Source of the DNA: Bacteroidota bacterium
Lineage (GTDB): Bacteria > Bacteroidota > Ignavibacteria > UBA10030 > UBA6906
Assembly: GCA_030835135.1 (NCBI GenBank)
Contig: JAUQWO010000075.1
Span: 62,001-126,000, forward strand
Reading direction: 5' to 3'
DNA: 64,000 nt
Positions 1 through 64,000 of this stretch are shown here, one piece after another. The notes under the pieces were generated by a model, which saw only the letters and a program-made list of their open reading frames with translations, made no database searches and had not been told where the DNA came from. A program made the position numbers and the translations under genes. Positions within the stretch are counted from its first letter, which is position 1; each line of letters begins with the position of its first letter.

Positions 1-255
1 GCGGCGCTGCAAGAGGTCGGGGCAGTCTATCTGAACGCCATCGGCGGTGCGGCGCAGTTCTACACCCGGTGCATCACCGGGGTCACGGGAGTGGATTTCC
101 TCGAGTTCGGTACGCCCGAAGCGATGTGGCACATCACGGTGAAGGGCTTCCCGGCGATCGTGACCATGGACGCGCACGGGAACAGCCTGCATGCGGATGT
201 CGAAGCGGCAACAGGAAAGGTGCTCGCGACACACGCGGCGCCGGTTCAACTCTAA
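1..255 (+). CDS. Class I fumarate hydratase, C-terminal fragment
   Basis: The window opens inside this gene; 84 codons remain before TAA. The blocks LNAIGGAA, LEFGTPEAMW and IVTMDAHGNSLH match the C-terminal region of iron-sulfur (class I) fumarases, which hydrate fumarate to malate in the TCA cycle. The cysteines that hold the 4Fe-4S cluster lie upstream, outside the window, so they cannot be checked. The fragment could also be the separate beta subunit of a two-subunit fumarase or the related L(+)-tartrate dehydratase. The family is clear, the exact substrate less so. The next gene follows after 42 nt on the same strand. Confidence 0.85.
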   Translation, partial: AALQEVGAVYLNAIGGAAQFYTRCITGVTGVDFLEFGTPEAMWHITVKGFPAIVTMDAHGNSLHADVEAATGKVLATHAAPVQL

Positions 256-297
256 CCTCACAGACCCGCCGCGGGCGGATCGGAGCAGAAGTATACC

Positions 298-2004
298 ATG
301 AGACCTGAAATCAAACTGCATACCGTGCCCTCGATCGGCTGTGTACAGGATATGGTCGTTCGCTCGTCACGGTACTATGGCAGCAAACTTGCGGTCGAGG
401 ACCTCAAGCAAACGCCCATTCCACGGTTGACGTATACGGCGTTGCTGACCCATGTCTTGAAATTCGGGAGGGCGTTGCAGGACCTCGGGCTGCGTGAGGG
501 GAGCCATATCGCCGTCATCGGAGAGAACCGGGTACAGTGGGGGCTGACCTATCTTACCTGCATGTGCTTCGGCCATGTGGTGGTCCCGATCGATCGCAAC
601 CTGACGATCAACGACATCCTAAACATCCTCCACGAGTCCGATGCGGTGGCGGTCGTGTACTCGGACGCATTCGAACCGATCCTCAGCGAACGGCGCGGGT
701 CGATGAAGAAGTTGAAGTTCTACATCAACATGGACCTGCCGGAAGAACGGGATGGCTCGCTGTCGATGCTGGAACTCATCGAGAGCAGCAATGGGCACAG
801 CATCTCGGACCTTCCGGAGATCGATCCGGACAGGATGGCCGAGATCATCTTCACGTCGGGGTCCCTCGGGCGGGCCAAAGGAGTGATGTTGAGCCAGGGG
901 AACCTCGCCGCCAACCTGATGAGCATGGTGCGGATGGTGTTCATTCATCCGGAGGACCGTTTCCTGTCCGTGTTGCCCATGCACCATACCTATGAATGCA
1001 CCTGTGGGTTTCTCTGTCCGCTGTACACCGGCGCTTCGGTGCATTATGCGCGCTCATTGAAGACCGTCGTGGACGACCTGCAATCCTCGCATGCCACCAT
1101 GCTGCTCGGGGTGCCACTCCTCTTCGACAAGATGTTCAAGCGCATCTACAAGTCGATCCAGGAACGGAAGCTCGCTTCGATGGTGATGGGTCCGCTCGTG
1201 AAAGTGACAGCGATCCTCGAAAAGGTCGGCTGGAAGAATTGCAAGAAAGCGGTCTTCCGCGAGATCCATGAGAAATTCGGCGGGCACGTCCGCCTCTTCA
1301 TTGCCGGCGGCGCGGCCACGGATCCTATGGTCGCGAAGGGGTTGCGGGAATTCGGCTTCACACTGTTGCAGGGATATGGACTCACGGAGACGTCGCCCAT
1401 CCTTGCGCTCAATCGGCCCGATGCGTTCAAAGATGAGGCGGCGGGATTGCCGTTGCCCGGCGTGACCCTGCGGATCGACCAGCCGAACGCCGAGGGCGTG
1501 GGCGAGATCTGGGCGAAGGGCCCGAACGTGATGCTCGGGTATTACAAGAACGACGAGCTGACGCAGCAAGTGAAGGAAGGGGAGTGGTTCAAGACGGGCG
1601 ATCTCGGGTTCCGGGATGAGGACGATTTCCTGCACATCGCCGGCCGGAAGAAGAATGTGATCATCTCGCGCCGGGGTGAGAATGTCTATCCGGAGGAGCT
1701 GGAGGACCTGCTGCACCGGAGCGCGTACGTTCTTGAATCGATGGTGTATGGCGAACCGGACGAGAAGCATGATGAGATCATCGCGGCGCTGATCGTGCCC
1801 GATGCTGAGGCGTTCATTGAATATGCGGAGACGCGTGGTGTGCAGATCACGGATGCGTTGATCCGGGAGGTGATCGCGGAGGAGGTGGCGAAAGTGAACG
1901 CCGAGGTCGCAGCGTTCAAACAGATCCGCAAGTTCTATGTCCGCGACCATGAGTTCGAGAAGACGACCACGCAGAAGGTGAAGCGGTACCTCGTGCACAA
2001 ATAG
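298..2004 (+). CDS. AMP-forming acyl-CoA synthetase (long-chain fatty acid-CoA ligase type)
   Basis: This 568-residue adenylate-forming enzyme should activate a carboxylic acid, probably a fatty acid, to its acyl-CoA through an acyl-AMP intermediate. The phosphate-binding loop FTSGSLGRAKGV lies near residues 185-196, YGLTE at 360-364, TGD at 433-435 and the hinge GRKKNVI at 449-455. A C-terminal lysine follows in the TTTQKVKRYL block. The loop reads SGSLGRAKG where SGTTGxPKG is usual, a conservative departure. The length fits long-chain acyl-CoA synthetases of the FadD/FAA group; chain-length preference cannot be read from sequence. It may be co-transcribed with the upstream fumarase. Confidence 0.88.
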   Translation: MRPEIKLHTVPSIGCVQDMVVRSSRYYGSKLAVEDLKQTPIPRLTYTALLTHVLKFGRALQDLGLREGSHIAVIGENRVQWGLTYLTCMCFGHVVVPIDRNLTINDILNILHESDAVAVVYSDAFEPILSERRGSMKKLKFYINMDLPEERDGSLSMLELIESSNGHSISDLPEIDPDRMAEIIFTSGSLGRAKGVMLSQGNLAANLMSMVRMVFIHPEDRFLSVLPMHHTYECTCGFLCPLYTGASVHYARSLKTVVDDLQSSHATMLLGVPLLFDKMFKRIYKSIQERKLASMVMGPLVKVTAILEKVGWKNCKKAVFREIHEKFGGHVRLFIAGGAATDPMVAKGLREFGFTLLQGYGLTETSPILALNRPDAFKDEAAGLPLPGVTLRIDQPNAEGVGEIWAKGPNVMLGYYKNDELTQQVKEGEWFKTGDLGFRDEDDFLHIAGRKKNVIISRRGENVYPEELEDLLHRSAYVLESMVYGEPDEKHDEIIAALIVPDAEAFIEYAETRGVQITDALIREVIAEEVAKVNAEVAAFKQIRKFYVRDHEFEKTTTQKVKRYLVHK

Positions 2005-2179
2005 TGGTGCACAGTTTTGTGCATCTGCCTGTGCCGTGGAGGTATGTGTACACAGTGGTGCCAGTCCATGCCGCAAAATCGCGCGCGTTCGGGGTTCGGT
2101 GATGGCGTGATTTTTGCTTACATATTCAGTGCCGTTGCCTCAGTGGAGGACGGCAGGACGACAGAAAGGGGATGGTGCC

Positions 2180-2410
2180 ATGACAAGCAATGGTGTAGCG
2201 GGTGGAGCGATACAAACCTTCTCCGCGGTTCCGCCTGAACGTGTTTCCGAACACACGACGGTCAAGACCGTGAAGGCGCAGCTGCCGGAACCGAAGGTCG
2301 AGGACGCCCGCGTGAATGAACCTGCCCGGCAGATTCCGGCGCAGGTGTATAACAGTCACGGCGAGGTGATCCCCAGTCCCTCGAGTCCGGAAACGGACAT
2401 AACCGCCTGA
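2180..2410 (+). CDS. Small hypothetical protein, 76 aa
   Basis: I do not recognise this protein. The ATG at 2180 is preceded by AAAGGGGA (2165-2172) at a 7-nt spacing, a good ribosome-binding site. The product is hydrophilic, rich in Pro, Glu, Val and Thr, without a signal peptide, membrane segment or cysteine, and is probably largely disordered. It ends shortly before a strong terminator (2431-2464), which supports an expressed unit. It lies 175 nt after the acyl-CoA synthetase and may have its own promoter, but none is convincing. Confidence 0.55.
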   Translation: MTSNGVAGGAIQTFSAVPPERVSEHTTVKTVKAQLPEPKVEDARVNEPARQIPAQVYNSHGEVIPSPSSPETDITA

Positions 2411-2430
2411 CCGGCGGATCAACAACTCTC

Positions 2431-2464
2431 ACGGCGTCCGTCCTGCGAATGGGGCGGACGCCGT
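2431..2464 (+). terminator. Rho-independent-type terminator before the nuo operon
   Basis: ACGGCGTCCG at 2431-2440 pairs perfectly with CGGACGCCGT at 2455-2464. The stem can extend to 13 pairs with one G-U, leaving an 8-nt loop, and is followed by TCTCATTT. It separates the small ORF from the nuo promoter. Confidence 0.75.
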
Positions 2465-2508
2465 TCTCATTTCCGGGTCCGTCCGCGACCCGGTGACCCT
2501 GCATCGGG

Positions 2509-2537
2509 TTGACATTCCTGAGCATTCTTTTTATATT
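2509..2537 (+). promoter_or_regulatory. Vegetative-type promoter of the nuo operon
   Basis: TTGACA (2509-2514) and TATATT (2532-2537) are separated by exactly 17 bp, a near-perfect sigma-70-class promoter. The predicted start near 2544 gives a leader of about 70 nt before nuoA, whose ATG has GGAGG at 2599-2603. No TTTG-type -33 box is present. Confidence 0.8.
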
Positions 2538-2612
2538 AGGGTACATTTTCGCATCAACAGCGCTGTACTTCTCACTAACCCCTCACCTGGCGGTATCCGG
2601 AGGTCCTGATTC

Positions 2613-3050
2613 ATGCTCACCGAGTTTGGTCGGGTTCTGCTCTTCATCCTCGTAGGAGCGGTGTTCGTTGCCCTCGGCCTGGTCACAGCCTGGCTGTTAC
2701 GCCCCTCCCGCCCCTATCCCAGCAAAAATGCCACCTATGAATGTGGCGAAACACCGGTCGGCGATACCCGCATCCGTTTCAATATCCGGTTCTACGTCAT
2801 CGCCCTCATTTTCGTGATCTTCGATGTGGAGGTCGTGTTCCTGTTCCCCTGGGCGCTGGTCTATGGCGCCCTCGGCTGGTTCGCCTTCGTCGAAATGCTG
2901 GTGTTCCTCGCGATCCTGCTGGCCGGGTATGCGTATGTCTGGCGGAACGGGGACCTGGATTGGGACCGCCCCGCGCCGCGCGTGCCGCGCTATGAGCGCG
3001 GGTTCGGCGTCCGCGAGACACCTCTCACTGAAGAAGAACTAGTGGTATAA
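2613..3050 (+). CDS. nuoA: NADH-quinone oxidoreductase subunit A
   Basis: This 145-residue membrane subunit of complex I begins the operon. It shows the NuoA/ND3 pattern: an N-terminal hydrophobic segment, a loop with YECGE (the conserved ND3 loop cysteine), the [13 protein letters not shown] helix, [10 protein letters not shown] and a third hydrophobic segment. It belongs to the proton-pumping membrane arm and helps link it to the quinone site. The charged C-terminal tail is somewhat longer than in short NuoA proteins. Start chosen at the ATG with GGAGG 9 nt upstream. nuoB follows after 10 nt. Confidence 0.96.
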
Positions 3051-3060
3051 CGGAACGACG

Positions 3061-3555
3061 ATGGGACTTCTGGATCAGCGTTTTGAGAACGGCAATGTGG
3101 TCATCACGTCCGTGGATACGCTCCTTGCCTGGGCGCGCCTCTCGTCCGTGTGGCCCATGCAATTCGGTCTGGCCTGCTGCGCCATCGAGATGATGGCCAC
3201 CGGCGCCTCGCACTACGATCTCGACCGCTTCGGCACCTTCTTCCGCGGGTCACCCCGTCAGTCCGATGCCATGATCGTTGCGGGGACCGTGACCCTCAAG
3301 ATGGCGACGCGCATCAAGACCCTGTACGACCAGATGGCCGAGCCGCGCTATGTCATCTCCATGGGGAGCTGCTCCAACTGCGGCGGTCCCTACTGGGAAC
3401 ACGGCTATCACGTCCTCAAAGGTGTGGACCGTATCATCCCGGTCGATGTCTACATCCCGGGATGCCCGCCCCGTCCGGAGGCGCTGCTGGAAGGACTTCT
3501 CAAGCTGAAGGAGAAGATCCGGAACGAACGCCTGATCATCAAGAAACCGGCATGA
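3061..3555 (+). CDS. nuoB: NADH-quinone oxidoreductase subunit B
   Basis: A 164-residue peripheral subunit that holds cluster N2, the last 4Fe-4S centre before quinone. The cluster ligands are visible: the adjacent cysteines in [10 protein letters not shown], the cysteine region [11 protein letters not shown], and the [10 protein letters not shown] block. The length is normal. It sits at the junction between peripheral and membrane arms and works with NuoD. The ATG at 3061 follows the nuoA stop by 10 nt. Confidence 0.97.
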
Positions 3556-3586
3556 CGATCAGCCCATCCACGTATCCGCAAAGACC

Positions 3587-4066
3587 ATGATCCCCCAAGA
3601 ATTCAACGACCTGCTCACGTCCACCTTCGGTGAAGCGATCCTCGAGTCGAAACTGGACGGCGTGTTCGATCCGTTCATCGTCGTCGCCCCGGACCGCATG
3701 CCCGAGGTCGCCCGCTTCCTGCGCGACAACGAGAAGACGCTCTGCGATGCGCTGATGTGCCTCAGCGGCGTCGACCTGACCAAAGGGAAGCTGGGCGTGG
3801 TGTACCATCTGCACTCCACGAAGTTCAATCATAAGATCGTGCTGAAGGCCTTCGTGACGGTCGAGCACCCGCATGTGGGTTCCGTCGAGGCGGTGTGGAA
3901 GACGGCCAACTGGCACGAGCGTGAGGCCTTCGACATGTTCGGCATCGTGTTCGATGGTCATCCCGATCTCCGCCGCATCCTGATGCCCGACGATTGGGAA
4001 GGGTATCCGCTGCGCAAGGACTATCAGGTCCCCGAGTTCTATAATGGCATGAAGGTACCGTACTAA
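3587..4066 (+). CDS. nuoC: NADH-quinone oxidoreductase subunit C
   Basis: A 159-residue peripheral-arm subunit (30-kDa/ND9 family). The signature block containing ANWHEREAFDMFGI and HPDLRRILMPDDWEGYPLRKDY is intact. nuoC and nuoD are separate genes here, unlike the nuoCD fusion of enteric bacteria. The stop codon TAA shares its last base with the nuoD start codon (TAATG), so translation is probably coupled. Confidence 0.96.
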   Translation: MIPQEFNDLLTSTFGEAILESKLDGVFDPFIVVAPDRMPEVARFLRDNEKTLCDALMCLSGVDLTKGKLGVVYHLHSTKFNHKIVLKAFVTVEHPHVGSVEAVWKTANWHEREAFDMFGIVFDGHPDLRRILMPDDWEGYPLRKDYQVPEFYNGMKVPY

Positions 4067-5247
4067 TGGACGTTATCGTGACCGACGTTGAGAAGGGACG
4101 CCGTCCCTCGACCGTCCCCGGACTCGGGCGCCAGCTCCGTTCGGAAGAGATGGTCATCAGCATGGGCCCCCAGCATCCCTCCACCCACGGCGTGCTCCGT
4201 CTGGAACTCGTGGTGGATGGCGAGATCGTGGTGGATGTGATCCCGCATATCGGCTATCTCCACCGGTGCTTCGAGAAGCACTGCGAGCACATGTCCAACT
4301 ACCAGCAGGTCGTGCCCTACACCGACCGCATGGACTATGTCGCGGCGATGAGCAGCGAGTTCGGCTACGTCGTGGCGATGGAGAAGATGCTCAAGATCCA
4401 GGTGCCGGAACGCGTCGAGGTCATCCGCGTGATCATGGCCGAGTTCTCCCGGATCGTCAGCCATCAGATCGCGATCGGGACCTACGGACTGGACATCGGC
4501 GCGTTCACGCCGTTCCTGTTCTGCATGCGCGACCGCGAGCACATCCTGGACATCATCGAAGAGACCTGCGGTGCCCGGTTGCTCTACAACTACAACTGGA
4601 TCGGCGGGCTGTCGCACGACGTGAAGCCGGATTTCCAGGACAAGGTCCGCGAGTTCTGCAGGTACTTCAAGCCGAACATCGTCGAACTGAACAACCTGCT
4701 GTCCTTCAACAAGATCTTCGTGGAACGCACGGCAAACGTCGGCGTGTTGCCCGCCGAGGTGGCGATCAACTATGGCGCCAGCGGACCGGTCCTCCGGGGC
4801 TCGGGCGTGGCGTGGGACCTCCGGAAGAACGATCCGTACTCGATCTACAACCGGTTCGAATTCGATATCCCGGTCGGCAGTGGCGAACGGGGCGCGACGG
4901 GCGATTGCTGGGACCGGTACATGGTGCGTGCGCGGGAAATGGAACAGAGCGTGCGGATCATCGAACAGGCCGTGGAGATGCTCGTGCCGGGCGATGTGCA
5001 GTCCGCGATCCCGAAACGCATCCGTCCCGAGGCCGGCGAGATCTATGTGCGCACCGAAACCCCCAAGGGTGAACTGGGATACTATATCGTTGCCGACGGC
5101 ACCGCGAGCCCGGCGCGCGTGAAGGTGCGTCCGCCGTGTTTCGTGAACCTTTCCGCGCTGCCGTCGATGTGCCGTGGATCGATGATCGCCGACGTGGTGG
5201 CGATCCTGGGCAGCATCGACATCGTTCTCGGGGAAGTGGACCGTTAA
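4066..5247 (+). CDS. nuoD: NADH-quinone oxidoreductase subunit D
   Basis: A 393-residue subunit (49-kDa/ND7 family, related to the large subunit of NiFe hydrogenases). With NuoB it forms the quinone-reducing site. GPQHPSTHGVLR near the N-terminus, HIGYLHRCFEK, and the C-terminal RPPCFVNLSALP block are all typical, including the histidine-bearing loop of the quinone pocket. Length is normal. Its start overlaps the nuoC stop by one base. Confidence 0.97.
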   Translation: MDVIVTDVEKGRRPSTVPGLGRQLRSEEMVISMGPQHPSTHGVLRLELVVDGEIVVDVIPHIGYLHRCFEKHCEHMSNYQQVVPYTDRMDYVAAMSSEFGYVVAMEKMLKIQVPERVEVIRVIMAEFSRIVSHQIAIGTYGLDIGAFTPFLFCMRDREHILDIIEETCGARLLYNYNWIGGLSHDVKPDFQDKVREFCRYFKPNIVELNNLLSFNKIFVERTANVGVLPAEVAINYGASGPVLRGSGVAWDLRKNDPYSIYNRFEFDIPVGSGERGATGDCWDRYMVRAREMEQSVRIIEQAVEMLVPGDVQSAIPKRIRPEAGEIYVRTETPKGELGYYIVADGTASPARVKVRPPCFVNLSALPSMCRGSMIADVVAILGSIDIVLGEVDR

Positions 5248-5280
5248 TACTGAGCTCTGAACTGCGGGCATTGATCATCT

Positions 5281-6312
5281 ATGAAAACTGAACTGCTCAA
5301 CCTCATTGCCAATGAGGTGCTGGTGTACACCCTGATGGCGGTGGTGCCGCTCCTCTGGGTGATCCCGTTCGCGCTGTTCGCCGTGTGGTGGGAACGCAAG
5401 ATCTCGGCGCACATGCAGGACCGTCTCGGCCCGATGCTCACCGGCGGCTGGCATGGGTGGGCGCAGACGATCGCGGACATCGCCAAGCTGATCCAGAAAG
5501 AGGACATCATCCCCACGGCGGCGGACAGGAAGCTGTTCGTCCTCGCGCCGTATGTGGTGTTCGTGGGATCGTATGCCGCCTATGCGGCGATCCCGTTCGC
5601 CGCGGCGTACGTCGGGGCCGAGATCAACGTCGGTCTGTTCTATATCATCTCGATCTCGTCGCTGGTCGTGATCGGCCTCCTGATGGCCGGCTGGGCGTCC
5701 AATAACAAGTGGTCGCTCTATGGTTCGCTCCGGTCGGCCGCGCAGATCATCAGCTACGAGATCCCGGTCGCGCTGGCACTGCTTGCGGCCGTGATGGTGG
5801 CGGGGACGTTCGACATGCAGGAGATCAACCGTCTGCAGTCGGGCTCGATCCTCGACTGGTTCATCTTCCAGAAATTTCCCTTCCTGTTCCTGGCCGGCAT
5901 CATTTATTTCGTCGCCTCGCTGGCGGAAGTGAACCGGACGCCGTTCGATCTTCCGGAATCCGAATCCGAACTCGTGGGCGGCTATCATACCGAATACGGC
6001 GGGATGCGGTTCGCGCTGCTGTTCCTGTCGGAATACGCCAACATGTTCGCGGTGAGCGCGATCCTGGTGACCCTGTTCTTCGGTGGCTGGGGGAGCCCGT
6101 TCGGGTCGTTCCTGTCGGGCGCATGGTACTTCGACCTCGGGTGGTTCCTGCTGAAGAGTATGGTGGTGATCTTCGTACAGATGTGGCTCCGCTGGACCCT
6201 GCCGCGGTTGCGTGTGGACCAGCTGATGTATGTGGGGTGGAAGGTGTTGATCCCGTTCTCATTCGTGATCATCCTCGGCATCGGTGCCTGGGTGATCGCG
6301 GCCGGACACTAA
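5281..6312 (+). CDS. nuoH: NADH-quinone oxidoreductase subunit H
   Basis: A 343-residue hydrophobic subunit (ND1 family) that forms the quinone entry channel at the base of the membrane arm. Recognisable features are WWERKISAHMQDRLGP, YEIPVALALLA, and the acidic loop EVNRTPFDLPESESELVGGYHTEY, which is the best-conserved part of ND1/NuoH and couples quinone chemistry to pumping. Multiple transmembrane helices run through the whole length. It follows nuoD by 33 nt. Confidence 0.97.
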   Translation: MKTELLNLIANEVLVYTLMAVVPLLWVIPFALFAVWWERKISAHMQDRLGPMLTGGWHGWAQTIADIAKLIQKEDIIPTAADRKLFVLAPYVVFVGSYAAYAAIPFAAAYVGAEINVGLFYIISISSLVVIGLLMAGWASNNKWSLYGSLRSAAQIISYEIPVALALLAAVMVAGTFDMQEINRLQSGSILDWFIFQKFPFLFLAGIIYFVASLAEVNRTPFDLPESESELVGGYHTEYGGMRFALLFLSEYANMFAVSAILVTLFFGGWGSPFGSFLSGAWYFDLGWFLLKSMVVIFVQMWLRWTLPRLRVDQLMYVGWKVLIPFSFVIILGIGAWVIAAGH

Positions 6313-6375
6313 ACGTCACCGGCGCTGCCGCGCACTCGGCGGGGCCTGACATGTGCAACGAATGGACCTGAAGTA

Positions 6376-7044
6376 ATGAGCAGGTATTTCCGCAATATCT
6401 GGGACGGTGTCTGGACCGTCCTGATCGGCATGAAGATCACGTGGGCCCACCTCTTCACGCGGGCCGTCACGATCCAGTATCCGGCCGTGAAGGTGAAGCT
6501 CCCCGAGCGTGCCCGCAACCGTCTGTATGTGAACATGGACGACTGCATCGGGTGCGACCAGTGCGCGATGGCCTGTCCGGTGGATTGCATCACGATCGAG
6601 ACCATCAAGTCCACGCCCGACGTGGACCTTGGCCTGACCTCGAAGAACACGAAGAAGCGGCTGTATGTGTCACGGTTCGACATCGACATCGCGAAGTGCT
6701 GCTACTGCGGGCTGTGCGTTGCGCCGTGTCCCACCGAGTGCATCACGATGACGGATGTGTACGAGTTCTCCGAGTACGACCGTCAGGCCCTCATCTATAA
6801 TTTCGCGACCATGACGCCGCAGGATGTCGACGCGGCGAAATCGCGGCTCGCGGCGTATGACAAAGAGCAGGCGGCGAAGAAGGCCGCCGCGGCGGCGGCT
6901 GCCGCGGCAGCGAAAGCAGCGGCACCGGCGGCCGCTCCGGCAGCCACACCCGCGCCGGCAGCAGCTCCCGCGGCCGCACCCGCAGCGCCGGCAGCACCTC
7001 CGGCCACACCGCCGGCTCCGCCACAGCAAGAAACCAACTCCTGA
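6376..7044 (+). CDS. nuoI: NADH-quinone oxidoreductase subunit I with Ala/Pro-rich tail
   Basis: The 222-residue ferredoxin-like subunit carries two 4Fe-4S clusters (N6a/N6b). The motifs CIGCDQCAMACPVDC and CCYCGLCVAPCPTEC lie near residues 57-71 and 113-127. The core ends around residue 160. The remaining roughly 60 residues are a low-complexity tail of Ala, Pro and Lys (KKAAAAAAAA, then AAPAAAP/APAAAP repeats) that is not part of the usual NuoI fold. The tail stays in frame and nuoJ starts 5 nt after the stop. Whether it is a flexible linker, a subunit contact or simple repeat drift is unknown. Confidence 0.95.
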   Translation: MSRYFRNIWDGVWTVLIGMKITWAHLFTRAVTIQYPAVKVKLPERARNRLYVNMDDCIGCDQCAMACPVDCITIETIKSTPDVDLGLTSKNTKKRLYVSRFDIDIAKCCYCGLCVAPCPTECITMTDVYEFSEYDRQALIYNFATMTPQDVDAAKSRLAAYDKEQAAKKAAAAAAAAAAKAAAPAAAPAATPAPAAAPAAAPAAPAAPPATPPAPPQQETNS

Positions 7045-7049
7045 CCCCT

Positions 7050-7553
7050 ATGGAAACGTTCGACATCGTCTTCTATATCTTCGCGACCCTCACGATCGTG
7101 TCCGCCTTCGTCGTGGTCTTCACGAAGAACATCATGTACGCGGCGTTCTCGCTCCTCTTCACCTTCATCGGGGTCGCGGCGCTCTACGTCCTGCTACACG
7201 CGGACTTCCTTGCCGTGACCCAGATCCTCATCTATGTCGGCGGGATCCTTGTCCTGCTCCTGTTCGGCGTGATGCTGACGAACAATGTGGTGAGCGTGGA
7301 CATCAAGACCGGCACGCTGAACACGATCCCGGCACTGGTCGCCGCCGCGGTCATCGTCGGCTCGCTGGCCGCCGTCTTCTACATGACCTGGAGCACCGTG
7401 GGCGAGCCCGCCACGGCCCCGACCGCGACCACGCGGGCGATCGGCGAACTGCTCATGACCGGCTACGCACTCCCGTTCGAGGTCGCCTCGGTGGTGCTTC
7501 TGGCAGCTCTGATCGGCGCCGCGCTGATGGCACGCCGCACACGTAAACCGTAA
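7050..7553 (+). CDS. nuoJ: NADH-quinone oxidoreductase subunit J
   Basis: A 167-residue membrane subunit (ND6 family) with about five hydrophobic segments. The third helix block LHADFLAVTQILIYVGGILVL is the conserved feature of NuoJ/ND6 and contains the pi-bulge region linked to coupling. Start 5 nt after the nuoI stop, suggesting tight translational coupling. Length is typical. Confidence 0.95.
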   Translation: METFDIVFYIFATLTIVSAFVVVFTKNIMYAAFSLLFTFIGVAALYVLLHADFLAVTQILIYVGGILVLLLFGVMLTNNVVSVDIKTGTLNTIPALVAAAVIVGSLAAVFYMTWSTVGEPATAPTATTRAIGELLMTGYALPFEVASVVLLAALIGAALMARRTRKP

Positions 7554-7568
7554 TCCGGACGCAGACCC

Positions 7569-7931
7569 ATGCAGACATCCCTTTTCAATGGTGTGCTCGC
7601 CTGGTTGCCCAACGTGCAACTCGCGCACTTCCTGATCGTCAGTGCCATCCTCTTCGCCCTGGGGCTCTACGGCATCGTCACCCGCCGCAACGCCATTATG
7701 GTGCTCATGGGGGTGGAGCTGGTCCTCAATGCGGCGAATATCAACCTGATCGCCTTCTCGCGCTACGGCGGCCTGCATGCCTCCGGTCCGGCGCTCGACG
7801 GCCAGGTTGCGGCGATCTTCGTGATCATCCTCGCCGCTGCCGAGGCTGCCATCGCGCTGGCGATCGTCCTGAACATCTACAACCGGTTCCAGACCGTGAA
7901 TGTGGACGAAGTGAGCTCCCTGAAAGAATGA
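7569..7931 (+). CDS. nuoK: NADH-quinone oxidoreductase subunit K
   Basis: A small membrane subunit (ND4L family), 120 residues against the usual 100-105. It shows three hydrophobic helices, the block LMGVELVLNAANINLIAFSR with the conserved membrane glutamate, and AAAEAAIALAIVLNIYN with the second conserved glutamate. These residues belong to the first proton channel of the membrane arm. The extra length is at the N-terminus (before HFLIVSAILF) and the initiating codon is not strongly supported by a ribosome-binding site. Confidence 0.94.
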   Translation: MQTSLFNGVLAWLPNVQLAHFLIVSAILFALGLYGIVTRRNAIMVLMGVELVLNAANINLIAFSRYGGLHASGPALDGQVAAIFVIILAAAEAAIALAIVLNIYNRFQTVNVDEVSSLKE

Positions 7932-7961
7932 TGAACGTCGAAGGAAGAAGGAACTCTACAG

Positions 7962-10034
7962 ATGTCGGCTGATACGCTGGTCACACTCTCCCTCGCCGTC
8001 CTCCTGCTGCCCCTGGCCGGGTTCGTGCTGATGATGTTCTTCGGCAAGAAACTCCCCCGGCAGGGCGACTGGCTCGAGACGGGCATCATCACCATCGCCC
8101 TGGGGATCGCACTGTACGTGCTCTTCCAGAAGATGACCACCTTCGCGGGTGAGGTCGGCTCCCTCCGCTTCACGTGGATCGACTTCCATGAGGTCCCCGG
8201 CATCGGGCCCCTGAAGATCGTGCTCGGGTTCACGATCGACAACCTCGCCGCGATCATGATGGCCGTCGTGATGATCATCAGTACCCTGGTCCACTACTTC
8301 TCGATCGGGTACATGCACGACGACGTCCGGTACAGCCGCTACTTCGGCTACCTCGGCATCTTCACCTTCTCGATGCTCGTGATCGTCCTCGCGGACAATC
8401 TCTTCCTGCTCTATGTGGGATGGGAACTGGTGGGCCTGAGCTCGTATCTGCTCATCGGTCACTGGTACGAGAAGAAGAGCGCCAGCAATGCCGCCATGAA
8501 GGCGTTCATCACCAACCGCGTCGGTGACCTGGGCTTCTTCATCGGCATGGCGATCATGTTCACGACGTTCCATACGTTCGGCCTCACGGAGATCTTCGCC
8601 GGGTTGCAGTCCGGCCAGATGCCGCTGGGGAGCGAGTCGTGGCTGACCGTTGCCGGTGTCCTGATCTTCTGCGGCGCCATCGGGAAGTCCGCCCAGTTCC
8701 CGTTGCATGTCTGGCTCCCGGACGCCATGGAAGGCCCGACCCCGGTCAGCGCCCTCATCCATGCCGCCACCATGGTCGCCGCCGGCGTGTATCTCGTGGC
8801 GCGTGTGTTCCCGCTCCTGACCGCCGATGCGCTGATGGTGATCGCGTACATCGGGCTCACGACCGCATTCATCTCGGCAACGATCGCCATCGCCCAGAAC
8901 GATATCAAGAAGGTGCTCGCGTACTCCACCATCAGCCAGCTCGGCTACATGGTCATGGGCCTCGGGGTCGGCGCGTACACCTATGGCTTCATGCACCTCG
9001 TGACGCACGCCATGTTCAAGGCCGGCCTGTTCCTCGGCTCCGGCTCGGTGATCCACGCGATGCACGGTGCGATGCACCATCAGCACGACCACCATACCGA
9101 TCCGCAGGACATCCGGAACATGGGGGGCCTTCGCACGAAGATGCCGGTGACGTTCTGGGCGTTCGTCATCTATACGCTGGCCATCTCCGGGGTCCCGCTC
9201 ACGTCGGGCTTCATGAGCAAAGACGGCATCCTGGCGGGCACGATGGCGTTCGCGGGCTTCACGGGCCACACGCTGATCCCCATCGTCGGGTTCTTCGTCG
9301 CGGGCCTCACCGCGTTCTACATGTTCCGCCTGGTCATCCTGACCTTCCTCGGCGCGCACGCCGACGAGAAACGCTTCGCGCATGTGCATGAATCGCCGAA
9401 GGTGATGATCATCCCGCTGATGATCCTGGCCGTGCTCTCGGTCTTCGTGTTCTATAGCTGGAACCCCCTGGACGCCTCGCACGGCTGGATCAGCCAGGCG
9501 CTGCCGCGTCCGGCCACCGTCGTGCCCGAACACCTGGCGGCCACCGAGGCCGCCGAGTTCGCGGAAGGCGTGCACCATGCCCATATGCCGGCCATGCTGC
9601 TGTCGCTGACCGTCGCCGGCCTGGGGATCGCGCTCGCGTTCGCCACGTACTACTGGAAGAAGATCAGCGCGGACAGGATCGCCACGAGCCTTGCGCCGGT
9701 GCACCGGTTCCTGGTGGACAAGTGGCGGTTCGATGAACTCTACGGCACGGTCGTCGTGGGTGGAACGCTCGCTCTGACCCGCGCGCTCAACTGGGTGGAC
9801 AGCAAGATCATTGACGGCGCGGTGAACGGGGCGGGGTGGGCGACCCGCGGGACGTCGTTCATCAGCTCACGGTTCGATGCGCTCGTCATCGATGGCATCG
9901 TCAATCTGTCGGCGTACCTCTCCGGTTTCGGCGGGCTCGTGCTCCGCAAGTTCCAGACCGGCAAGGTCCAGACGTATGTACTCTTCACGGTGGCAAGTGT
10001 GTTGGTGCTGTACTTCGTATTCCGCATGGTTTGA
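7962..10034 (+). CDS. nuoL: NADH-quinone oxidoreductase subunit L
   Basis: A 690-residue antiporter-like membrane subunit (ND5 family), the distal proton pump with the long lateral helix. Hallmarks seen are LFLLYVGWELVGLSSYLLIG, the block LPDAMEGPTPVSALIHAATMVAAGVYL and KKVLAYSTISQLGYM. A histidine-rich loop (HGAMHHQHDHHTD) follows the core helices. The C-terminal part is hydrophobic, as expected for the transverse helix region. Length is in the upper normal range. Confidence 0.97.
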   Translation: MSADTLVTLSLAVLLLPLAGFVLMMFFGKKLPRQGDWLETGIITIALGIALYVLFQKMTTFAGEVGSLRFTWIDFHEVPGIGPLKIVLGFTIDNLAAIMMAVVMIISTLVHYFSIGYMHDDVRYSRYFGYLGIFTFSMLVIVLADNLFLLYVGWELVGLSSYLLIGHWYEKKSASNAAMKAFITNRVGDLGFFIGMAIMFTTFHTFGLTEIFAGLQSGQMPLGSESWLTVAGVLIFCGAIGKSAQFPLHVWLPDAMEGPTPVSALIHAATMVAAGVYLVARVFPLLTADALMVIAYIGLTTAFISATIAIAQNDIKKVLAYSTISQLGYMVMGLGVGAYTYGFMHLVTHAMFKAGLFLGSGSVIHAMHGAMHHQHDHHTDPQDIRNMGGLRTKMPVTFWAFVIYTLAISGVPLTSGFMSKDGILAGTMAFAGFTGHTLIPIVGFFVAGLTAFYMFRLVILTFLGAHADEKRFAHVHESPKVMIIPLMILAVLSVFVFYSWNPLDASHGWISQALPRPATVVPEHLAATEAAEFAEGVHHAHMPAMLLSLTVAGLGIALAFATYYWKKISADRIATSLAPVHRFLVDKWRFDELYGTVVVGGTLALTRALNWVDSKIIDGAVNGAGWATRGTSFISSRFDALVIDGIVNLSAYLSGFGGLVLRKFQTGKVQTYVLFTVASVLVLYFVFRMV

Positions 10035-10072
10035 AATGCAGTAACGCGTAACTCCTGGAGGATGGATCGTAC

Positions 10073-11728
10073 ATGGAATTCACATTGTTAGGCATCGGAA
10101 TCCTGACCTGGATCACGTTCCTGCCGGTCGTGGGCATGGTCGCCGTTTTGCTCCTGCCGAAGAACAGCAAGGACGCGATCCGCTGGACATCGCTGGGCGT
10201 CACGATCCTGCAGGTCGTGCTGGCCGTGGTGATCTACTCACGGTTCGACCGGTCCCTGGCCGGCATCAACTCCGTGGCGGGGATGCAGTTCGTCGAGCAG
10301 GGGACCTGGATCGACATCCCGAGCGTCGCCTGGTTCGGCCGGGTGCACATCGAGTACTTCCTCGGTATCGACGGCCTCAGCGTGGTGATGGTGCTGCTGA
10401 CCGCGCTGGTGTCCTTCATCGCGACGATCTCGTCGTGGAAGATCGACCGGTCGGAAAAGGGTTACTTCGCCCTGCTCCTGCTCCTCAATACGGGCATGAT
10501 GGGCGTGTTCGTCTCGCTCGACTTCTTCCTGTTCTACGTGTTCTGGGAAGTGATGCTCCTGCCGATGTACTTCCTCATCGGCGTCTGGGGCGGCCCGCGC
10601 CGCGAATATGCCGCCATCAAGTTCTTCCTGTACACGCTCTTCGGCAGCGTGCTCATGCTGCTGGCGATGATCGCGCTGTACTTCAGCACGAACGTCTATA
10701 TTGATGGCGCCGGCGTCATCCACTCGATCGCCGAAGGCACGAAGAGCGGTCTGGCCGGGCTGGAGAAGATCCATACGTTCAACCTCCTCGCGATGATGGA
10801 CCCGGGCAACATGGTGCCGGGGTCGCTGCTCGCCGGATGGGAGACCTCGTGGCGCTACATCGCCTACGTCGGCCTGTTCATCGGCTTCGCGATCAAGGTG
10901 CCGCTCTTCCCGTTCCATACCTGGCTGCCCGACGCGCATGTGGAAGCGCCCACACCCATCAGCGTCATCCTGGCCGGCGTCCTCCTGAAGATGGGGACCT
11001 ACGGCATGCTCCGCATCAGCTTCCCGGTCTTCCCGGATGCGATGCTGCACTTCTCCTGGGAACTCGCGCTGCTCGGCGTCATCAGCATGGTCTATGGCGC
11101 GCTCGTTGCCATGGCCCAGACCGACTTCAAGAAACTGATCGCCTATTCGTCCATCAGTCACATGGGCGTCGTGATCCTCGGTATGGCCTCGATGAACACG
11201 CAGGGCATGACCGGCGCCGTCCTGCAGATGTTCAACCACGGCACGATCACCGCGATGCTCTTCCTTATCGTGGGCGTCATCTATGACCGCGCCCACACCC
11301 GTGGCGTGAACGAGTTCGGTGGACTGATGAACAAGATGCCGCGCTACTCGGCGGTGATGGTGATCGCGTTCTTCGCGGCCCTCGGACTGCCGGGCCTCAG
11401 CGGGTTCATCAGCGAGGCGTTCTCGCTGCTGGGCGCCTTCCAGACGTTCCGGACGCTGACCATCATCGCGGCGGTCACGATCGTCCTGACCGCGGGCTAT
11501 ATGCTCTGGGTCCTCCAGCGCGTGTTCCTCGGCACCCTCCCCGAGAAGTGGGCCGGGCTGACGGATATGGATGGCCGTGAGACCTTCATGCTCGTGACGC
11601 TGGCGGTGATCGTGATCTTCCTCGGGATCTATCCCGCGCCGGTGCTCGATCTGATGAACGCGTCCATGAATTCACTCGCCGGCATCATGCAGCACGCCGG
11701 TACCACCGGTATGATGGGCATGCAGTAA
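10073..11728 (+). CDS. nuoM: NADH-quinone oxidoreductase subunit M
   Basis: A 551-residue antiporter-like subunit (ND4 family) forming a proton channel in the middle of the membrane arm. FFLFYVFWEVMLLPMYFLIG contains the conserved glutamate; FHTWLPDAHVEAPTPISVIL and KKLIAYSSISHMGVV are the ND4 signature blocks. A GGAGG-type site lies shortly before the ATG at 10073. The C-terminus is Met-rich (MGMQ end). Length is slightly above average. Confidence 0.97.
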   Translation: MEFTLLGIGILTWITFLPVVGMVAVLLLPKNSKDAIRWTSLGVTILQVVLAVVIYSRFDRSLAGINSVAGMQFVEQGTWIDIPSVAWFGRVHIEYFLGIDGLSVVMVLLTALVSFIATISSWKIDRSEKGYFALLLLLNTGMMGVFVSLDFFLFYVFWEVMLLPMYFLIGVWGGPRREYAAIKFFLYTLFGSVLMLLAMIALYFSTNVYIDGAGVIHSIAEGTKSGLAGLEKIHTFNLLAMMDPGNMVPGSLLAGWETSWRYIAYVGLFIGFAIKVPLFPFHTWLPDAHVEAPTPISVILAGVLLKMGTYGMLRISFPVFPDAMLHFSWELALLGVISMVYGALVAMAQTDFKKLIAYSSISHMGVVILGMASMNTQGMTGAVLQMFNHGTITAMLFLIVGVIYDRAHTRGVNEFGGLMNKMPRYSAVMVIAFFAALGLPGLSGFISEAFSLLGAFQTFRTLTIIAAVTIVLTAGYMLWVLQRVFLGTLPEKWAGLTDMDGRETFMLVTLAVIVIFLGIYPAPVLDLMNASMNSLAGIMQHAGTTGMMGMQ

Positions 11729-11773
11729 GCGTCGCCCGCATCCCGTTCACCACCGAACAACTGAGTCTGAGTC

Positions 11774-13282
11774 ATGACCGACCGCTTGCTTCACGACCTC
11801 GCCCTGATGGTGCCGGAGACGGTGCTCACCGTCACCATCATCGTCGCGCTGGTCGCTGACATCATCTTCCGGCGCAGCAGGGCGATCGTACCGGCGATCG
11901 TGATGATCGGGCTGACCGTCGCCGGGATCATCGTCCTGGGCCAGCCGCATGAGAGCTTTGCGATCTTCAGCGGCATGCTCGCCGTGGACCCCTTTGCCTC
12001 CTTCTTCAAGGTGCTGATCCTGCTCTCCGCCATCCTCGTCGTGGTGTTCTCGCTCGGCTTCAACGAACTGAACGCCAACGGAAGGAAGGTCGGCGAGTAC
12101 TATGTCCTCATCGCCGCGTTGACCCTCGGCATGATGCTCATGGCGGGCGCCAACAACATGCTGATGATGTACCTGGCGATCGAACTCTCCTCGATCAGCT
12201 CCTACGCGCTGTCGGGCTACACCCGCGAGGCGGAGGATGCGAGCGAGGCGTCGCTGAAATACGTCATCTACGGGGCCCTCTCCTCCGGGCTGATGCTCTA
12301 TGGCATCTCGATGATCTATGGCCTGACCGGACATTTCACATTCTCCGAGATCAGCAGCGCCCTGCCGCCGGTATTGGAGCAGGGGAGCACAGCGTCGCTG
12401 GCGCTGATGTTCGCCGGTCTCCTGATCGTGGCCGGCCTGGGCTACAAGATCTCCGCCGTGCCGTTCCATTTCTGGGCACCGGATGTGTACGAAGGCGCCC
12501 CGATCACCATCACGGCGTTCCTGTCCGTCGCCTCCAAAGCCGGCGGGTTCGCCCTCATGATCCGGTTCCTCTCCGTGTCGTTCCTGGACAGCAGCGTGGT
12601 GACGCTCGGGGCCGGCTCGTGGGCCGTGCTCCCCGGGTTCGACTGGCGGTCGGTGGTGGTGGCCCTGTCCGTCCTGACCATGACCGTGGGGAACCTGGTG
12701 GCGATCTGGCAGAACAACCTGAAGCGCCTCCTGGCCTATTCCAGCATCGCGCACGCAGGCTACATGATGATGGGTCTGGTGGTCCTCACGAACGAAGGTA
12801 TTTCGGCCATCATGCTGTACTTCGTGATCTATCTGTTCATGAACTTCGGCGCCTTCTATATCGTGATGCTGATCGCGAACAAGATCGGAAGCGAGGACAT
12901 CGAGGACTACCGCGGGCTGGGGTCGCGTGCGCCATTCCTGATGGTCGCACTGGCCATCTTCCTCGTGTCGCTCACCGGCCTTCCGCCGACCGCGGGGTTC
13001 ATCGGCAAACTGTATCTCTTCGTGGCGTTGCTGAACAGCGGCTGGGTCTGGCTCGCGGTGGTCGGTGCCCTGAATAGCGTGATCGCGCTGTATTACTACA
13101 TCCGCGTCCTCCGGAACGTGTTCCTCCGGGGAACCGAACAGGCCGCAGCACCCCTGCAGCTCGGGCGCCTGGAAGGCGTGGTGGTCGTCCTCCTGCTGGT
13201 GCCGACGGTCCTGCTGGGACTGTATTTCAGTCCGTTAGCCGCTCTCGCGCAGGCGTCCACAAAGATGCTCGGCATGCCGTAG
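11774..13282 (+). CDS. nuoN: NADH-quinone oxidoreductase subunit N
   Basis: A 502-residue antiporter-like subunit (ND2 family), the last gene of the operon. LMMYLAIELSSISSYAL, FHFWAPDVYEGAPITITAFL and KRLLAYSSIAHAGYMMMG are diagnostic. With it the operon encodes eleven subunits (A, B, C, D, H to N). The NADH-oxidising module (NuoE, NuoF, NuoG) is not encoded anywhere in the window. A strong terminator follows at 13310-13342. Confidence 0.97.
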   Translation: MTDRLLHDLALMVPETVLTVTIIVALVADIIFRRSRAIVPAIVMIGLTVAGIIVLGQPHESFAIFSGMLAVDPFASFFKVLILLSAILVVVFSLGFNELNANGRKVGEYYVLIAALTLGMMLMAGANNMLMMYLAIELSSISSYALSGYTREAEDASEASLKYVIYGALSSGLMLYGISMIYGLTGHFTFSEISSALPPVLEQGSTASLALMFAGLLIVAGLGYKISAVPFHFWAPDVYEGAPITITAFLSVASKAGGFALMIRFLSVSFLDSSVVTLGAGSWAVLPGFDWRSVVVALSVLTMTVGNLVAIWQNNLKRLLAYSSIAHAGYMMMGLVVLTNEGISAIMLYFVIYLFMNFGAFYIVMLIANKIGSEDIEDYRGLGSRAPFLMVALAIFLVSLTGLPPTAGFIGKLYLFVALLNSGWVWLAVVGALNSVIALYYYIRVLRNVFLRGTEQAAAPLQLGRLEGVVVVLLLVPTVLLGLYFSPLAALAQASTKMLGMP

Positions 13283-13309
13283 ACAATTCAGAATATCGGT
13301 GTACCCTCC

Positions 13310-13342
13310 AACAGTCGGTTCCGCTTTGCGGGGCCGACTGTT
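13310..13342 (+). terminator. Terminator of the nuo operon
   Basis: AACAGTCGG (13310-13318) pairs with CCGACTGTT (13334-13342). An inner CCGC/GCGG stem and two G-U pairs extend it to about 15 pairs with a TTT loop. The tail is CTGCGTTC, so it is a strong hairpin with a weak T tract. Confidence 0.7.
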
Positions 13343-13488
13343 CTGCGTTCAGGGCGGATCCGGTCGTCCCTGCGTAGCGCAGCCCGCCGATGTCGAGGAA
13401 CAATCGTCTGCTCCGTGATGTTCTTGAGACATCGCTCCCATACTGTTCATTGTCTGTTGATACGCAACCCCGATGCCGGAGGATCCTG

Positions 13489-15120
13489 GTGAGTCATCTC
13501 AACGTCGCCGTCACTGTCCGTGTTCTCCCTCGCGCTCACACCCTGGCCCGGGTCATCATCGCTTGTGCAGTTCTCCCCGTCCTGGCAATGGTCTCCAACG
13601 CATCAGCGGCTCCGGCCGACCCCGATAGCTCCATGGTGGCGTTGCTGCGCTCGCTTCCCGGAACACCCATGTCCTTGCGGCGGGCTGTGGATCTGGCGGG
13701 GTCCACCTCACCGACCGTTCGCGCCGCAGGTGCCGTGTATGATGCTGCTCGTGGAGCCGTGCGTCGTGAAGGCGGAGCGTTCGACCCCGTACTGTCGCTC
13801 GCCTGGGACTACTTCGATCAGAAGCTTCCGTCAGCTTCATTTTTTGCCGGTGCGGATGTCCTGCATACTGCCCAGGGGACCGGAGCAGTGGGTCTGAATT
13901 GGCGTTCACCCATTGGCACGCAGATCAATGCGGATCTCGGCGCAGTACGGTTCACCACGAATTCCGGTTTCGCGTTCCTCACGCCGCAGTACACCACCAC
14001 AGGATCGCTGTCCCTGCGACAGCCTCTGCTCCGCGGATTCCATACGTCCACCATGAAAGAGGTTGCCGGGGCGGAATTCCTGGAGGCATCGGCACACGAT
14101 CGGTACGAACAGGAGGTCCTCGTCCTTCAGGGGACCGTCGAACAGGTCTACTGGGACCTCTTTGCGGGGGAGCGCGATTATGCCGTCCAACGACTGACGC
14201 GGGACAGGGCTGCTGCGTTCCTCCATGAAACCGAATTGCGCGCGAAGACAGGCCTCATCGGGCCGGGACAGGTTGCCAATGCCGCGAGCTTCCTCGCCGA
14301 CCAGGAGAATCTGCTGCTCGATCGCGAAGAGGCGCTGGACGGCCTCTCCGAACGGCTGGCGCAGGTGATGGGTGTCCGTCCCGATCAGGGGACGAGCCGG
14401 TTCAAGACCACGGACCAGCCACCGGACACGATCGCGATCGATGACGCCGACCGCTGGGTGCGGGAGGCCCTGACACGCAACCGGGACCTGCAGGCAATAC
14501 AGGCAGAAGTCGATGCTCGCCGTGTGTACTCCCGGGCAGCAACATGGGAAGCACTTCCGGGACTCGATCTGATCGGTGCAGTGGGAGGAAACGGTCTCGG
14601 TGGTGACGCGCGCAATGTGGTCTTCGGTGCCGATACGTTGCGGACGCAGGTGCACGGTTCTCTCGGTGATGCGCTCCGGCAGACGGTGAACCGCGATTAC
14701 CCTTCCTGGCGCGTCGGGCTGGAACTGACCGTGCCGATCGGGATGCGTGCAGGATCGGGCGAAGCGGACCGGCTGGACGCCGAGGTTGTTGTCGCAGAAC
14801 AGCGTTATGCGCAGGCCTCGCGACTTCTGGAAGAGGAGGTGCGGGCCCGGTGCCGGGAGCTCATGAACGGCCAGCGTCGTCTCACGGCGGCACGCTCCAG
14901 TGTTGAGGCGGCCCGCGAACAGGTCCGGATCGTCCGCATCGAGTATCAGAATGGCACCTCGACAGCATTTGAACTGGTGCGTGTCGGGGCGGATTTCGCA
15001 GTAGCGGAACAACGGTATTCCCAGGCGCTCGTCCGCAGCGCCAAGGCCGCAGCGGCCCTGCGGCAGCTGACGTCCGGTGCCTTCGGCCGTGAGGATTCTG
15101 CCCGGCCAGGGATGCAGTGA
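13489..15120 (+). CDS. TolC-family outer membrane efflux protein
   Basis: The outer-membrane channel of a tripartite efflux system. I start it at GTG 13489 because GGAGG (13478-13482) lies 6 nt upstream and a signal peptide follows directly (hydrophobic IIACAVLPVLAMV, cleavage near NASA-AP); the frame is open 99 nt further upstream. This gives 543 residues. The two TolC repeats are visible as long alpha-helical stretches: AEFLEASAHDRYEQEVLVLQ in the first half, and EARRLL-type segments such as RLLEEEVRARCRELMNGQRR in the second. Sequence outside the helices is weakly conserved. It is the first gene of the efflux operon; the fusion protein starts 35 nt downstream. Confidence 0.85.
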   Translation: MSHLNVAVTVRVLPRAHTLARVIIACAVLPVLAMVSNASAAPADPDSSMVALLRSLPGTPMSLRRAVDLAGSTSPTVRAAGAVYDAARGAVRREGGAFDPVLSLAWDYFDQKLPSASFFAGADVLHTAQGTGAVGLNWRSPIGTQINADLGAVRFTTNSGFAFLTPQYTTTGSLSLRQPLLRGFHTSTMKEVAGAEFLEASAHDRYEQEVLVLQGTVEQVYWDLFAGERDYAVQRLTRDRAAAFLHETELRAKTGLIGPGQVANAASFLADQENLLLDREEALDGLSERLAQVMGVRPDQGTSRFKTTDQPPDTIAIDDADRWVREALTRNRDLQAIQAEVDARRVYSRAATWEALPGLDLIGAVGGNGLGGDARNVVFGADTLRTQVHGSLGDALRQTVNRDYPSWRVGLELTVPIGMRAGSGEADRLDAEVVVAEQRYAQASRLLEEEVRARCRELMNGQRRLTAARSSVEAAREQVRIVRIEYQNGTSTAFELVRVGADFAVAEQRYSQALVRSAKAAAALRQLTSGAFGREDSARPGMQ

Positions 15121-15155
15121 TGGAACGTGATCGATACGAACGAAAGGAACGTCCG

Positions 15156-16253
15156 ATGCAGGCGCAACAACGAGGGATGGCAGGCATTCAGTACGCGATG
15201 GCTCTGATGGGCGCTGCCCTGGTGTCGTCCGGGTGCAGCGGCAGCAGCGACCGCGCCGGCTTTGCGATGCCGCCGATGCCGGTGGAGGCGAGCGCGGTGA
15301 CCCGGCACGAGATCGTGGACCGGTTCGAGGTCGTTGGTACGATCGAGGCGCTGGCAGCCGTCACGGTGGTGGGGGAGATCGATGCGATCGTCACTGCCTT
15401 GCCGTTCGCCGAAGGGAGTACGATCAGGAAAGGCGATCTCATCGCCCGGCTCGATGACGCCCAGCTCGCGGCGGAGGTCTCCCGTGCGGAAGCCCTGCGT
15501 GCTCAGACCAGCGCCTCGTTCGAACGCGTGAGGAGCATCGTCGACCAGGGCGCCGGCGCGCCGCAGGACCTGGATGATGCCGCCGCGGCCCTGAAAGTTG
15601 CGGAGGCAAACCTTGACCTGGCCCGGGCCCGTTTCGCAAAGACGCGGATCGTTGCGCCTTTCAACGGCGTGGTCGGATCGCGGCGCATAAGCGTCGGGAC
15701 CTTCCTCCGCGCCGGGCAGGCCATCACTGAGCTCGCCAATGTTGATGAGATGCGTGTCACATTCTCGGCGCCGGAGCGGTTCCTCAGCCGCCTGAAGCAG
15801 GGAGCAGGTGTCACGGTCTCGACGCCCGCATTTCCCGACACGGACCTCCACGGACAGATCCTCGTTGTTGATCCGATGATCGACGAGGCCACGCGCACCG
15901 CACGGGTGGTTGCCCGGGTCCAGAATCCAACCCGCAGGCTCCGGCCGGGGATGTCGGCGAACATCGCCGCTGTCCTCAACAGGCGCGCCGATGCGCTCAC
16001 CGTCCCCAACGAGGCGGTGTTCGGCAATGCAGGACAGTCGTTTGTGTACGTCATCGGTGCCGACAGCACGGTGCACCGGACGGCCGTGACTCTCGGGACG
16101 AGGACCCCGGGGGTGGTGGAGGTGCTGCACGGCCTCGCGGAGGGCGCACGGGTCGTGAGGACCGGGCATCAGAAATTGTTCGACGGCGGCAGGGTCATGC
16201 CGGTCATGTCCGATCCGCGGGCCGCTCTCGCACCAGCACAGACAGGCGGGTGA
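15156..16253 (+). CDS. RND efflux periplasmic adaptor lipoprotein
   Basis: A membrane fusion protein (AcrA/MexA type) linking the RND pump to the TolC channel. The ATG at 15156 has AAAGGA 8 nt upstream; an earlier GTG/ATG overlapping the tolC-like stop is possible. The N-terminus has a lipoprotein signal ending in VSSGC. The biotinyl-lipoyl halves flank a helical hairpin: VVGEIDAIV and the ARFAKTRIVAPFNGVVG block, with the helices in between (AEVSRAEALRAQTSA...). The beta-barrel domain follows with PGMSANIAAVL. Length of 365 residues is normal. The pump gene starts 4 nt after its stop. Confidence 0.92.
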   Translation: MQAQQRGMAGIQYAMALMGAALVSSGCSGSSDRAGFAMPPMPVEASAVTRHEIVDRFEVVGTIEALAAVTVVGEIDAIVTALPFAEGSTIRKGDLIARLDDAQLAAEVSRAEALRAQTSASFERVRSIVDQGAGAPQDLDDAAAALKVAEANLDLARARFAKTRIVAPFNGVVGSRRISVGTFLRAGQAITELANVDEMRVTFSAPERFLSRLKQGAGVTVSTPAFPDTDLHGQILVVDPMIDEATRTARVVARVQNPTRRLRPGMSANIAAVLNRRADALTVPNEAVFGNAGQSFVYVIGADSTVHRTAVTLGTRTPGVVEVLHGLAEGARVVRTGHQKLFDGGRVMPVMSDPRAALAPAQTGG

Positions 16254-16257
16254 ACGC

Positions 16258-19200
16258 ATGAAACTCAGTACGATCTCCATCCAACGGCCGGTGTTCGCCA
16301 GCGTGATGAGCTTCACCATCCTGTTATTCGGTATCATCGCCTTCACCCGCCTCCCGGTCCGCGAATATCCCGACATCGATCCGCCGATCATCTCGGTTGT
16401 GACCCTCTACCGCGGGGCGAGCCCGAGCGTCGTGGAGACGGAGATCACGAATATCCTGGAAGAACAGTTCGCCACGCTGGAAGGCGTGAAGACCCTGAGC
16501 TCGTCCAGCCGCGAGCAGGGCTCCGTGATCACGATCGAATTCGAACTCTCGCGCAATGTGGATGAAGCGGCGAACGATGTGCGCGACCGGGTGTCGCGCG
16601 TGCGGGGGAATCTGCCGCGCGAGATCGAGGATCCGGTGATCTCCAAGGTGGATGCAAATGCGCAGGCCATCGTGTGGCTCGCCCTCTCCAGCGACACGCA
16701 CGACGGACTGGAATTGACGGAAGTGGCGGACCGGGTGCTGAAGGAACGCATCCAGCGCCTGCCGGGCGTGGGCTCCGTGATCATCGGCGGGGAACGGAAA
16801 TTCGCCATGCGTGTGTGGCTCGACCCGCTCCATATGGCGGCTCACGGACTGACCACCGGGGACATCGAGGCGGCGATCCGGCGGGAGAACGCGGAGATCC
16901 CCGCAGGCCGGGTCGAGGGCGAGTTGCGTGAGTTCTCCGTTCGAACGCGCGGCGATCTCGCGACGCCGGAAGAATTCGGCGCGATCATCGTGGCGCGGAA
17001 CGCGGGCGACGTCGTCCACCTCCGCGACGTCGCTGAAGTGCGCGTCGGCGCGGAAGACGACCGGACAGTTGCGCGATACAATGGCAAACCCGCGGTCGGT
17101 CTCGGTATCGTCAAGCAATCGAAGGCCAGCACCGTGGACGTGGCGGCCGAGGTGCGTGCAGCACTGGAGGACCTGGCCGGTGTGCTCCCCGCCGGGATGC
17201 GGCTGGATGTCGCGTTCGATTCGTCCACGTTCATCAATGACTCCATCGATGAAGTGACGGAATCCCTCGTCATCGCCGTGTGTCTCGTGGTCCTCGTGGT
17301 GCTGGCGTTCCTGAAGAGCATGCGGGCGACCGCCATCCCGACCCTGGCCATCCCCATCTCCATCATTGGCGCGCTGGCGGTGGTGTACTTTGCGGGATAC
17401 ACGATCAACATCCTGACACTCCTGGCGCTGGTGCTTGCGATCGGGCTCGTGGTGGATGATGCCATCGTGGTGCTGGAGAATGTCTACCGGCATATCGAGA
17501 TGGGCAAACACCGCCGGCGGGCGGCATTCGACGGCAGCAAGGAGATCGGCTTCGCGGTGATCGCGACGACGATCACCCTCGTGGCGGTCTTCGTGCCGCT
17601 CGCTTTCCTGACGGGTTCGGTCGGACGGTTGTTCAATGAATTCGGTATCACGCTGGCGGTGGCGGTGCTCATCTCCGGGTTCGTGGCACTGACCCTCACG
17701 CCGATGCTGTCCTCCCGCATCCTGCGGCCGCTTCACGGGACGAACAGCGGGTGGGCATCACGCTCGTTCGATGCGTTCTTTGACCGGCTCAATGATGTGT
17801 ATGGGGCGACCGTGGGATTCGCGCTCCGCCACCGGTTCACGATGCTCGGAGCGGCCGTCGGGGTGGTGGGACTTGGTGTGCTGCTCTTCACGCTCCTCCC
17901 GAGCGAACTGGTGCCGGTGGAGGACCGCGGTGTAGGCTTTGGCATCATCATCGCCCCCGAAGGGTCGACCCTCGAGTATACGGACACCTATATGCGGCAG
18001 GTCGAACAACGCGTGCTTGCCTTGCCGGAACGGCGTGGACTCTTCTCGGCCATCGGTCTGGGTTTCGGGGGGCCGGGCAACGTCACGAACGGTTTCATGT
18101 TCCTCTCGCTGAAACCTCAGAAGGAGCGGCAGAGGACCCAGCAGGAGATCGTGCAGGCACTGTTCCCCCAGCTCCTCGGGATCCCGGGGGTCCTGGCGTT
18201 CGTCATCAATCCGCCGAGTCTGGGAGGGTCGTTCGACTCCAGTCCGGTCGACTATGTGCTGCAGGCCGAGGACTACGAGGAACTCAGCGCGTCGGTCGCC
18301 GTGATCTTGCCGGAAGCGTCCAAGCTGGGATATCTCATCAACCTGGATACGGACCTGCGGCTCAACAAGCCGCAGTTGGACCTCGCGATCGACCGCGAAC
18401 GGGCGGCAGGGTTGGGGGTGTCCGTGGTGGATATCGGATCGACGCTGGAGACGTTCCTGGGCGGGAGGGCGGTGACGAACTTCAAGCGGGGGACCAAGCA
18501 ATATGACGTGATCCTGCAGATGCGGCCGTCCGCGCGCGCCACGCCGGATGCGATCAGGGACATCTACCTGCGCGGCACACGCGGGCTCGTGCAGCTCGCG
18601 AATGTCGTGAAAGTGAACGAGGTGCTCGCACCCAAGGAACTCAATCATTACAACCGGCTCAGATCCGTGCGCCTCACTGCACAGCTCGCCCCCGGGGTCA
18701 GTCTCGGTCAGGCACTGGCGGATCTGGACCGTATCGCCGCGGAGAAGCTGCCGCCCACCGTGAAGCATGAGTATGCGGGACAGTCGCTGGAATACAAGAG
18801 CTCCAGTGCCAGCCTGTATCTGATGTTCGTCATGGCGATCGTGTTCATCTATCTGGTGCTCGCGGCGCAGTTCGAGAGCTTCGTGGACCCGTTGACCATC
18901 CTGCTGGCCGTGCCGCTGGCGGTGTTCGGGGCACTGGCGACGCTGTTCATCTTCCGGGAAAGCCTGAACATCTATTCGCAGATCGGCCTGATCATGCTCG
19001 TGGGGTTGGTCACGAAGAACTCGATCCTGATCGTGGAGTTCGCCAATCAACTGCGGGCGCAGGGGAAAGTGGCGGTGGATGCGGTACGGGAAGCCGCGAC
19101 GATCAGGTTGCGGCCGATCCTGATGACATCACTCGCGACCGTGTTCGGTGTTCTCCCGATCGCGCTGGGTCTGGGTGCCGGGGGGGAGTCGCGCCGGCCG

Positions 19201-19389
19201 CTGGGACTCGCGGTCGTGGGCGGAGTGCTGTTCTCCACATTCCTGACGCTCGTGCTCGTGCCCGTGCTGTACGCATTCCTGGCGCGGTTCACGCAGCCGA
19301 CGAAGGATGTGGAGGACCTGATCGATGGGGAAGAAGCGCCGCGCACGATCCCGGCGACTGCCGGTGTCGGGGTTCACGCGCAGATCTGA
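16258..19389 (+). CDS. RND-family inner-membrane efflux pump (AcrB/MexB-like)
   Basis: A 1043-residue proton-driven RND transporter. It begins with the typical ISIQRPVFASVMSF helix and FTRLPVREYPDIDPP, and contains the paired aspartates of TM4 in GLVVDDAIVVLENVYRHIE that carry protons. Two large periplasmic porter domains separate the membrane segments. The C-terminal half repeats the fold, including GLVTKNSILIVEFANQLR and RLRPILMTSLATVFGVLPIALG. Length and motifs fit the HAE1 (drug/hydrophobic compound) branch rather than heavy-metal pumps, which lack this motif set. The substrate cannot be inferred. Last gene of a three-gene efflux operon, convergent with coaX. Confidence 0.95.
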   Translation: MKLSTISIQRPVFASVMSFTILLFGIIAFTRLPVREYPDIDPPIISVVTLYRGASPSVVETEITNILEEQFATLEGVKTLSSSSREQGSVITIEFELSRNVDEAANDVRDRVSRVRGNLPREIEDPVISKVDANAQAIVWLALSSDTHDGLELTEVADRVLKERIQRLPGVGSVIIGGERKFAMRVWLDPLHMAAHGLTTGDIEAAIRRENAEIPAGRVEGELREFSVRTRGDLATPEEFGAIIVARNAGDVVHLRDVAEVRVGAEDDRTVARYNGKPAVGLGIVKQSKASTVDVAAEVRAALEDLAGVLPAGMRLDVAFDSSTFINDSIDEVTESLVIAVCLVVLVVLAFLKSMRATAIPTLAIPISIIGALAVVYFAGYTINILTLLALVLAIGLVVDDAIVVLENVYRHIEMGKHRRRAAFDGSKEIGFAVIATTITLVAVFVPLAFLTGSVGRLFNEFGITLAVAVLISGFVALTLTPMLSSRILRPLHGTNSGWASRSFDAFFDRLNDVYGATVGFALRHRFTMLGAAVGVVGLGVLLFTLLPSELVPVEDRGVGFGIIIAPEGSTLEYTDTYMRQVEQRVLALPERRGLFSAIGLGFGGPGNVTNGFMFLSLKPQKERQRTQQEIVQALFPQLLGIPGVLAFVINPPSLGGSFDSSPVDYVLQAEDYEELSASVAVILPEASKLGYLINLDTDLRLNKPQLDLAIDRERAAGLGVSVVDIGSTLETFLGGRAVTNFKRGTKQYDVILQMRPSARATPDAIRDIYLRGTRGLVQLANVVKVNEVLAPKELNHYNRLRSVRLTAQLAPGVSLGQALADLDRIAAEKLPPTVKHEYAGQSLEYKSSSASLYLMFVMAIVFIYLVLAAQFESFVDPLTILLAVPLAVFGALATLFIFRESLNIYSQIGLIMLVGLVTKNSILIVEFANQLRAQGKVAVDAVREAATIRLRPILMTSLATVFGVLPIALGLGAGGESRRPLGLAVVGGVLFSTFLTLVLVPVLYAFLARFTQPTKDVEDLIDGEEAPRTIPATAGVGVHAQI

Positions 19390-19473
19390 GTGTGTGCGCC
19401 GCGGAGGGCCCGGGCCCCTCGGCCTGAAGGGTGAAACCGGGGACGGGAGGTGAGGCCGTTCCCCGGCAGAGGA

Positions 19474-20253
19474 TCAGCGTCCGGGCGCGGGACGGAGCCG
19501 GTCATAGATCATGCGGATCCCGTCGAGCACGAGTGACGGCTCGCATGCCTCGATCACCGTCGTGTGCCGGGCGATGATCTGTGCGAGCCCGCCGGTGGCG
19601 ATGACGCGGGCCGGAGCGCCGAGTTCCTCGCGGATCCTGCGGACCATTCCTTCCACCGCGTCCACGGTGCCGAGCATCAGGCCGGACTGCATACTCGTGG
19701 CGGTGTCATTCCCGATCACCTTTCGCGGAAAGCGAAGTTCCACACGCGGCAGTTTCGCCGCGCGCCGGTGCAATTCCGTTGCCATGGATTCGAGGCCGAG
19801 CGTGATCACGCCGCCAAGGTAATCGCCGTCCGCCGAGACCACATCATAGGTGGTCGCCGTGCCGAAGTCGATGATGATGAGCGGTCCGCCGTAACGCTTG
19901 AAGCCTGCCACCGCATTGCAGATCCGGTCCGCCCCCACCATCGAAGGATCGCTGTAGGCGATCCGGATCCCCAGCGGGAGATCGCCGCTCACGCTGAGTG
20001 GTTCAACGTGGAAGTGTTTGCGCGCCAGCTGTTTGTACACGAAGGTGAGGTCGGGGACCACCGAGGAAATGCCGACGCCGGTGATGGTGGCGAGGTCGAT
20101 GCCCGCATCCGTGCAGAAGCTCTTGATCGTGAGCCAGTTCTCGTCCGCGGTGCGGTGGGTGACGCTGGCCATGCGCCAGTCGGCGACGAGGGTCTCGTCG
20201 TTGAATGCCCCGATCACCGTATGGGTGTTCCCCACATCAATGGCGAGCAGCAT
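19474..20253 (-). CDS. coaX: Type III pantothenate kinase
   Basis: Phosphorylates pantothenate in the first step of coenzyme A synthesis. I start it at MLLAIDVGNT (ATG at 20253), giving 259 residues, normal for CoaX. The ASKHA phosphate motif DVGNT is at residues 6-10, GADR (in MVGADRICNA) binds substrate, and IIDFGTATTYD is the second ASKHA phosphate motif. The start overlaps the end of birA by 17 nt, so the two genes are probably one operon, birA first. Confidence 0.95.
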   Translation of the reverse strand: MLLAIDVGNTHTVIGAFNDETLVADWRMASVTHRTADENWLTIKSFCTDAGIDLATITGVGISSVVPDLTFVYKQLARKHFHVEPLSVSGDLPLGIRIAYSDPSMVGADRICNAVAGFKRYGGPLIIIDFGTATTYDVVSADGDYLGGVITLGLESMATELHRRAAKLPRVELRFPRKVIGNDTATSMQSGLMLGTVDAVEGMVRRIREELGAPARVIATGGLAQIIARHTTVIEACEPSLVLDGIRMIYDRLRPAPGR

Positions 20254-21037
20254 AGGCCTCCATATCCACGATGGTGACGTCGCCGGCGAGGAATGTGTGA
20301 TCGCCGGTATGATTGGCAACAAGCAGGGAGCCGTCGGGGTTCACCCCTTTCACCCGGCCATGAAGCACTTCGCCCTGGTGCGAGACGGAGATGGTGCGGC
20401 CGATCACGGGGGCATACGTGAGCCATCGCTGGACGGTGTATGCGTAGCCGTCGGCGCTCTGGGCAAGGTATTCGTCCTCGAGACTCTTGAGCAGCGACTT
20501 GTACAGGCCGATCCGCTCCAGGGGGGTGTTCAGTTCGCGCGCGAGAGACGTCGCGCGCGCCGCGATGTCCGGAGGGAATTCCCGCTGGTTCACATTCAGT
20601 CCGATCCCCACCACCACGTGATCGACCCGCTCACCCGCGAACGAACCCTCCAGCAGGATACCCGCGAGTTTCTTCCCGCCGTACAGCAGATCGTTGGGCC
20701 ACTTGCAGAACACGCGGAGACCGGTGGACTCTTCAATGCCCCGGGCGATGCCGACAGCGATGAGCAGCGAGAGGAGTCCCATCCTGTCGGGGGGGATGGC
20801 TGGCCGCAGAATGAGGGAGAACGTCAGGTTCTCACCGGCAGCCGCCACCCAGGAACGGCCGAGACGGCCGCGTCCTGCCGTTTGCTCGTCGGCAATGACG
20901 ACCGTTCCCTCCTCTGCCCAGCACGCAGCCAGGGCGCGGGCACAGGAATTCGTGGAGTCGATGGTCTGAAACGTGTAGACCTTCCTCCCGAAGATCTCGG
21001 TGCGAAGACCGCCACGAAGTATGTCCGGTGAGATCAT
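20237..21037 (-). CDS. birA: Biotin-protein ligase (BirA catalytic domain only)
   Basis: Attaches biotin to carboxylase carrier proteins. Motifs TIDSTNSCARAL, GRGRLGRSW (biotin/ATP loop) and CKWPNDLLYGGKKLAGIL are intact. Starting at ATG 21037 (MISPDILRGG) gives 266 residues. The N-terminal helix-turn-helix of bifunctional BirA is absent, so this is a monofunctional ligase that cannot repress transcription as the E. coli protein does. It is divergent from dnaK across a 313-nt AT-rich gap, and coaX overlaps its 3' end. Confidence 0.94.
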   Translation of the reverse strand: MISPDILRGGLRTEIFGRKVYTFQTIDSTNSCARALAACWAEEGTVVIADEQTAGRGRLGRSWVAAAGENLTFSLILRPAIPPDRMGLLSLLIAVGIARGIEESTGLRVFCKWPNDLLYGGKKLAGILLEGSFAGERVDHVVVGIGLNVNQREFPPDIAARATSLARELNTPLERIGLYKSLLKSLEDEYLAQSADGYAYTVQRWLTYAPVIGRTISVSHQGEVLHGRVKGVNPDGSLLVANHTGDHTFLAGDVTIVDMEAYAARH

Positions 21038-21112
21038 TACGAGAGCAAGGTACAACGATGGGTGGAGCCACGAGAATGAGGGAACATACAAAACTACCCC
21101 CTGAGAAGCAAG

Positions 21113-21141
21113 AATATCAAAATGGCATGTGTGTGTGACAA
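21113..21141 (-). promoter_or_regulatory. Possible birA-coaX promoter
   Basis: On the minus strand, TTGTCA (21136-21141) and GATATT (21113-21118) are 17 bp apart, the spacing used by the other promoters in this window. The predicted leader before birA is about 70 nt. The -10 box is imperfect. Confidence 0.4.
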
Positions 21142-21283
21142 AATGACTGCTAGCCTGCCACAAGAGCACCAATATGAGTCAATGTGTCATTATGGCAGAT
21201 TCGGAGTTTCTTCGTTCTTCCATTCGCTGTTCTGTAATATATTGCAAAATAAGGATATTATGGAATTGGAAGATTGTGAACAT

Positions 21284-21300
21284 CTGGCACAGGGGTTGCG
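21284..21300 (+). promoter_or_regulatory. Sigma-54 (-24/-12) promoter upstream of dnaK
   Basis: CTGGCAC (21284-21290), AGGGG, then TTGCG (21296-21300) gives TGGCAC-N5-TTGC, a full match to the RpoN consensus with the invariant GG and GC 12 bp apart. The predicted start near 21311 gives a leader of about 40 nt to the dnaK ATG, which has AAGGAG at 21335-21340. The surrounding 313-nt gap (21038-21350) is AT-rich for this genome and has room for an activator site; I found no CIRCE (TTAGCACTC) element and no clear vegetative promoter facing dnaK. Confidence 0.8.
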
Positions 21301-21350
21301 ATACGTTAAGCATGTAGCAAATTGACATCAGACCAAGGAGAGATTTCATA

Positions 21351-23288
21351 ATGGGAAAGATCATCGGAATTGATCTGGGCACCACCAATTCGGTAGTAGC
21401 GGTGATGGAGGGGAACGATCCTGTCGTTATCGCCAATGCAGAAGGCGGCCGGACGACGCCTTCCATCGTGGGATTCGCCAAGAACGGGGAACGTCTCGTT
21501 GGCCAGGCTGCGAAGCGTCAGGCCGTGACGAACCCGCAGAATACCGTCTTCTCGATCAAGCGTTTCATGGGCCGCTTCCACGACGAGGTGAACGAGGAGA
21601 TGAAGCTCGTCCCCTACAAGGTCGTGAAGGGCGACAACAATACTGCGCGTGTCGAAGCAGGTGGGCGGGTCTACTCGCCGCCGGAGATCAGCGCCATGAT
21701 CCTCCAGAAAATGAAGCAGACCGCGGAGGACTATATCGGCCAGAAGGTCACCGAAGCCGTCATCACCGTCCCCGCGTACTTCAATGACGCACAGCGGCAG
21801 GCCACGAAAGAGGCCGGCGAGATCGCCGGACTGAACGTCCGCCGCATCATCAACGAACCCACGGCTGCGGCGTTGGCCTATGGCCTCGACAAGAAGAACA
21901 AGGACGTGAAGGTTGCGATCTATGACCTGGGCGGTGGCACGTTCGATATCTCCATCCTCGAACTGGGCGATGGCGTGTTCGAAGTGAAGTCCACCAACGG
22001 CGACACCCACCTCGGTGGCGACAACTTCGACCAGCGCATCGTGGACCACGTGGCCGATGAGTTCAAGAAGCAGGAAGGCATCGATCTCCGCAAGGACCCG
22101 ATGGCATTGCAGCGCCTGCGCGAAGGGGCCGAGAAGGCCAAGATGGAGCTTTCGCAGCTCATGCAGACCGAGATCAACCTGCCGTTCATCACCGCAACGG
22201 CCGAAGGGCCGAAGCACCTGAACATGAGCCTCAGCCGTGCGAAGTTCGAGCAGCTCGTGGATGATCTGATCCAGCGGACGCTCGGACCGACGGAGCGCGC
22301 GCTGCGCGACGCGAACCTCGCCCCGAAGGACATCGATGAGGTCATCCTCGTCGGCGGTATGACCCGCGTGCCGAAGGTACAGGAGGTCGTGAAGCAGATC
22401 TTCGGGCGTGAACCGCACAAGGGCGTGAACCCGGATGAGGTCGTGGCCGTCGGTGCGGCGATCCAGGGTGGCGTGCTCTCGGGCGACGTCACGGATGTGT
22501 TGCTGCTGGATGTGACCCCGCTCTCGTTGGGCATCGAGACCCTCGGGAACGTGATGACGAAGTTGATCGACGCGAACACCACGATCCCGACACGGAAGAG
22601 CGAAGTGTTCTCGACGGCCTCGGACAGTCAGCCGTCGGTGGAGATCAACGTGCTGCAGGGCGAACGGCCCATGGCGCGCGACAACCGGAGCCTCGGCAGT
22701 TTCCATCTGGACGGCATTCCGCCGGCACCGCGCGGCGTCCCGCAGATCGAAGTGACCTTCGACATCGATGCCAATGGCATCCTGCACGTTTCGGCGAAGG
22801 ACAAGGCGACGAACAAGGAGCAGTCCATCCGTATCACATCGTCGAGCGGCCTGAGCAAGGACGAGGTGGAGAAGATGAAGCGCGAGGCGCAAGAACACGC
22901 TGCCGATGACAAGAAAAAGCGGGAAGAGATCGATCTGAAGAACCAGGCCGACAACCTCTCCTTCCAGACGGAAAAGCAGCTGAAGGAGTTCGGCGAGAAG
23001 TTGAGCGCCGACGTGAAGGCGAAGATCGAGAAGGCGAACGAAGAGCTGAAGACGGCCGCCGGCACAGGGAATGCCGGTGCGATCAAGAGCGCCATGGATG
23101 CCCTGACGGCGGTCTGGAACGAGGCCTCGACGCAGATGTACCAGCAGGCCGGAGCCCAGGGCGCCGGTCCGCAGGGCGGTCCCCAGGCCGGTCCGCAGTC
23201 CGCACCCCCTCCGGGTGGCGGACAGCAGAAGGCCGATGAGAAGAAGGTGGAAGATGCGGACTTTGAGGTGATGGACGATAAGAAGTAG
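21351..23288 (+). CDS. dnaK: Chaperone DnaK (Hsp70)
   Basis: A 645-residue cytosolic ATP-driven chaperone. [10 protein letters not shown] at the N-terminus, [31 protein letters not shown] and [11 protein letters not shown] mark the ATPase domain. The substrate-binding domain starts around [14 protein letters not shown]. The C-terminal lid ends in a Gly/Pro/Gln-rich linker and the usual acidic [12 protein letters not shown] tail. It stands alone: no grpE or dnaJ is next to it, unlike many dnaK operons. It is preceded by a sigma-54-type promoter and followed by an intrinsic terminator. Confidence 0.98.
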
Positions 23289-23390
23289 CGCGCTGAGAAG
23301 CGAAGGAAGAGGGCACAGGGCACAGCAGTACTGCCCGATGCCGGAAGAGAGGTTCACGGTGGGATACCGCAATAGCACAACAGCAGAGGA

Positions 23391-23415
23391 AAAGGCGAGG
23401 CGACCCCTCGCCTTT
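23391..23415 (+). terminator. Terminator of dnaK
   Basis: AAAGGCGAGG (23391-23400) and CCTCGCCTTT (23406-23415) form a perfect 10-bp stem with a CGACC loop, followed by GCTGTCCT. It ends 8 nt before the next start codon. Confidence 0.75.
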
Positions 23416-23423
23416 GCTGTCCT

Positions 23424-23693
23424 ATGGAACTGGTGATCATTCTGTTCAGCGTGGGGCTCGTGGTGCTGGCCGTGTGGATGGCTGCGAGCGGGAAATTCTC
23501 CGGCGGCGGCTCTTCGCCGATGTCCATCACCGCGATGCACGACATGCTGCCGCGCGACAAACAGGAAGCGATGGAAGTGATCATCGACGAGAAGGCGGGA
23601 AAGAAGTGGGAAGAGCAGGAGTCCGGGGAAGGGGATACGGACGCGAACAGCGAAGAAGGAAACGGAAAGAGAAGAAGGAAACGGAACGGGTGA
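23424..23693 (+). CDS. Small single-span membrane protein, 89 aa
   Basis: I do not recognise the family. The first 20 residues are a hydrophobic helix (LVIILFSVGLVVLAVWMA), followed by a Gly/Ser linker and a highly charged cytosolic-type tail rich in Glu, Lys and Arg (ending KRRRKRNG). The start codon lies only 8 nt after the dnaK terminator hairpin and has no ribosome-binding site, so the hairpin may affect its expression. clpB starts 73 nt downstream. Its position between dnaK and clpB hints at a link to proteostasis, but that is inference. Confidence 0.5.
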   Translation: MELVIILFSVGLVVLAVWMAASGKFSGGGSSPMSITAMHDMLPRDKQEAMEVIIDEKAGKKWEEQESGEGDTDANSEEGNGKRRRKRNG

Positions 23694-23766
23694 TCTGGGG
23701 GGGCGGTCCCGCACGCGTTACCGAACGAAGGAATGCTGATCGGCGGGCCCGGCCCGCCGGGAGAAA

Positions 23767-26412
23767 ATGATGAATCTGAACAAACTGACAATAAAGTCCC
23801 AGGAAGCACTACAGAATGCGGCAGAGATCGCCGGCAGCTATGGCAATCCGGCACTCGAGCCCGAGCATCTCCTCGCCGCACTCATTCAGGACCCCCAGGG
23901 GACGGTGATCCCGATCCTGCAGAAGACCGGCGCGAATGTGAACGCCGTGAAGCTCAAGGTCCACGAACTCATCGAACGGCTCCCCAAAGTGTCCGGTACA
24001 TCGCTCGGGAATGCCGGTGTGTCGCCGGCCCTCGGCAAGGTCCTCGAAGGGGCCGTGAAAAAGGCCAATGACCTTAAGGACGAATTCGTGAGCACCGAAC
24101 ATCTGGTGCTTGCCCTGGTCGAAGCCTCCGACGGCCCCGCGGCCCGGCTCCTCAAAGAGCAGGGCGTCACGCCGGATACCATCCTGCGCGTCCTGAAGGA
24201 TATCCGCGGGAGCCAGCGTGTCACGGACCAGACCCCGGAGGACAAGTATCAGGCGTTGCACCGGTACGGCCGCGACCTGAACGACCTGGCACGCAAAGGG
24301 AAAATGGACCCCGTGATCGGGCGCGACGAAGAGATCCGCCGGGTCCTGCAGGTCCTTGCACGCCGGACGAAGAACAATCCGGTCCTCATCGGGGAGCCGG
24401 GCGTCGGGAAAACCGCCATCGCCGAAGGGATCGCGGACCGTATCGTGCGCGGCGATGTCCCCGAATCGTTGAAGAGCAAGCGCATCGTTGCGCTCGATAT
24501 GGGTTCCCTGGTCGCGGGGACGAGCTTCCGCGGGCAGTTCGAAGAGCGGCTCAAAGCCCTGCTCAAGGAAGTGGAGGAGTCGGAAGGGGAGATCATCCTG
24601 TTCATCGACGAACTCCACACGCTCGTTGGCGCCGGTGCGGCACAGGGTTCGGTCGACGCGGCGAACATGCTCAAGCCGGCGCTGGCCAAGGGCGACCTGC
24701 GCGCGATCGGTGCGACCACCATCGATGAGTATCGCAAGTATATCGAGAAGGACCCGGCCCTCGAGCGCCGGTTCCAGCCGGTGCTTGTGGATGAGCCGAC
24801 CGTCGAGGATACGATCTCCATTCTCCGCGGCGTGCAGGAGCGGTATGAAGTGCACCACGGGGTGCGCATCACGGACGGGGCCCTGGTGGCGGCTGCCCAG
24901 CTCAGTCACCGCTACATCGCGGACCGGTTCCTCCCGGATAAGGCGATCGACCTCATCGATGAGGCGGCATCGAAGCTGCGCATCGAGATCGATTCGCTGC
25001 CGGAAGAGCTGGACACGGTCGAACGCCGCATCAAGCAACTCGAGATCGAACGGGAGGCCGTCCGCCGCGAGAATGACGAGCAGTCGCAGTCCCGCCTCGC
25101 CGCGATCCAGGCGGAGCTTGCCGAACAGCAGCAGTCGCGGTCCGCGCTCCGGGCACACTGGCAGGTGGAGAAGGACCTGATCCTGTCCATCCGCACGATG
25201 AAAGCGGAGATCGACACCGCCCGCGCCGAGGCCGAGCGGAAGGAGCGGGAGGGGGATCTTGCCCGGGTCGCGGAGATCCGGTATGGCATCATCACGCAAC
25301 TGGAGAAGAACATCGCGGCGGCGTCTGCCCGGCTTCAGGAGGTGCAAACCGACACAAAGATGCTCAAAGAAGAGGTGGATGCCGAGGACATCGCGGAGAT
25401 CGTGGCGCGGTGGACGGGCATACCCGTGACGCGCATGCTCGAGAGCGAGCGGACGAAACTGCTGCACCTCGAGGACCGGTTGCATGAACGGGTCATCGGC
25501 CAGGCCGAGGCGGTGACCGCCGTGGCAAGCGCCATTCGTCGCGCGCGGTCCGGGCTCCAGGACGAGAAACGTCCGATCGGCTCCTTCATCTTCCTTGGCA
25601 GCACGGGCGTGGGCAAGACCGAACTGGCGCGTTCCCTGGCGGGCTTCCTGTTCAACGACGAGAACGCGCTGGTGCGCATCGATATGAGCGAATACATGGA
25701 GAAGTTCTCCGTGTCGCGGCTCATCGGCGCACCCCCGGGCTACGTCGGGTACGACGAAGGCGGGCAACTCACCGAAGCAGTGCGGCGGAAGCCATACAGT
25801 GTGGTGCTGCTCGACGAGATCGAGAAGGCGCATCCGGAAGTGTTCAACCTGCTCCTGCAGGTGCTGGATGAGGGGCGGTTGACCGACAGCAAGGGGCGTA
25901 CGGTGAACTTCAAGAACACCATCATCATCATGACGTCGAACCTCGGATCCCATGTGATCAGCGAGAGGATCCAGAAGGATTTCGGCGGGAATGGTTCCTG
26001 GGAAGAGTCGTTCGCCGACCTGAAGCAGGAGTTGTTCAACCTGTTGCGCCAGACGATCAGGCCGGAATTCCTCAACCGGGTGGATGAGGTGATCGTGTTC
26101 AAGCCGCTGGGGCATGCCGACATCCGCCAGATCGTCACGTTGCAGCTCACCCGCGTGGCGAGCATGGTTGAAGCACAGGGCCTCCGTCTGGAGGTCAGCG
26201 AGGAGGCCACCGATTGGCTGGCGAAGCTGGGGTACGAACCGATCTTCGGCGCGAGGCCTCTGAAACGCGTGATCCAGCGGTATGTCGTGAACCCGCTGTC
26301 CGAACGGATCCTCGCCGGTGATTTCGCCACCGGCGATGCCGTGGTGGTGGGGTTGGATTCCCGTGGGCTGATCACGCTGACGAAAGGCTCCGGTACACCG
26401 CAGTCCCGCTGA
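23767..26412 (+). CDS. clpB: ATP-dependent disaggregase ClpB
   Basis: A cytosolic AAA+ hexamer that works with DnaK to resolubilise aggregated proteins. In its 881 residues the order is: Clp N-domain ([12 protein letters not shown]...), first AAA module with GEPGVGKT near residue 209 and [12 protein letters not shown], a long coiled-coil middle domain (about 410-530, rich in Arg and Glu), and the second AAA module with GSTGVGKTE near residue 611 and [14 protein letters not shown]. No ClpP-binding loop is expected in ClpB. ATG 23767 is directly followed by a second ATG. Closeness to dnaK fits joint function. Confidence 0.97.
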
Positions 26413-26450
26413 TATCGGCGGCCACACGTTTCCTGAGAACCGTACTGTCG

Positions 26451-26480
26451 CCGGCCCGCGGCCTCCTGGCTCCGGGCCGG
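26451..26480 (+). terminator. GC-rich hairpin after clpB
   Basis: CCGGCCCG (26451-26458) pairs with CGGGCCGG (26473-26480) around a 14-nt loop. No T tract follows; the next bases are the -35 box of the downstream promoter. Confidence 0.5.
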
Positions 26481-26509
26481 TTGAACAAATCACGTGCATT
26501 CTGTACATT
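26481..26509 (+). promoter_or_regulatory. Promoter of the isoaspartyl peptidase gene
   Basis: TTGAAC (26481-26486) and TACATT (26504-26509) are 17 bp apart. The predicted start near 26516 lies about 22 nt before the ATG at 26538, which argues for that ATG over one at 26481. Confidence 0.6.
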
Positions 26510-26537
26510 GATGCGCACACCTACAGGAACGCCTCGC

Positions 26538-27452
26538 ATGGGCAAGATAGCCCTCGTACTTCACGGCGGTGCGTGGGACATCCCGCCCGACCTCGTTGAA
26601 CCCCACCGTACAGGAATGCAGAAGGCCATTGCCGCGGGCTGGAAGGTCCTGCAGAAGGGTGGTTCCGCGCTCGATGCCGTGGAAGCATCCATCGTGGTGA
26701 TGGAAGACGATGACACCTTCAATGCCGGACGCGGATCGTTCATCAATGCCGGCGGCGAAGTGGAACTGGATGCCAGCATCATGAACGGCGCCACGTTCCG
26801 CGCGGGCGCCGTTGCCGCGGTCCAGAACGTCCGCAACCCGATCACGCTCGCCCGCCGCGTCATGGAGAAGAGCGAGAATGTCCTGCTTGTGGGCATGGGG
26901 GCGTCCCGCTTCGCCCGCGAACAGAAGGTGAAGCTGTGCAGCCAGGACGATCTCCTTACACTCCGCGAACTGGACCGCTGGCGGACAATGCAGAGTGACC
27001 CGCACTTCAAGCCGAAGGATGCCTTCAGGAAGAAGCGCACGGCCTCCGATACCGTCGGCGCGGTGGCGATCGACAAGAAGGGCAACATCGCCTCGGGGAC
27101 GTCCACGGGCGGTACCCCCAATAAGCTGCCCGGCCGCGTCGGCGATTCGCCGATCATCGGTGCTGGCACGTACGCCGATAACGGTATCGGCGGAGTTTCG
27201 ACCTCCGGATGGGGAGAGGCGATGATCAGAGTGGTGATGGCCAAGACCGTGGTGGATCTCATGGAGCGGCATGGAGGCGATCCGGAGAAGGCCACACAGG
27301 AAGGCCTGAAGGTCCTCGTCCGCAAAGTGGACGGCTACGGCGGTGTGATCGCGCTAAATGCCCGTGGGGAGATCGGCATCGCATTCAACACTCCACGCAT
27401 GGCACGTGCGTTCATGCACACGGGCTTGCGCGAAGCCGTGGCCCTCGTGTGA
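26538..27452 (+). CDS. Isoaspartyl peptidase / plant-type L-asparaginase
   Basis: An Ntn-hydrolase (family T2) that self-cleaves into two subunits and removes isoaspartyl residues or hydrolyses asparagine. I start at MGKIALVLHGGAW (ATG 26538), giving 304 residues. The cleavage site and nucleophile are Thr172 in SDTVGAVA; the substrate-binding blocks TSTGGTPNKLPGRVGDSP and AGTYAD follow. LHGGAW at the N-terminus and EASIVVMEDDDTFNAGRGS are family landmarks. It looks complete. The methyltransferase gene starts 19 nt after its stop, probably in the same transcript. Confidence 0.93.
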   Translation: MGKIALVLHGGAWDIPPDLVEPHRTGMQKAIAAGWKVLQKGGSALDAVEASIVVMEDDDTFNAGRGSFINAGGEVELDASIMNGATFRAGAVAAVQNVRNPITLARRVMEKSENVLLVGMGASRFAREQKVKLCSQDDLLTLRELDRWRTMQSDPHFKPKDAFRKKRTASDTVGAVAIDKKGNIASGTSTGGTPNKLPGRVGDSPIIGAGTYADNGIGGVSTSGWGEAMIRVVMAKTVVDLMERHGGDPEKATQEGLKVLVRKVDGYGGVIALNARGEIGIAFNTPRMARAFMHTGLREAVALV

Positions 27453-27471
27453 TCCGGGCCCTTCCGAACGC

Positions 27472-28812
27472 ATGAAACCATCATCGCTGTACGGTCACCT
27501 CGCCGAACTCATCATCGCCGTCGACGGTTCATCCTTTCCCGCAGATACCCTTGTGCGGCGCTTCTTCCGCGACCGTCACTACATCGGCTCGAAAGAGCGG
27601 CGCTGGCTCTCTGCACGCATCTTCGGCGTGATCCGTCACCGCCGCCTGCTCGATGCGATCACGCCTCCTGCCGTGCGCGCTGGCGGTGCTGACCGGCCGC
27701 CCCTTGCCGCCCTGGCCCTGGCCGCGGCACATGCGCTCGCGTGCGCCGGCGATTCCTTCGATGAGATCGCCGAGGGGATCACCGAACGCTGGACCATCGA
27801 TCCGGGGATCCCGCTCCCGACAGAGTTCCTGACGGCCGTCGGAGCCCGGCTTCGCGATCTGGGTGATGCCCCGGCATCTCCGGTGCAGCTGGCGTTGCTG
27901 CATTCCTTCCCTGATGACGTGGTGTCCGAGTGGGCCGCCCGGATCGGGTTGGAGGAGACGGGGAGACTGCTGACCGTGCTGAACACCGAGGCACCGATCA
28001 CCATCCGTGTGAACACCCTGCGCTGCACGGTCCATGAGTGCGCGCAACGATTGAGAACCGAAGGCATCGTCGCCGTGCCGGGGGCTCTTTCGCCGTTCGC
28101 CCTCCGGTTGCCCGCACGAGGTCAGCTCGATGTCCTCAGGTCGTACCGCGAAGGCTGGTTCGAGGTCCAGGATGAAGGGAGTCAGCTCCTCTCCATGCTG
28201 CTCCGTCCCGAACCCGGATCACGGATCATCGATGCGTGCGCGGGAGCCGGAGGGAAGACGATGCATCTCGGCGCGCTCATGCAGAACAAGGGTGCACTCA
28301 TCGCTATCGATCCGGAGGCGGCGAAGCTGAAGAACCTTCATGAGCGGGCGACACGCGCAGGCGTGAAGGTCGCGGAGATCATGACGGCCCGGCATGACGA
28401 TCCCATGCTCGACCGGCTGCAGAACAGAGGGGATGGGGTGCTGGTCGATGCGCCGTGCTCCGGTCTCGGGACGGTCAGGCGCAATCCGTGGTTGAAGTCC
28501 CCCCGCGATCCCGCCGCCGATCGTGCGCGACCCGCACTGCAATTGGCTATTCTCCAGAGGGCCGCAGGCATGCTCCGCCCCGGCGGACGGCTCGTGTACT
28601 CGACGTGCACGCTTCGCCGGGCGGAGAACGAAGCCGTGGTTGAGGAGTTCCTGCGGGTGAATGACGGGTTCACACTGTCTTCCGCATCCGAGATCCTGCG
28701 GGGGTGGGGCGTGGACCTGCGCGAGGATGGCCCGTATCTGATGCTCTGGCCGCACAGGACCGATACCGATGGGTTCTTCGCGGCAGTGATGCACCGCATT
28801 GCCGGCAGGTGA
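27472..28812 (+). CDS. RsmB/NOP2-family RNA cytosine-C5 methyltransferase
   Basis: A SAM-dependent enzyme, probably acting on 16S rRNA (RsmB/Fmu type). Starting at ATG 27472 (MKPSSLYGHLAEL) gives 446 residues. The N-terminal third is helical and NusB-like. The catalytic domain has IDACAGAGGKTMHLG (SAM site), LVDAPCSGLGTVRRNP and VYSTCTLRRAENE; the two cysteines in PCSG and STCT are the catalytic pair of m5C RNA methyltransferases. The exact target base cannot be read from sequence. It follows the isoaspartyl peptidase by 19 nt. Confidence 0.88.
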   Translation: MKPSSLYGHLAELIIAVDGSSFPADTLVRRFFRDRHYIGSKERRWLSARIFGVIRHRRLLDAITPPAVRAGGADRPPLAALALAAAHALACAGDSFDEIAEGITERWTIDPGIPLPTEFLTAVGARLRDLGDAPASPVQLALLHSFPDDVVSEWAARIGLEETGRLLTVLNTEAPITIRVNTLRCTVHECAQRLRTEGIVAVPGALSPFALRLPARGQLDVLRSYREGWFEVQDEGSQLLSMLLRPEPGSRIIDACAGAGGKTMHLGALMQNKGALIAIDPEAAKLKNLHERATRAGVKVAEIMTARHDDPMLDRLQNRGDGVLVDAPCSGLGTVRRNPWLKSPRDPAADRARPALQLAILQRAAGMLRPGGRLVYSTCTLRRAENEAVVEEFLRVNDGFTLSSASEILRGWGVDLREDGPYLMLWPHRTDTDGFFAAVMHRIAGR

Positions 28813-28820
28813 CGCACGCG

Positions 28821-28849
28821 TTGAATGTCACCCGCTCTTTCCGTAGCTT
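28821..28849 (+). promoter_or_regulatory. Possible promoter of the 28883 lipoprotein
   Basis: TTGAAT (28821-28826) and TAGCTT (28844-28849) are 17 bp apart, starting 9 nt after the methyltransferase stop codon. The gene downstream has GGAG shortly before its ATG. The -10 box is poor by consensus but fits the TAnnTT trend of the window. Confidence 0.45.
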
Positions 28850-28882
28850 ATATCCCACACGCTATCACACAGGAGATCCGGA

Positions 28883-29464
28883 ATGACGTTGAAGAGTGTT
28901 GCACGCCTGGCGGTGACCGGGTTGCTGGCGATCCTTGTCGCTGGGTGCAAAGGAAAGTCCGCGGAGGAGCAGTTCGCTGCGGCACAAGCGCGGTTCGATG
29001 AGGCGCAGCATGTCGTGGACAGTCTGAAGCGCAAGGCCGATCCCGTGGCATTGTTCACGCCCGTGGCAGAAGCATACGAGCAGGTCGCGGCGGAGCATCC
29101 CCGCTCGGAACAGGCCGAGCAGGCATTGTTCCGGGCTGCCGAACTGCGTTCCCAGTACCTGAGCGATATCCCGGGGGCACTGGCGCTGTACAGGAGGTAC
29201 GCAGAGGATTTCCCCGCGACCGCGAAAGCCCCCACGGCATTGTTCATGGTGGGCTATCTGTACAACAATGGCCTCCTCAAACCGGATAGCGCGGAAATTG
29301 CCTACAAGAAGTTCCTGGAGTTGTACCCCGCGAGCGAACTGGCAACGTCCGCACAGTATGAACTGCAGACGATCGGGAAGAAGCCGGAGGACCTCATCCC
29401 CAACCCCGTGATCCCGGCGGATTCCACGGCACCGCCCGGGACGAACGCCCCCGCGGCGCATTGA
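28883..29464 (+). CDS. TPR-like outer-membrane-assembly-type lipoprotein
   Basis: A 193-residue predicted lipoprotein: LTGLLAILVAGC-type signal with lipobox LVAGC near residue 22. The mature part is alpha-helical and tetratricopeptide-like, with repeated patterns such as YEQVAAEHPRSEQAEQALFRAAEL and YKKFLELYPASELATSAQYELQ. This resembles BamD/YfiO and YbgF-type proteins, but it is shorter than BamD, so I do not assign it to the BAM complex. The tail is Pro/Ala-rich. The DUF58 gene follows with almost no gap (a TTG codon overlaps this gene's stop). Confidence 0.75.
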   Translation: MTLKSVARLAVTGLLAILVAGCKGKSAEEQFAAAQARFDEAQHVVDSLKRKADPVALFTPVAEAYEQVAAEHPRSEQAEQALFRAAELRSQYLSDIPGALALYRRYAEDFPATAKAPTALFMVGYLYNNGLLKPDSAEIAYKKFLELYPASELATSAQYELQTIGKKPEDLIPNPVIPADSTAPPGTNAPAAH

Positions 29465-29472
29465 GCGTGCCC

Positions 29473-30372
29473 ATGTCCGACGGCGACCGGTCATATCTCC
29501 TCCCGCATGTCGTCGCGAAGCTCGCCAACATGGAGCTCCGCGCCCGGCTGGTCGTCGAAGGATTCATCGCCGGGCTCCACCGGAGTCCGTATCACGGCTT
29601 CAGTGTGGAGTTCGCGGAACACAGGCCGTACATGCCGGGTGATGAGATCCGGCATGTGGACTGGAAGGTGTATGCGCGCACCGATCGCTACACGATCAAG
29701 CAGTACGAAGAAGAGACCAACCTCAAATCCTACCTCGTGCTGGACACCAGCCGGTCGATGGCTTTTGCCTCGGCCGGCCGGATCTCCAAGCTGGAGTATG
29801 CCTCCTACCTCGCCGCATCGCTCGCGTACATGATGGTCAAGCAGTCCGACGCGGTGGGACTGGCGTTGTTCGATGAAACGGTGACCACGTATCTTCCTCC
29901 GCGTGCCTCCCGGGCGTACCTGCAGCAGATCCACGCCGCATTGCAGAACGCGCGTGCTGCAGCGCGCACGGAGGCTGCCCGTTCGATGCATCTTGTGGCG
30001 GAACGGATCACGCGGCGGGGGCTGGTGATCGTCCTGAGCGATCTCATGGATGAACCCGAGCGGATCCTGACCGCGCTCAAGCACTTCCGGCACAAGAAGA
30101 ACGAAGTGATCGTCATGCATGTGCTCGATCCTCTGGAGCGGACATTCGCGTTCGGGGATGACGCGACGTTCCGGGATATGGAGACGGATGAGCGCATGAC
30201 CACGCAGCCCTGGCACATCCGGCGTGCCTATGCCGAGGCCATGCATGCCTTCACCGAGCGCTATAAGCGCGAATGCCGCGAGCATCACATCGACTATGTC
30301 CTCCTCGACACCGCAACCCCGTTTGACACAGCGCTGACTGGGTATCTCAGCAAGCGTGAACGACTCCTCTGA
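29473..30372 (+). CDS. DUF58 protein (vWA-like)
   Basis: A 299-residue cytosolic DUF58 protein. I start at ATG 29473 (MSDGDRSYLL); TTG 29461 and GTG 29467 are alternatives. The hallmark is YMPGDEIRHVDWKVYARTD followed by a von Willebrand A-like fold with the metal-site motif DTSRSM. Such proteins usually pair with a MoxR-type AAA ATPase in an operon (for example the Bat genes of Bacteroidetes), but no MoxR gene is in the window. Its cellular role is unknown. Confidence 0.85.
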   Translation: MSDGDRSYLLPHVVAKLANMELRARLVVEGFIAGLHRSPYHGFSVEFAEHRPYMPGDEIRHVDWKVYARTDRYTIKQYEEETNLKSYLVLDTSRSMAFASAGRISKLEYASYLAASLAYMMVKQSDAVGLALFDETVTTYLPPRASRAYLQQIHAALQNARAAARTEAARSMHLVAERITRRGLVIVLSDLMDEPERILTALKHFRHKKNEVIVMHVLDPLERTFAFGDDATFRDMETDERMTTQPWHIRRAYAEAMHAFTERYKRECREHHIDYVLLDTATPFDTALTGYLSKRERLL

Positions 30373-30423
30373 CGCAATGCCACCGTGACTTCAGATCTCT
30401 GGTATCTGAATCGGTTCGGCTCC

Positions 30424-30452
30424 TTGAATTTCGCCTCCCGGATTGGTAGATT
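30424..30452 (+). promoter_or_regulatory. Promoter of uvrA
   Basis: TTGAAT (30424-30429) and TAGATT (30447-30452) with a 17-bp spacer. The predicted leader before the uvrA ATG is about 45 nt. No LexA-like box was noticed. Confidence 0.65.
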
Positions 30453-30502
30453 GAACTTCTTGATCCACTGCATCTTTCCATGGAGGTCCACCCGGTTCAT
30501 GA

Positions 30503-33475
30503 ATGGCTGACGTCCCCGCACATACCGCCCATGATGCGATCGTGATCCGCGGCGCACGCGAGCACAACCTCAAAGGGATCGATGTCGATATCCCGCGGGA
30601 GAAGCTCGTTGTCATCACCGGTCTGTCCGGGTCAGGGAAATCCAGCCTTGCGTTCGACACGGTGTATGCGGAGGGTCAACGCCGGTTCGTCGAGAGCCTG
30701 TCCGCCTATGCCCGTCAGTTCCTCGACGTCATGGAACGGCCCGATGTCGACTATATCGAGGGTCTGAGCCCCGCCATCTCCATCGAGCAGAAGACGGTCA
30801 GCCATAATCCGCGTTCCACGGTCGGCACCGTGACGGAGATCTACGATTATCTGCGTCTGCTCTTTGCCCGCGCGGGCACCCAGTATTGCTGGAAATGCGG
30901 TGGCGCCGTACAGAAGCAGAGTACGGACCAGATCATCGACGCGATCCAGAAGATGCCTGAGGGGTCACGCGTGCAACTCCTGGCACCAGTGGTACGCGGC
31001 CGCAAGGGCCATTACCGGGAGCTGTTCGAGGAGATCGCCCGCGACGGGTTCGTCCGCGTGCGGATCGATGGGGTCGTCCATGAACTTGCCAAGGGTCTCC
31101 AGGCAGACCGGTACAAGGTGCATAACATCGAGATCGTCGTTGACCGGCTGGTGATCAGGAAGGACGGGCGTTCGCGGGTGGCCGACTCGGTGGATGTGGC
31201 CCTCCGGTTCGGGAATGGCGTGCTCATTGTCAGTCCCGAATCCGCCGCGGCAACCACGGGGGGCGACAAGAAAGGCAAGACCGCGAAGCGGCCCCGTGCC
31301 ACGGACGAAGCTCCGCCGTCCGATGTGATGTTCAGCCGGCACCTCGCATGTCCCGTGTGCGATATCAGCTATGAGGATCCCGCCCCGAATGCATTCTCCT
31401 TCAACTCGCCCTATGGCGCCTGTCCGACGTGTAACGGACTGGGTGAGGTCAAGGAACTCGATGTCGATCTGATCCTGCCGGATGAGACGCTGACGATCAA
31501 TGAAGGGGGTCTCGCACCACTGGGCAAGCCCAGGTCCACGTGGCTGTTCAACCAGCTCCGTGCAGTGGCCAAGGCGTACAAGTTCGATTTCGACACCCCG
31601 ATCAAGAAGATCCCGAAGACCGCGCAGGAGGTGCTCCTGAACGGTGGTGGTGAGGAACGATTTTCGGTGGAGTATGTCTACAGCAGCGGCCGGACGGTCA
31701 CGTACAAGCACCGGTTCGCCGGTGTTCTGGACACGATGAAGCGGTACTATGCCGATACGAGTTCGAACACCATCCGCGAGTGGGTGGAAGCATACATGAA
31801 CGCCCGGAAGTGTCCGGAATGCAAAGGCGGGCGGCTGAAGAAGGAGAACCTCGCGGTTCGCATCGAGGATGCTGCGACTGGGGAGAAGAGCTCCATCCAC
31901 CAGGTGGTCGGCCTCTCCATCCGGGAGTCCCTGGAGTTCTTCCAACGGTTGAAGATGCCCGCCCGGCAGTCGGTGATCGCTGCACCGGTGACCAAAGAGA
32001 TCGTCCAGCGGCTGCAGTTCCTCGTGGATGTCGGTCTGGAATATCTGACGCTGGACCGTTCTGCGCGATCGCTCTCGGGCGGCGAAGGGCAACGGATCCG
32101 CCTTGCGACCCAGATCGGTTCGCAGCTGGTCGGGGTGCTCTACATACTGGATGAACCGAGTATCGGGCTGCATCAGCGGGACAACCAGCGGCTGATCCAT
32201 TCGCTGAAGCAGCTGCGCGACCTGGGGAACACGCTGATCGTCGTCGAGCACGATCGCGAGATGATCGAGCATGCCGATTACGTCATCGACCTCGGTCCCG
32301 GAGCGGGAGAACATGGCGGGGCACTCGTCACTGCCGCTCCTCCGGGCGAGCTTCAGCTCCGGAACGACGCGTTGCCGGTGACCGACAACGGGTTCGCACC
32401 GATCTCCTACACGGCGCACTATCTGAAGGGCCTGCGCTCCATCCCGGTTCCTGCCGAACGCAGGAAGGGCAATGGGGCATCGATCGTGCTCGACAAAGCG
32501 ACGGGGAACAATCTCCAGGGTGTCACACTCACGCTCCCGCTCGGAACCCTGATCGCGGTGACCGGTGTCAGCGGGTCGGGGAAGTCGACGCTCATCAGTG
32601 AGACGTTGTACCGCATCCTCGCCCGGAAGTTCTATCGCGCCAAGCTCGTCCCCCTCCCGTACAAGTCCATCACCGGGCTCGAGCACATCGACAAGGTGAT
32701 CGACATCGACCAGTCGCCGATCGGCCGCACGCCGCGGTCGAATCCAGCGACGTACACCGGTCTGTTCAGTCTTGTCCGAGACCTGTTCGCGCAGCTCCCG
32801 GAGTCTCAGATCCGCGGGTACAAGCCCGGCCGCTTCAGCTTCAACGTTGCCGGCGGGCGGTGCGACCAGTGTGAGGGCGATGGGGTGCGAAAGATCGAAA
32901 TGAATTTCCTTCCCGATGTGTACGTCCAGTGTGACGTGTGCAAAGGGCGGCGCTACAACCGCGAAACGTTGCAGGTCGTGTATAAGGGGAAATCCATCGC
33001 CGACGTCCTGGATATGACCGTGGCGGAAGCCGTCGACTTCTTCAGTGAGATCCCGGCCCTGCAACGGAAGCTGCGCACGCTCAACGAAGTGGGACTGGGG
33101 TACATTCATATCGGGCAACAGGCGACCACCCTGAGCGGTGGAGAGGCGCAGCGTATCAAGCTGTCCACGGAACTCTCCCGGGTCGGTACCGGCAACACCC
33201 TGTACATCCTCGACGAACCGACGACGGGCCTGCATTTTGAGGATGTCCGACTGTTGCTGGGCGTGCTGAACCGCCTGGTGGACAAGGGTAACACCGTCAT
33301 CGTCATCGAACATAACCTGGATATCATCAAAGCGGCGGACCATGTCATCGATCTGGGGCCGGGGGGTGGGCGGGACGGCGGGAAAGTTGTTGCGGCAGGG
33401 ACACCGGAAACAGTGGCGAAGAGTGCGCGGTCGGCGACGGGGGCCTTCCTGCGCCAGGAGCTGGAGCGGGGATAG
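30503..33475 (+). CDS. uvrA: UvrABC excinuclease subunit A
   Basis: Damage-recognition ATPase of nucleotide excision repair, 990 residues. First Walker A GLSGSGKS at 40-47, second GVSGSGKS at 688-695; ABC signatures LSGGEGQRI and LSGGEAQRI each followed by LDEP. Zinc-binding cysteines appear in [10 protein letters not shown]...CPTCNGLG and CDQCEGDG...[10 protein letters not shown] Lys/Arg-rich stretch of about 30 residues (after [11 protein letters not shown]) sits just before the first zinc site, and the protein is about 50 residues longer than the E. coli one. Single gene with its own promoter. Confidence 0.98.
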
Positions 33476-33477
33476 GC

Positions 33478-33506
33478 TTGTGAATCTGCACCGGAATCTG
33501 TATCCT
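33478..33506 (+). promoter_or_regulatory. Possible promoter of the secreted-protease operon
   Basis: TTGTGA (33478-33483) and TATCCT (33501-33506), spacer 17 bp, directly after the uvrA stop codon. The predicted start near 33513 precedes AGGAGG at 33522-33527. Confidence 0.5.
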
Positions 33507-33531
33507 GAATGAAGAGCTCACAGGAGGCACG

Positions 33532-33852
33532 GTGATACAACGGACGATGATCGCGATGCTTGCGCTGGCCATGATGTCCTGCTGTTCGGTGCGTCAGACC
33601 CAGGAAGACCCCGGTGCGCTGGTCGGCATCGTGGTGATCATCGGGAATGAACCGTTCACCACCCCGGCATTGCAGACCGCTGATGGGTCGGTGCGCCGCC
33701 TGTCCTGTTCCAAAGAGCTCGAGCGGATGCTGCGCAGTGTGCAAGGCAAGCGGGTCCGTCTGTCAGGCAGTCCGGGAGCCGGGCCAGCGCAGGAGATGCA
33801 CGTCACGGAAGTGACCGTGCTTACAGACGAACCAACGAAAGGGGCACCATGA
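33532..33852 (+). CDS. Small predicted lipoprotein, 106 aa
   Basis: I do not recognise the family. A GTG start at 33532 has AGGAGG 4-5 nt upstream; the in-frame ATG at 33547 lacks a site at the right distance. The N-terminus MIAMLALAMMSCCS resembles a short lipoprotein signal (MMSC). The mature part of about 85 residues is a small beta-rich-looking domain (VVIIGNEPFTTPAL, GKRVRLSGSPG). Its last codons overlap the start of the next gene as ATGA, so the two are translationally coupled. It may be a chaperone or partner of the secreted protein, which is inference only. Confidence 0.6.
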   Translation: MIQRTMIAMLALAMMSCCSVRQTQEDPGALVGIVVIIGNEPFTTPALQTADGSVRRLSCSKELERMLRSVQGKRVRLSGSPGAGPAQEMHVTEVTVLTDEPTKGAP

Positions 33853-36104
33853 TCCGGCGGGCAGCGGTACTTCTTTGCATAGGCGCAGTGTGGGCTTCCA
33901 CAGCACATGCGCAGATCCGTGCCACGGTGGCGCAGGAGCCCTCGGCTCCCACCGGCTTTGCGATGCGGCATCATCCGGTCCTGGACCGGAATGAAGCGGC
34001 GGTGCGGAAGGATCTGGCCGAGCATCCCGAGATCCTCACATCGATGAAGCTTGCGAAGAGGACCGCATGGAATTTCACCGTCGGTTCCACCAGGGCCTGG
34101 TATGGCGACAACCTCGTCACCAATAGCCGGTATCAGGTCCCGTCGACCTGCCGGGCAGTCGGGACCAATAGCTATATCTTCGTTGAAGACGCGAGCTGGA
34201 CGGCGGGGAAGGTGACGCAGGCCGCCGTCGACTCCATGGTGACGTACTTCAATCAACGCACGCCGGCCAACCCGTCCGTGGGTATCTATGGCGCCGACGT
34301 CGCGGCCTTCGGCAATCCTCCTGATGTCGATGCGGATCCGCGGGTGATCATCCTGCTGCTCGACATCCAGGATGGTTTCACCGGCAGCGGCGGATTTGTG
34401 ACGGGCTACTTCTACTCCTTCAACGAGGTACCGGCATCGACCCCCGGGTACAGCACGAGCAACCAGGCGGAGATATTCTTCATCGACTGCGACCCGCTGG
34501 ACCTGACATCGGCGGGTGGACTCACGGAAGGGAACAGCACGCTGGCCCATGAGTTCCAGCACATGATCCATTTCAATTATGATCCGCAGGAGATCACCTT
34601 CATCAATGAGGCGAGTTCGCTCCTTGCCGAAGTGCACTGCGGGTATTCCCTCTACGGACAATCGGGATACAACAACGAGACCAATCAGTTCCTCTTTACG
34701 TGGCGGACGGGTGAGGCGGATGTCCTGAACGACTATTCCCGTGCGGCCCGATGGTCGCTGTACCTGCGCGACCAGCTGGGGATCGGGTTCTTCAAACATC
34801 TTGTAGCGAGCCCGTTGCACGGAGAGGCGGGCGTGAATGCAGCGTGCGCGGCGGCCGGGACCCCCCGGCGTTTTGCCGACCTCCTGACCGATTGGTTCTT
34901 TGCGAACATCCTGAACGACGCCACGGTCGATCCGAAGTATGCCTACACGAGCGCTGCGATCCCGAAGGTCGTCGGCACATCGTATCTGAATCCGACAGCG
35001 ACCGGCAACGGCATCATCCAGAATCTCGCGGCCCAGTATCTGACCTTCGCCGGAGGTGAAAACCTCTCGATCACCTTCACCGTCTCCAATCCTGCGGTCG
35101 TCGTCCGGGCCGTCGAGATCGGCCCTTCGTCCAAACGCATCCTCGACGTCACGCCGGGAGCCGCATTCGCGGAACCGGCATTCGGGTCGACGTATGACGT
35201 GATCCACTTCATCGTGATGAATAACGGGCAGGCGGGTCCCTTCTCGTATTCCTTCACATCGACAGGGACCGGGTCGCTTGCACTGGAGCTTGCGTGGGAC
35301 ACCTCGGAACCCACCGGGTATCTGACCCAGTCGGCCGGCGACACGGTGTGCGTGCTGTTCGACGGGTACGAGGGGGCGACGCTGGATTCCGTGCGCGTTG
35401 CCTTGCGCCGTGCATGCACCATGACCGGCGGGGTGTGGGAGTATACGGGGGTGACACGGCCAACCCCGCTCGGGAAGAAGCTCGCTGTTCCGATCACGGC
35501 CTCGATCGCGACGACGCCTGCCAGCCCCTATCCGGTCCCCTGGCCGAATTGGGCGACCGTCGATCTCCACACACAGAACATCAACGCGGCGCAGCCCTTC
35601 GCCGTCGCGTTCGTGAACACCGGTGTCGGAACGGCGGTCGGTGATCCTCGTGTCATGGTCACCGCCGCCCCGGGGACCACACCGTACTACAGTTTCACCT
35701 ATCTGAATGTGCCGAGTGGTGGCGGCGAGCCCGACTGGTTCTATCTGACGAAGGACGCCGCGAATGTCTGGATCTACCTGATCCGCGCCTACATCAGCTT
35801 TGGCCCGACCGACGCCCGTGAAACGGCGATCCTGCACCCTTCGGTCGTGTCACTGTCCCAGAACTATCCCAATCCGTTCAATCCCACCACATCCATCCGC
35901 TTCACCCTGCCCGAGCGGCAGCAGGTGGTCCTGACGATCTACGATCCTCTGGGACGGGAAGTGGAGACGCTGGTGAACGAGAGCCTTGAAGCGGGGACGC
36001 ACATCTTCCAGTGGCGGCCTCGCCACGCCGCAAGCGGGACGTATTTCTACCGGCTGCAAACGGGACAGCAGAGTGAGACGAAGAAGCTCGTCTACATCCG
36101 GTAG
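33849..36104 (+). CDS. T9SS-exported zinc-metallopeptidase-like protein
   Basis: A 751-residue secreted protein. It has a signal peptide (VLLCIGAVW, cleavage near AHA-QI). HEFQH at residues 234-238 is an HExxH zinc motif, followed by an acidic residue in FINEASS (Glu254), similar to the hyicolysin/M30-type gluzincin pattern; activity is inferred, not proven. The middle is beta-sandwich-like. The C-terminus is a type A Por secretion sorting domain: SQNYPNPFNPTTSIRF, YDPLGREVETLVNE, GTYFYRLQ, ending KKLVYIR. It is therefore expected to cross the outer membrane by T9SS and be anchored or released. Start overlaps the upstream lipoprotein (ATGA). Confidence 0.85.
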   Translation: MIRRAAVLLCIGAVWASTAHAQIRATVAQEPSAPTGFAMRHHPVLDRNEAAVRKDLAEHPEILTSMKLAKRTAWNFTVGSTRAWYGDNLVTNSRYQVPSTCRAVGTNSYIFVEDASWTAGKVTQAAVDSMVTYFNQRTPANPSVGIYGADVAAFGNPPDVDADPRVIILLLDIQDGFTGSGGFVTGYFYSFNEVPASTPGYSTSNQAEIFFIDCDPLDLTSAGGLTEGNSTLAHEFQHMIHFNYDPQEITFINEASSLLAEVHCGYSLYGQSGYNNETNQFLFTWRTGEADVLNDYSRAARWSLYLRDQLGIGFFKHLVASPLHGEAGVNAACAAAGTPRRFADLLTDWFFANILNDATVDPKYAYTSAAIPKVVGTSYLNPTATGNGIIQNLAAQYLTFAGGENLSITFTVSNPAVVVRAVEIGPSSKRILDVTPGAAFAEPAFGSTYDVIHFIVMNNGQAGPFSYSFTSTGTGSLALELAWDTSEPTGYLTQSAGDTVCVLFDGYEGATLDSVRVALRRACTMTGGVWEYTGVTRPTPLGKKLAVPITASIATTPASPYPVPWPNWATVDLHTQNINAAQPFAVAFVNTGVGTAVGDPRVMVTAAPGTTPYYSFTYLNVPSGGGEPDWFYLTKDAANVWIYLIRAYISFGPTDARETAILHPSVVSLSQNYPNPFNPTTSIRFTLPERQQVVLTIYDPLGREVETLVNESLEAGTHIFQWRPRHAASGTYFYRLQTGQQSETKKLVYIR

Positions 36105-36133
36105 CAGGTGTATGCCACGCTCGTTATCCCATG

Positions 36134-36162
36134 ACCGGGCCGATGGAGACCATCGGCCCGGT
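36134..36162 (+). terminator. Terminator between the two secreted-protease genes
   Basis: ACCGGGCCGATGG (36134-36146) pairs perfectly over 13 bp with CCATCGGCCCGGT (36150-36162), loop AGA, followed by TCACAATTTC. A clear intrinsic-type hairpin. Confidence 0.75.
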
Positions 36163-36194
36163 TCACAATTTCTCCTACATCGGTGAGGAGCACG

Positions 36195-38891
36195 ATGACC
36201 CCCTTCCGCGGCACGCTGACCCTGGTTCTCTGCATCGTTCTCGCCTCGGCTCTCGGGGCCGGAACTCTCACCGATGCCGAGAAGAACAAGCTGCACCCCC
36301 TGTTGCAGCAACTGCTCGTCGATGGGAGAGCGCCCGATCTTCTCAAGAAACTGGGACAGGATGAAAGATTCGACCTCATCGTTCTCACAACGGATGCAGG
36401 GGCGCTGCGCGCTGCCGGAGTGGATGTCAATACGGTGGCGTCCGGCTTCGCCACGGTTCGTGCTGATGCCGCGGGTATCGAGCGCCTGGCCCGGCTTGCG
36501 TCGGTCAGGTTCGTCGATCCGGGGAGCATCAATGTGCCCATGAATGATGTCAGCGTCCCGCAGACCGGTGCCACCGCCCTTGCGGGCGGGCTCGTGAATG
36601 GCACCGCGTATACGGGGGACGGGGTGATCGTTGCCGTGTATGACACGGGCATCGATTGGGCGCACCTGGACTTCCGGGATCCTGCCAACCCGGCCAAGTC
36701 GCGCATCCTCTGGCTCTGGGACCAGACGCTCACGCCAACGGGTGCCGAGACGCTGCCCGCGGATTTCAGTTATGGGGTGGAATATACGAATGCGCAGATC
36801 AACGACGAACTGGACGGTGCGCCGGCCGGATTCGTACGGGAACGGGATACCAATGGTCACGGCACGCATGTGACCGGTTCGGCTGCCGGCAACGGGGCCA
36901 CCTCCGGCGGGAAGTATGCCGGTATGGCACCCAAAGCGGATATCATCTTCATCAAGGGAGGGAACAATTCCTTCTCCGAGTCGCGCATGATCGATGGGCT
37001 GACCTATGTGCACAATAAGGCGTCCGCACTGGGCAAGCCCGTGGTCATCAACTTCAGCATCGGCGGACATTACGGGCCACACGATGGCACACGGACCTAC
37101 GAAGCGGCGATGAATTCGTTCTCTTCCACGCCGGGGCGCATTGTGGTGGTGTCCGCCGGGAACGATGGCACCGGCAATATCCATGCGGGCGGCACGCTGG
37201 CCGGCACCTCCTCGGTGACATTCACGTTCACCGTCCCATCGTATACACCGACATCGGGCACGGGGAACGACGAATTCTTCTTTGACCTCTGGCTCTCGAC
37301 GAACACTGCGGTGAGTGCGGTGGTGACATCGCCGAATGGCGTGGAGTTCACACGCGCCGCCGGCGAGACCGGCGACAGTCCGACGACCACGGATGGAACG
37401 ATCACGCTCTGGAATTACATCAGCACACTCAATAATAAGCGCAACATCCAGTGCTGGGTGCACGATGCAACCGCTGCAACGCCGGCGACGGGCACATGGA
37501 CACTCACCGTCACGAATGCCACCACGACCCCGCAGTCGTGCGACGGCTGGATGGCGGCGCGCACGGTTGGCGGTGCAGGGGTGACGGTTGCGGGCGGAGA
37601 CAACGCGAAGACCGTGGGCATGCCGGGCACGTCGGACGGGGCGATCACGGTAGCGTCGTGGGTGACCCGCTGGGGATGGCCGTCGTATACCGGTTCCAAC
37701 CGGGTGTACAGTGGCACGGACCGGACCTCGAACATCTCGACCTTCAGCAGCATCGGACCGACGCGCGATGGGCGGCAGAAGCCGGACCTCGCTGCGCCCG
37801 GTCAGGGTATCGTCTCTTCGCTCTCCACCTCCGCCGACACCACCGGGCAGTCGGCATGGATCGTACCGGGACAGAAGCACCGGGTGATGCAGGGGACGAG
37901 CATGGCAGCACCCCATGTAACGGGGGCCGTGGCGCTGCTCCTGCAGCATACTCCCGCGCTCCTCGCCTCGCAGGCCAAGGCAGTGCTGACCGCGACCGCG
38001 GATGTGGATGGATTCACCGGGTCCGCGTGGAACGCCACGTGGGGCGCCGGCAAGATGGATATTCTCGAGGCCCTGGCGCGCCAGAACACGCCGGGGGCAA
38101 CGATGATCCGGAAATCGTTCGCCTATGATGCGGCAACGACGAACGGTACCGTGCGTCTGACCGGGAACACGAAACTGGCCGTCCGGTTCACGCCTGATGT
38201 CTCTGGCCGTCTCACGGCGATCGTGGTGAACGCCACGACGATCAACAACCGGCCGATCATCGGAAGCGGTCCTCTCCGGTGTGAGGTCTATACCGCGAAT
38301 GGGGCCGACCCGGGCGTAAAGCTCGGCGCCACCGTCCAGCATCCGCTGCAAATGTTGAATGCCGGGACCCAGAACTACGTTCCGATGCTCGGGAGCGGCG
38401 TTTCGGTGAGCAGTGGAACGGACTACATCGTGGTTCTTTCGCAGACGAATGCGACGGATACGCTCATCATGCGCACGGACACGGTGACGTCGGCGACGAG
38501 GTCACGGATATGGAGCGGTTCCGCATGGTCCGGGCTGGGTGCAAATCTCCGGATGGGTATGAGCGTGACGTACGGGAGCGGCGTGACCGGGGTGGAGGAG
38601 GGCACTGTTGCGTCCAACGGGCTCCCGGGCGCCTACAGTCTCGATCAGAACTATCCGAATCCCTTCAATCCGTCGACGACGATCCGGTTCGCGCTCCCTA
38701 TGGCCACGCACGCGGTCCTCAAGGTATATGACATGCTGGGACAGGAGGTCGCGACGCTGGTCGATGATCAGACCGGGGCGGGCACGCATGAAGTGCAATG
38801 GAACCCGGCGGGTCTGGCGAGTGGCGTGTACCTGTACCGGTTGGAGGCAGGGAGTTTTTCCGCTGGCAAGAAGTTGCTCTTGTTGAAGTAG
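36195..38891 (+). CDS. T9SS-exported subtilisin-like serine protease
   Basis: An 898-residue secreted S8 peptidase. ATG 36195 has GAGGAG upstream; GTG 36183 is an alternative. Signal peptide LVLCIVLASALG. An inhibitor-like propeptide region is followed by the catalytic domain with Asp150 (VYDTGID), His222 (NGHGTHVTG) and Ser569 (GTSMAAPHVTG). The gap of nearly 350 residues between His and Ser is long and implies an inserted domain, as in other large exported subtilases. A beta-rich domain precedes the C-terminal Por sorting domain (QNYPNPFNPSTTIRF, YDMLGQEVATLV, ending KKLLLLK). Second of two T9SS proteases in tandem, separated by a terminator. Confidence 0.92.
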   Translation: MTPFRGTLTLVLCIVLASALGAGTLTDAEKNKLHPLLQQLLVDGRAPDLLKKLGQDERFDLIVLTTDAGALRAAGVDVNTVASGFATVRADAAGIERLARLASVRFVDPGSINVPMNDVSVPQTGATALAGGLVNGTAYTGDGVIVAVYDTGIDWAHLDFRDPANPAKSRILWLWDQTLTPTGAETLPADFSYGVEYTNAQINDELDGAPAGFVRERDTNGHGTHVTGSAAGNGATSGGKYAGMAPKADIIFIKGGNNSFSESRMIDGLTYVHNKASALGKPVVINFSIGGHYGPHDGTRTYEAAMNSFSSTPGRIVVVSAGNDGTGNIHAGGTLAGTSSVTFTFTVPSYTPTSGTGNDEFFFDLWLSTNTAVSAVVTSPNGVEFTRAAGETGDSPTTTDGTITLWNYISTLNNKRNIQCWVHDATAATPATGTWTLTVTNATTTPQSCDGWMAARTVGGAGVTVAGGDNAKTVGMPGTSDGAITVASWVTRWGWPSYTGSNRVYSGTDRTSNISTFSSIGPTRDGRQKPDLAAPGQGIVSSLSTSADTTGQSAWIVPGQKHRVMQGTSMAAPHVTGAVALLLQHTPALLASQAKAVLTATADVDGFTGSAWNATWGAGKMDILEALARQNTPGATMIRKSFAYDAATTNGTVRLTGNTKLAVRFTPDVSGRLTAIVVNATTINNRPIIGSGPLRCEVYTANGADPGVKLGATVQHPLQMLNAGTQNYVPMLGSGVSVSSGTDYIVVLSQTNATDTLIMRTDTVTSATRSRIWSGSAWSGLGANLRMGMSVTYGSGVTGVEEGTVASNGLPGAYSLDQNYPNPFNPSTTIRFALPMATHAVLKVYDMLGQEVATLVDDQTGAGTHEVQWNPAGLASGVYLYRLEAGSFSAGKKLLLLK

Positions 38892-38904
38892 TGCGGCTGT
38901 TACA

Positions 38905-39017
38905 GTGGCGGTCCCGCTTCCAGGACCGCCACTACGTGGTGTATGTCCCGCAGATCAACTACAACCTTCTGTCGAAGCGCTGGAGCCGCTGCCGTGACGG
39001 TCCCGCTTGCGGGACCC
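38905..39017. repeat. Pair of related palindromic elements (REP-like)
   Basis: Two hairpins lie in the gap between the subtilase and the glycosylase: AGTGGCGGTCC (38905-38915) with GGACCGCCACT (38924-38934), and GGTCCCGC (39000-39007) with GCGGGACC (39010-39017). Both contain CGGTCCCGCTT, and the 3' flanks are similar (GGACC then CGC and TACG). They look like diverged copies of one element. No T tract follows either, so simple terminators are less likely. The bases between them show no gene. Confidence 0.5.
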
Positions 39018-39027
39018 CCGCTATACG

Positions 39028-39636
39028 CTACGATCCACCAGCACGCCGGGACAGGTACCGGCTGCCCGCCACACAGAACCTCCACTGCTTTTCCTTCCCA
39101 CGGGTGATCCCTATGCGCGGCAGCGCGATGATCGTGCGCGGTGGGACGGTCAGACCCCGGTCCTCGATCCAGATCCGCTCACCGCACAGGTCTGTGCCGT
39201 TCTCTTCCCGTCCGATCTTCATGGCCTGACATAATTTGGCGGGCCCGCTGAGGAGTGCGTTGTCCGGGGTAGCGGGGAGGGACCGGTGTCTCGCCATCGC
39301 CCTGACACCCTCGAGTGGAGCAAGGGCACGCAGGAGGACCGCGCTTCCCGTGCCCTCCCGGCCGGTCACAACGTTCGCGCAAAAGTGCATCCCGTAGGTG
39401 AAGTACACGTACAGGATACCGCCCGCCCGGAACATCACGTCATTCCGATGTGTCCGTCCCCGGAACGCGTGACTCGCGGGATCATCCGCACCGTTGTAGG
39501 CTTCAACCTCGACGATCATGCCGGCCATGAGTGCGCGGCCGTAGCGGCGGACCAGGACCTTCCCGAGGAGCTGGCGTGCCACGGTGACCACCGGACGGGT
39601 GTAGAATGAGCGGGGGAGGGGGGTGTCCATACTCAT
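39028..39636 (-). CDS. 3-methyladenine DNA glycosylase (AAG/Mpg family)
   Basis: Removes alkylated purines from DNA in base excision repair. ATG 39636 (MSMDTPLPRSFYTRP) gives 202 residues, normal for the family. Family blocks: VARQLLGKVLVRRY, IVEVEAYNGADDPASHA, NDVMFRAGGILYVYFTYGMHFCANVV and LLSGPAKLCQAM. The glutamate in VEVEAY is the probable catalytic residue. The start codon overlaps the stop of a 64-codon ORF upstream as ATGA, which supports this start. Confidence 0.9.
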   Translation of the reverse strand: MSMDTPLPRSFYTRPVVTVARQLLGKVLVRRYGRALMAGMIVEVEAYNGADDPASHAFRGRTHRNDVMFRAGGILYVYFTYGMHFCANVVTGREGTGSAVLLRALAPLEGVRAMARHRSLPATPDNALLSGPAKLCQAMKIGREENGTDLCGERIWIEDRGLTVPPRTIIALPRIGITRGKEKQWRFCVAGSRYLSRRAGGS

Positions 39637-39827
39637 CTGTCTGCGGGCAGATCGCAACGATCCATGAGGTGGCGGAATGCTGCACGGCCAACGCCGGGCT
39701 GCCGTGCCGCGTGGAGGACAATGCCGCTGGTGACCCTCAGTGCATGACGAACCGCCTCTTCGCGGAGGTGCACGAGCGGGATGATGGCGCCGGTGTCGTC
39801 GACGATGGAGATCAGGAGCGATGACAT
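39633..39827 (-). CDS. Small hypothetical ORF coupled to the glycosylase, 64 aa
   Basis: I do not recognise it. It reads MSSLLISIVDDTGAIIPLV..., with a hydrophobic N-terminal strand and an Arg/His-rich helical remainder. Third codon positions are mostly G or C, like the neighbours. Its stop shares four bases with the glycosylase start (ATGA), a typical sign of two genes translated together. There is no ribosome-binding site, and its start is only about 20 nt beyond the hairpin that terminates the upstream minus-strand gene. It may be a real gene or a read-through leader. Confidence 0.4.
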   Translation of the reverse strand: MSSLLISIVDDTGAIIPLVHLREEAVRHALRVTSGIVLHAARQPGVGRAAFRHLMDRCDLPADR

Positions 39828-39850
39828 GACGGGTATGATCGAAAAGAGCG

Positions 39851-39874
39851 GGGGGTGTCCCCATGGACACCCCC
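39851..39874 (-). terminator. Terminator of the DUF3078 gene
   Basis: GGGGGTGTCC (39851-39860) and GGACACCCCC (39865-39874) form a perfect 10-bp stem with a 4-nt loop. Read on the minus strand, CGCTCTTTTC follows; on the plus strand CTTTGAGG follows. Confidence 0.7.
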
Positions 39875-39898
39875 TTTGAGGATCAGACGCGGGTCAGA

Positions 39899-40765
39899 TC
39901 AAAGGAACGTATAGCTCAGCCCCATGGCCAGCGTTTCCTTGATCTGCGTGCGTGGGCTGACCGCCCGTTCGTTCAGGAGCTGCACGTTCAGCAGGACAGT
40001 GATATACTTGCTCACCTTCGCGGCAAGCGTATTGTCGCTGCGCATGATCACCTGATCGATGTGCTTGAATGTGGAAAAGAGCTCCAGCTTCGACGAGAAC
40101 GCAACCTGTTCATCGAGCTTCAGCGTCAGCTCGGAAACCGACTCCAGACCGCCGTTCACGCTGGAGTGCTCGATCTCCGTCGCGGTTTCAGGATCATCGG
40201 CATAGCCGAACTTCGAGGAGAGCACTTCCCGAAGGCCGACACCAAAGCGGGTTTTGAACTCAGCGACGGGCTGGTACACAACACCGGCGCTCTGGGTGAG
40301 AAACGCAGGATCGAAGAACTGGGAGACCTGCACTTCCGGCCCGGCAGAGGGATACTTGTAGCCGGGTGCGAACTGGGTCTTCAGTGTGGCGGCGCCGTAC
40401 GGGTTCCAGTGGTCCGACATCTTGTAGGTGAGCATGCTTTCCAGATCGATCCGGTCATCGGTCTTGCGGATGCCCTGATCGCCGAGTCGCGTCTGGCCGA
40501 ACCCGAACTTGTAGGAGTTCACCCAGTTGGTGTGGGGTTGGTCGAGCGTGCTCTTGCCATCGAGTCCGAGGCCCCAGGCGAGGGCATTCTCACCACCCTG
40601 TGTCCAATCCGTGAAGGCGACCTGGGTTGCCGTGAGCGTACCGATCACGGAGTGCGTCCAGCCGTACACCGGCCCTTTGGCGGTGTCGGTCTGCGCAGCA
40701 CCGGGAACGCTATTGGCAAGCATGAGCATGAACACGGCGCACAATTGCATGGAACGGTTACGCAT
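39899..40765 (-). CDS. DUF3078 outer-membrane protein
   Basis: A 288-residue protein with a signal peptide (LCAVFMLMLANSVPGAAQ) and alternating beta-strand pattern ending in SYTFL, typical of an outer-membrane barrel. VAFTDWTQGGENALAWGLGL is the conserved DUF3078 start, a family found mainly in Bacteroidota; its function is unknown. It follows mscL by 57 nt on the same strand and may share a transcript. A bidirectional-looking hairpin lies just after its stop. Confidence 0.85.
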   Translation of the reverse strand: MRNRSMQLCAVFMLMLANSVPGAAQTDTAKGPVYGWTHSVIGTLTATQVAFTDWTQGGENALAWGLGLDGKSTLDQPHTNWVNSYKFGFGQTRLGDQGIRKTDDRIDLESMLTYKMSDHWNPYGAATLKTQFAPGYKYPSAGPEVQVSQFFDPAFLTQSAGVVYQPVAEFKTRFGVGLREVLSSKFGYADDPETATEIEHSSVNGGLESVSELTLKLDEQVAFSSKLELFSTFKHIDQVIMRSDNTLAAKVSKYITVLLNVQLLNERAVSPRTQIKETLAMGLSYTFL

Positions 40766-40822
40766 GAGGAGTACCCTTTGTCGTGTGTGAGGTGGAACGT
40801 GTGAACATCCCGTGGTGCTGGA

Positions 40823-41230
40823 TCAGCGTTTGCCGGCTTTGAGCAGGTCGCGGATCTCTTCGAGCAGGACCTCCTGCTTCGGGGGCGCCGCGGGTGCTGC
40901 CGGGGCTTCCGCTTCCTTCTTCTTCAGCGCGTTGAGTGCGCGGATCACAAGGAAGATCGCGAATGCCACGATGATGAAGTCGATGATCGTGTTCACGAAC
41001 ACGCCATATTTCATCACCACGGCCGGTGCATCGGCCGTGGCCGCACGCAGCGTGATCCCCAGGCCGCTGAAGTCCACGCCACCGACCAGCAGGCCAATGG
41101 GGGGCATGAGGACATCGCTGACCAATGACGACACGATCTTGCCGAACGCGGCGCCGATGATGATACCGACCGCCATGTCGGCCACGTTGCCGCGCATGGC
41201 GAATGCTTTGAACTCCTTGATCATGGACAT
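40823..41230 (-). CDS. mscL: Large-conductance mechanosensitive channel
   Basis: An inner-membrane emergency valve that opens on hypo-osmotic shock. ATG 41230 ([15 protein letters not shown]) has GAAAGGA about 10 nt upstream and gives 135 residues. [28 protein letters not shown] is TM1, followed by MPPIGLL and TM2 [22 protein letters not shown]. The C-terminus holds an Ala/Pro linker and a charged helix ([11 protein letters not shown] type), as in MscL. The first lines of the gene are the best-conserved part. Confidence 0.96.
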
Positions 41231-41428
41231 ACTGGTGCGTCCTTTCGAGGTAAGTAGTGGTTGGTGGTACACGTTCGTTTGTCGTCCGGTCTGCGGACCG
41301 GCATGCATCCATGCATCATGCGGCAGGGCGCACGGTCGTGCGAGGAACAGCAGACCTGGTGGCCCCCTTCCACGTCGCCCCGCAGGTGCCAGGAACAGCG
41401 GCGGCGACGTCACTGCATACCAACGGTG

Positions 41429-42931
41429 CTACACTGTTCCCCGTTCCCGGGCGAACTGCCGGGCATACCGATCCACATCCTCCGCGGTCAGTCCGGTGCC
41501 ATAGATCATCCCGTCGCTCGTTGCCTCCCGCGCCGGATCCCCGTGCGCATGCGCCGGGACCGCCGTCGGTGATCCGGGGGGATTCAGAGGACGGGTCTCA
41601 AATGCGAGCTTCTTGATGTTCATCAGATGCCGCGCGGTGACGTTCTCGGAGATGATCGATCCTCCCCAGGTGCCCGGCCCGAGCGTCAGCGACGGATCCA
41701 GTCCGTTGGTATACCCGACCGCCCCCAGCGCGGATTGGGTGTTCACGAGGATCCGGAACGCCGGCTTTTCCATCGCAAACTTCATGATGATGTCGTTATC
41801 GCGCGAGTGGATCGACATCGTATGGCCGATGCCGCCGAATTCCAGGAGTTCAATGCACCGGTGACATGCCGACCGCCATCCATCGACGGTATACATCGAG
41901 AGGACCGGCGAGAGCTTTTCGCGTGAGAGGGGGTAGGGTTTGCCGACCCCCTCCAGCTCGGCGATCAGGACCGTAACATCCTCGGGCACGCTGATGCCGG
42001 CCGCCCGTGCGATGTACAAGGGGGAGCGTCCCACCATGCCCGGGTTGAGTGCCCCGCGTCCATCGAACATCAGCCGCGACAGCTTCTCCAGGTCCTCGCC
42101 TACGACGAAATGGGCATGCCGGCGGCGGCACGCGTCCACGACCTGAGCCTTGACCGGTGCATCACAGATCAGCGCGGATTCCGTAGAGCACAGGACACCG
42201 TAGTCGAATTGCTTCCCCGAGAGGATATCCGCGACTGCCTTCTCAACATCCGCCGTACGCTCGATGAAGGCCGGTACATTCCCTGCGCCCACGCCATACG
42301 CCGGTTTGCCGGAGCTGTACGCCGCCCGCACCATGGCATTGCTGCCGGTGGCGAGGATGATCGATGTGAGCTTGTGGCGCATCAACTCCGCGGTCCCTTC
42401 CTGCGTGGGGACGCCCAGGCATGCCATGAGCGCACGGGGAGCGCCCGCGCGCTCCGCGGCATCACGCACCACGTTCATGGCTTCGCGCGTGCACCGCAGG
42501 GCCTTCGGGTGCGGACTGGCAACGATGGCGTTGCGTGCCTTCACCGAGATCAGCGCCTTGAACATCACGGTGGATGTCGGATTGGTCGACGGGATCAAAG
42601 CGGCCACGATCCCCATGGGTTCCGCGATATGGACGAGCTTCCGTTCGGCGTCTTCCCGGATCACGCCCACCGTTTTCAACGCTGCGATGGATTCCCACAC
42701 GCGCTGCGTGGCGAAGATGTTCTTCTGTTCCTTGTCCCCGGGTCTGCCGAACCCGGTCTCTTCGGTGGCGAGCCGGCCCAGGCGCGCGGCCTCTGCGGTC
42801 CCTGCTTCGGCCATAGCCGCGCAGATGCGGTCCACCTGCTCCTGGGTGAATGAGCGGAACTGCTGCTGCGCCTCATGGGCGGCGTGCAGCGCATCGCGCA
42901 CTTCCTGGATCGACTGCAGATCGTTGTCCAT
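41429..42931 (-). CDS. CoA-acylating aldehyde dehydrogenase
   Basis: A 500-residue enzyme of the AdhE-N/EutE/SauS type that interconverts an aldehyde, NAD and CoA with an acyl-CoA and NADH. Catalytic Cys248 is in YGVLCSTES; IPSTNPTST and the blocks TLGPGTWGGSIISENVT are typical for acylating members. After residue 446 comes a Pro/Ala/His-rich linker and a final helix, LTAEDVDRYARQFARERG, which has hydrophobic residues on one face. It follows ruvB by 11 nt, an unusual operon partner. Acetaldehyde is the likely but unproven substrate. Confidence 0.87.
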   Translation of the reverse strand: MDNDLQSIQEVRDALHAAHEAQQQFRSFTQEQVDRICAAMAEAGTAEAARLGRLATEETGFGRPGDKEQKNIFATQRVWESIAALKTVGVIREDAERKLVHIAEPMGIVAALIPSTNPTSTVMFKALISVKARNAIVASPHPKALRCTREAMNVVRDAAERAGAPRALMACLGVPTQEGTAELMRHKLTSIILATGSNAMVRAAYSSGKPAYGVGAGNVPAFIERTADVEKAVADILSGKQFDYGVLCSTESALICDAPVKAQVVDACRRRHAHFVVGEDLEKLSRLMFDGRGALNPGMVGRSPLYIARAAGISVPEDVTVLIAELEGVGKPYPLSREKLSPVLSMYTVDGWRSACHRCIELLEFGGIGHTMSIHSRDNDIIMKFAMEKPAFRILVNTQSALGAVGYTNGLDPSLTLGPGTWGGSIISENVTARHLMNIKKLAFETRPLNPPGSPTAVPAHAHGDPAREATSDGMIYGTGLTAEDVDRYARQFARERGTV

Positions 42932-42942
42932 GGTCTCTCGCT

Positions 42943-43986
<1,044 letters not shown>

Positions 43987-44030
43987 TGTGTCCGGAAACG
44001 AGGGAGAAAAGTCCGCTGGTGGCGGGTAGT

Positions 44031-44059
44031 AAGGTACTGCAATGAGGGGAGAATATCAA
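44031..44059 (-). promoter_or_regulatory. Promoter of ruvB
   Basis: On the minus strand TTGATA (44054-44059) and TACCTT (44031-44036) are separated by 17 bp, in the 106-nt gap between ruvA and ruvB. The predicted leader is about 40 nt. Confidence 0.55.
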
Positions 44060-44092
44060 CGCACGCCGGCGCCCGGCTGCCTGGCCGGCCAC

Positions 44093-44695
44093 CTATCCGG
44101 CAGCATGGCGGAGGGCGGCCTTCAGAAGACTCTCGAGAGTCCCATCCGCCGCTCCCGGTTCCCCGGAAGCAGCGCGGACGGCCTTTTCGGCCACCGGACG
44201 GGAGTACCCGAGGGAGGTGAGAGCGAGGATCGCTTCAGCGTGGATCGAGCTGCGCGGATCGCCGGGGGTCGTGAAGGTTCCGGCATGCTCCGCTTTGCCG
44301 ATCTTTTCACGCAATTCCAGGACGAGCCGCTCGGCCAGTTTTCGCCCGATGCCCGGAATGGCCGTGAGCGCCGCCGTGTTTCCGGAGGCAATATGCGAGC
44401 GAAGGTCGCCCGCCGGGATGCCGGAGAGTATCCCGATACCCATGCGTGGACCGATGCCATTCACCGAGACGAGCAACCGGAATAACGTCCGTTCGTCCTC
44501 TGCGGCAAAACCGTACAGTTGCAATGCATCCTCACGGACGTGCAGATGGGTGAGGAGCGTGACCGGAGAACCGGGGGCACCGAGCTTCTCGAACGTTGAA
44601 AGGGGAATGTGCACACCATACCCGACACCGCCGACGTCGATGGTTGCTTCGGTGGGGGACTTCGAGGCCAGAGTGCCTTTCAGAAATGATATCAT
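44093..44695 (-). CDS. ruvA: Holliday junction binding protein RuvA
   Basis: A 200-residue four-way junction binding protein that loads RuvB. An N-terminal OB-fold is followed by two helix-hairpin-helix motifs (VNGIGPRMGIGIL and IPGIGRKLAERLVLELREKIG) and the C-terminal RuvB-binding domain (LTSLGYSRPVAEKAVRAA). The length is typical. Its start overlaps the ruvC stop by four bases (44692-44695). Confidence 0.97.
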   Translation of the reverse strand: MISFLKGTLASKSPTEATIDVGGVGYGVHIPLSTFEKLGAPGSPVTLLTHLHVREDALQLYGFAAEDERTLFRLLVSVNGIGPRMGIGILSGIPAGDLRSHIASGNTAALTAIPGIGRKLAERLVLELREKIGKAEHAGTFTTPGDPRSSIHAEAILALTSLGYSRPVAEKAVRAASGEPGAADGTLESLLKAALRHAAG

Positions 44696-45273
44696 CGGCG
44701 GACGCGCTCCGGGTGTGCTTCGATGTATGCTTTCCAGCCGGTATGCCGGTTCGCAGCGGAGGGCTTCCGGCTCAGATGACAGATCGCTGTGGCAATGGCG
44801 TCGGAAGCATCAAGTTTCATGGAAGCGGGGCGGGGATGGAGCATTGCCCGCACCATGAACTGCACCTGATCCTTCGATGCATTGCCATTGCCGGTCACCG
44901 CTTTCTTTATCTCCCGGGGTGCATATTCGGAGAGGGGAATGTCCAGGAGCACGGCCGCCAGCATGCTGACACCGCGCGCCTGCCCGAGTTTGAGAGCGGA
45001 TTGAGCGTTCTTGCCATAGAACGCCGTTTCGATCGCGACCTCGTGGGGGTGATGCCGGGCGATCACCTCGCGCAGACCCGTGTAGATCGCACCCAACCGC
45101 GCCGGGAGGGGGGTATCCCGGCGGTTGAGAATGGTTCCGGATGCAAGGAGTTGGAATGATGATCCGGACGTGGCGACCACGCCATATCCGGTGACGAGCG
45201 TTCCGGGGTCGATTCCGAGAACGACCGTCGCCCCCCCTTCAGGCCTCCGCCTGTCAGCCGTTGAACGAGGCAA
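44692..45273 (-). CDS. ruvC: Holliday junction resolvase RuvC (TTG start)
   Basis: A 193-residue nuclease that cuts Holliday junctions. The catalytic acids are visible: Asp in VLGIDPGTLVTGYG, Glu in VAIETAFYGKNAQSALKLGQARG and two in LDASDAIATAICH. No ATG or GTG exists in frame before LGIDPG; the only plausible start is TTG at 45273, which overlaps the end of yebC by 20 nt and has AAGGA 2 nt upstream. The overlap suggests low, coupled translation. Between yebC and ruvA in one operon. Confidence 0.94.
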   Translation of the reverse strand: MPRSTADRRRPEGGATVVLGIDPGTLVTGYGVVATSGSSFQLLASGTILNRRDTPLPARLGAIYTGLREVIARHHPHEVAIETAFYGKNAQSALKLGQARGVSMLAAVLLDIPLSEYAPREIKKAVTGNGNASKDQVQFMVRAMLHPRPASMKLDASDAIATAICHLSRKPSAANRHTGWKAYIEAHPERVRR

Positions 45274-46015
45274 GTTCCTTGTCGTCGATATCGAAGTTCG
45301 AGTACACGTTCTGCACGTCGTCGTGCTCTTCGAGCGTGTTCATCAGCTTCATCACGTTCTCGGCGTCCTTACCGGTCACCTTGACGGTGTTCCCGGGGAC
45401 CATCTGCAGCGAAGCGGACTCGACGGCGATGCCCTTGTCTTCGAGCGCCTTCTTCACCGGTTCGAATGCCTGGGGCGATGTCACGATGCTGAACGTGCCG
45501 TCTGTCTCGGCCTGCATATCATCCGCGCCGGCTTCGAGAATGATCGAGAGAAGATCATCCTCGGACAGCGGGGTCTTCTGACTTGCGGCAACGATGATGC
45601 TCCCTTTCTTCTGGAACATCCACGCCACGCTGCCGGCCTGACCGAGGTTGCCGTTGTTGCGTGAGAATGCATGGCGGATCTCGGACACGGCACGATTGGC
45701 ATTGTCGGTCACGACCTCCACGAGGATCGCCACGCCTGCGGCGCCGTATCCTTCGTACGTGATCTCTTCATAGGACACGCCCGGGAGTTCCCCCGTGCCC
45801 TTCTGGATCCCCCGCTTGATATTGTCGGCAGGCATGTTGGCGGCCTTGGCGGTCTGGATGGCCAGACGGAGGCGCGGATTCCCATTCGGATCGCCTCCGC
45901 CATTGCGGGCGGCGATGGTGATCTCCTTGATCAGGCGGGTGAACAGATTGCCGCGGGCGGAGTCCGTTGCCGCTTTTTTCCTTTTGATCGTCGCCCATTT
46001 TGAATGGCCTGACAT
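45254..46015 (-). CDS. YebC/PmpR-family protein
   Basis: A 253-residue cytosolic protein of the YebC family. MSGHSKWATIKRKKAATDSARGN at the start and the block MPADNIKRGIQKGTGE are diagnostic. Members act as DNA-binding regulators or as translation factors that relieve ribosome stalling at proline stretches; which applies here cannot be read from the sequence. yebC next to ruvCAB is a common bacterial arrangement. It follows recJ by 10 nt. Confidence 0.94.
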   Translation of the reverse strand: MSGHSKWATIKRKKAATDSARGNLFTRLIKEITIAARNGGGDPNGNPRLRLAIQTAKAANMPADNIKRGIQKGTGELPGVSYEEITYEGYGAAGVAILVEVVTDNANRAVSEIRHAFSRNNGNLGQAGSVAWMFQKKGSIIVAASQKTPLSEDDLLSIILEAGADDMQAETDGTFSIVTSPQAFEPVKKALEDKGIAVESASLQMVPGNTVKVTGKDAENVMKLMNTLEEHDDVQNVYSNFDIDDKELASFNG

Positions 46016-46025
46016 GGTGTGCTCC

Positions 46026-47756
46026 TTATCGTAGGTCTTTGATTTTCAACTGGGGTACCGGGTCGGCCGGCCTGCTGGCCCCCGGGGATGTCCACTCATT
46101 CTCTTCCACCGTATACACGCATTCAAGGTCCCGCCGCCCCACCGGAACGCGCGGCAGGAGTTCACCGAGACCGAAACCGATGGCATCGAAACTCACGCCG
46201 TTCTGCCGCACCCGGAACCGCAGGTGATTGCGCCCGACGATACGCGGCGTGCCGGCGACCTCGAGGTTCCGCGTGAGGAACGTCGGCCGTGTATTCTGGG
46301 GACCGAACGGTGCGAACTCGCGGAGGATCTTGATGAAGCGCGGCGTGATGTCCGTCAGCGCCAGCTCCATGTCGATACGGATCTCCGGTGTCTTCAGTTC
46401 CTCGGTCATCAGATCCTTCACCGCGGCCTTGAACGCCGTCTGGAACTCCTCCAGACGCTCCAGGTCCACCGTGAGCCCGGCAGCGTACTTGTGTCCGCCG
46501 AACTGCAGGATCGTATCCTCGCAACGCTTCAATGCCTCGTAGATGTCGAAGCCCGACACGCTCCGGGCCGAACCTTTGGCGACACCATCCACGGTGGCCA
46601 TCATGATCGATGGTTTGTAGTACCGTTCGACCATGCGGGAGGCGACGATGCCGACGACGCCGGGGTGCCAGTGTTCCTGATGGAGCACGATCGCCGGGTC
46701 GGCCTCGACATCGAAGCAGTTCTCCACGAGCTGCTGTGCATCCGCGAACGTGTCCTCGTCGATCTTCCTGCGGTTGCGGTTCTCTTCTTCCAGGACCTGG
46801 GCGAGCGCACGTGCTTCATCGGGGGTGGTGCTGGTCAGCAGACGCACGGCCCGTGTCGCGTCGCCGAGCCGTCCGGCAGCGTTGATCCTCGGCGCGAGGG
46901 CGAAGACGATCTGGCCGGTGGTGATGTGGCCGGGCTTCAGACCCGCGCTGTCGATGAGCGCCTTGATCCCCGGGCGCGGTGCGGAGTTGATCGCCTGCAA
47001 TCCGAGTTTGACGAGGATCCGGTTCTCTCCGACAAGAGGAACGATGTCCGCGGTGCTGGCGAGGGTGACGAAATCCAGGTAGTCCCGGATCATCTCCTCT
47101 TTGCCGATCCTGCGCGCGATCCCCTGGATGAACTTGAGTCCGACGCCACACCCGCTCAGGGATTTGAAAGGGTACGGGTCGCCGGGCTTGATGGGATCCA
47201 GTACCGCAATGGCATCCGGCAGGACCTGCCCGGCCTCATGATGATCGCAGATGATGACATCGAGTCCGCGTTCGTTGGCATAGGCCACCTGCTCGACCGC
47301 CGTGATGCCGCAGTCGATGGCGATGAACACGTTCACGCCATTGGCGAGGGCGAAGTCGATGCCCGAATGGGATATGCCGTACCCTTCCCTGATGCGGTCG
47401 GGTACGTAGAACTGGACCGTCGCACCCAGTGCCTGCAGGAACAGGTAGAGCATGGCAGCACCGTTGGTGCCGTCCACGTCGTAGTCGCCGAACACCGTGA
47501 AGGACTCGCCGGCCTCGATGCCGCGGAGGACGCGGTCAACTGCCGTCCCCATGCCTTCCAGAATGAACGGATCATGCAGCAGTGCGAGGTCGGGGCGGAA
47601 ATATGCCTTCGCCTTGTCGTAGTCGTCGATCCCGCGATAGATCAGGATCTTTGCAATGGACTCCGGGACATTAATGTCCCTTGCCAGGGCGGCCACAAGC
47701 CCTGCATCCGGAGGATCTGCGAGTATCCACCGGTGCTCCCTTACGGTTGTCCGCAC
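46026..47756 (-). CDS. recJ: Single-strand-specific exonuclease RecJ
   Basis: A 5'-3' single-strand DNA exonuclease of the DHH family, used in recombination and mismatch repair. I start it at GTG 47756 (VRTTVREHRWIL), with GGAG 5 nt upstream, giving 576 residues; GTG 47768 is an alternative. A longer open frame upstream runs into rnpB and is not coding. FGDYDVDGTNGAA and CDHHEAG hold the metal-binding acids; LAPRINAAGRLGDAT and GGHKYAAGLTV are the DHHA1-region motifs. First protein gene after rnpB in this minus-strand run. Confidence 0.96.
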   Translation of the reverse strand: MRTTVREHRWILADPPDAGLVAALARDINVPESIAKILIYRGIDDYDKAKAYFRPDLALLHDPFILEGMGTAVDRVLRGIEAGESFTVFGDYDVDGTNGAAMLYLFLQALGATVQFYVPDRIREGYGISHSGIDFALANGVNVFIAIDCGITAVEQVAYANERGLDVIICDHHEAGQVLPDAIAVLDPIKPGDPYPFKSLSGCGVGLKFIQGIARRIGKEEMIRDYLDFVTLASTADIVPLVGENRILVKLGLQAINSAPRPGIKALIDSAGLKPGHITTGQIVFALAPRINAAGRLGDATRAVRLLTSTTPDEARALAQVLEEENRNRRKIDEDTFADAQQLVENCFDVEADPAIVLHQEHWHPGVVGIVASRMVERYYKPSIMMATVDGVAKGSARSVSGFDIYEALKRCEDTILQFGGHKYAAGLTVDLERLEEFQTAFKAAVKDLMTEELKTPEIRIDMELALTDITPRFIKILREFAPFGPQNTRPTFLTRNLEVAGTPRIVGRNHLRFRVRQNGVSFDAIGFGLGELLPRVPVGRRDLECVYTVEENEWTSPGASRPADPVPQLKIKDLR

Positions 47757-47786
47757 AAAGAACTCCACTTCATTTGGCCATGCCTC

Positions 47787-47814
47787 CGCGCATGCCGCCG
47801 GAGCGGCATGCGCG
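47787..47814 (-). other. Perfect hairpin between rnpB and recJ
   Basis: CGCGCATGCCGC (47787-47798) and GCGGCATGCGCG (47803-47814) pair over 12 bp with a CGGA loop. No T tract follows on the minus strand. It lies 9 nt beyond the rnpB P1 stem and could stop or trim the rnpB transcript, or protect the recJ message. Confidence 0.5.
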
Positions 47815-47823
47815 CAAACATGG

Positions 47824-48250
47824 TTGCAGGTCTGTAAGCCGAATTCTGTCTGCTCCATCCTTGCGGACGGAGGAGGCAGCCATTTCTCTGGGCGGCGGAT
47901 TGCTCCGACGCTCGTGCGGCCTACCCGAGAGTTCGATCCCGCCATAGGCGGAACGCGAAGCGAGCAGCTTCTTCTCCCATATTTGGCCTTGCTCCGGGGG
48001 GGTTTGTCGTGCCCCCGGGATCACTCCCGGGGCGGTGAGCTCTTACCTCGCCTTTTCACCCTTACCTCGCGGTCCGGGCCCCGTACAGGCGGACCGACCC
48101 GTGGGGCGGTATGTTTTCTGTGACACTTTCCGTTCCCGCCCGTTTGCACGGACGGGCCCCCCGCTATGCGCGGGGCACCCTGCTCTGTGGAGTTCGGACT
48201 TTCCTCATCCCGCCCGGGGGCGGAACGCGGCTGCCCGACCTGCAATCGTG
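47824..48250 (-). ncRNA. rnpB: RNase P RNA (bacterial class A)
   Basis: The catalytic RNA of RNase P. On the minus strand the 5' part contains GAGGAAAGTCCGAACTCC and AGAGCAGGGTGCC (conserved region I); then come GCGAGGTAAGG and the AAGAGCTCACCG region, GGAGCAAGGCCAAATA, GGGTAGGC, and the 3' end with ACAGAATTCGGCTTACAGACC. The ends pair: TTGCAGGTC (48237-48245) with GACCTGCAA (47824-47832) forms P1. About 420 nt, normal for class A. A promoter (48258-48286) puts the 5' end near 48251. Confidence 0.96.
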
Positions 48251-48257
48251 AATTGTT

Positions 48258-48286
48258 AGTCTATTATATGAAGTAAATTAACACAA
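48258..48286 (-). promoter_or_regulatory. Promoter of rnpB
   Basis: Minus strand TTGTGT (48281-48286) and TAGACT (48258-48263) with 17 bp between. A TATAAT at 48263-48268 overlaps but has no -35 partner. The -35 box overlaps the stop codon of the RNase H-like gene. The predicted start fits the P1 stem. Confidence 0.6.
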
Positions 48287-48730
48287 TCCGCCCGAGAGAA
48301 GCAAAGCCCGCTCCTCAGCCGGGAGGGGTTCTCTCGATTCGATCCCCCGGTTCGCGAGCGCATCCGCTTCCTTGTTCTGCTCGCGGGGGACGTATCGTAC
48401 TATCAACTCGTAGAGGGCTGCTTTGCGCAGCCGCTGCACCTCAGCGCACATGCGCTGGAGCCTGGCATCCTTCACCTTGTAGATGCCGTTCACCTGCCGT
48501 ACCATCAACTCGCTGTCGGCCCGCACCTCCAACCGCGTACAGGGCAGCGTGGCCATCCGCCGGAGCAGGATGATCAGTGCTGTGTACTCGGCCACGTTGT
48601 TCGTGGTCGTCCCGAGATAGGCGGCAATGGTCAGGACCACATGCCCGTCGGCATCGCGCACGATCACGCCGATGCCACTCTCCCCGGGATTGCCTCGCGA
48701 TGCGCCGTCCGTTGCGGCGAACAGCGTCAT
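48278..48730 (-). CDS. RNase HI-like protein (RVT_3 family)
   Basis: A 150-residue RNase H-fold protein. The catalytic acids appear in ATDGASRGNPG (Asp), NVAEYTALIILL (Glu), VRADSELMVRQVNG (Asp) and NKEADALAN (Asp). This is the short RVT_3/plant-type RNase HI group, which may cut RNA in RNA-DNA hybrids; the N-terminal hybrid-binding domain of longer enzymes is missing. It starts at ATG 48730, overlapping the stop of the zinc-ribbon gene (ATGA); that pair of genes is often found together. Confidence 0.88.
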   Translation of the reverse strand: MTLFAATDGASRGNPGESGIGVIVRDADGHVVLTIAAYLGTTTNNVAEYTALIILLRRMATLPCTRLEVRADSELMVRQVNGIYKVKDARLQRMCAEVQRLRKAALYELIVRYVPREQNKEADALANRGIESREPLPAEERALLLSGGLC

Positions 48731-49467
48731 TTCGGTTTCTTCGCCAGCTTCACGGTCTCGACGATCCCGTCCGAGACGATGATGCGTCCGCACCGCTCAC
48801 ACGTGTACATCTTCTCGTTCGTCCGCAGTTCGAGGAGCTTCTGTGGGGGGAGACGGTTGTAACAGCCGCCACAGGCGCCCTTCTGTACGGGGACGACCGC
48901 CATGCCTTTCTTGGCCTTGCGGATGCGCTCGTACGCGGCGAGGTCCTGCTTCGTGATCCGCGCGACGGCCTTCTCCCGTTCATGCCTGTACTGCAATTCC
49001 TCGTCCTCGGTCAGCTTGGAAACCTCTGCCAGCGCCGCCTGCTTCTCGGCAAGCTGCTTCTCGATCACCGCGGCCTTCTCCTTCAGTTCCTCGCTCTCGG
49101 TGCGCGCGGTGGTCGCCTGGATCTCCATCTGGCCCATTTCCTTCTCGAGCCGTGCCACGGCCTCGGTCGCGGCATCCATCTCGCGCGTCAGCGCGTCGTA
49201 CTCACGGTTGGAGCGCACCGAAAGCTGCTGCCCCTTATACTTGTTAAGTTTCTCTCTCAGCGTGACGATCTCGTTGTCAGCGTTGTCGCGACCGCTGAAT
49301 GCCTGACGCATCGCCTGCTCGGCTGCGGTCTGACGGGCGCGCATGGCGGCGAGTTCGTTCTCCAGAGCTTCGACCTCGAACGGGAGGTCGCCTTTCTGCT
49401 CCTGCAGCGAATCAAGATCGGTGTCGATAAGCTGCAGAGCGAACAGATATTCGAGTTTGTTTTTCAC
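48727..49467 (-). CDS. Coiled-coil protein with C-terminal C4 zinc ribbon
   Basis: A 246-residue protein. A long helical coiled coil (about residues 10-180, many Glu/Lys heptads) is followed by a zinc ribbon with CGGC (in GACGGCYNRL) and CERC (in MYTCERCGRIIV). This is the widespread bacterial zinc-ribbon family that includes the chlamydial CT398 protein; CT398 interacts with the sigma-54 factor in Chlamydia, but the general function is not settled. Its stop overlaps the RNase H-like start. It follows the nif3-like gene by 23 nt. Confidence 0.85.
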   Translation of the reverse strand: MKNKLEYLFALQLIDTDLDSLQEQKGDLPFEVEALENELAAMRARQTAAEQAMRQAFSGRDNADNEIVTLREKLNKYKGQQLSVRSNREYDALTREMDAATEAVARLEKEMGQMEIQATTARTESEELKEKAAVIEKQLAEKQAALAEVSKLTEDEELQYRHEREKAVARITKQDLAAYERIRKAKKGMAVVPVQKGACGGCYNRLPPQKLLELRTNEKMYTCERCGRIIVSDGIVETVKLAKKPK

Positions 49468-49490
49468 TGCGTACTCCTCATGAGAAAGTG

Positions 49491-50600
49491 CTACACGTAG
49501 ACAATGGGTGTTGTCCGGACACGCGAGGCAACGATGGTCACGTCCGGATGATCTCCGCCCAGCGATGAGCGGAGGAAACGTTCGAGAGCCCCGACCACGG
49601 GGTATTCGGTCTCATAGTGTCCGGCATCCACCAGCAGCAGAGCGCCGGCGTTGTCGACGAAAGCATGGTAGTTCAGGTCGGCCGTGATGTATGCGTCCAC
49701 TCCCGCTGCAACGGCTGCGGGGATCAGGTCACCGCCGGCACCGCCACAGACCGCAGCGGTGCGGATCCGGCGGCGGGTATCGCCTGCCATCCGCATGCCC
49801 GGGGCCCGGAGGTGCTTCTTCACATGCCGGAGGAATGCCGCCGCCGGCATCGGCCTGTGCAGCCTGCCGAATGCTCCCATGCCCGTTGTGGCGTTGGCGG
49901 ACTCGAGCGGGTACACATCGAAGGCTGCCTCTTCATAGGGATGGCTTCGCCGTAGCGCCGACACCACGGCCGGGAGCCGGTCGTCCTCCACCGGCATCTC
50001 CAGGCGTATCTCGGTCACATGTTCCAGAACGCCCTTGCGTCCGACCACCGGCGAGGACCGGTCATTCCCTTTGAATGACCCCGTGCCGCGGCCGCGGTAT
50101 GCGCAGTGCTCGTAGTTGCCGATGATGCCCGCGCCTGCCGACGCCATCGCGGCAGCCACGTCGTCCACCGATTCTTCCGGGACGAAGGTGACGATCTTCC
50201 GGCCGGTGTTGCGCCGTCCGGCAAGGGGACGGATATCCGTGAGGCCGAGGGTCTCGGCAAGGACGTGGCTTGTTCCGCCCCGGGCAGCATCGAGGTTCGT
50301 ATGGGATGCGTAGAGTGCGCAGTCATGCCGGATCAGTGTCGCGATCACCCGGCCCTGCGGGGTGCTCGTGTCCAGGCTGCGAAGGGGGCGATACAGTGGG
50401 GGATGGTGAGCGACGATAAGATCAATGTGGCGGCGGGCGGCTTCTGCGGCAACGGCATCGGTGACATCCTGGGTGACGAGGATCCGTCGGACCGGGGCCC
50501 CGGGGTCGCCGACCTGGAGCCCGACGTTGTCGCGCTCCCACGCCAGCGACCGCGGCGCCCAGGTCTCGAGGAGCCGGGCAATGTCACTTACCCGCACCAT
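49491..50600 (-). CDS. NIF3-like dinuclear metal protein (YbgI/YqfO family)
   Basis: A 369-residue protein of the NIF3/YbgI family, which forms toroidal hexamers with a di-metal site. Metal ligands are in VAHHPPLYRPLR, HTNLDAA and DAGHYETEYPVV. The extra central domain of about 100 residues, as in YqfO, is present (around residues 130-235). Biochemical function is not established; GTP cyclohydrolase-like activity has been proposed for some members. ATG 50600 has GGGGGAG upstream. A leader with an intrinsic terminator precedes it at once (50617-50645). Confidence 0.87.
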   Translation of the reverse strand: MVRVSDIARLLETWAPRSLAWERDNVGLQVGDPGAPVRRILVTQDVTDAVAAEAARRHIDLIVAHHPPLYRPLRSLDTSTPQGRVIATLIRHDCALYASHTNLDAARGGTSHVLAETLGLTDIRPLAGRRNTGRKIVTFVPEESVDDVAAAMASAGAGIIGNYEHCAYRGRGTGSFKGNDRSSPVVGRKGVLEHVTEIRLEMPVEDDRLPAVVSALRRSHPYEEAAFDVYPLESANATTGMGAFGRLHRPMPAAAFLRHVKKHLRAPGMRMAGDTRRRIRTAAVCGGAGGDLIPAAVAAGVDAYITADLNYHAFVDNAGALLLVDAGHYETEYPVVGALERFLRSSLGGDHPDVTIVASRVRTTPIVYV

Positions 50601-50616
50601 GCTGCTCCCCCCATTG

Positions 50617-50645
50617 AAAAAAAAGAATCCCGCCGTTGGGCGGGA
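50617..50645 (-). terminator. Intrinsic terminator in front of the nif3-like gene
   Basis: On the minus strand TCCCGCC (50639-50645) pairs with GGCGGGA (50628-50634), loop CAAC, then TTC and eight T residues (50617-50624). This is the only terminator in the window with a long T tract. It ends 16 nt before the nif3-like start codon. Confidence 0.85.
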
Positions 50646-50772
50646 AAGTCGGATTTGTTAGGACGGGCTGCGCTTCGCAGAAATTTCAGGTCGCTATGAA
50701 GTGTACGCTTCACGTGTGATCGGAAGAAGGCGCTTTCTCTGGGTCGTCTCAGCGTCCAAACGCTGTATCAGG
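50617..50772 (-). ncRNA. Candidate small RNA or riboregulatory leader, about 156 nt
   Basis: A 213-nt gap between two minus-strand genes contains a promoter (50779-50807), then about 130 nt with no ATG on the minus strand, then a strong terminator. Three further stems are visible: CAGCGT/ACGCTG (loop TTGG) at the 5' end, TGAAG/CTTCA, and CTGCG/CGCAG (loop AAG). It does not resemble tRNA, rnpB, SRP RNA (no GGAAG-type loop), tmRNA or a known riboswitch that I can recognise, and the ends do not pair as in 6S RNA. It could be a free RNA or an attenuator of the nif3-like operon. Confidence 0.6.
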
Positions 50773-50778
50773 ATTTAT

Positions 50779-50807
50779 AATATACAAAGAGATCCGGCCA
50801 GATGCAA
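50779..50807 (-). promoter_or_regulatory. Promoter of the candidate small RNA
   Basis: Minus strand TTGCAT (50802-50807) and TATATT (50779-50784), spacer 17 bp. It starts 7 nt after the stop codon of the REC-HisKA gene and predicts a 5' end near 50772. Confidence 0.7.
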
Positions 50808-50813
50808 GCCGGG

Positions 50814-51494
50814 CTAGAGCTTCGTAAAATCGATCCGTTCGAAGTTCAGGTCCCGGAGGCGTGAGATCTCCCGTTCGACCTCACTGATCTGGTTGTCGAT
50901 CGCCGTGACCACGCGTTTGTCCTCGTCCGAGAGCTCCTGCCGGAGGAGGATGTCGGTGCTGATCTTGATCGCCGCCAGAGGGTTGTTGAATTCGTGGCAC
51001 ACGGTGACCACCAGCTCGTGGATGGCGTCGGTCCGTTTTCGGGCGATCAGGTCCGTTTTTGCCTGTGCGGCGATCCTCTGCTTCAGCCGCACCCGTTCAA
51101 GGATATTGATGATGGACCGCGGGAGGACCGAATCCACCGCTTCGTCCTTGATCAGGTAGTCTTCCACCCCGAATTTCATCACTTCGATGGCAAGCCGGAA
51201 ATCCCGGTTTGAAGTGAGGAAAATGATCGGCGTGTCGATGTTCCGGGCCCGGATCTCTCTCGCAAGCTCAAGACCGTTCATTTCGGGGAGATAGTAGTCC
51301 ACCACGATCATATCGAGCGGGGGACGGGTCTCCAGGAATGCCAATCCGGTGCTGGGACTTTGTTTCCAGATAGTGAGGAAGCGGCGGCCCTGATACTTGG
51401 ACAGGAGGTGACGCGCAACCGCCATGTATCCAGCATCATCGTCGATGAAGAGGAGCTGGATGGGGGGGGTCAGATGAACGGTCTCTGCTGGCAT
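50814..51494 (-). CDS. REC-HisKA protein lacking a kinase ATPase domain
   Basis: A 226-residue signalling protein. An N-terminal receiver domain has the acidic pair DDD at 18-20, phospho-acceptor Asp66 (VVDYYLP), Thr94 and Lys116. A linker helix leads to a HisKA dimerisation domain with the H-box HEFNNPL (His167). The protein ends at about residue 226, without any HATPase_c domain, so it cannot phosphorylate itself. It may act as a phosphotransfer, phosphatase or dimer partner of another kinase. ATG 51494 follows a promoter so closely that the message is nearly leaderless. Divergent from the regulator at 51667. Confidence 0.8.
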   Translation of the reverse strand: MPAETVHLTPPIQLLFIDDDAGYMAVARHLLSKYQGRRFLTIWKQSPSTGLAFLETRPPLDMIVVDYYLPEMNGLELAREIRARNIDTPIIFLTSNRDFRLAIEVMKFGVEDYLIKDEAVDSVLPRSIINILERVRLKQRIAAQAKTDLIARKRTDAIHELVVTVCHEFNNPLAAIKISTDILLRQELSDEDKRVVTAIDNQISEVEREISRLRDLNFERIDFTKL

Positions 51495-51505
51495 GGTTGT
51501 GACCA

Positions 51506-51534
51506 AGTATACCATACCGGAAGGAGAATTGCAA
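51506..51534 (-). promoter_or_regulatory. Promoter of the REC-HisKA gene
   Basis: Minus strand TTGCAA (51529-51534) and TATACT (51506-51511), spacer 17 bp. The predicted start is only a few bases before ATG 51494. Back to back with the promoter at 51549. Confidence 0.65.
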
Positions 51535-51548
51535 CGCCCCTTTTTTGG

Positions 51549-51577
51549 TTGATTTTCTGGTGTTCTTTGTCTATTAT
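51549..51577 (+). promoter_or_regulatory. Promoter of the response-regulator genes
   Basis: TTGATT (51549-51554) and TATTAT (51572-51577), spacer 17 bp. Its -35 box is 14 bp from the -35 box of the divergent promoter, so one bound factor could affect both. Leader to ATG 51667 is about 80 nt. Confidence 0.7.
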
Positions 51578-51666
51578 CCCCATCAAAGCGGTCAAGTTTA
51601 CCCGTAGGTATGCTCCTGGTGCAGCGGGTATGGCCGACCTCATCACACCAGCGGGAGATCCGCCAG

Positions 51667-52035
51667 ATGGCAAAAAAGAGCTCGGTTCTTGTTGTGGATG
51701 ATGAAGAAGCACTCCGGAGCGTTCTGAGCAGCGAACTCACGAATGAAGGGTATGACGTCCGCACTGCTTCGGATGGAGATGAGGCCATCGTGGAGATCGA
51801 CAAGTCCAATTTCGATCTCGTGCTGTTGGATATCAAGATGCCGCGGGTGAACGGATTCGATGTGCTCAAACATATCAAGGAACGCCGGACCCCGACGAAG
51901 GTCGTGATGCTGACCGGGTTCGCGGACCTCAAGAACGCGATCGAATCGAAGAAACTGGGGGCGGACGATTTCGTCAGCAAGCCGTACGATCTTGTCGATC
52001 TTCTGACGACGATCGAACGGGTGCTGAATGAATAA
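51667..52035 (+). CDS. Single-domain response regulator (CheY-like)
   Basis: A 122-residue receiver domain with no output domain. Acidic pair in VVVDDEEALR, phospho-acceptor Asp55 (LLDIKMPR), and the conserved lysine in VSKPYD. It is close in sequence to the receiver of the next gene (both begin MAKK, both keep IKMPRV/VRMPRV and AKPYD/SKPYD), suggesting a duplication. Start at ATG 51667 with GGGAG upstream. It may be a phosphate carrier between the divergent REC-HisKA protein and the NtrC-type regulator, which is inference. Confidence 0.9.
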   Translation: MAKKSSVLVVDDEEALRSVLSSELTNEGYDVRTASDGDEAIVEIDKSNFDLVLLDIKMPRVNGFDVLKHIKERRTPTKVVMLTGFADLKNAIESKKLGADDFVSKPYDLVDLLTTIERVLNE

Positions 52036-52079
52036 GAGCCGTCACCTCCCACAGCGTCGCGTGTGAGCGTGGCGGGACC

Positions 52080-53465
52080 ATGGCAAAGAAGTACAACCTA
52101 CTTGTTGTTGACGATGAGGTCTCCCTCCGTACCCTTCTGGAAAGTGAGCTTTCGGAAGCGGAGGAATTCGCCGTCGATTGCGCGGCGGACGGCGGCGAGG
52201 CCATCAACCGTATCCAGGGCAAGATCTACGATGTCATCCTCCTCGATGTCCGGATGCCGCGGGTCTCGGGCATCGAGGTCCTGAAGTTCGTTCAGGAGTA
52301 TTCTCCCTCCACCCAGGTCATTATCCTCACCAACTACGCGGACATCAAGACCGCGATCCAGACGATCAAACTCGGTGCCTATGACTTCCTCGCGAAGCCG
52401 TATGATATCGAGGAGATCTTCAACACCATCCACCGGGCGCTCGAGCGCCGCGCGCTGTCGATCGACAACAAGCTCATGCGCAGCGAGCTCACCCGCAAGG
52501 CGGGCGCAAATGAGCTCATCGGCCAGAGCCCGGCATTCCTGAAACTCGTCGAGAGTGCGACACGTTTCGCCGAAAGCGAATCGTTCGTCCTTATTCAGGG
52601 CGCGAGCGGCACGGGCAAGGAGCTCATCGCCGGGCTCATCCACCGCCGCAGCACCCGGAACAACCGTCCGTTCGTCGCCGTCAACTGCGCGTCGATCCCG
52701 GATGCGCTGCTCGAGAGCGAACTCTTCGGACACGAGAAGGGCGCATTCACGAATGCCTTCCAGACCAAACAGGGGCTTGTGGAGGTTGCGAACGGCGGGA
52801 CGCTCTTCCTCGATGAGGTCGGCGATATCAGTCCGGCCATCCAGCCCAAGTTGCTCCGGTTCCTGGAAACGGGAGAATTCCGGCGCGTCGGCGGCACGAA
52901 CCTGCTCACCGTCGATGTGCGCGTGGTGAGCGCCTCCAACAAGGACCTGCGGGACGAGGTGACTGCCGGGCGGTTCCGTGAGGACCTGCTGTACCGGCTC
53001 AACGTGGTCTCCCTCCGTATGCCATCGCTGCGCGACAGGCCGGAGGACATCCCGGTCCTGGCGTCGTACTTCCTCGAACGGAAGGCGAAGTCCAAGAACG
53101 TGAAACGCCTGTCACCGGGTGCCCTCGAATTGTTGCAGATGCATACCTGGCCCGGGAATGTGCGCGAACTCGAACACGTGATCGAGGGCGCGATCCTGTT
53201 GTCGTCCGGCGATGTGATCGAGGAACATGATCTGGCGATGTACTTTCAGCGTGGCGACCGGCCGTCCGCCCCCCCGCCGGCGGCCTCCGCTCAGGCCATA
53301 CCCCCGGCACAGGCCGTGACGCTGGATGACCTCGAACGGCAGCACATCGAGAACACCCTCAAGGCCTTCAAGAACAACCGCGCACGCACGGCGGAGGCCC
53401 TTGGCATCAGCAAGAAGACCCTGTATCTGAAGCTCAAACGCTACGGGATGGGTGAGCAGGGGTAG
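52080..53465 (+). CDS. NtrC-family response regulator with GAFTNA loop
   Basis: A 461-residue activator: receiver domain (Asp56), AAA+ domain with Walker A GASGTGKE (174-181) and Walker B GGTLFLDE (239-246), and a Fis-type helix-turn-helix at the C-terminus (NRARTAEALGISKKTLYLKLKR). The sigma-54 contact loop reads GAFTNA (221-226) instead of GAFTGA. Such loops occur in some family members and may weaken or alter contact with sigma-54. The protein sits 44 nt after the CheY-like gene. Target genes are unknown; dnaK is one candidate because of its -24/-12 promoter. Confidence 0.93.
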   Translation: MAKKYNLLVVDDEVSLRTLLESELSEAEEFAVDCAADGGEAINRIQGKIYDVILLDVRMPRVSGIEVLKFVQEYSPSTQVIILTNYADIKTAIQTIKLGAYDFLAKPYDIEEIFNTIHRALERRALSIDNKLMRSELTRKAGANELIGQSPAFLKLVESATRFAESESFVLIQGASGTGKELIAGLIHRRSTRNNRPFVAVNCASIPDALLESELFGHEKGAFTNAFQTKQGLVEVANGGTLFLDEVGDISPAIQPKLLRFLETGEFRRVGGTNLLTVDVRVVSASNKDLRDEVTAGRFREDLLYRLNVVSLRMPSLRDRPEDIPVLASYFLERKAKSKNVKRLSPGALELLQMHTWPGNVRELEHVIEGAILLSSGDVIEEHDLAMYFQRGDRPSAPPPAASAQAIPPAQAVTLDDLERQHIENTLKAFKNNRARTAEALGISKKTLYLKLKRYGMGEQG

Positions 53466-53537
53466 CGCGGTTGCCTTGATTTTCGCCCCCTTTTTTCGTT
53501 CCTTTGGTCTACTTCTCACCGCATTGCAGACACGCAG

Positions 53538-56215
<2,678 letters not shown>

Positions 56216-56223
56216 GCTGCCCC

Positions 56224-57300
56224 ATGAGCAGACACGCTGACAGGGTCGCGCGGCTCCGCGCGATCCTCCGGAAACAGCAGCTGGACGCACTGATCGTCAC
56301 ATCGCTGACCCACCTCCAGTACCTTCTCGGGTTCACCGGCTCGCATGGCATCGGCATCATCGGCCGGCGGACGGCGGCATTCATCACCGATTCGCGCTAT
56401 CAGGCCCAGGGCGCACGGCAGGTGCGCGGCGCGCGGAGGTTTATCACGCAGCGCCCGCTCCTCGAGGCCATCGCGGAACACCGCTGCCTGTCCAGGGTCA
56501 CCACGGTCGGCTTCGAATCGCATCACATCACGTTCCAACAGTACCGCGTGCTGCGGCGCACCTTCCCCCGGGTCACCTTCATACCCACGACCGGCGTGGT
56601 CGAACAGTTGCTCTATGTGAAGGACCCCGTGGAACTGACCGCGCTCCGTGCAGCGATGCGGATCACGGACCAGGTCTTCGAGGAGATCGCCGGTCTCATC
56701 CGTCCGGGCATGCGCGAGAAGGATGTCGCCGCGGAGATCACGTACCGTCACCGGCTCCACGGTGCCGATGGCGACGCGTTCGAGCCCATCGTGGCAAGCG
56801 GCGAACGCGGATCCCTGCCCCACGCGCGGGCCGGCGACCGGGTCCTCCGGCATGGTGACCTGGTGACGCTGGATCTCGGGTGTACCGTGAAGGGCTACCA
56901 CTCGGATCTCACCCGCACGGTGGCTCTCGGCCGAACGACCAGGAAGATGCGTGAGATCTATGGTGTGGTGCGTGAGGCCCAGGCTGCGGCGATCGACGCG
57001 GCCCATGGCGGCATGCTTGCGCGCGAGCTCGATGCGGTCGCGCGGAACGTGATCGCCGGCGCCGGGTTCGGCGATGCGTTCTCCCATTCTCTCGGCCACG
57101 GCCTCGGCCTGAACATCCATGAACGGCCACGGGTGTCCGCGTTGAGCAAAGATACGCTCGTCCCCGGATGCGTGGTCACGGTGGAACCCGGGATCTATCT
57201 CCCCGGGTGGGGCGGTGTGCGCATCGAGGACGACATTCTCCTGACAGCAACAGGGTGCACGGTGCTGACGGCCGCGCCCCGGGACCTACTGGTACTCTGA
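56224..57300 (+). CDS. M24-family Xaa-Pro aminopeptidase
   Basis: A 358-residue metallopeptidase (pita-bread fold), probably removing N-terminal residues before proline. Creatinase-type N-domain first, then the catalytic domain. Metal ligands: Asp residues in LDLGCTVKGYHSDLTRT, His in HSLGHGLGLNIHE, Glu in TVEPGIY and Glu in RIEDDILL; all five are present. Shorter than PepP, similar to the YpdF/PepQ-like group. Start 8 nt after guaB; the glycosyltransferase gene begins 1 nt after its stop. Confidence 0.92.
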   Translation: MSRHADRVARLRAILRKQQLDALIVTSLTHLQYLLGFTGSHGIGIIGRRTAAFITDSRYQAQGARQVRGARRFITQRPLLEAIAEHRCLSRVTTVGFESHHITFQQYRVLRRTFPRVTFIPTTGVVEQLLYVKDPVELTALRAAMRITDQVFEEIAGLIRPGMREKDVAAEITYRHRLHGADGDAFEPIVASGERGSLPHARAGDRVLRHGDLVTLDLGCTVKGYHSDLTRTVALGRTTRKMREIYGVVREAQAAAIDAAHGGMLARELDAVARNVIAGAGFGDAFSHSLGHGLGLNIHERPRVSALSKDTLVPGCVVTVEPGIYLPGWGGVRIEDDILLTATGCTVLTAAPRDLLVL

Positions 57301-57301
57301 C

Positions 57302-58597
57302 ATGACCCCGGATTTCCCACAACGCCGCGTTCTCGTCATTGCCTACTACTTCCCCCCCATGGGACTCAGTGGCGTGCAGCGGACGCTCAAATTTGTGAAG
57401 TATCTGCCGCAGTACAACTGGCAGCCGACCGTCCTCACCGTGGAGCCGCGCGGGTATTATGCGTCGGACGAATCGCTCCTGGCGGACCTCGAGGGGCGTG
57501 ACGTGCGCATCGAACGCACCTCCGCGGCCGGGCCCGGGAAGTACATCTCCAGGAAGGCGGAAGTGAAGTTCCCGAAAGAGTGGATGCGGAAGATGCTCAG
57601 CCGCATCTCGGATACCTTCTTCATCCCGGACAACAAGATCGGGTGGCGCAGGAAGGCCGTTGCGCACGCCCTCCGGCTCGCGCAGGAGAAGCCGTTCGAC
57701 CTGATCTTCGCCACCGCGCCGCCGTTCACGGATTTCCTGATCGGGCGTGATCTGAAGCGCGAGCTCAATATCCCCCTGGTCCTCGACTACCGCGACCCAT
57801 GGGTGGAGTATCCGTTCAAATTCTATCCCACGCCGCTGCATAAGTATCTCAATGTGCGGAGCGAACGGTCCGCGCTCCGCGCAAGCAGTCACGTCATCAC
57901 CACGAACCGCCGCGTGAAAGAGCTGATCCTCCGCCGCCACCGGTTCCTCACGTACAACGACATCGAGATCCTGTCGCAGGGGTACGACCCGGACGATTTC
58001 GTGCACGCCGCGGCCTTGCCGGGCACGGCGCACCCGCGGCGTGCGCAGGCGATGCGCATCACGTATGCCGGGGTGTTCTGGGAGGACCGGAAGCCCGACT
58101 ATTTTCTCCGCGCGTTGCAGGACCTCTTCAAGGACCGCCCGAAGCTGCGTGGGCGCATCGAGGCGCTGTTCGTTGGCCACTTCCGCGAGGAGAATGTGCG
58201 GCTCGTGAACAAACTCGGTCTGCAGGACACCGTGACGGCACTCGGCTATCTGCCGCACACGGAATGTACCCGCGAACTCATGGCATCGGATGCGCTCTGG
58301 ATGATCGTGGGTGACGACCGCGGGTCACCGGGAAAGGTGTACGAGTACATCGGCGCACGCAAACCCGTCCTTGCCTGTGCGCCGGAAGGATTCATCGGTT
58401 CCACCGTGGAAGAGGCCGGCGGGTGGGTGGTGCGGCCGGACGATGTTGCGGGGATCCGGAAGGCCATTGAAGAGATGTATGTGCAGTGGGAACATCACCG
58501 ACTCCAGGCACCGCCGGAGCCGGTGGTGCAGAAGTACAGTCGTGTCGCACTCACCGGCACGCTTGTCAAGTCCTTTGAAGCACTGCTGGAGCCGTGA
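57302..58597 (+). CDS. Glycosyltransferase, GT4-like
   Basis: A 431-residue GT-B fold glycosyltransferase. The N-terminal block IAYYFPPMGLSGVQRTLKFVKYLPQYNW is typical of family 4 enzymes that act on cell-surface sugars, and the C-terminal half holds GDDRGSPGKVYEYIGARKPVLA, the nucleotide-sugar site (with the glutamate in KVYEY). Donor and acceptor cannot be predicted. It is squeezed between an aminopeptidase and purD with gaps of 1 nt each, so it is probably in the same transcript. No other surface-sugar genes are near except the epimerase. Confidence 0.85.
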   Translation: MTPDFPQRRVLVIAYYFPPMGLSGVQRTLKFVKYLPQYNWQPTVLTVEPRGYYASDESLLADLEGRDVRIERTSAAGPGKYISRKAEVKFPKEWMRKMLSRISDTFFIPDNKIGWRRKAVAHALRLAQEKPFDLIFATAPPFTDFLIGRDLKRELNIPLVLDYRDPWVEYPFKFYPTPLHKYLNVRSERSALRASSHVITTNRRVKELILRRHRFLTYNDIEILSQGYDPDDFVHAAALPGTAHPRRAQAMRITYAGVFWEDRKPDYFLRALQDLFKDRPKLRGRIEALFVGHFREENVRLVNKLGLQDTVTALGYLPHTECTRELMASDALWMIVGDDRGSPGKVYEYIGARKPVLACAPEGFIGSTVEEAGGWVVRPDDVAGIRKAIEEMYVQWEHHRLQAPPEPVVQKYSRVALTGTLVKSFEALLEP

Positions 58598-58598
58598 C

Positions 58599-59900
58599 AT
58601 GAATGTCCTCGTGATCGGGTCGGGTGGCCGTGAACATGCGCTCGTCTGGGCTCTGCGCAGAGCCCCGGGCGTACGCCGGATCATCTGTGCCCCGGGGAAT
58701 CCGGGGATCGAAGAGCTGGCGGAGGTTGTGCCGGTGCGGGTGGACGACATCACCGAGCTGAAGGCCCTGGCGCAGCGGGAACGCATCGACCTCACGGTCG
58801 TCGGACCCGAGGTCCCTCTCGCGCGGGGGATCGTGGACCAGTTCCGGTCGGATGGCCTCGCCATCTTCGGCCCCACCCAGGCGGCTGCCGAGCTGGAATG
58901 GAGCAAGGTGTTCGCGAAAGCCTTCATGGACCGTCATGGGATACCCACGGCCCGCCATGAGGTGGTCTCGCAGCAGGACCGCGACCACGCACGCCGTACC
59001 CTCCAGTCGTTCACGCTGCCCGTCGTTCTCAAGGCCGACGGCCTTGCTGCCGGCAAGGGCGTGGTCATCTGCTCGCGCGAGGAGGATGCCGCTGCCGAAC
59101 TCGAGACGATGCTGGACGGCACGAGCTTCGGCGCCGCGGGCACGCGTGTGGTGATCGAAGAATTCCTGGAGGGTGAGGAGGCCTCGGTCTTCGCGATCAC
59201 CGATGGTGCCGCGTACGTCCTTCTTGCGCCCGCCCAGGACCACAAGCGTGCGCTGGATGGTGATGCGGGGAAGAACACGGGCGGCATGGGTGCCTATGCG
59301 CCGGCGCCGGTGGTCACCGCCGGGGTGATGCGCCTTGTGGAAGAACAGGTCCTGCGCCCCACACTCGCCGGCATGGCAGCGGAAGGCCGCCGGTACACCG
59401 GATGCCTCTACATCGGGTTGATGCTGACCGCGGGGGGGCCGCGCGTGATCGAGTACAATTGCCGGTTCGGTGATCCCGAAACGCAGGTGGTCCTTCCGTT
59501 GTTCCGGGGCGACCTCGCCCGCCTCCTGTACGAGGCGTCGGCGGGGCGTATCGACCCCGCGGCATTTCCCTCCTGGCGCCCGGATGATCCGGCCACGGCG
59601 GTGTGCGTCGTCCTTGCTGCCGGCGGATACCCCGACCACTACGAGTCGGGTGATACGATCACCGGCCTCGATGCGGTGAGGGGCATGGATGATGTGGTCG
59701 CATTCCATGCGGGCACCCGCCGCGCGGGAGAGCATATCGTGACCGCCGGCGGCCGCGTGCTCGGCGTGACGGCGCTGGACCGCTCAGCGGGATTCGCGGC
59801 GACGCTTGCCCGGTGCTACGATGCTGTGAAACAGATCCACTTCGACCGGTTGCACTTCCGGCGCGACATCGGTCACCGCGCACTCCATTCACGACACTAA
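58599..59900 (+). CDS. purD: Phosphoribosylamine-glycine ligase
   Basis: ATP-grasp enzyme of purine synthesis that joins glycine to phosphoribosylamine. ATG 58599 (MNVLVIGSGGREHALVWAL) gives 433 residues. LKADGLAAGKGVVIC is the ATP-grasp loop; NTGGMGAYAPAP and EYNCRFGDPETQVVLPL are the metal- and glycine-binding regions. Complete and typical in length. It starts 1 nt after the glycosyltransferase stop and shares the guaB-purine context. Confidence 0.97.
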   Translation: MNVLVIGSGGREHALVWALRRAPGVRRIICAPGNPGIEELAEVVPVRVDDITELKALAQRERIDLTVVGPEVPLARGIVDQFRSDGLAIFGPTQAAAELEWSKVFAKAFMDRHGIPTARHEVVSQQDRDHARRTLQSFTLPVVLKADGLAAGKGVVICSREEDAAAELETMLDGTSFGAAGTRVVIEEFLEGEEASVFAITDGAAYVLLAPAQDHKRALDGDAGKNTGGMGAYAPAPVVTAGVMRLVEEQVLRPTLAGMAAEGRRYTGCLYIGLMLTAGGPRVIEYNCRFGDPETQVVLPLFRGDLARLLYEASAGRIDPAAFPSWRPDDPATAVCVVLAAGGYPDHYESGDTITGLDAVRGMDDVVAFHAGTRRAGEHIVTAGGRVLGVTALDRSAGFAATLARCYDAVKQIHFDRLHFRRDIGHRALHSRH

Positions 59901-59913
59901 CAGGTATCTGATC

Positions 59914-60858
59914 ATGAAGATCCTCATCACCGGTGGCGCAGGGTTCATCGCGTCGCATATCGCCGATGCCTATCTGGCCGCGGGACATTCCGTCACGATC
60001 GTCGACAATCTCTCGACCGGGCGGAAGGTGAACATTCCGCAGGGCGCGACGTTCGTGGAGGCCGATATCCGTGACGCGGCCGCCATGGCGAAGCTCTTCG
60101 ACGGCACCTCCTTCGATCTGATGAGCCATCATGCCGCTCAGATGGACGTCCGGAAGTCGGTCGCCGATCCGGTGTACGATGCCTCGGTCAACGTTCTCGG
60201 CGTTCTGACACTCCTGCAGGAATGCGTCCGCACCGGAGTGAAGCATGTGGTGTTTGCTTCCAGCGGCGGTGCGATCTATGGCGAACAGGATACGTTCCCG
60301 GCGGATGAGTCGCATCCCACGCGCCCGATCTCGCCGTACGGTGTCGCGAAGCTGACCACCGAGCAGTATCTCTTCTACTACCATGCCGTGTTCGGCCTCC
60401 ATGCCGTGTGCCTGCGGTACGCGAACATCTACGGCCCCCGGCAGAACCCCGAAGGGGAGGCGGGTGTCGTGGCGATCTTCACCAACCGCATGTTCGCGGG
60501 TCAGGAACCCGTGATCAATGGCGAGGGCAAGCAAACGCGCGACTACGTATTCGTCGGCGATGTCGTGCGTGCCAACGTCGCCGCCGTCGGCAAGTCCGGT
60601 TTCCACATCTATAATGTAGGGACGGGCCGCGAGACGGATGTGAATCATCTCTTCCGCGTCATCCGCGATGCCGTGGGCAGCACGTGTCCGGAGCGTCATG
60701 GCGAGGCAAAGATGGGTGAACAACTCCGCAGCGTCCTCTCGCATGAGCGCATCACGAAGGAACTCGGGTGGACGCCGTCGGTATCCCTCGAGGCGGGGCT
60801 CACCCGCACGGTGGACTATTTTAGGAATGCATTGAAGGCCGGTGGCCCGACGCGCTGA
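59914..60858 (+). CDS. NAD-dependent sugar epimerase (UDP-glucose 4-epimerase-like)
   Basis: A 314-residue extended SDR enzyme. Rossmann motif GGAGFIASHIADAY, the block VDNLSTGRKVNIP, and the catalytic Tyr-Lys pair in SPYGVAKLTTEQYL are present. SSGGAIYGEQDTFPADE is typical for UDP-glucose/GalNAc 4-epimerases and dTDP-glucose dehydratases; the SDR subgroup cannot be decided. The next gene starts within it: a GTG at 60842 overlaps the last 17 bases. Confidence 0.9.
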   Translation: MKILITGGAGFIASHIADAYLAAGHSVTIVDNLSTGRKVNIPQGATFVEADIRDAAAMAKLFDGTSFDLMSHHAAQMDVRKSVADPVYDASVNVLGVLTLLQECVRTGVKHVVFASSGGAIYGEQDTFPADESHPTRPISPYGVAKLTTEQYLFYYHAVFGLHAVCLRYANIYGPRQNPEGEAGVVAIFTNRMFAGQEPVINGEGKQTRDYVFVGDVVRANVAAVGKSGFHIYNVGTGRETDVNHLFRVIRDAVGSTCPERHGEAKMGEQLRSVLSHERITKELGWTPSVSLEAGLTRTVDYFRNALKAGGPTR

Positions 60859-61789
60859 CACTGCCGGTATCCTGGCAGGGAACCGGATCAGCATCGCCCG
60901 GGCTATCTCGCTCGTTGAGAACGATGACCCCGAAGCCGAGGCACTGCTCCGGACACTCTTCCCCTCTACCGGTACCGCATGCCGGATCGGTATCACCGGC
61001 CCCCCGGGGGCGGGCAAAAGCACACTGACGACGCGGCTGGCGGCAGCCTACCGGCGCGAGGGAAAACGGATCGGGATCATCGCTGTGGATCCGACGAGTC
61101 CGTTCACGGGTGGTGCCGTGTTGGGGGACCGTGTGCGTATGGGGGATGTGGAGTTGGATGTGGGGGTCTTCATCCGGAGCATGGCATCGCGCGGCAACCC
61201 GGGGGGCCTGAGCAAGGCCACGGGAGACGCCGCGGATATCCTCGATGCATCCGGCATGGATATCATCCTTGTCGAAACGGTCGGCGTGGGCCAGTCGGAA
61301 CTCGATATCGCGCGCGCGGCCGACGTCACGGTGGTGGTGCTGGTCCCGGAATCAGGCGACGCCGTGCAGGCCATGAAGGCCGGCCTGATGGAGATCGCCG
61401 ATCTCTTCGTCATGAACAAGGCCGACCGCCCCGGGGCCGAGCAGGCTGTCCAGGCGCTCAGCTCCACGCTCATGTTCCGTCAGGCGGACCTGCCGCTTCC
61501 GGACGTCCTCCGCACGGTTGCCTCCGAAGGGAAAGGTGTGGAAGAGGTGCTCCTCGCGATCGCGGCCTTCCGGGATCGCATCGAGGCGGATGGCACACAG
61601 GCCCGCAGGCGCCGGGAGCGGATGGAAACACGCATCGCGGAGATCGTCGTGAGCAAAGTGCGGCGCCAGTTATGGACTCCCGCACGGCGGGCGGAGCTCA
61701 CGGCGTCGGTGGAAGCGGTGTTGCGCGGGGAACGCACTCCCTTCGATGTCGCGCACGACCTTATCGAACGCATCGGGCCGGTCTCGTGA
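60842..61789 (+). CDS. meaB: MeaB/ArgK-family GTPase
   Basis: A 315-residue G3E-type P-loop GTPase, chaperone of methylmalonyl-CoA mutase. GTG 60842 start. Walker A GPPGAGKS at 53-60, DPTSPFTGGAVLGDRVRM, then VETVGVGQSE and FVMNKADRPGA. It should protect or reactivate B12-dependent mutase. No methylmalonyl-CoA mutase gene is in the window. Chain of overlaps: epimerase-meaB 17 nt, meaB-next gene 4 nt (GTGA). Confidence 0.93.
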   Translation: MARRADTAGILAGNRISIARAISLVENDDPEAEALLRTLFPSTGTACRIGITGPPGAGKSTLTTRLAAAYRREGKRIGIIAVDPTSPFTGGAVLGDRVRMGDVELDVGVFIRSMASRGNPGGLSKATGDAADILDASGMDIILVETVGVGQSELDIARAADVTVVVLVPESGDAVQAMKAGLMEIADLFVMNKADRPGAEQAVQALSSTLMFRQADLPLPDVLRTVASEGKGVEEVLLAIAAFRDRIEADGTQARRRRERMETRIAEIVVSKVRRQLWTPARRAELTASVEAVLRGERTPFDVAHDLIERIGPVS

Positions 61790-62574
61790 ACCATGCATGG
61801 CGGTCGTTGATCGCGCGTGTCCGCCGGTGGGGGGGCCTGCTCGCGATGGTGGCGGCGCTGAACCCCGGTGCCTTCGCTCAGGTGGATAGTACGGCGCTCC
61901 CTTCAACGGCCTGTCAGGGTGTGGAGCCCGTGGAGGATATCCATCCGTTGCAGGAGGCCATTGCCATGTTCCTCCTGCCCAAGATCCTGCAGGATGCCGT
62001 GGCGCTGAAAGAATATGTGGTGAGTGATGAATACCGGGAGATACGCCGCGCGCGCGGCGATGTGATCGCGGTGGATGTGCTCTTCCGCCGCGCACTCCGG
62101 ATGTCGTGGAACAATCCGTACGCGACACTCACGATCGTCACGCTCGCGGTGCTGGATCACCACAGGTTCGGCATGCGGATCCCGTTCCTCGGTCCGCTGC
62201 TCTGGTTCCCGCTCACGTCGGAGTTTCCCGAGGAATTCGCCCGGCGGCATGCAGCGCTGCCGCTGCGCCTGTATCCCGACACCCCGGTGTGGGGTGACCG
62301 CGACAAGCTCCAGCATTTTTTCGGGGCGGCACTGCTTGCCGTGCTGACCGGCTCCCAGGCGACCGTGGAGCGTGTGGGATCGTTCATCGAGTGGGGCGAG
62401 GACCGGTTCATCGTGGAGGGGGCGCTGGAGGCGCGCGATATGGAAGCGAACAGACGGGGCGGCATGTTCGGTCTGGCGTTCCTGCGCGACCGCACCGTGC
62501 TCCCGTCCGCATCCATGGGGACGGCGTTGTCCGTTCCGCTCATCGATACCGTGCAGGTGCACGAGGAAGAGTGA
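61786..62574 (+). CDS. Exported hypothetical protein, 262 aa
   Basis: I do not recognise the family with certainty. GTG 61786 overlaps the meaB stop. The N-terminus has a signal peptide (basic region, then LLAMVAALNPGAFA, cleavage before QVDS). The mature part carries a hydrophobic stretch (PFLGPLLWFPL) and a segment DKLQHFFGAALLAVLTGS, which resembles the D-K-x-x-H-F-x-G pattern of VanZ- or DUF2279-like membrane proteins. Two in-frame blocks (VERVGSFIEWGEDRF, GGMFGLAFL) look conserved. Probably envelope-associated. Followed after 2 nt by an NtrC-type regulator. Confidence 0.6.
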   Translation: MNHAWRSLIARVRRWGGLLAMVAALNPGAFAQVDSTALPSTACQGVEPVEDIHPLQEAIAMFLLPKILQDAVALKEYVVSDEYREIRRARGDVIAVDVLFRRALRMSWNNPYATLTIVTLAVLDHHRFGMRIPFLGPLLWFPLTSEFPEEFARRHAALPLRLYPDTPVWGDRDKLQHFFGAALLAVLTGSQATVERVGSFIEWGEDRFIVEGALEARDMEANRRGGMFGLAFLRDRTVLPSASMGTALSVPLIDTVQVHEEE

Positions 62575-62576
62575 CC

Positions 62577-63908
62577 ATGAAGACCGTACTGATCGTTGAC
62601 GATGAAGCGACCATCCGCGAGACCATCCGGATGACGCTCGAGTATGAGAAGTTCGCAGTGGCGGAAGCCGCCGATGGGCCGGCGGCCCTCGCGCGCGTCG
62701 CGGCGGGCGGCATCGACCTGGTCTTTCTGGACATCAAGATGCCGGGCATCGACGGGATGCGTGTCCTCGATACCCTGCGGTCGGAATACCCCTCGCTGCC
62801 GGTGATCATGATCTCGGGGCACGCGACGGTCGATACCGCGGTGGAGGCGTTGCGGTTGGGCGTCTTTGATTTCCTCACCAAACCTCTGGACCGCGACCAC
62901 CTGATCATGGTGGCTCGCAACGCCGTCGAGGTGAAGCGTCTGCGGGAGCAGGTCGAAGGCAAGTACCGTATCATCGGCGAGACGCAGGTGATGAAGGACA
63001 TGCTTGCGCTCATCGAGCGCGTGGCCCCCACCGAGGCCCGCGTGTTCATCGCCGGCGAGAACGGGTCAGGGAAAGAGCTCGTGGCCCGTGCGTTGCACCG
63101 GCTCAGCAAGCGGTCGGGACAGGCGCTGATCGAGGTCAACTGTGCGGCGATCCCGAATGAGCTCATCGAATCGGAACTGTTCGGGCACGAGAAGGGCGCA
63201 TTCACCGGTGCCACGGGTACCCGGATCGGGAAATTCGAACTTGCGGATGGCGGCACGATCTTTCTGGATGAGATCGGCGACATGAGTCTCACCGCGCAGG
63301 CCAAGGTGCTGCGTGCGCTGGAGGAAGGGCACATCGAGCGCGTCGGCGGGTCACGCCAGATCAAGGTCGATGTGCGTGTCTTCGCCGCGACGAACAAGAA
63401 TCTGCCGGAGGCCGTGAAGGGCGGTGCATTCCGCGAGGACCTCTATCACCGTCTGAACGTGATCCCGATCCGCGTCCCGGCGCTGCGCGAACGCCGCGAG
63501 GATATCCCGCTGTTGGCCGCGTCCTTTGCCGCCGATGTCTGTGCACAGAACGGGATGGCGCCGAAGCGCTTCACCGATGATGTGCTCCGGACCCTGCAGG
63601 GCATGCCCTGGGGCGGCAATGTGCGGGAGCTCAGGAACACGGTGGAGCGCCTGGTGATCATGACGCCGGGCGATGAGATCGCGCGGATCGAAGTCTTCCA
63701 GGAAGCACCCCGGGCCGGGGGCGTCGTGGAGGACCTGCTGGCGCAGAACCTGACGTTCCAGGACTTCAAGGATCGGGCCGAGGCGGCCTTCATCAAGAAG
63801 CAGCTGGAAGTGCACGACTGGAATGTGAGCAAGACGGCGGATGCGCTGGAGATCCAGCGGAGTCATTTATACAACAAGATGAAGAAGTTCGGCCTGGAGC
63901 GGGAGTAG
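62577..63908 (+). CDS. NtrC-family response regulator with canonical GAFTGA
   Basis: A 443-residue activator. Receiver domain with Asp52 (VFLDIKMPG), AAA+ domain with Walker A GENGSGKE (160-167), GAFTGA loop (207-212) and GGTIFLDE Walker B, and a Fis-type helix-turn-helix (WNVSKTADALEIQRSHLYNKMKKF). With canonical GAFTGA it should activate sigma-54 promoters. ATG 62577 follows the previous stop by 2 nt. No histidine kinase is adjacent. Its stop lies 1 nt from that of the convergent methyltransferase. Confidence 0.95.
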   Translation: MKTVLIVDDEATIRETIRMTLEYEKFAVAEAADGPAALARVAAGGIDLVFLDIKMPGIDGMRVLDTLRSEYPSLPVIMISGHATVDTAVEALRLGVFDFLTKPLDRDHLIMVARNAVEVKRLREQVEGKYRIIGETQVMKDMLALIERVAPTEARVFIAGENGSGKELVARALHRLSKRSGQALIEVNCAAIPNELIESELFGHEKGAFTGATGTRIGKFELADGGTIFLDEIGDMSLTAQAKVLRALEEGHIERVGGSRQIKVDVRVFAATNKNLPEAVKGGAFREDLYHRLNVIPIRVPALRERREDIPLLAASFAADVCAQNGMAPKRFTDDVLRTLQGMPWGGNVRELRNTVERLVIMTPGDEIARIEVFQEAPRAGGVVEDLLAQNLTFQDFKDRAEAAFIKKQLEVHDWNVSKTADALEIQRSHLYNKMKKFGLERE

Positions 63909-63909
63909 C

Positions 63910-64000
63910 TCAGCGGCGTTCGCGTTGCCGCACGACTTCGAACATGCCGAGCGCGCCGGCGACCGAAGCGTTCAGTGATTCCACTTTGCCGAAGAGGGGG
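63910..64000 (-). CDS. TrmH/RlmB-type rRNA 2'-O-methyltransferase, C-terminus
   Basis: The last 29 codons of a minus-strand gene. The reading frame ends with LFGKVESLNASVAGALGMFEVVRQR, which matches the SpoU motif 3 ending (KVESLNVSVA...) of 23S rRNA guanosine-2'-O-methyltransferases. The rest lies outside the window, so RlmB versus other SpoU enzymes cannot be told apart. Convergent with the sigma-54 regulator; the stop codons are 1 nt apart. Confidence 0.8.
   Translation of the reverse strand, partial: PLFGKVESLNASVAGALGMFEVVRQRERR

Follow-up and report, generated by a model that had tools for sequence, protein, structure and literature searches.

Textbook control of bacterial heat-shock genes runs through sigma-32 or through repressors such as HrcA, and the question raised by the locus described here is what switches on its dnaK gene. 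The locus lies in a 64-kb stretch of DNA (the window; G000:C45:62001-126000), which is part of a 4.9-Mb assembly. From a comparison with its counterparts in other genomes, we conclude that dnaK is probably switched on by sigma-54 (RpoN) together with a distant enhancer, and not by the textbook heat-shock switches. The same arrangement occurs in related bacteria and therefore looks old and general for chaperone control.

The candidate -24/-12 sigma-54 promoter box, TGGCACAGGGGTTGCG, occupies positions 21285-21300 of the + strand, 51 nt 5' of dnaK, and was recognized by scanning the window and by its conservation before dnaK or at the head of hsp20-dnaK operons. It consists of TGGCAC, the spacer AGGGG and TTGCG, preceded by a C at 21284. 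The GG of the -24 element (21286-21287) and the GC of the -12 element (21298-21299) are 12 positions apart, with 10 bases between them, as in a sigma-54 promoter. An earlier sequence-only reading had described a full match to the RpoN consensus about 50 nt from the dnaK start; its sequence, coordinates, GG/GC spacing and distance all hold, whereas the match to TGGCAC-N5-TTGCW is 10 of 11 positions, the final base being G instead of A or T. With the C of the GC counted as -12, we infer a transcription start at 21311 (+). A Shine-Dalgarno motif, AAGGAG, was read from the sequence at 21335-21340 (+), ahead of the ATG at 21351 of dnaK (21351-23288, +), which encodes a 645-aa protein matching PF00012 (Hsp70; E 1.1e-272). 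Within the window, the strict pattern TGGCAY-N5-TTG occurs at this one site in 64 kb, both strands being scanned. When one mismatch to the longer consensus was allowed, three sites were found where 1.46 would be expected, and at least three also turned up in 17 of 100 shuffled sequences. A lone match in a window of this size is thus weak evidence and not significant against chance, and this count is what speaks for the box being a fortuitous match to the consensus.

Other control elements were also sought in front of dnaK. CIRCE (TTAGCACTC-N9-GAGTGCTAA) is absent from positions 20701-21386, where the best site has 7 mismatches, and no sigma-32 site (CTTGAA-N12-17-CCCCATNT) with at least 10 matches was found in 20901-21350; control of dnaK by CIRCE or sigma-32 was ruled out because no such sites lie upstream. 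Just one hexamer pair is strong, TTGACA-N19-CATAAT at 21322, and it overlaps the dnaK start codon; the scanner returned no sigma-70-like site facing dnaK on the + strand. The sequence-only reading, which had noted neither a CIRCE element nor a good vegetative promoter facing dnaK, was correct on both counts.

The sigma-54 promoter may nevertheless carry only part of dnaK transcription, or answer a signal other than heat, with a vegetative promoter supplying the basal level. DnaK is needed at all times, which counts towards such a promoter, and weak sigma-70-like pairs with 8 of 12 matches do precede dnaK. A precedent exists in Chlamydia, where, according to the available part of the report, the hrcA-grpE-dnaK operon is under tandem sigma-66/sigma-54 promoters (PMC8762339). 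In both cases, a dnaK operon is transcribed from a sigma-54 promoter; the chlamydial one, however, stands beside a sigma-66 promoter under HrcA, whereas here CIRCE is lacking at dnaK and no promoter element other than the box is conserved. Besides the negative scanner result, 94 promoters showed no other conserved element at a constant distance from the box, and their flanks carry little information (60 of the promoters analysed were chosen for the box, so that the box columns in the flank analysis are fixed by selection). We consider a shared promoter arrangement possible but rather doubtful, and favor the box as the promoter of dnaK.

The region upstream of dnaK could be read in 56 of 60 relatives within the order, G009, G014, G033 and G056 having no usable dnaK N-terminus; the 80 named loci were reduced to 63 at this level by removal of duplicates and short ones. 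The strict box lies within 300 nt 5' of dnaK in 38 of the 41 relatives belonging to four families, namely the own family f1 (17/19), f3 (9/9), f4 (2/2) and f5 (10/11). Next to dnaK, it was found in 0/5 genomes of f2 and 0/10 of f6. When all 56 sequences were shuffled, the mean was 0.15 boxes and the maximum 2, and neither the minus strand nor the reversed pattern yielded a single one in these 56. Box density was 38 in the 8.2 kb before dnaK, as against a background of 2 in 212 kb of other loci, both strands being counted. The box count is subject to selection for TTG, and we took the number of TGGCAY sites as a selection-free statistic, the set of 60 promoters used below having been picked for box presence. 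TGGCAY was present in 41/41 sequences of f1, f3, f4 and f5, and of its 50 sites, 38 have TTG at +11. The upstream regions of these relatives are strongly divergent outside the box. Comparison across relatives thus refutes a chance match, to which we attach a negligible probability. The rigid spacing and the conservation also support the proposal of the sequence-only reading that dnaK has a sigma-54 promoter.

That reading had further staked its case on the GG/GC boxes being kept in close relatives. This largely holds: in the own family, the -24 GG and TTG are retained in 17/19 genomes, whereas only 9/19 retain the C at -12. The base following TTG is C in 18, T in 10, G in 6 and A in 4 of the 38 promoters of the order, and A in 22, T in 10 and C in 2 of the phylum set. 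Away from the own order, with its TTGC, the -12 element thus shifts towards TTGA or TTGT in the rest of the phylum, a change that may reflect a lineage-specific preference of RpoN. Among individual genomes, G012 and G017 (L008, L006) have a variant with a 4-base spacer, TGGCAC-AACG-TTGG, expected to be a poor sigma-54 site, and the dnaK box of G042 has ATG in place of TTG.

A free -12 C, together with the preference of the wider phylum for TTGA/TTGT, is also what might be seen if the 16-bp box were the operator of another regulator, placed over or near a vegetative promoter. Against this, the box is asymmetric, has the -24/-12 spacing and faces the gene in every case; its distance to the start codon is mostly 60-110 nt, and an enhancer-like repeat stands at variable distance upstream of it. 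In addition, rpoN was matched in 50/50 more distant genomes as well as in 55/60 relatives, the five relatives without a match being mostly incomplete assemblies; a joint loss of rpoN and box had no occasion to appear among the 50 distant genomes, none of which is rpoN-free. The genome under study has a single rpoN with an intact RpoN box (ARRTVAKYRE). An operator is therefore a quite improbable reading of the box, and we continue to treat it as a sigma-54 promoter.

The two families without a box next to dnaK carry it elsewhere. In f2 and f6, between one and three hsp20 genes precede dnaK; among the 14 readable genomes, 13 have the strict box about 50-75 nt 5' of the first of these genes (of the 15 tallied, G030 has one mismatch and the contig of G049 is cut off). 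To extend the comparison to the phylum, 128 genomes were sampled, of which 7 from the own order were set aside; of the remaining 121, G127 gave no match and G174, G200 and G222 had a broken dnaK, leaving 117. Outside the order, the strict box is at the dnaK operon head in 87 of these 117 genomes, within 200 nt of dnaK in 34 and only at the head, nearly always before hsp20, in 53. It is found only at the operon head in f25 (15/15) and f19 (25/26), and directly before dnaK in f23 (11/11); in G206 of f19, the box lies within 200 nt of dnaK and no hsp20 end is found just before dnaK. Heads with hsp20 have the box in 52/59 cases, whereas the minus strand had none and shuffles gave 0.1. G189, in which the box is 180 nt before dnaK and hsp20 was not found by motif search, was counted as head-only. 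The strict box is lacking in 30/117 genomes, among them every genome of f9 (6) and of f16 (4).

Heads were also analyzed in 76 of the 80 named loci (four were short, and some overlap with the sampled genomes). Here, 45 of the 76 have the box, 27 at dnaK and 18 before hsp20, and in 31 the strict box was not found; those named genomes that were tested for rpoN do have it, and the box can therefore be missing despite rpoN. Box-bearing loci include MAGs titled KSB1 (L151, L162) and Calditrichota/Caldithrix (L147, L166). As far as sequence comparison can show, the box keeps to the head of the operon, which is again at odds with a chance match. The sequence-only reading had considered sigma-54 control of dnaK unusual in this lineage and not the rule; on the present counts it is the rule within the order and frequent across the phylum, and sigma-54 promoters at heat-shock COGs had already been predicted for Bacteroidota (PMC12316311).

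Sigma-54 promoters are served by upstream activating sequences at variable distance, and by sequence such an element is present here. The window contains an enhancer-like inverted repeat, GTGTCATTATGGCAG, at 21184-21198, whose core TGTCA-N3-TGGCA (21185-21197) is the only exact TGNCA-N3-TGNCA in the 64 kb and lies 100 nt 5' of the box. The repeat scan gave a second, weaker copy with one core mismatch, GTGACAAAATGACTG, at 21135-21149, about 49 bp from the first. The window's TGTCATTATGGCAG was found unchanged before dnaK of the KSB1 MAG L162. We compared 60 box promoters, comprising 38 of dnaK, 13 hsp20-dnaK heads and 9 hsp20 heads, the last being the strict-box cases among 13 genomes with hsp20 (G023 has TGGTAC; G007, G012 and G013 were left out, their heads being unfixed). 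In G026 and G040, the hsp20 motif missed the gene, although an Hsp20-like C-terminus is readable. Within 220 nt upstream, the exact repeat occurred at 36 sites in 32/60 promoters, as compared with 0.40 in shuffles, and with one mismatch in 57/60, as compared with about 6.7; the same half-sites at other spacings (0 to 15) gave 1 to 13 sites. The repeat begins 67-164 nt before the box and is often paired, with copies about 40-50 bp apart; pairs about 49-52 bp apart were also seen in G001, G002, G016, G008 and G038. In the phylum, 28/103 sequences contain it (0.75 in shuffles), 20 of them together with the box. It is weak in the f19 and f25 heads, and poor in G057 (2 mismatches) and G042.

An enhancer calls for an AAA+ enhancer-binding protein, and the genome has 26 matches to PF00158, one of which is a weak match to ClpB. 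Two of these proteins are encoded in the window (52080-53465 and 62391-63908, both +), in agreement with the two sigma-54-type activators listed by the sequence-only reading; both are NtrC-type response regulators with receiver, AAA+ and Fis HTH domains. Their proximity speaks for one of them driving dnaK, yet nothing ties these receiver-domain proteins to the gene. Two streamlined relatives also speak against them: G042 and G057 (1.7 Mb; L072, L071) keep rpoN and the dnaK box, which is strict in G057 and deviates at one position in G042, and each has only one true activator, a protein of 375-377 aa encoded between miaB-SPOR and lptE. Activation of dnaK by one of the window proteins is accordingly highly unlikely. 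The miaB-lptE protein is our candidate because, by elimination, it is the sole true activator in G042 and G057, and in these two genomes rpoN is possibly kept mainly for chaperone control.

In the genome under study, the miaB-lptE protein has 387 aa, with an AAA+ domain (18-184) bearing GSFTGA as its GAFTGA loop, a lid (190-268) and a Fis HTH (340-381), and lacks a sensor domain. Full-length orthologues are present in most of the 60 relatives and were not seen in G002, G004, G009 and G040; a linker with an EReLiyRAL motif between AAA+ and HTH is conserved (26 of 30 fetched orthologues aligned). PspF-type proteins are sensor-less enhancer-binding proteins, and the enhancer core of NorR-type proteins is GTCA-N3-TGAC. 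The candidate resembles PspF in having AAA+ and Fis HTH domains with no N-terminal sensor, and the TGNCA-N3-TGNCA repeat resembles the NorR core. It differs from both in its gene position at miaB-lptE and its conserved linker, and scores below both NCBIfam cut-offs (PspF, 288.4 against 443.55 bits; NorR, 338 against 476 bits), which places it outside the PspF family as defined there. Neither box nor enhancer was found near its gene in the 8-kb stretch read. In G004, which is 98% complete, orthologue and enhancer are both missing, a double absence that fits the assignment, whereas G057 and G042, which keep the activator yet have poor enhancers, do not help it. On balance, this sensor-less AAA+/Fis protein is the favored activator of dnaK, an assignment for which we see roughly even prospects.

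Outside the window, the same genome has a triple hsp20 operon (L333) with a box, TGGCACGCCGATTGAA, 76 nt before the ATG, and repeats further upstream (TGACA-ATA-TGCCA / TGCCA-TAA-TGAC). The sharing of promoter type and enhancer suggests that dnaK and hsp20 form one regulon. Genome-wide, TGGCAYN5TTGCW has 17 sites, some of them before genes, with no further clear heat-shock gene among them. HrcA/CIRCE and sigma-32 are likewise systems of chaperone control, but here CIRCE stands before groES and neither type of site before dnaK. The genome's only GCACTC-N9-GAGTGC lies 84 nt before groES, over a TTGACT/TATCTT promoter and with no sigma-54 box, and groESL would thus retain a vegetative-type promoter under HrcA/CIRCE.

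HrcA itself was found in 50/60 relatives and is missing from 9/10 genomes of f3. In three of these HrcA-less genomes (G041, G044, G037; L261, L271, L273), a groES copy has a TGGCAC-N5-TTG box, as if sigma-54 control had replaced HrcA/CIRCE at groES. A takeover of groES by sigma-54 wherever HrcA was lost was rejected, as the box is found in only 3 of the 8 HrcA-less f3 genomes read; it is absent in G022, G032, G047, G053 and G056, and G050 has no good groES match.

Taken together, the data make it very probable that the box is a working sigma-54 promoter of dnaK, part of an enhancer-dependent dnaK/hsp20 chaperone regulon. In the proposed mechanism, sigma-54 RNA polymerase would sit at 21285-21300 as an inactive closed complex, and a hexameric AAA+ enhancer-binding protein would bind the two copies of the inverted repeat, some 100 and 150 bp further upstream. 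The bound activator would loop over and open the promoter at the expense of ATP, with transcription starting near 21311, and DnaK would be produced when needed, which is most likely when protein folding is under stress. From the targets alone, dnaK and hsp20, we infer that the signal is heat or misfolding. As a guess, a sensor-less activator might sense stress via a partner such as free chaperone. If dnaK and hsp20 in this phylum do depend on sigma-54, an enhancer-binding protein must spend ATP to start the response, a logic unlike that of the textbook systems; a promoter that is silent unless activated would show little leak, and the misfolding sensor would become a concrete protein to test.

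The basic sigma-54 claim is already in print for sister classes. An in-silico survey (Carrera-Reyna et al. 2025; PMC12316311) reports, in its available portion, that sigma-54 promoters are enriched at heat-shock groups in Bacteroidota and Planctomycetota, the enriched groups being DnaK, IbpA/Hsp20, GroES/GroEL, GrpE and DnaJ in Flavobacteriia, Bacteroidia and Cytophagia; it calls GrpE/GroES sigma-54-dependent, citing a Blattabacterium genome paper. That portion contains no enhancer, activator or operon-head analysis, no HrcA/CIRCE split and no mention of Ignavibacteria or Calditrichota. Our literature search found no paper on sigma-54 in Ignavibacteria, the nearest being this survey and the Chlamydia papers. 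The enhancer, the operon-head rule and the candidate activator appear to be new, for the enhancer and activator on the basis of literature searches alone.

More tentatively, and with slightly less than even confidence, we suggest that dnaK/hsp20 control in the phylum and its neighbors (Ignavibacteria, KSB1 and Calditrichota MAGs) was ancestrally exerted by a circuit of CTGMCA-N3-TGKCAG enhancer, box and a single dedicated activator without sensor. This circuit would stay at the operon head despite gene rearrangement, spread to groES in some HrcA-less genomes, and explain rpoN in streamlined members. Flavobacterial insect symbionts retain rpoN, which the Walczuchella genome paper, in the part available, calls unusual (PMC3971599), and the same circuit might explain the retention of rpoN in Blattabacterium, Walczuchella and Uzinura. 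Sigma-54 dependence of dnaK and hsp20 in the phylum, if true, would also offer a testable reason for rpoN in reduced genomes and a consensus to seek in cultured Bacteroidota. Downstream of dnaK, a small ORF of 89 aa without a Pfam match (23424-23693, +) is located between dnaK and clpB, and 5' of it a GC-rich hairpin-like stretch is visible by eye at about 23392-23415.

Follow-up and report, generated by a model that had tools for sequence, protein, structure and literature searches.

In the pyrBI operon of Escherichia coli, the pyrL leader ORF runs up to or across an intrinsic terminator which is relieved by the translating ribosome, and no antiterminator is involved; attenuators of this type depend on UTP-sensitive pausing of the polymerase. 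Coupling at pyrBI by pausing is also mentioned in a study (PMC4824070) reporting that in E. coli a stop codon located 5 bp before a terminator lowered termination from about 90% to less than 10%, an effect that was lost without translation, and that a terminator about 30 bp after the start codon was relieved by translation by only about 10%, as the ribosome had not caught up. A short translated ORF together with an intrinsic terminator in the 5' leader is likewise found in attenuators of the trp/his type and in Bacillus subtilis bmrCD (PMC4191407), and in the nonstop genes arfA and brfA the ORF crosses an intrinsic terminator.

The region preceding nif3 in the window (the whole analysed stretch of 64,000 nucleotides) resembles pyrBI in its geometry, in that an ORF extends to or across a terminator in front of the first gene and no antiterminator is found, here judged from sequence alone. 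It differs from pyrBI in the genes concerned, in the phylum, and in that the leader ORF is often shorter. We propose, with a probability of roughly 0.6, that this region forms the 5' leader of the nif3 mRNA and acts as an attenuator of transcription, coupled to translation of the short leader ORF. The relevant features are the following:

50802..50807, minus strand: -35 box TTGCAT of the leader promoter (pattern TTG-N20-TATAtT, in 50 of 55 leaders)
50779..50784, minus strand: -10 box TATATT of the leader promoter
50588..50713, minus strand: leader ORF VKRTLHSDLKFLRSAARPNKSDFPAQRRDSFFSMGGAAWCG, 41 codons, GTG start, with codon-level conservation in the family
50628..50645, minus strand: terminator hairpin TCCCGCC-CAAC-GGCGGGA
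50617..50624, minus strand: U-tract of eight T, ending 16 nt before the nif3 ATG
49491..50600, minus strand: nif3 (DUF34/NIF3; Pfam PF01784, E 1.1e-73), the first gene behind the putative attenuator
48727..49467, minus strand: C4-type zinc-ribbon coiled-coil protein (Pfam PF02591), probably on the same transcript
48278..48793, minus strand: RNase H-like protein (Pfam PF13456/PF00075), probably on the same transcript

Much of this layout had been noted in an initial sequence-only reading and was recovered here, including the two promoter boxes with their spacer of 17 nt, which lie on the minus strand, the terminator with its eight T residues, and the distance of 16 nt to the nif3 start codon. 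The stretch of about 130 nt without an ATG which that reading had placed after the promoter is 133 nt long, counted from the -10 box to the hairpin, and transcription is expected to start near 50772. The trinucleotide TTC separates the hairpin from the U-tract, and GGGGGGAG precedes the nif3 ATG (50600-50598). The leader ORF crosses the terminator and overlaps the start of nif3 by 13 nt. Where exactly it starts is uncertain, as the frame remains open upstream of the GTG; an in-frame SH just before this codon is shared with two relatives that possess an upstream ATG.

On the other side of the leader, a frame at 50814-52052 (minus strand) probably contains a real gene of only about 50814-51490, whose product combines a response-regulator receiver domain with a HisKA domain and has no HATPase domain; this protein is not a simple truncation, since its C-terminus is also conserved among relatives. 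A weak terminator-like hairpin, CCGGCTTGCATCTGGCCGG (50794-50812, minus strand), is located 3' of this gene and overlaps the -35 box of the leader.

We compared the region before nif3 in 44 loci of the closest Nif3 relatives, which in public genomes are nearly all labelled as Ignavibacteria or as families of this class, together with 17 genomes of the window's own family and 40 selected from the order, class and phylum. In nearly every sampled locus from the Ignavibacteria, a promoter is followed after a short gap by an intrinsic terminator, and the U-tract of the latter reaches the nif3 start or stops just short of it. The gene upstream varies (REC-HisKA or ispG-like, read by eye), and the leader unit stays with nif3. 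Exceptions among the Ignavibacteria include one locus without the unit (L087) and another with a hairpin that lacks a proper T-run (L073). Outside this class, a similar terminator is found at L088 and L089, L092 and L093 carry a tRNA-Leu gene followed by a terminator, and 15 sampled loci have no such terminator. L092 and L093 belong to another family of the phylum; at L046 and L048 the leader likewise contains a tRNA gene (tRNA-Ala) ahead of the terminator and of nif3, all four tRNA genes being identified by eye. Judging from this arrangement, nif3 at these four loci may be expressed by read-through from the tRNA gene.

For statistics, the leaders were reduced to 55 non-redundant ones (less than 75% alike over 80 nt). 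The promoter pattern TTG-N19..21-TAT[AT][ACT]T is present in 50 of these, compared with 2.3 in shuffled sequences, and in 46 leaders the gap in this pattern is exactly 20; taken alone in a single genome, the promoter of the window could have arisen by chance. A scan of 2 kb found four terminator matches, the window terminator among them (shuffles: 0.9). In 52 of the 55 leaders the U-tract ends between -3 and 17 nt before the nif3 start, which leaves no room for another promoter, and given how close the U-tract lies to the start codon, the polymerase has to pass the terminator to reach nif3. Such an arrangement is nearly specific for nif3: of the 605 ORFs with 150 codons or more in the window and 43 loci, 28 have a terminator no further than 25 nt from a start codon, 27 of them being nif3, in a scan that missed some leaders with a T-run 3 nt after the stem, including that of the window. 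Almost no other gene in the sampled loci thus has a terminator in this position. Stem positions include pairs that have changed on both sides; as the stems were picked for pairing, these changes show that a hairpin is kept in place and are not independent proof of covariation. In the window itself three lower pairs retained in the nearest relatives are lost (GAA/TTC to CTT/TTC), and its hairpin may therefore be weaker. A repeat-type terminator was considered and rejected; the hairpin core occurs only once more in the genome, within an apparent coding region and with no T-run behind it.

The leader also contains a coding frame. Defining a leader ORF by an ATG 45-105 nt before the hairpin and a frame open to within 20 nt of it, a positional criterion of our own choice on which the statistics depend, we found one in 43 of 55 leaders (14.6 in shuffles, with a maximum of 25), with the start lying a median of 72 nt upstream of the stem. 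In the window's own family, the synonymous fraction in frame 0 is 0.39 versus 0.16 expected (p = 0.001), and in a second group it is 0.41 versus 0.18 in the leader ORF frame (p < 0.001); codon-level conservation was not significant in four other leader groups. The leader peptide without an ATG start, which the sequence-only reading had raised as a possibility, is thus supported by a coding frame, here beginning with GTG, that is conserved at codon level in the family.

The positions of the stop codons were also compared. Since the ORFs were required to be open to -20, the counts carry a selection, but 31 of 54 stop within 20 nt before the stem, clustering 2-20 nt before it, five stop inside the stem, and 18, including that of the window, cross the terminator. 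For the 18 that cross, the stop always falls between -10 and +23 nt from the aligned nif3 start, and those of the window genome and two congeners all stop at +13. Each leader ORF therefore terminates at the hairpin or else leads on to nif3, and a ribosome translating it would be placed so as to mask the hairpin.

A crossing ORF whose transcript is terminated would lack a stop codon, as in the genes of the rescue factors ArfA and BrfA, and the leader could accordingly encode a similar factor made from a nonstop mRNA. The crossing ORFs are consistent with this, but in the other 36 of 54 leaders the stop codon lies before or inside the hairpin, so that a nonstop mRNA is not a conserved property; some ORFs comprise only 10-17 amino acids, no clear motif is shared, and in our judgement the peptides do not resemble a rescue factor. 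We regard this explanation as scarcely credible.

Less easily dismissed, if still unlikely, is that the ORF is a gene for a small protein which acts in trans, with a constitutively leaky terminator of its own and unregulated read-through into nif3. Indeed, the peptides are short and usually basic, with 26% K+R versus 20% in shuffled ORFs, and the motifs KRTPYTD in the own family and KRRPYTD in the second group are conserved at the amino acid level. Across the class, however, the peptide is unrecognisable (motif information 7.7 versus 6.6-7.1 in shuffles), it can be as short as 10 amino acids while the distance to nif3 stays fixed, and the crossing ORFs end at the nif3 start. A DNA search for the leader body in 60 relatives gave matches in only three besides the own genome, indicating that the body evolves fast.

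This lack of conservation at the DNA level outside close relatives also bears on the question of a stand-alone small RNA or a riboswitch, as do substitutions that follow codons. The promoter and terminator do predict a terminated RNA of about 155 nt, and the sequence-only reading had considered a stand-alone structured RNA, a riboswitch or a tRNA sensor and had described several short stems. However, the Rfam search which it had proposed returned nothing at gathering or permissive thresholds (the best hit was isrJ, E 0.88, with 16.5 bits versus a cut-off of 37), the leader RNA folds no better than shuffled sequences (z = -1.05), the family alignment shows the terminator as its only conserved fold, and the terminator arm was not found to pair in any alternative way. 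There is thus neither the conserved fold nor the Rfam match expected of a riboswitch or a known structured RNA, and we consider this explanation largely refuted. The conserved structure in relatives on which the sequence-only reading had made its case depend is absent as far as RNA structure is concerned and present as far as the unit is concerned, with promoter, ORF and terminator kept.

A classical leader-peptide attenuator, in which the choice between terminator and antiterminator is made by a ribosome stalled at particular codons or by a drug or metabolite, would equally explain why a short ORF and a terminator precede the genes to be regulated. In contrast to the trp/his type and bmrCD, the nif3 leader contains no run of regulatory codons, e.g. 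for a regulated amino acid, and no residue is strongly enriched (K, 1.46-fold at most). In addition, upstream RNA offers the 5' arm of the hairpin less pairing than shuffled sequences do (0.32 versus 0.43; higher in only 13 of 55 leaders), which argues against a mutually exclusive antiterminator. Regulation of this kind is therefore most improbable for nif3.

With no upstream pairing of the 5' arm above chance, the ribosome is the remaining obvious antiterminator, and we return to the attenuator coupled to leader translation. As in the pyrBI type, a promoter is followed by a leader ORF and an intrinsic terminator just before the first gene, and there is no competing antiterminator. RNA polymerase would start at the conserved promoter and transcribe the short ORF up to, into or across the terminator. 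A ribosome following closely behind would cover the 5' arm of the hairpin and permit read-through into the nif3, zinc-ribbon and RNase H genes, whereas with late or absent translation the hairpin would form and transcription would end after about 155 nt. The outcome would thus be decided by a race between ribosome and polymerase, in which a translated leader means that nif3 is on and an untranslated one yields only the short terminated RNA. Where the ORF crosses the terminator and ends at the nif3 start, as in the window, translation of the two would be coupled as well. Promoter, leader ORF, terminator and their spacing are demonstrably conserved in the aligned leaders; we infer that termination takes place there, that ribosomes relieve it and that it is under regulation. 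Among the options named by the sequence-only reading, a terminator-based attenuator before the nif3, zinc-ribbon and RNase H genes is the one favoured by a unit that is kept across the Ignavibacteria, is nearly specific for nif3 and holds a coding frame.

Two points qualify this mechanism. The distance of about 70 nt between the start of the leader ORF and the terminator calls for a polymerase pause or fast initiation. Furthermore, peptide conservation within families exceeds what ribosome masking alone would require. It is conceivable, if rather doubtful, that the basic peptide (KRTPYTD or KRRPYTD) serves as a nascent-chain sensor or acts on the Nif3/zinc-ribbon system, and that terminated transcripts of crossing ORFs are nonstop mRNAs which tie the control of nif3 to ribosome rescue.

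NIF3/DUF34 proteins are near-universal and of uncertain function; a role as metal chaperone or insertase has been proposed, and clustering of DUF34 with COG1579 zinc-ribbon genes has been discussed (PMC8469502). The nif3 leader itself contains no direct pointer to metals. Behind the RNase H-like gene, the same strand carries the RNase P RNA (class A; 47819-48246, minus strand) and then recJ, whose true start probably lies downstream of the one implied by its open frame (46026-47945), as this frame overlaps the RNase P RNA. In the open-access literature, we found no paper that joins Nif3, the zinc ribbon and RNase H under these names or that describes the present leader. While translation-coupled attenuators are a known kind, the candidate described here is, as far as our searches and tools show, new for nif3 and for the Ignavibacteria.

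The nif3 leader would represent a translation-coupled terminator without antiterminator in which the spacing has been preserved across a large evolutionary distance and the peptide has not. An attenuator that is both conserved and nearly specific for nif3 suggests that nif3 genes throughout a bacterial class are adjusted to translation, and it gives a testable hint as to when the Nif3 protein is required.
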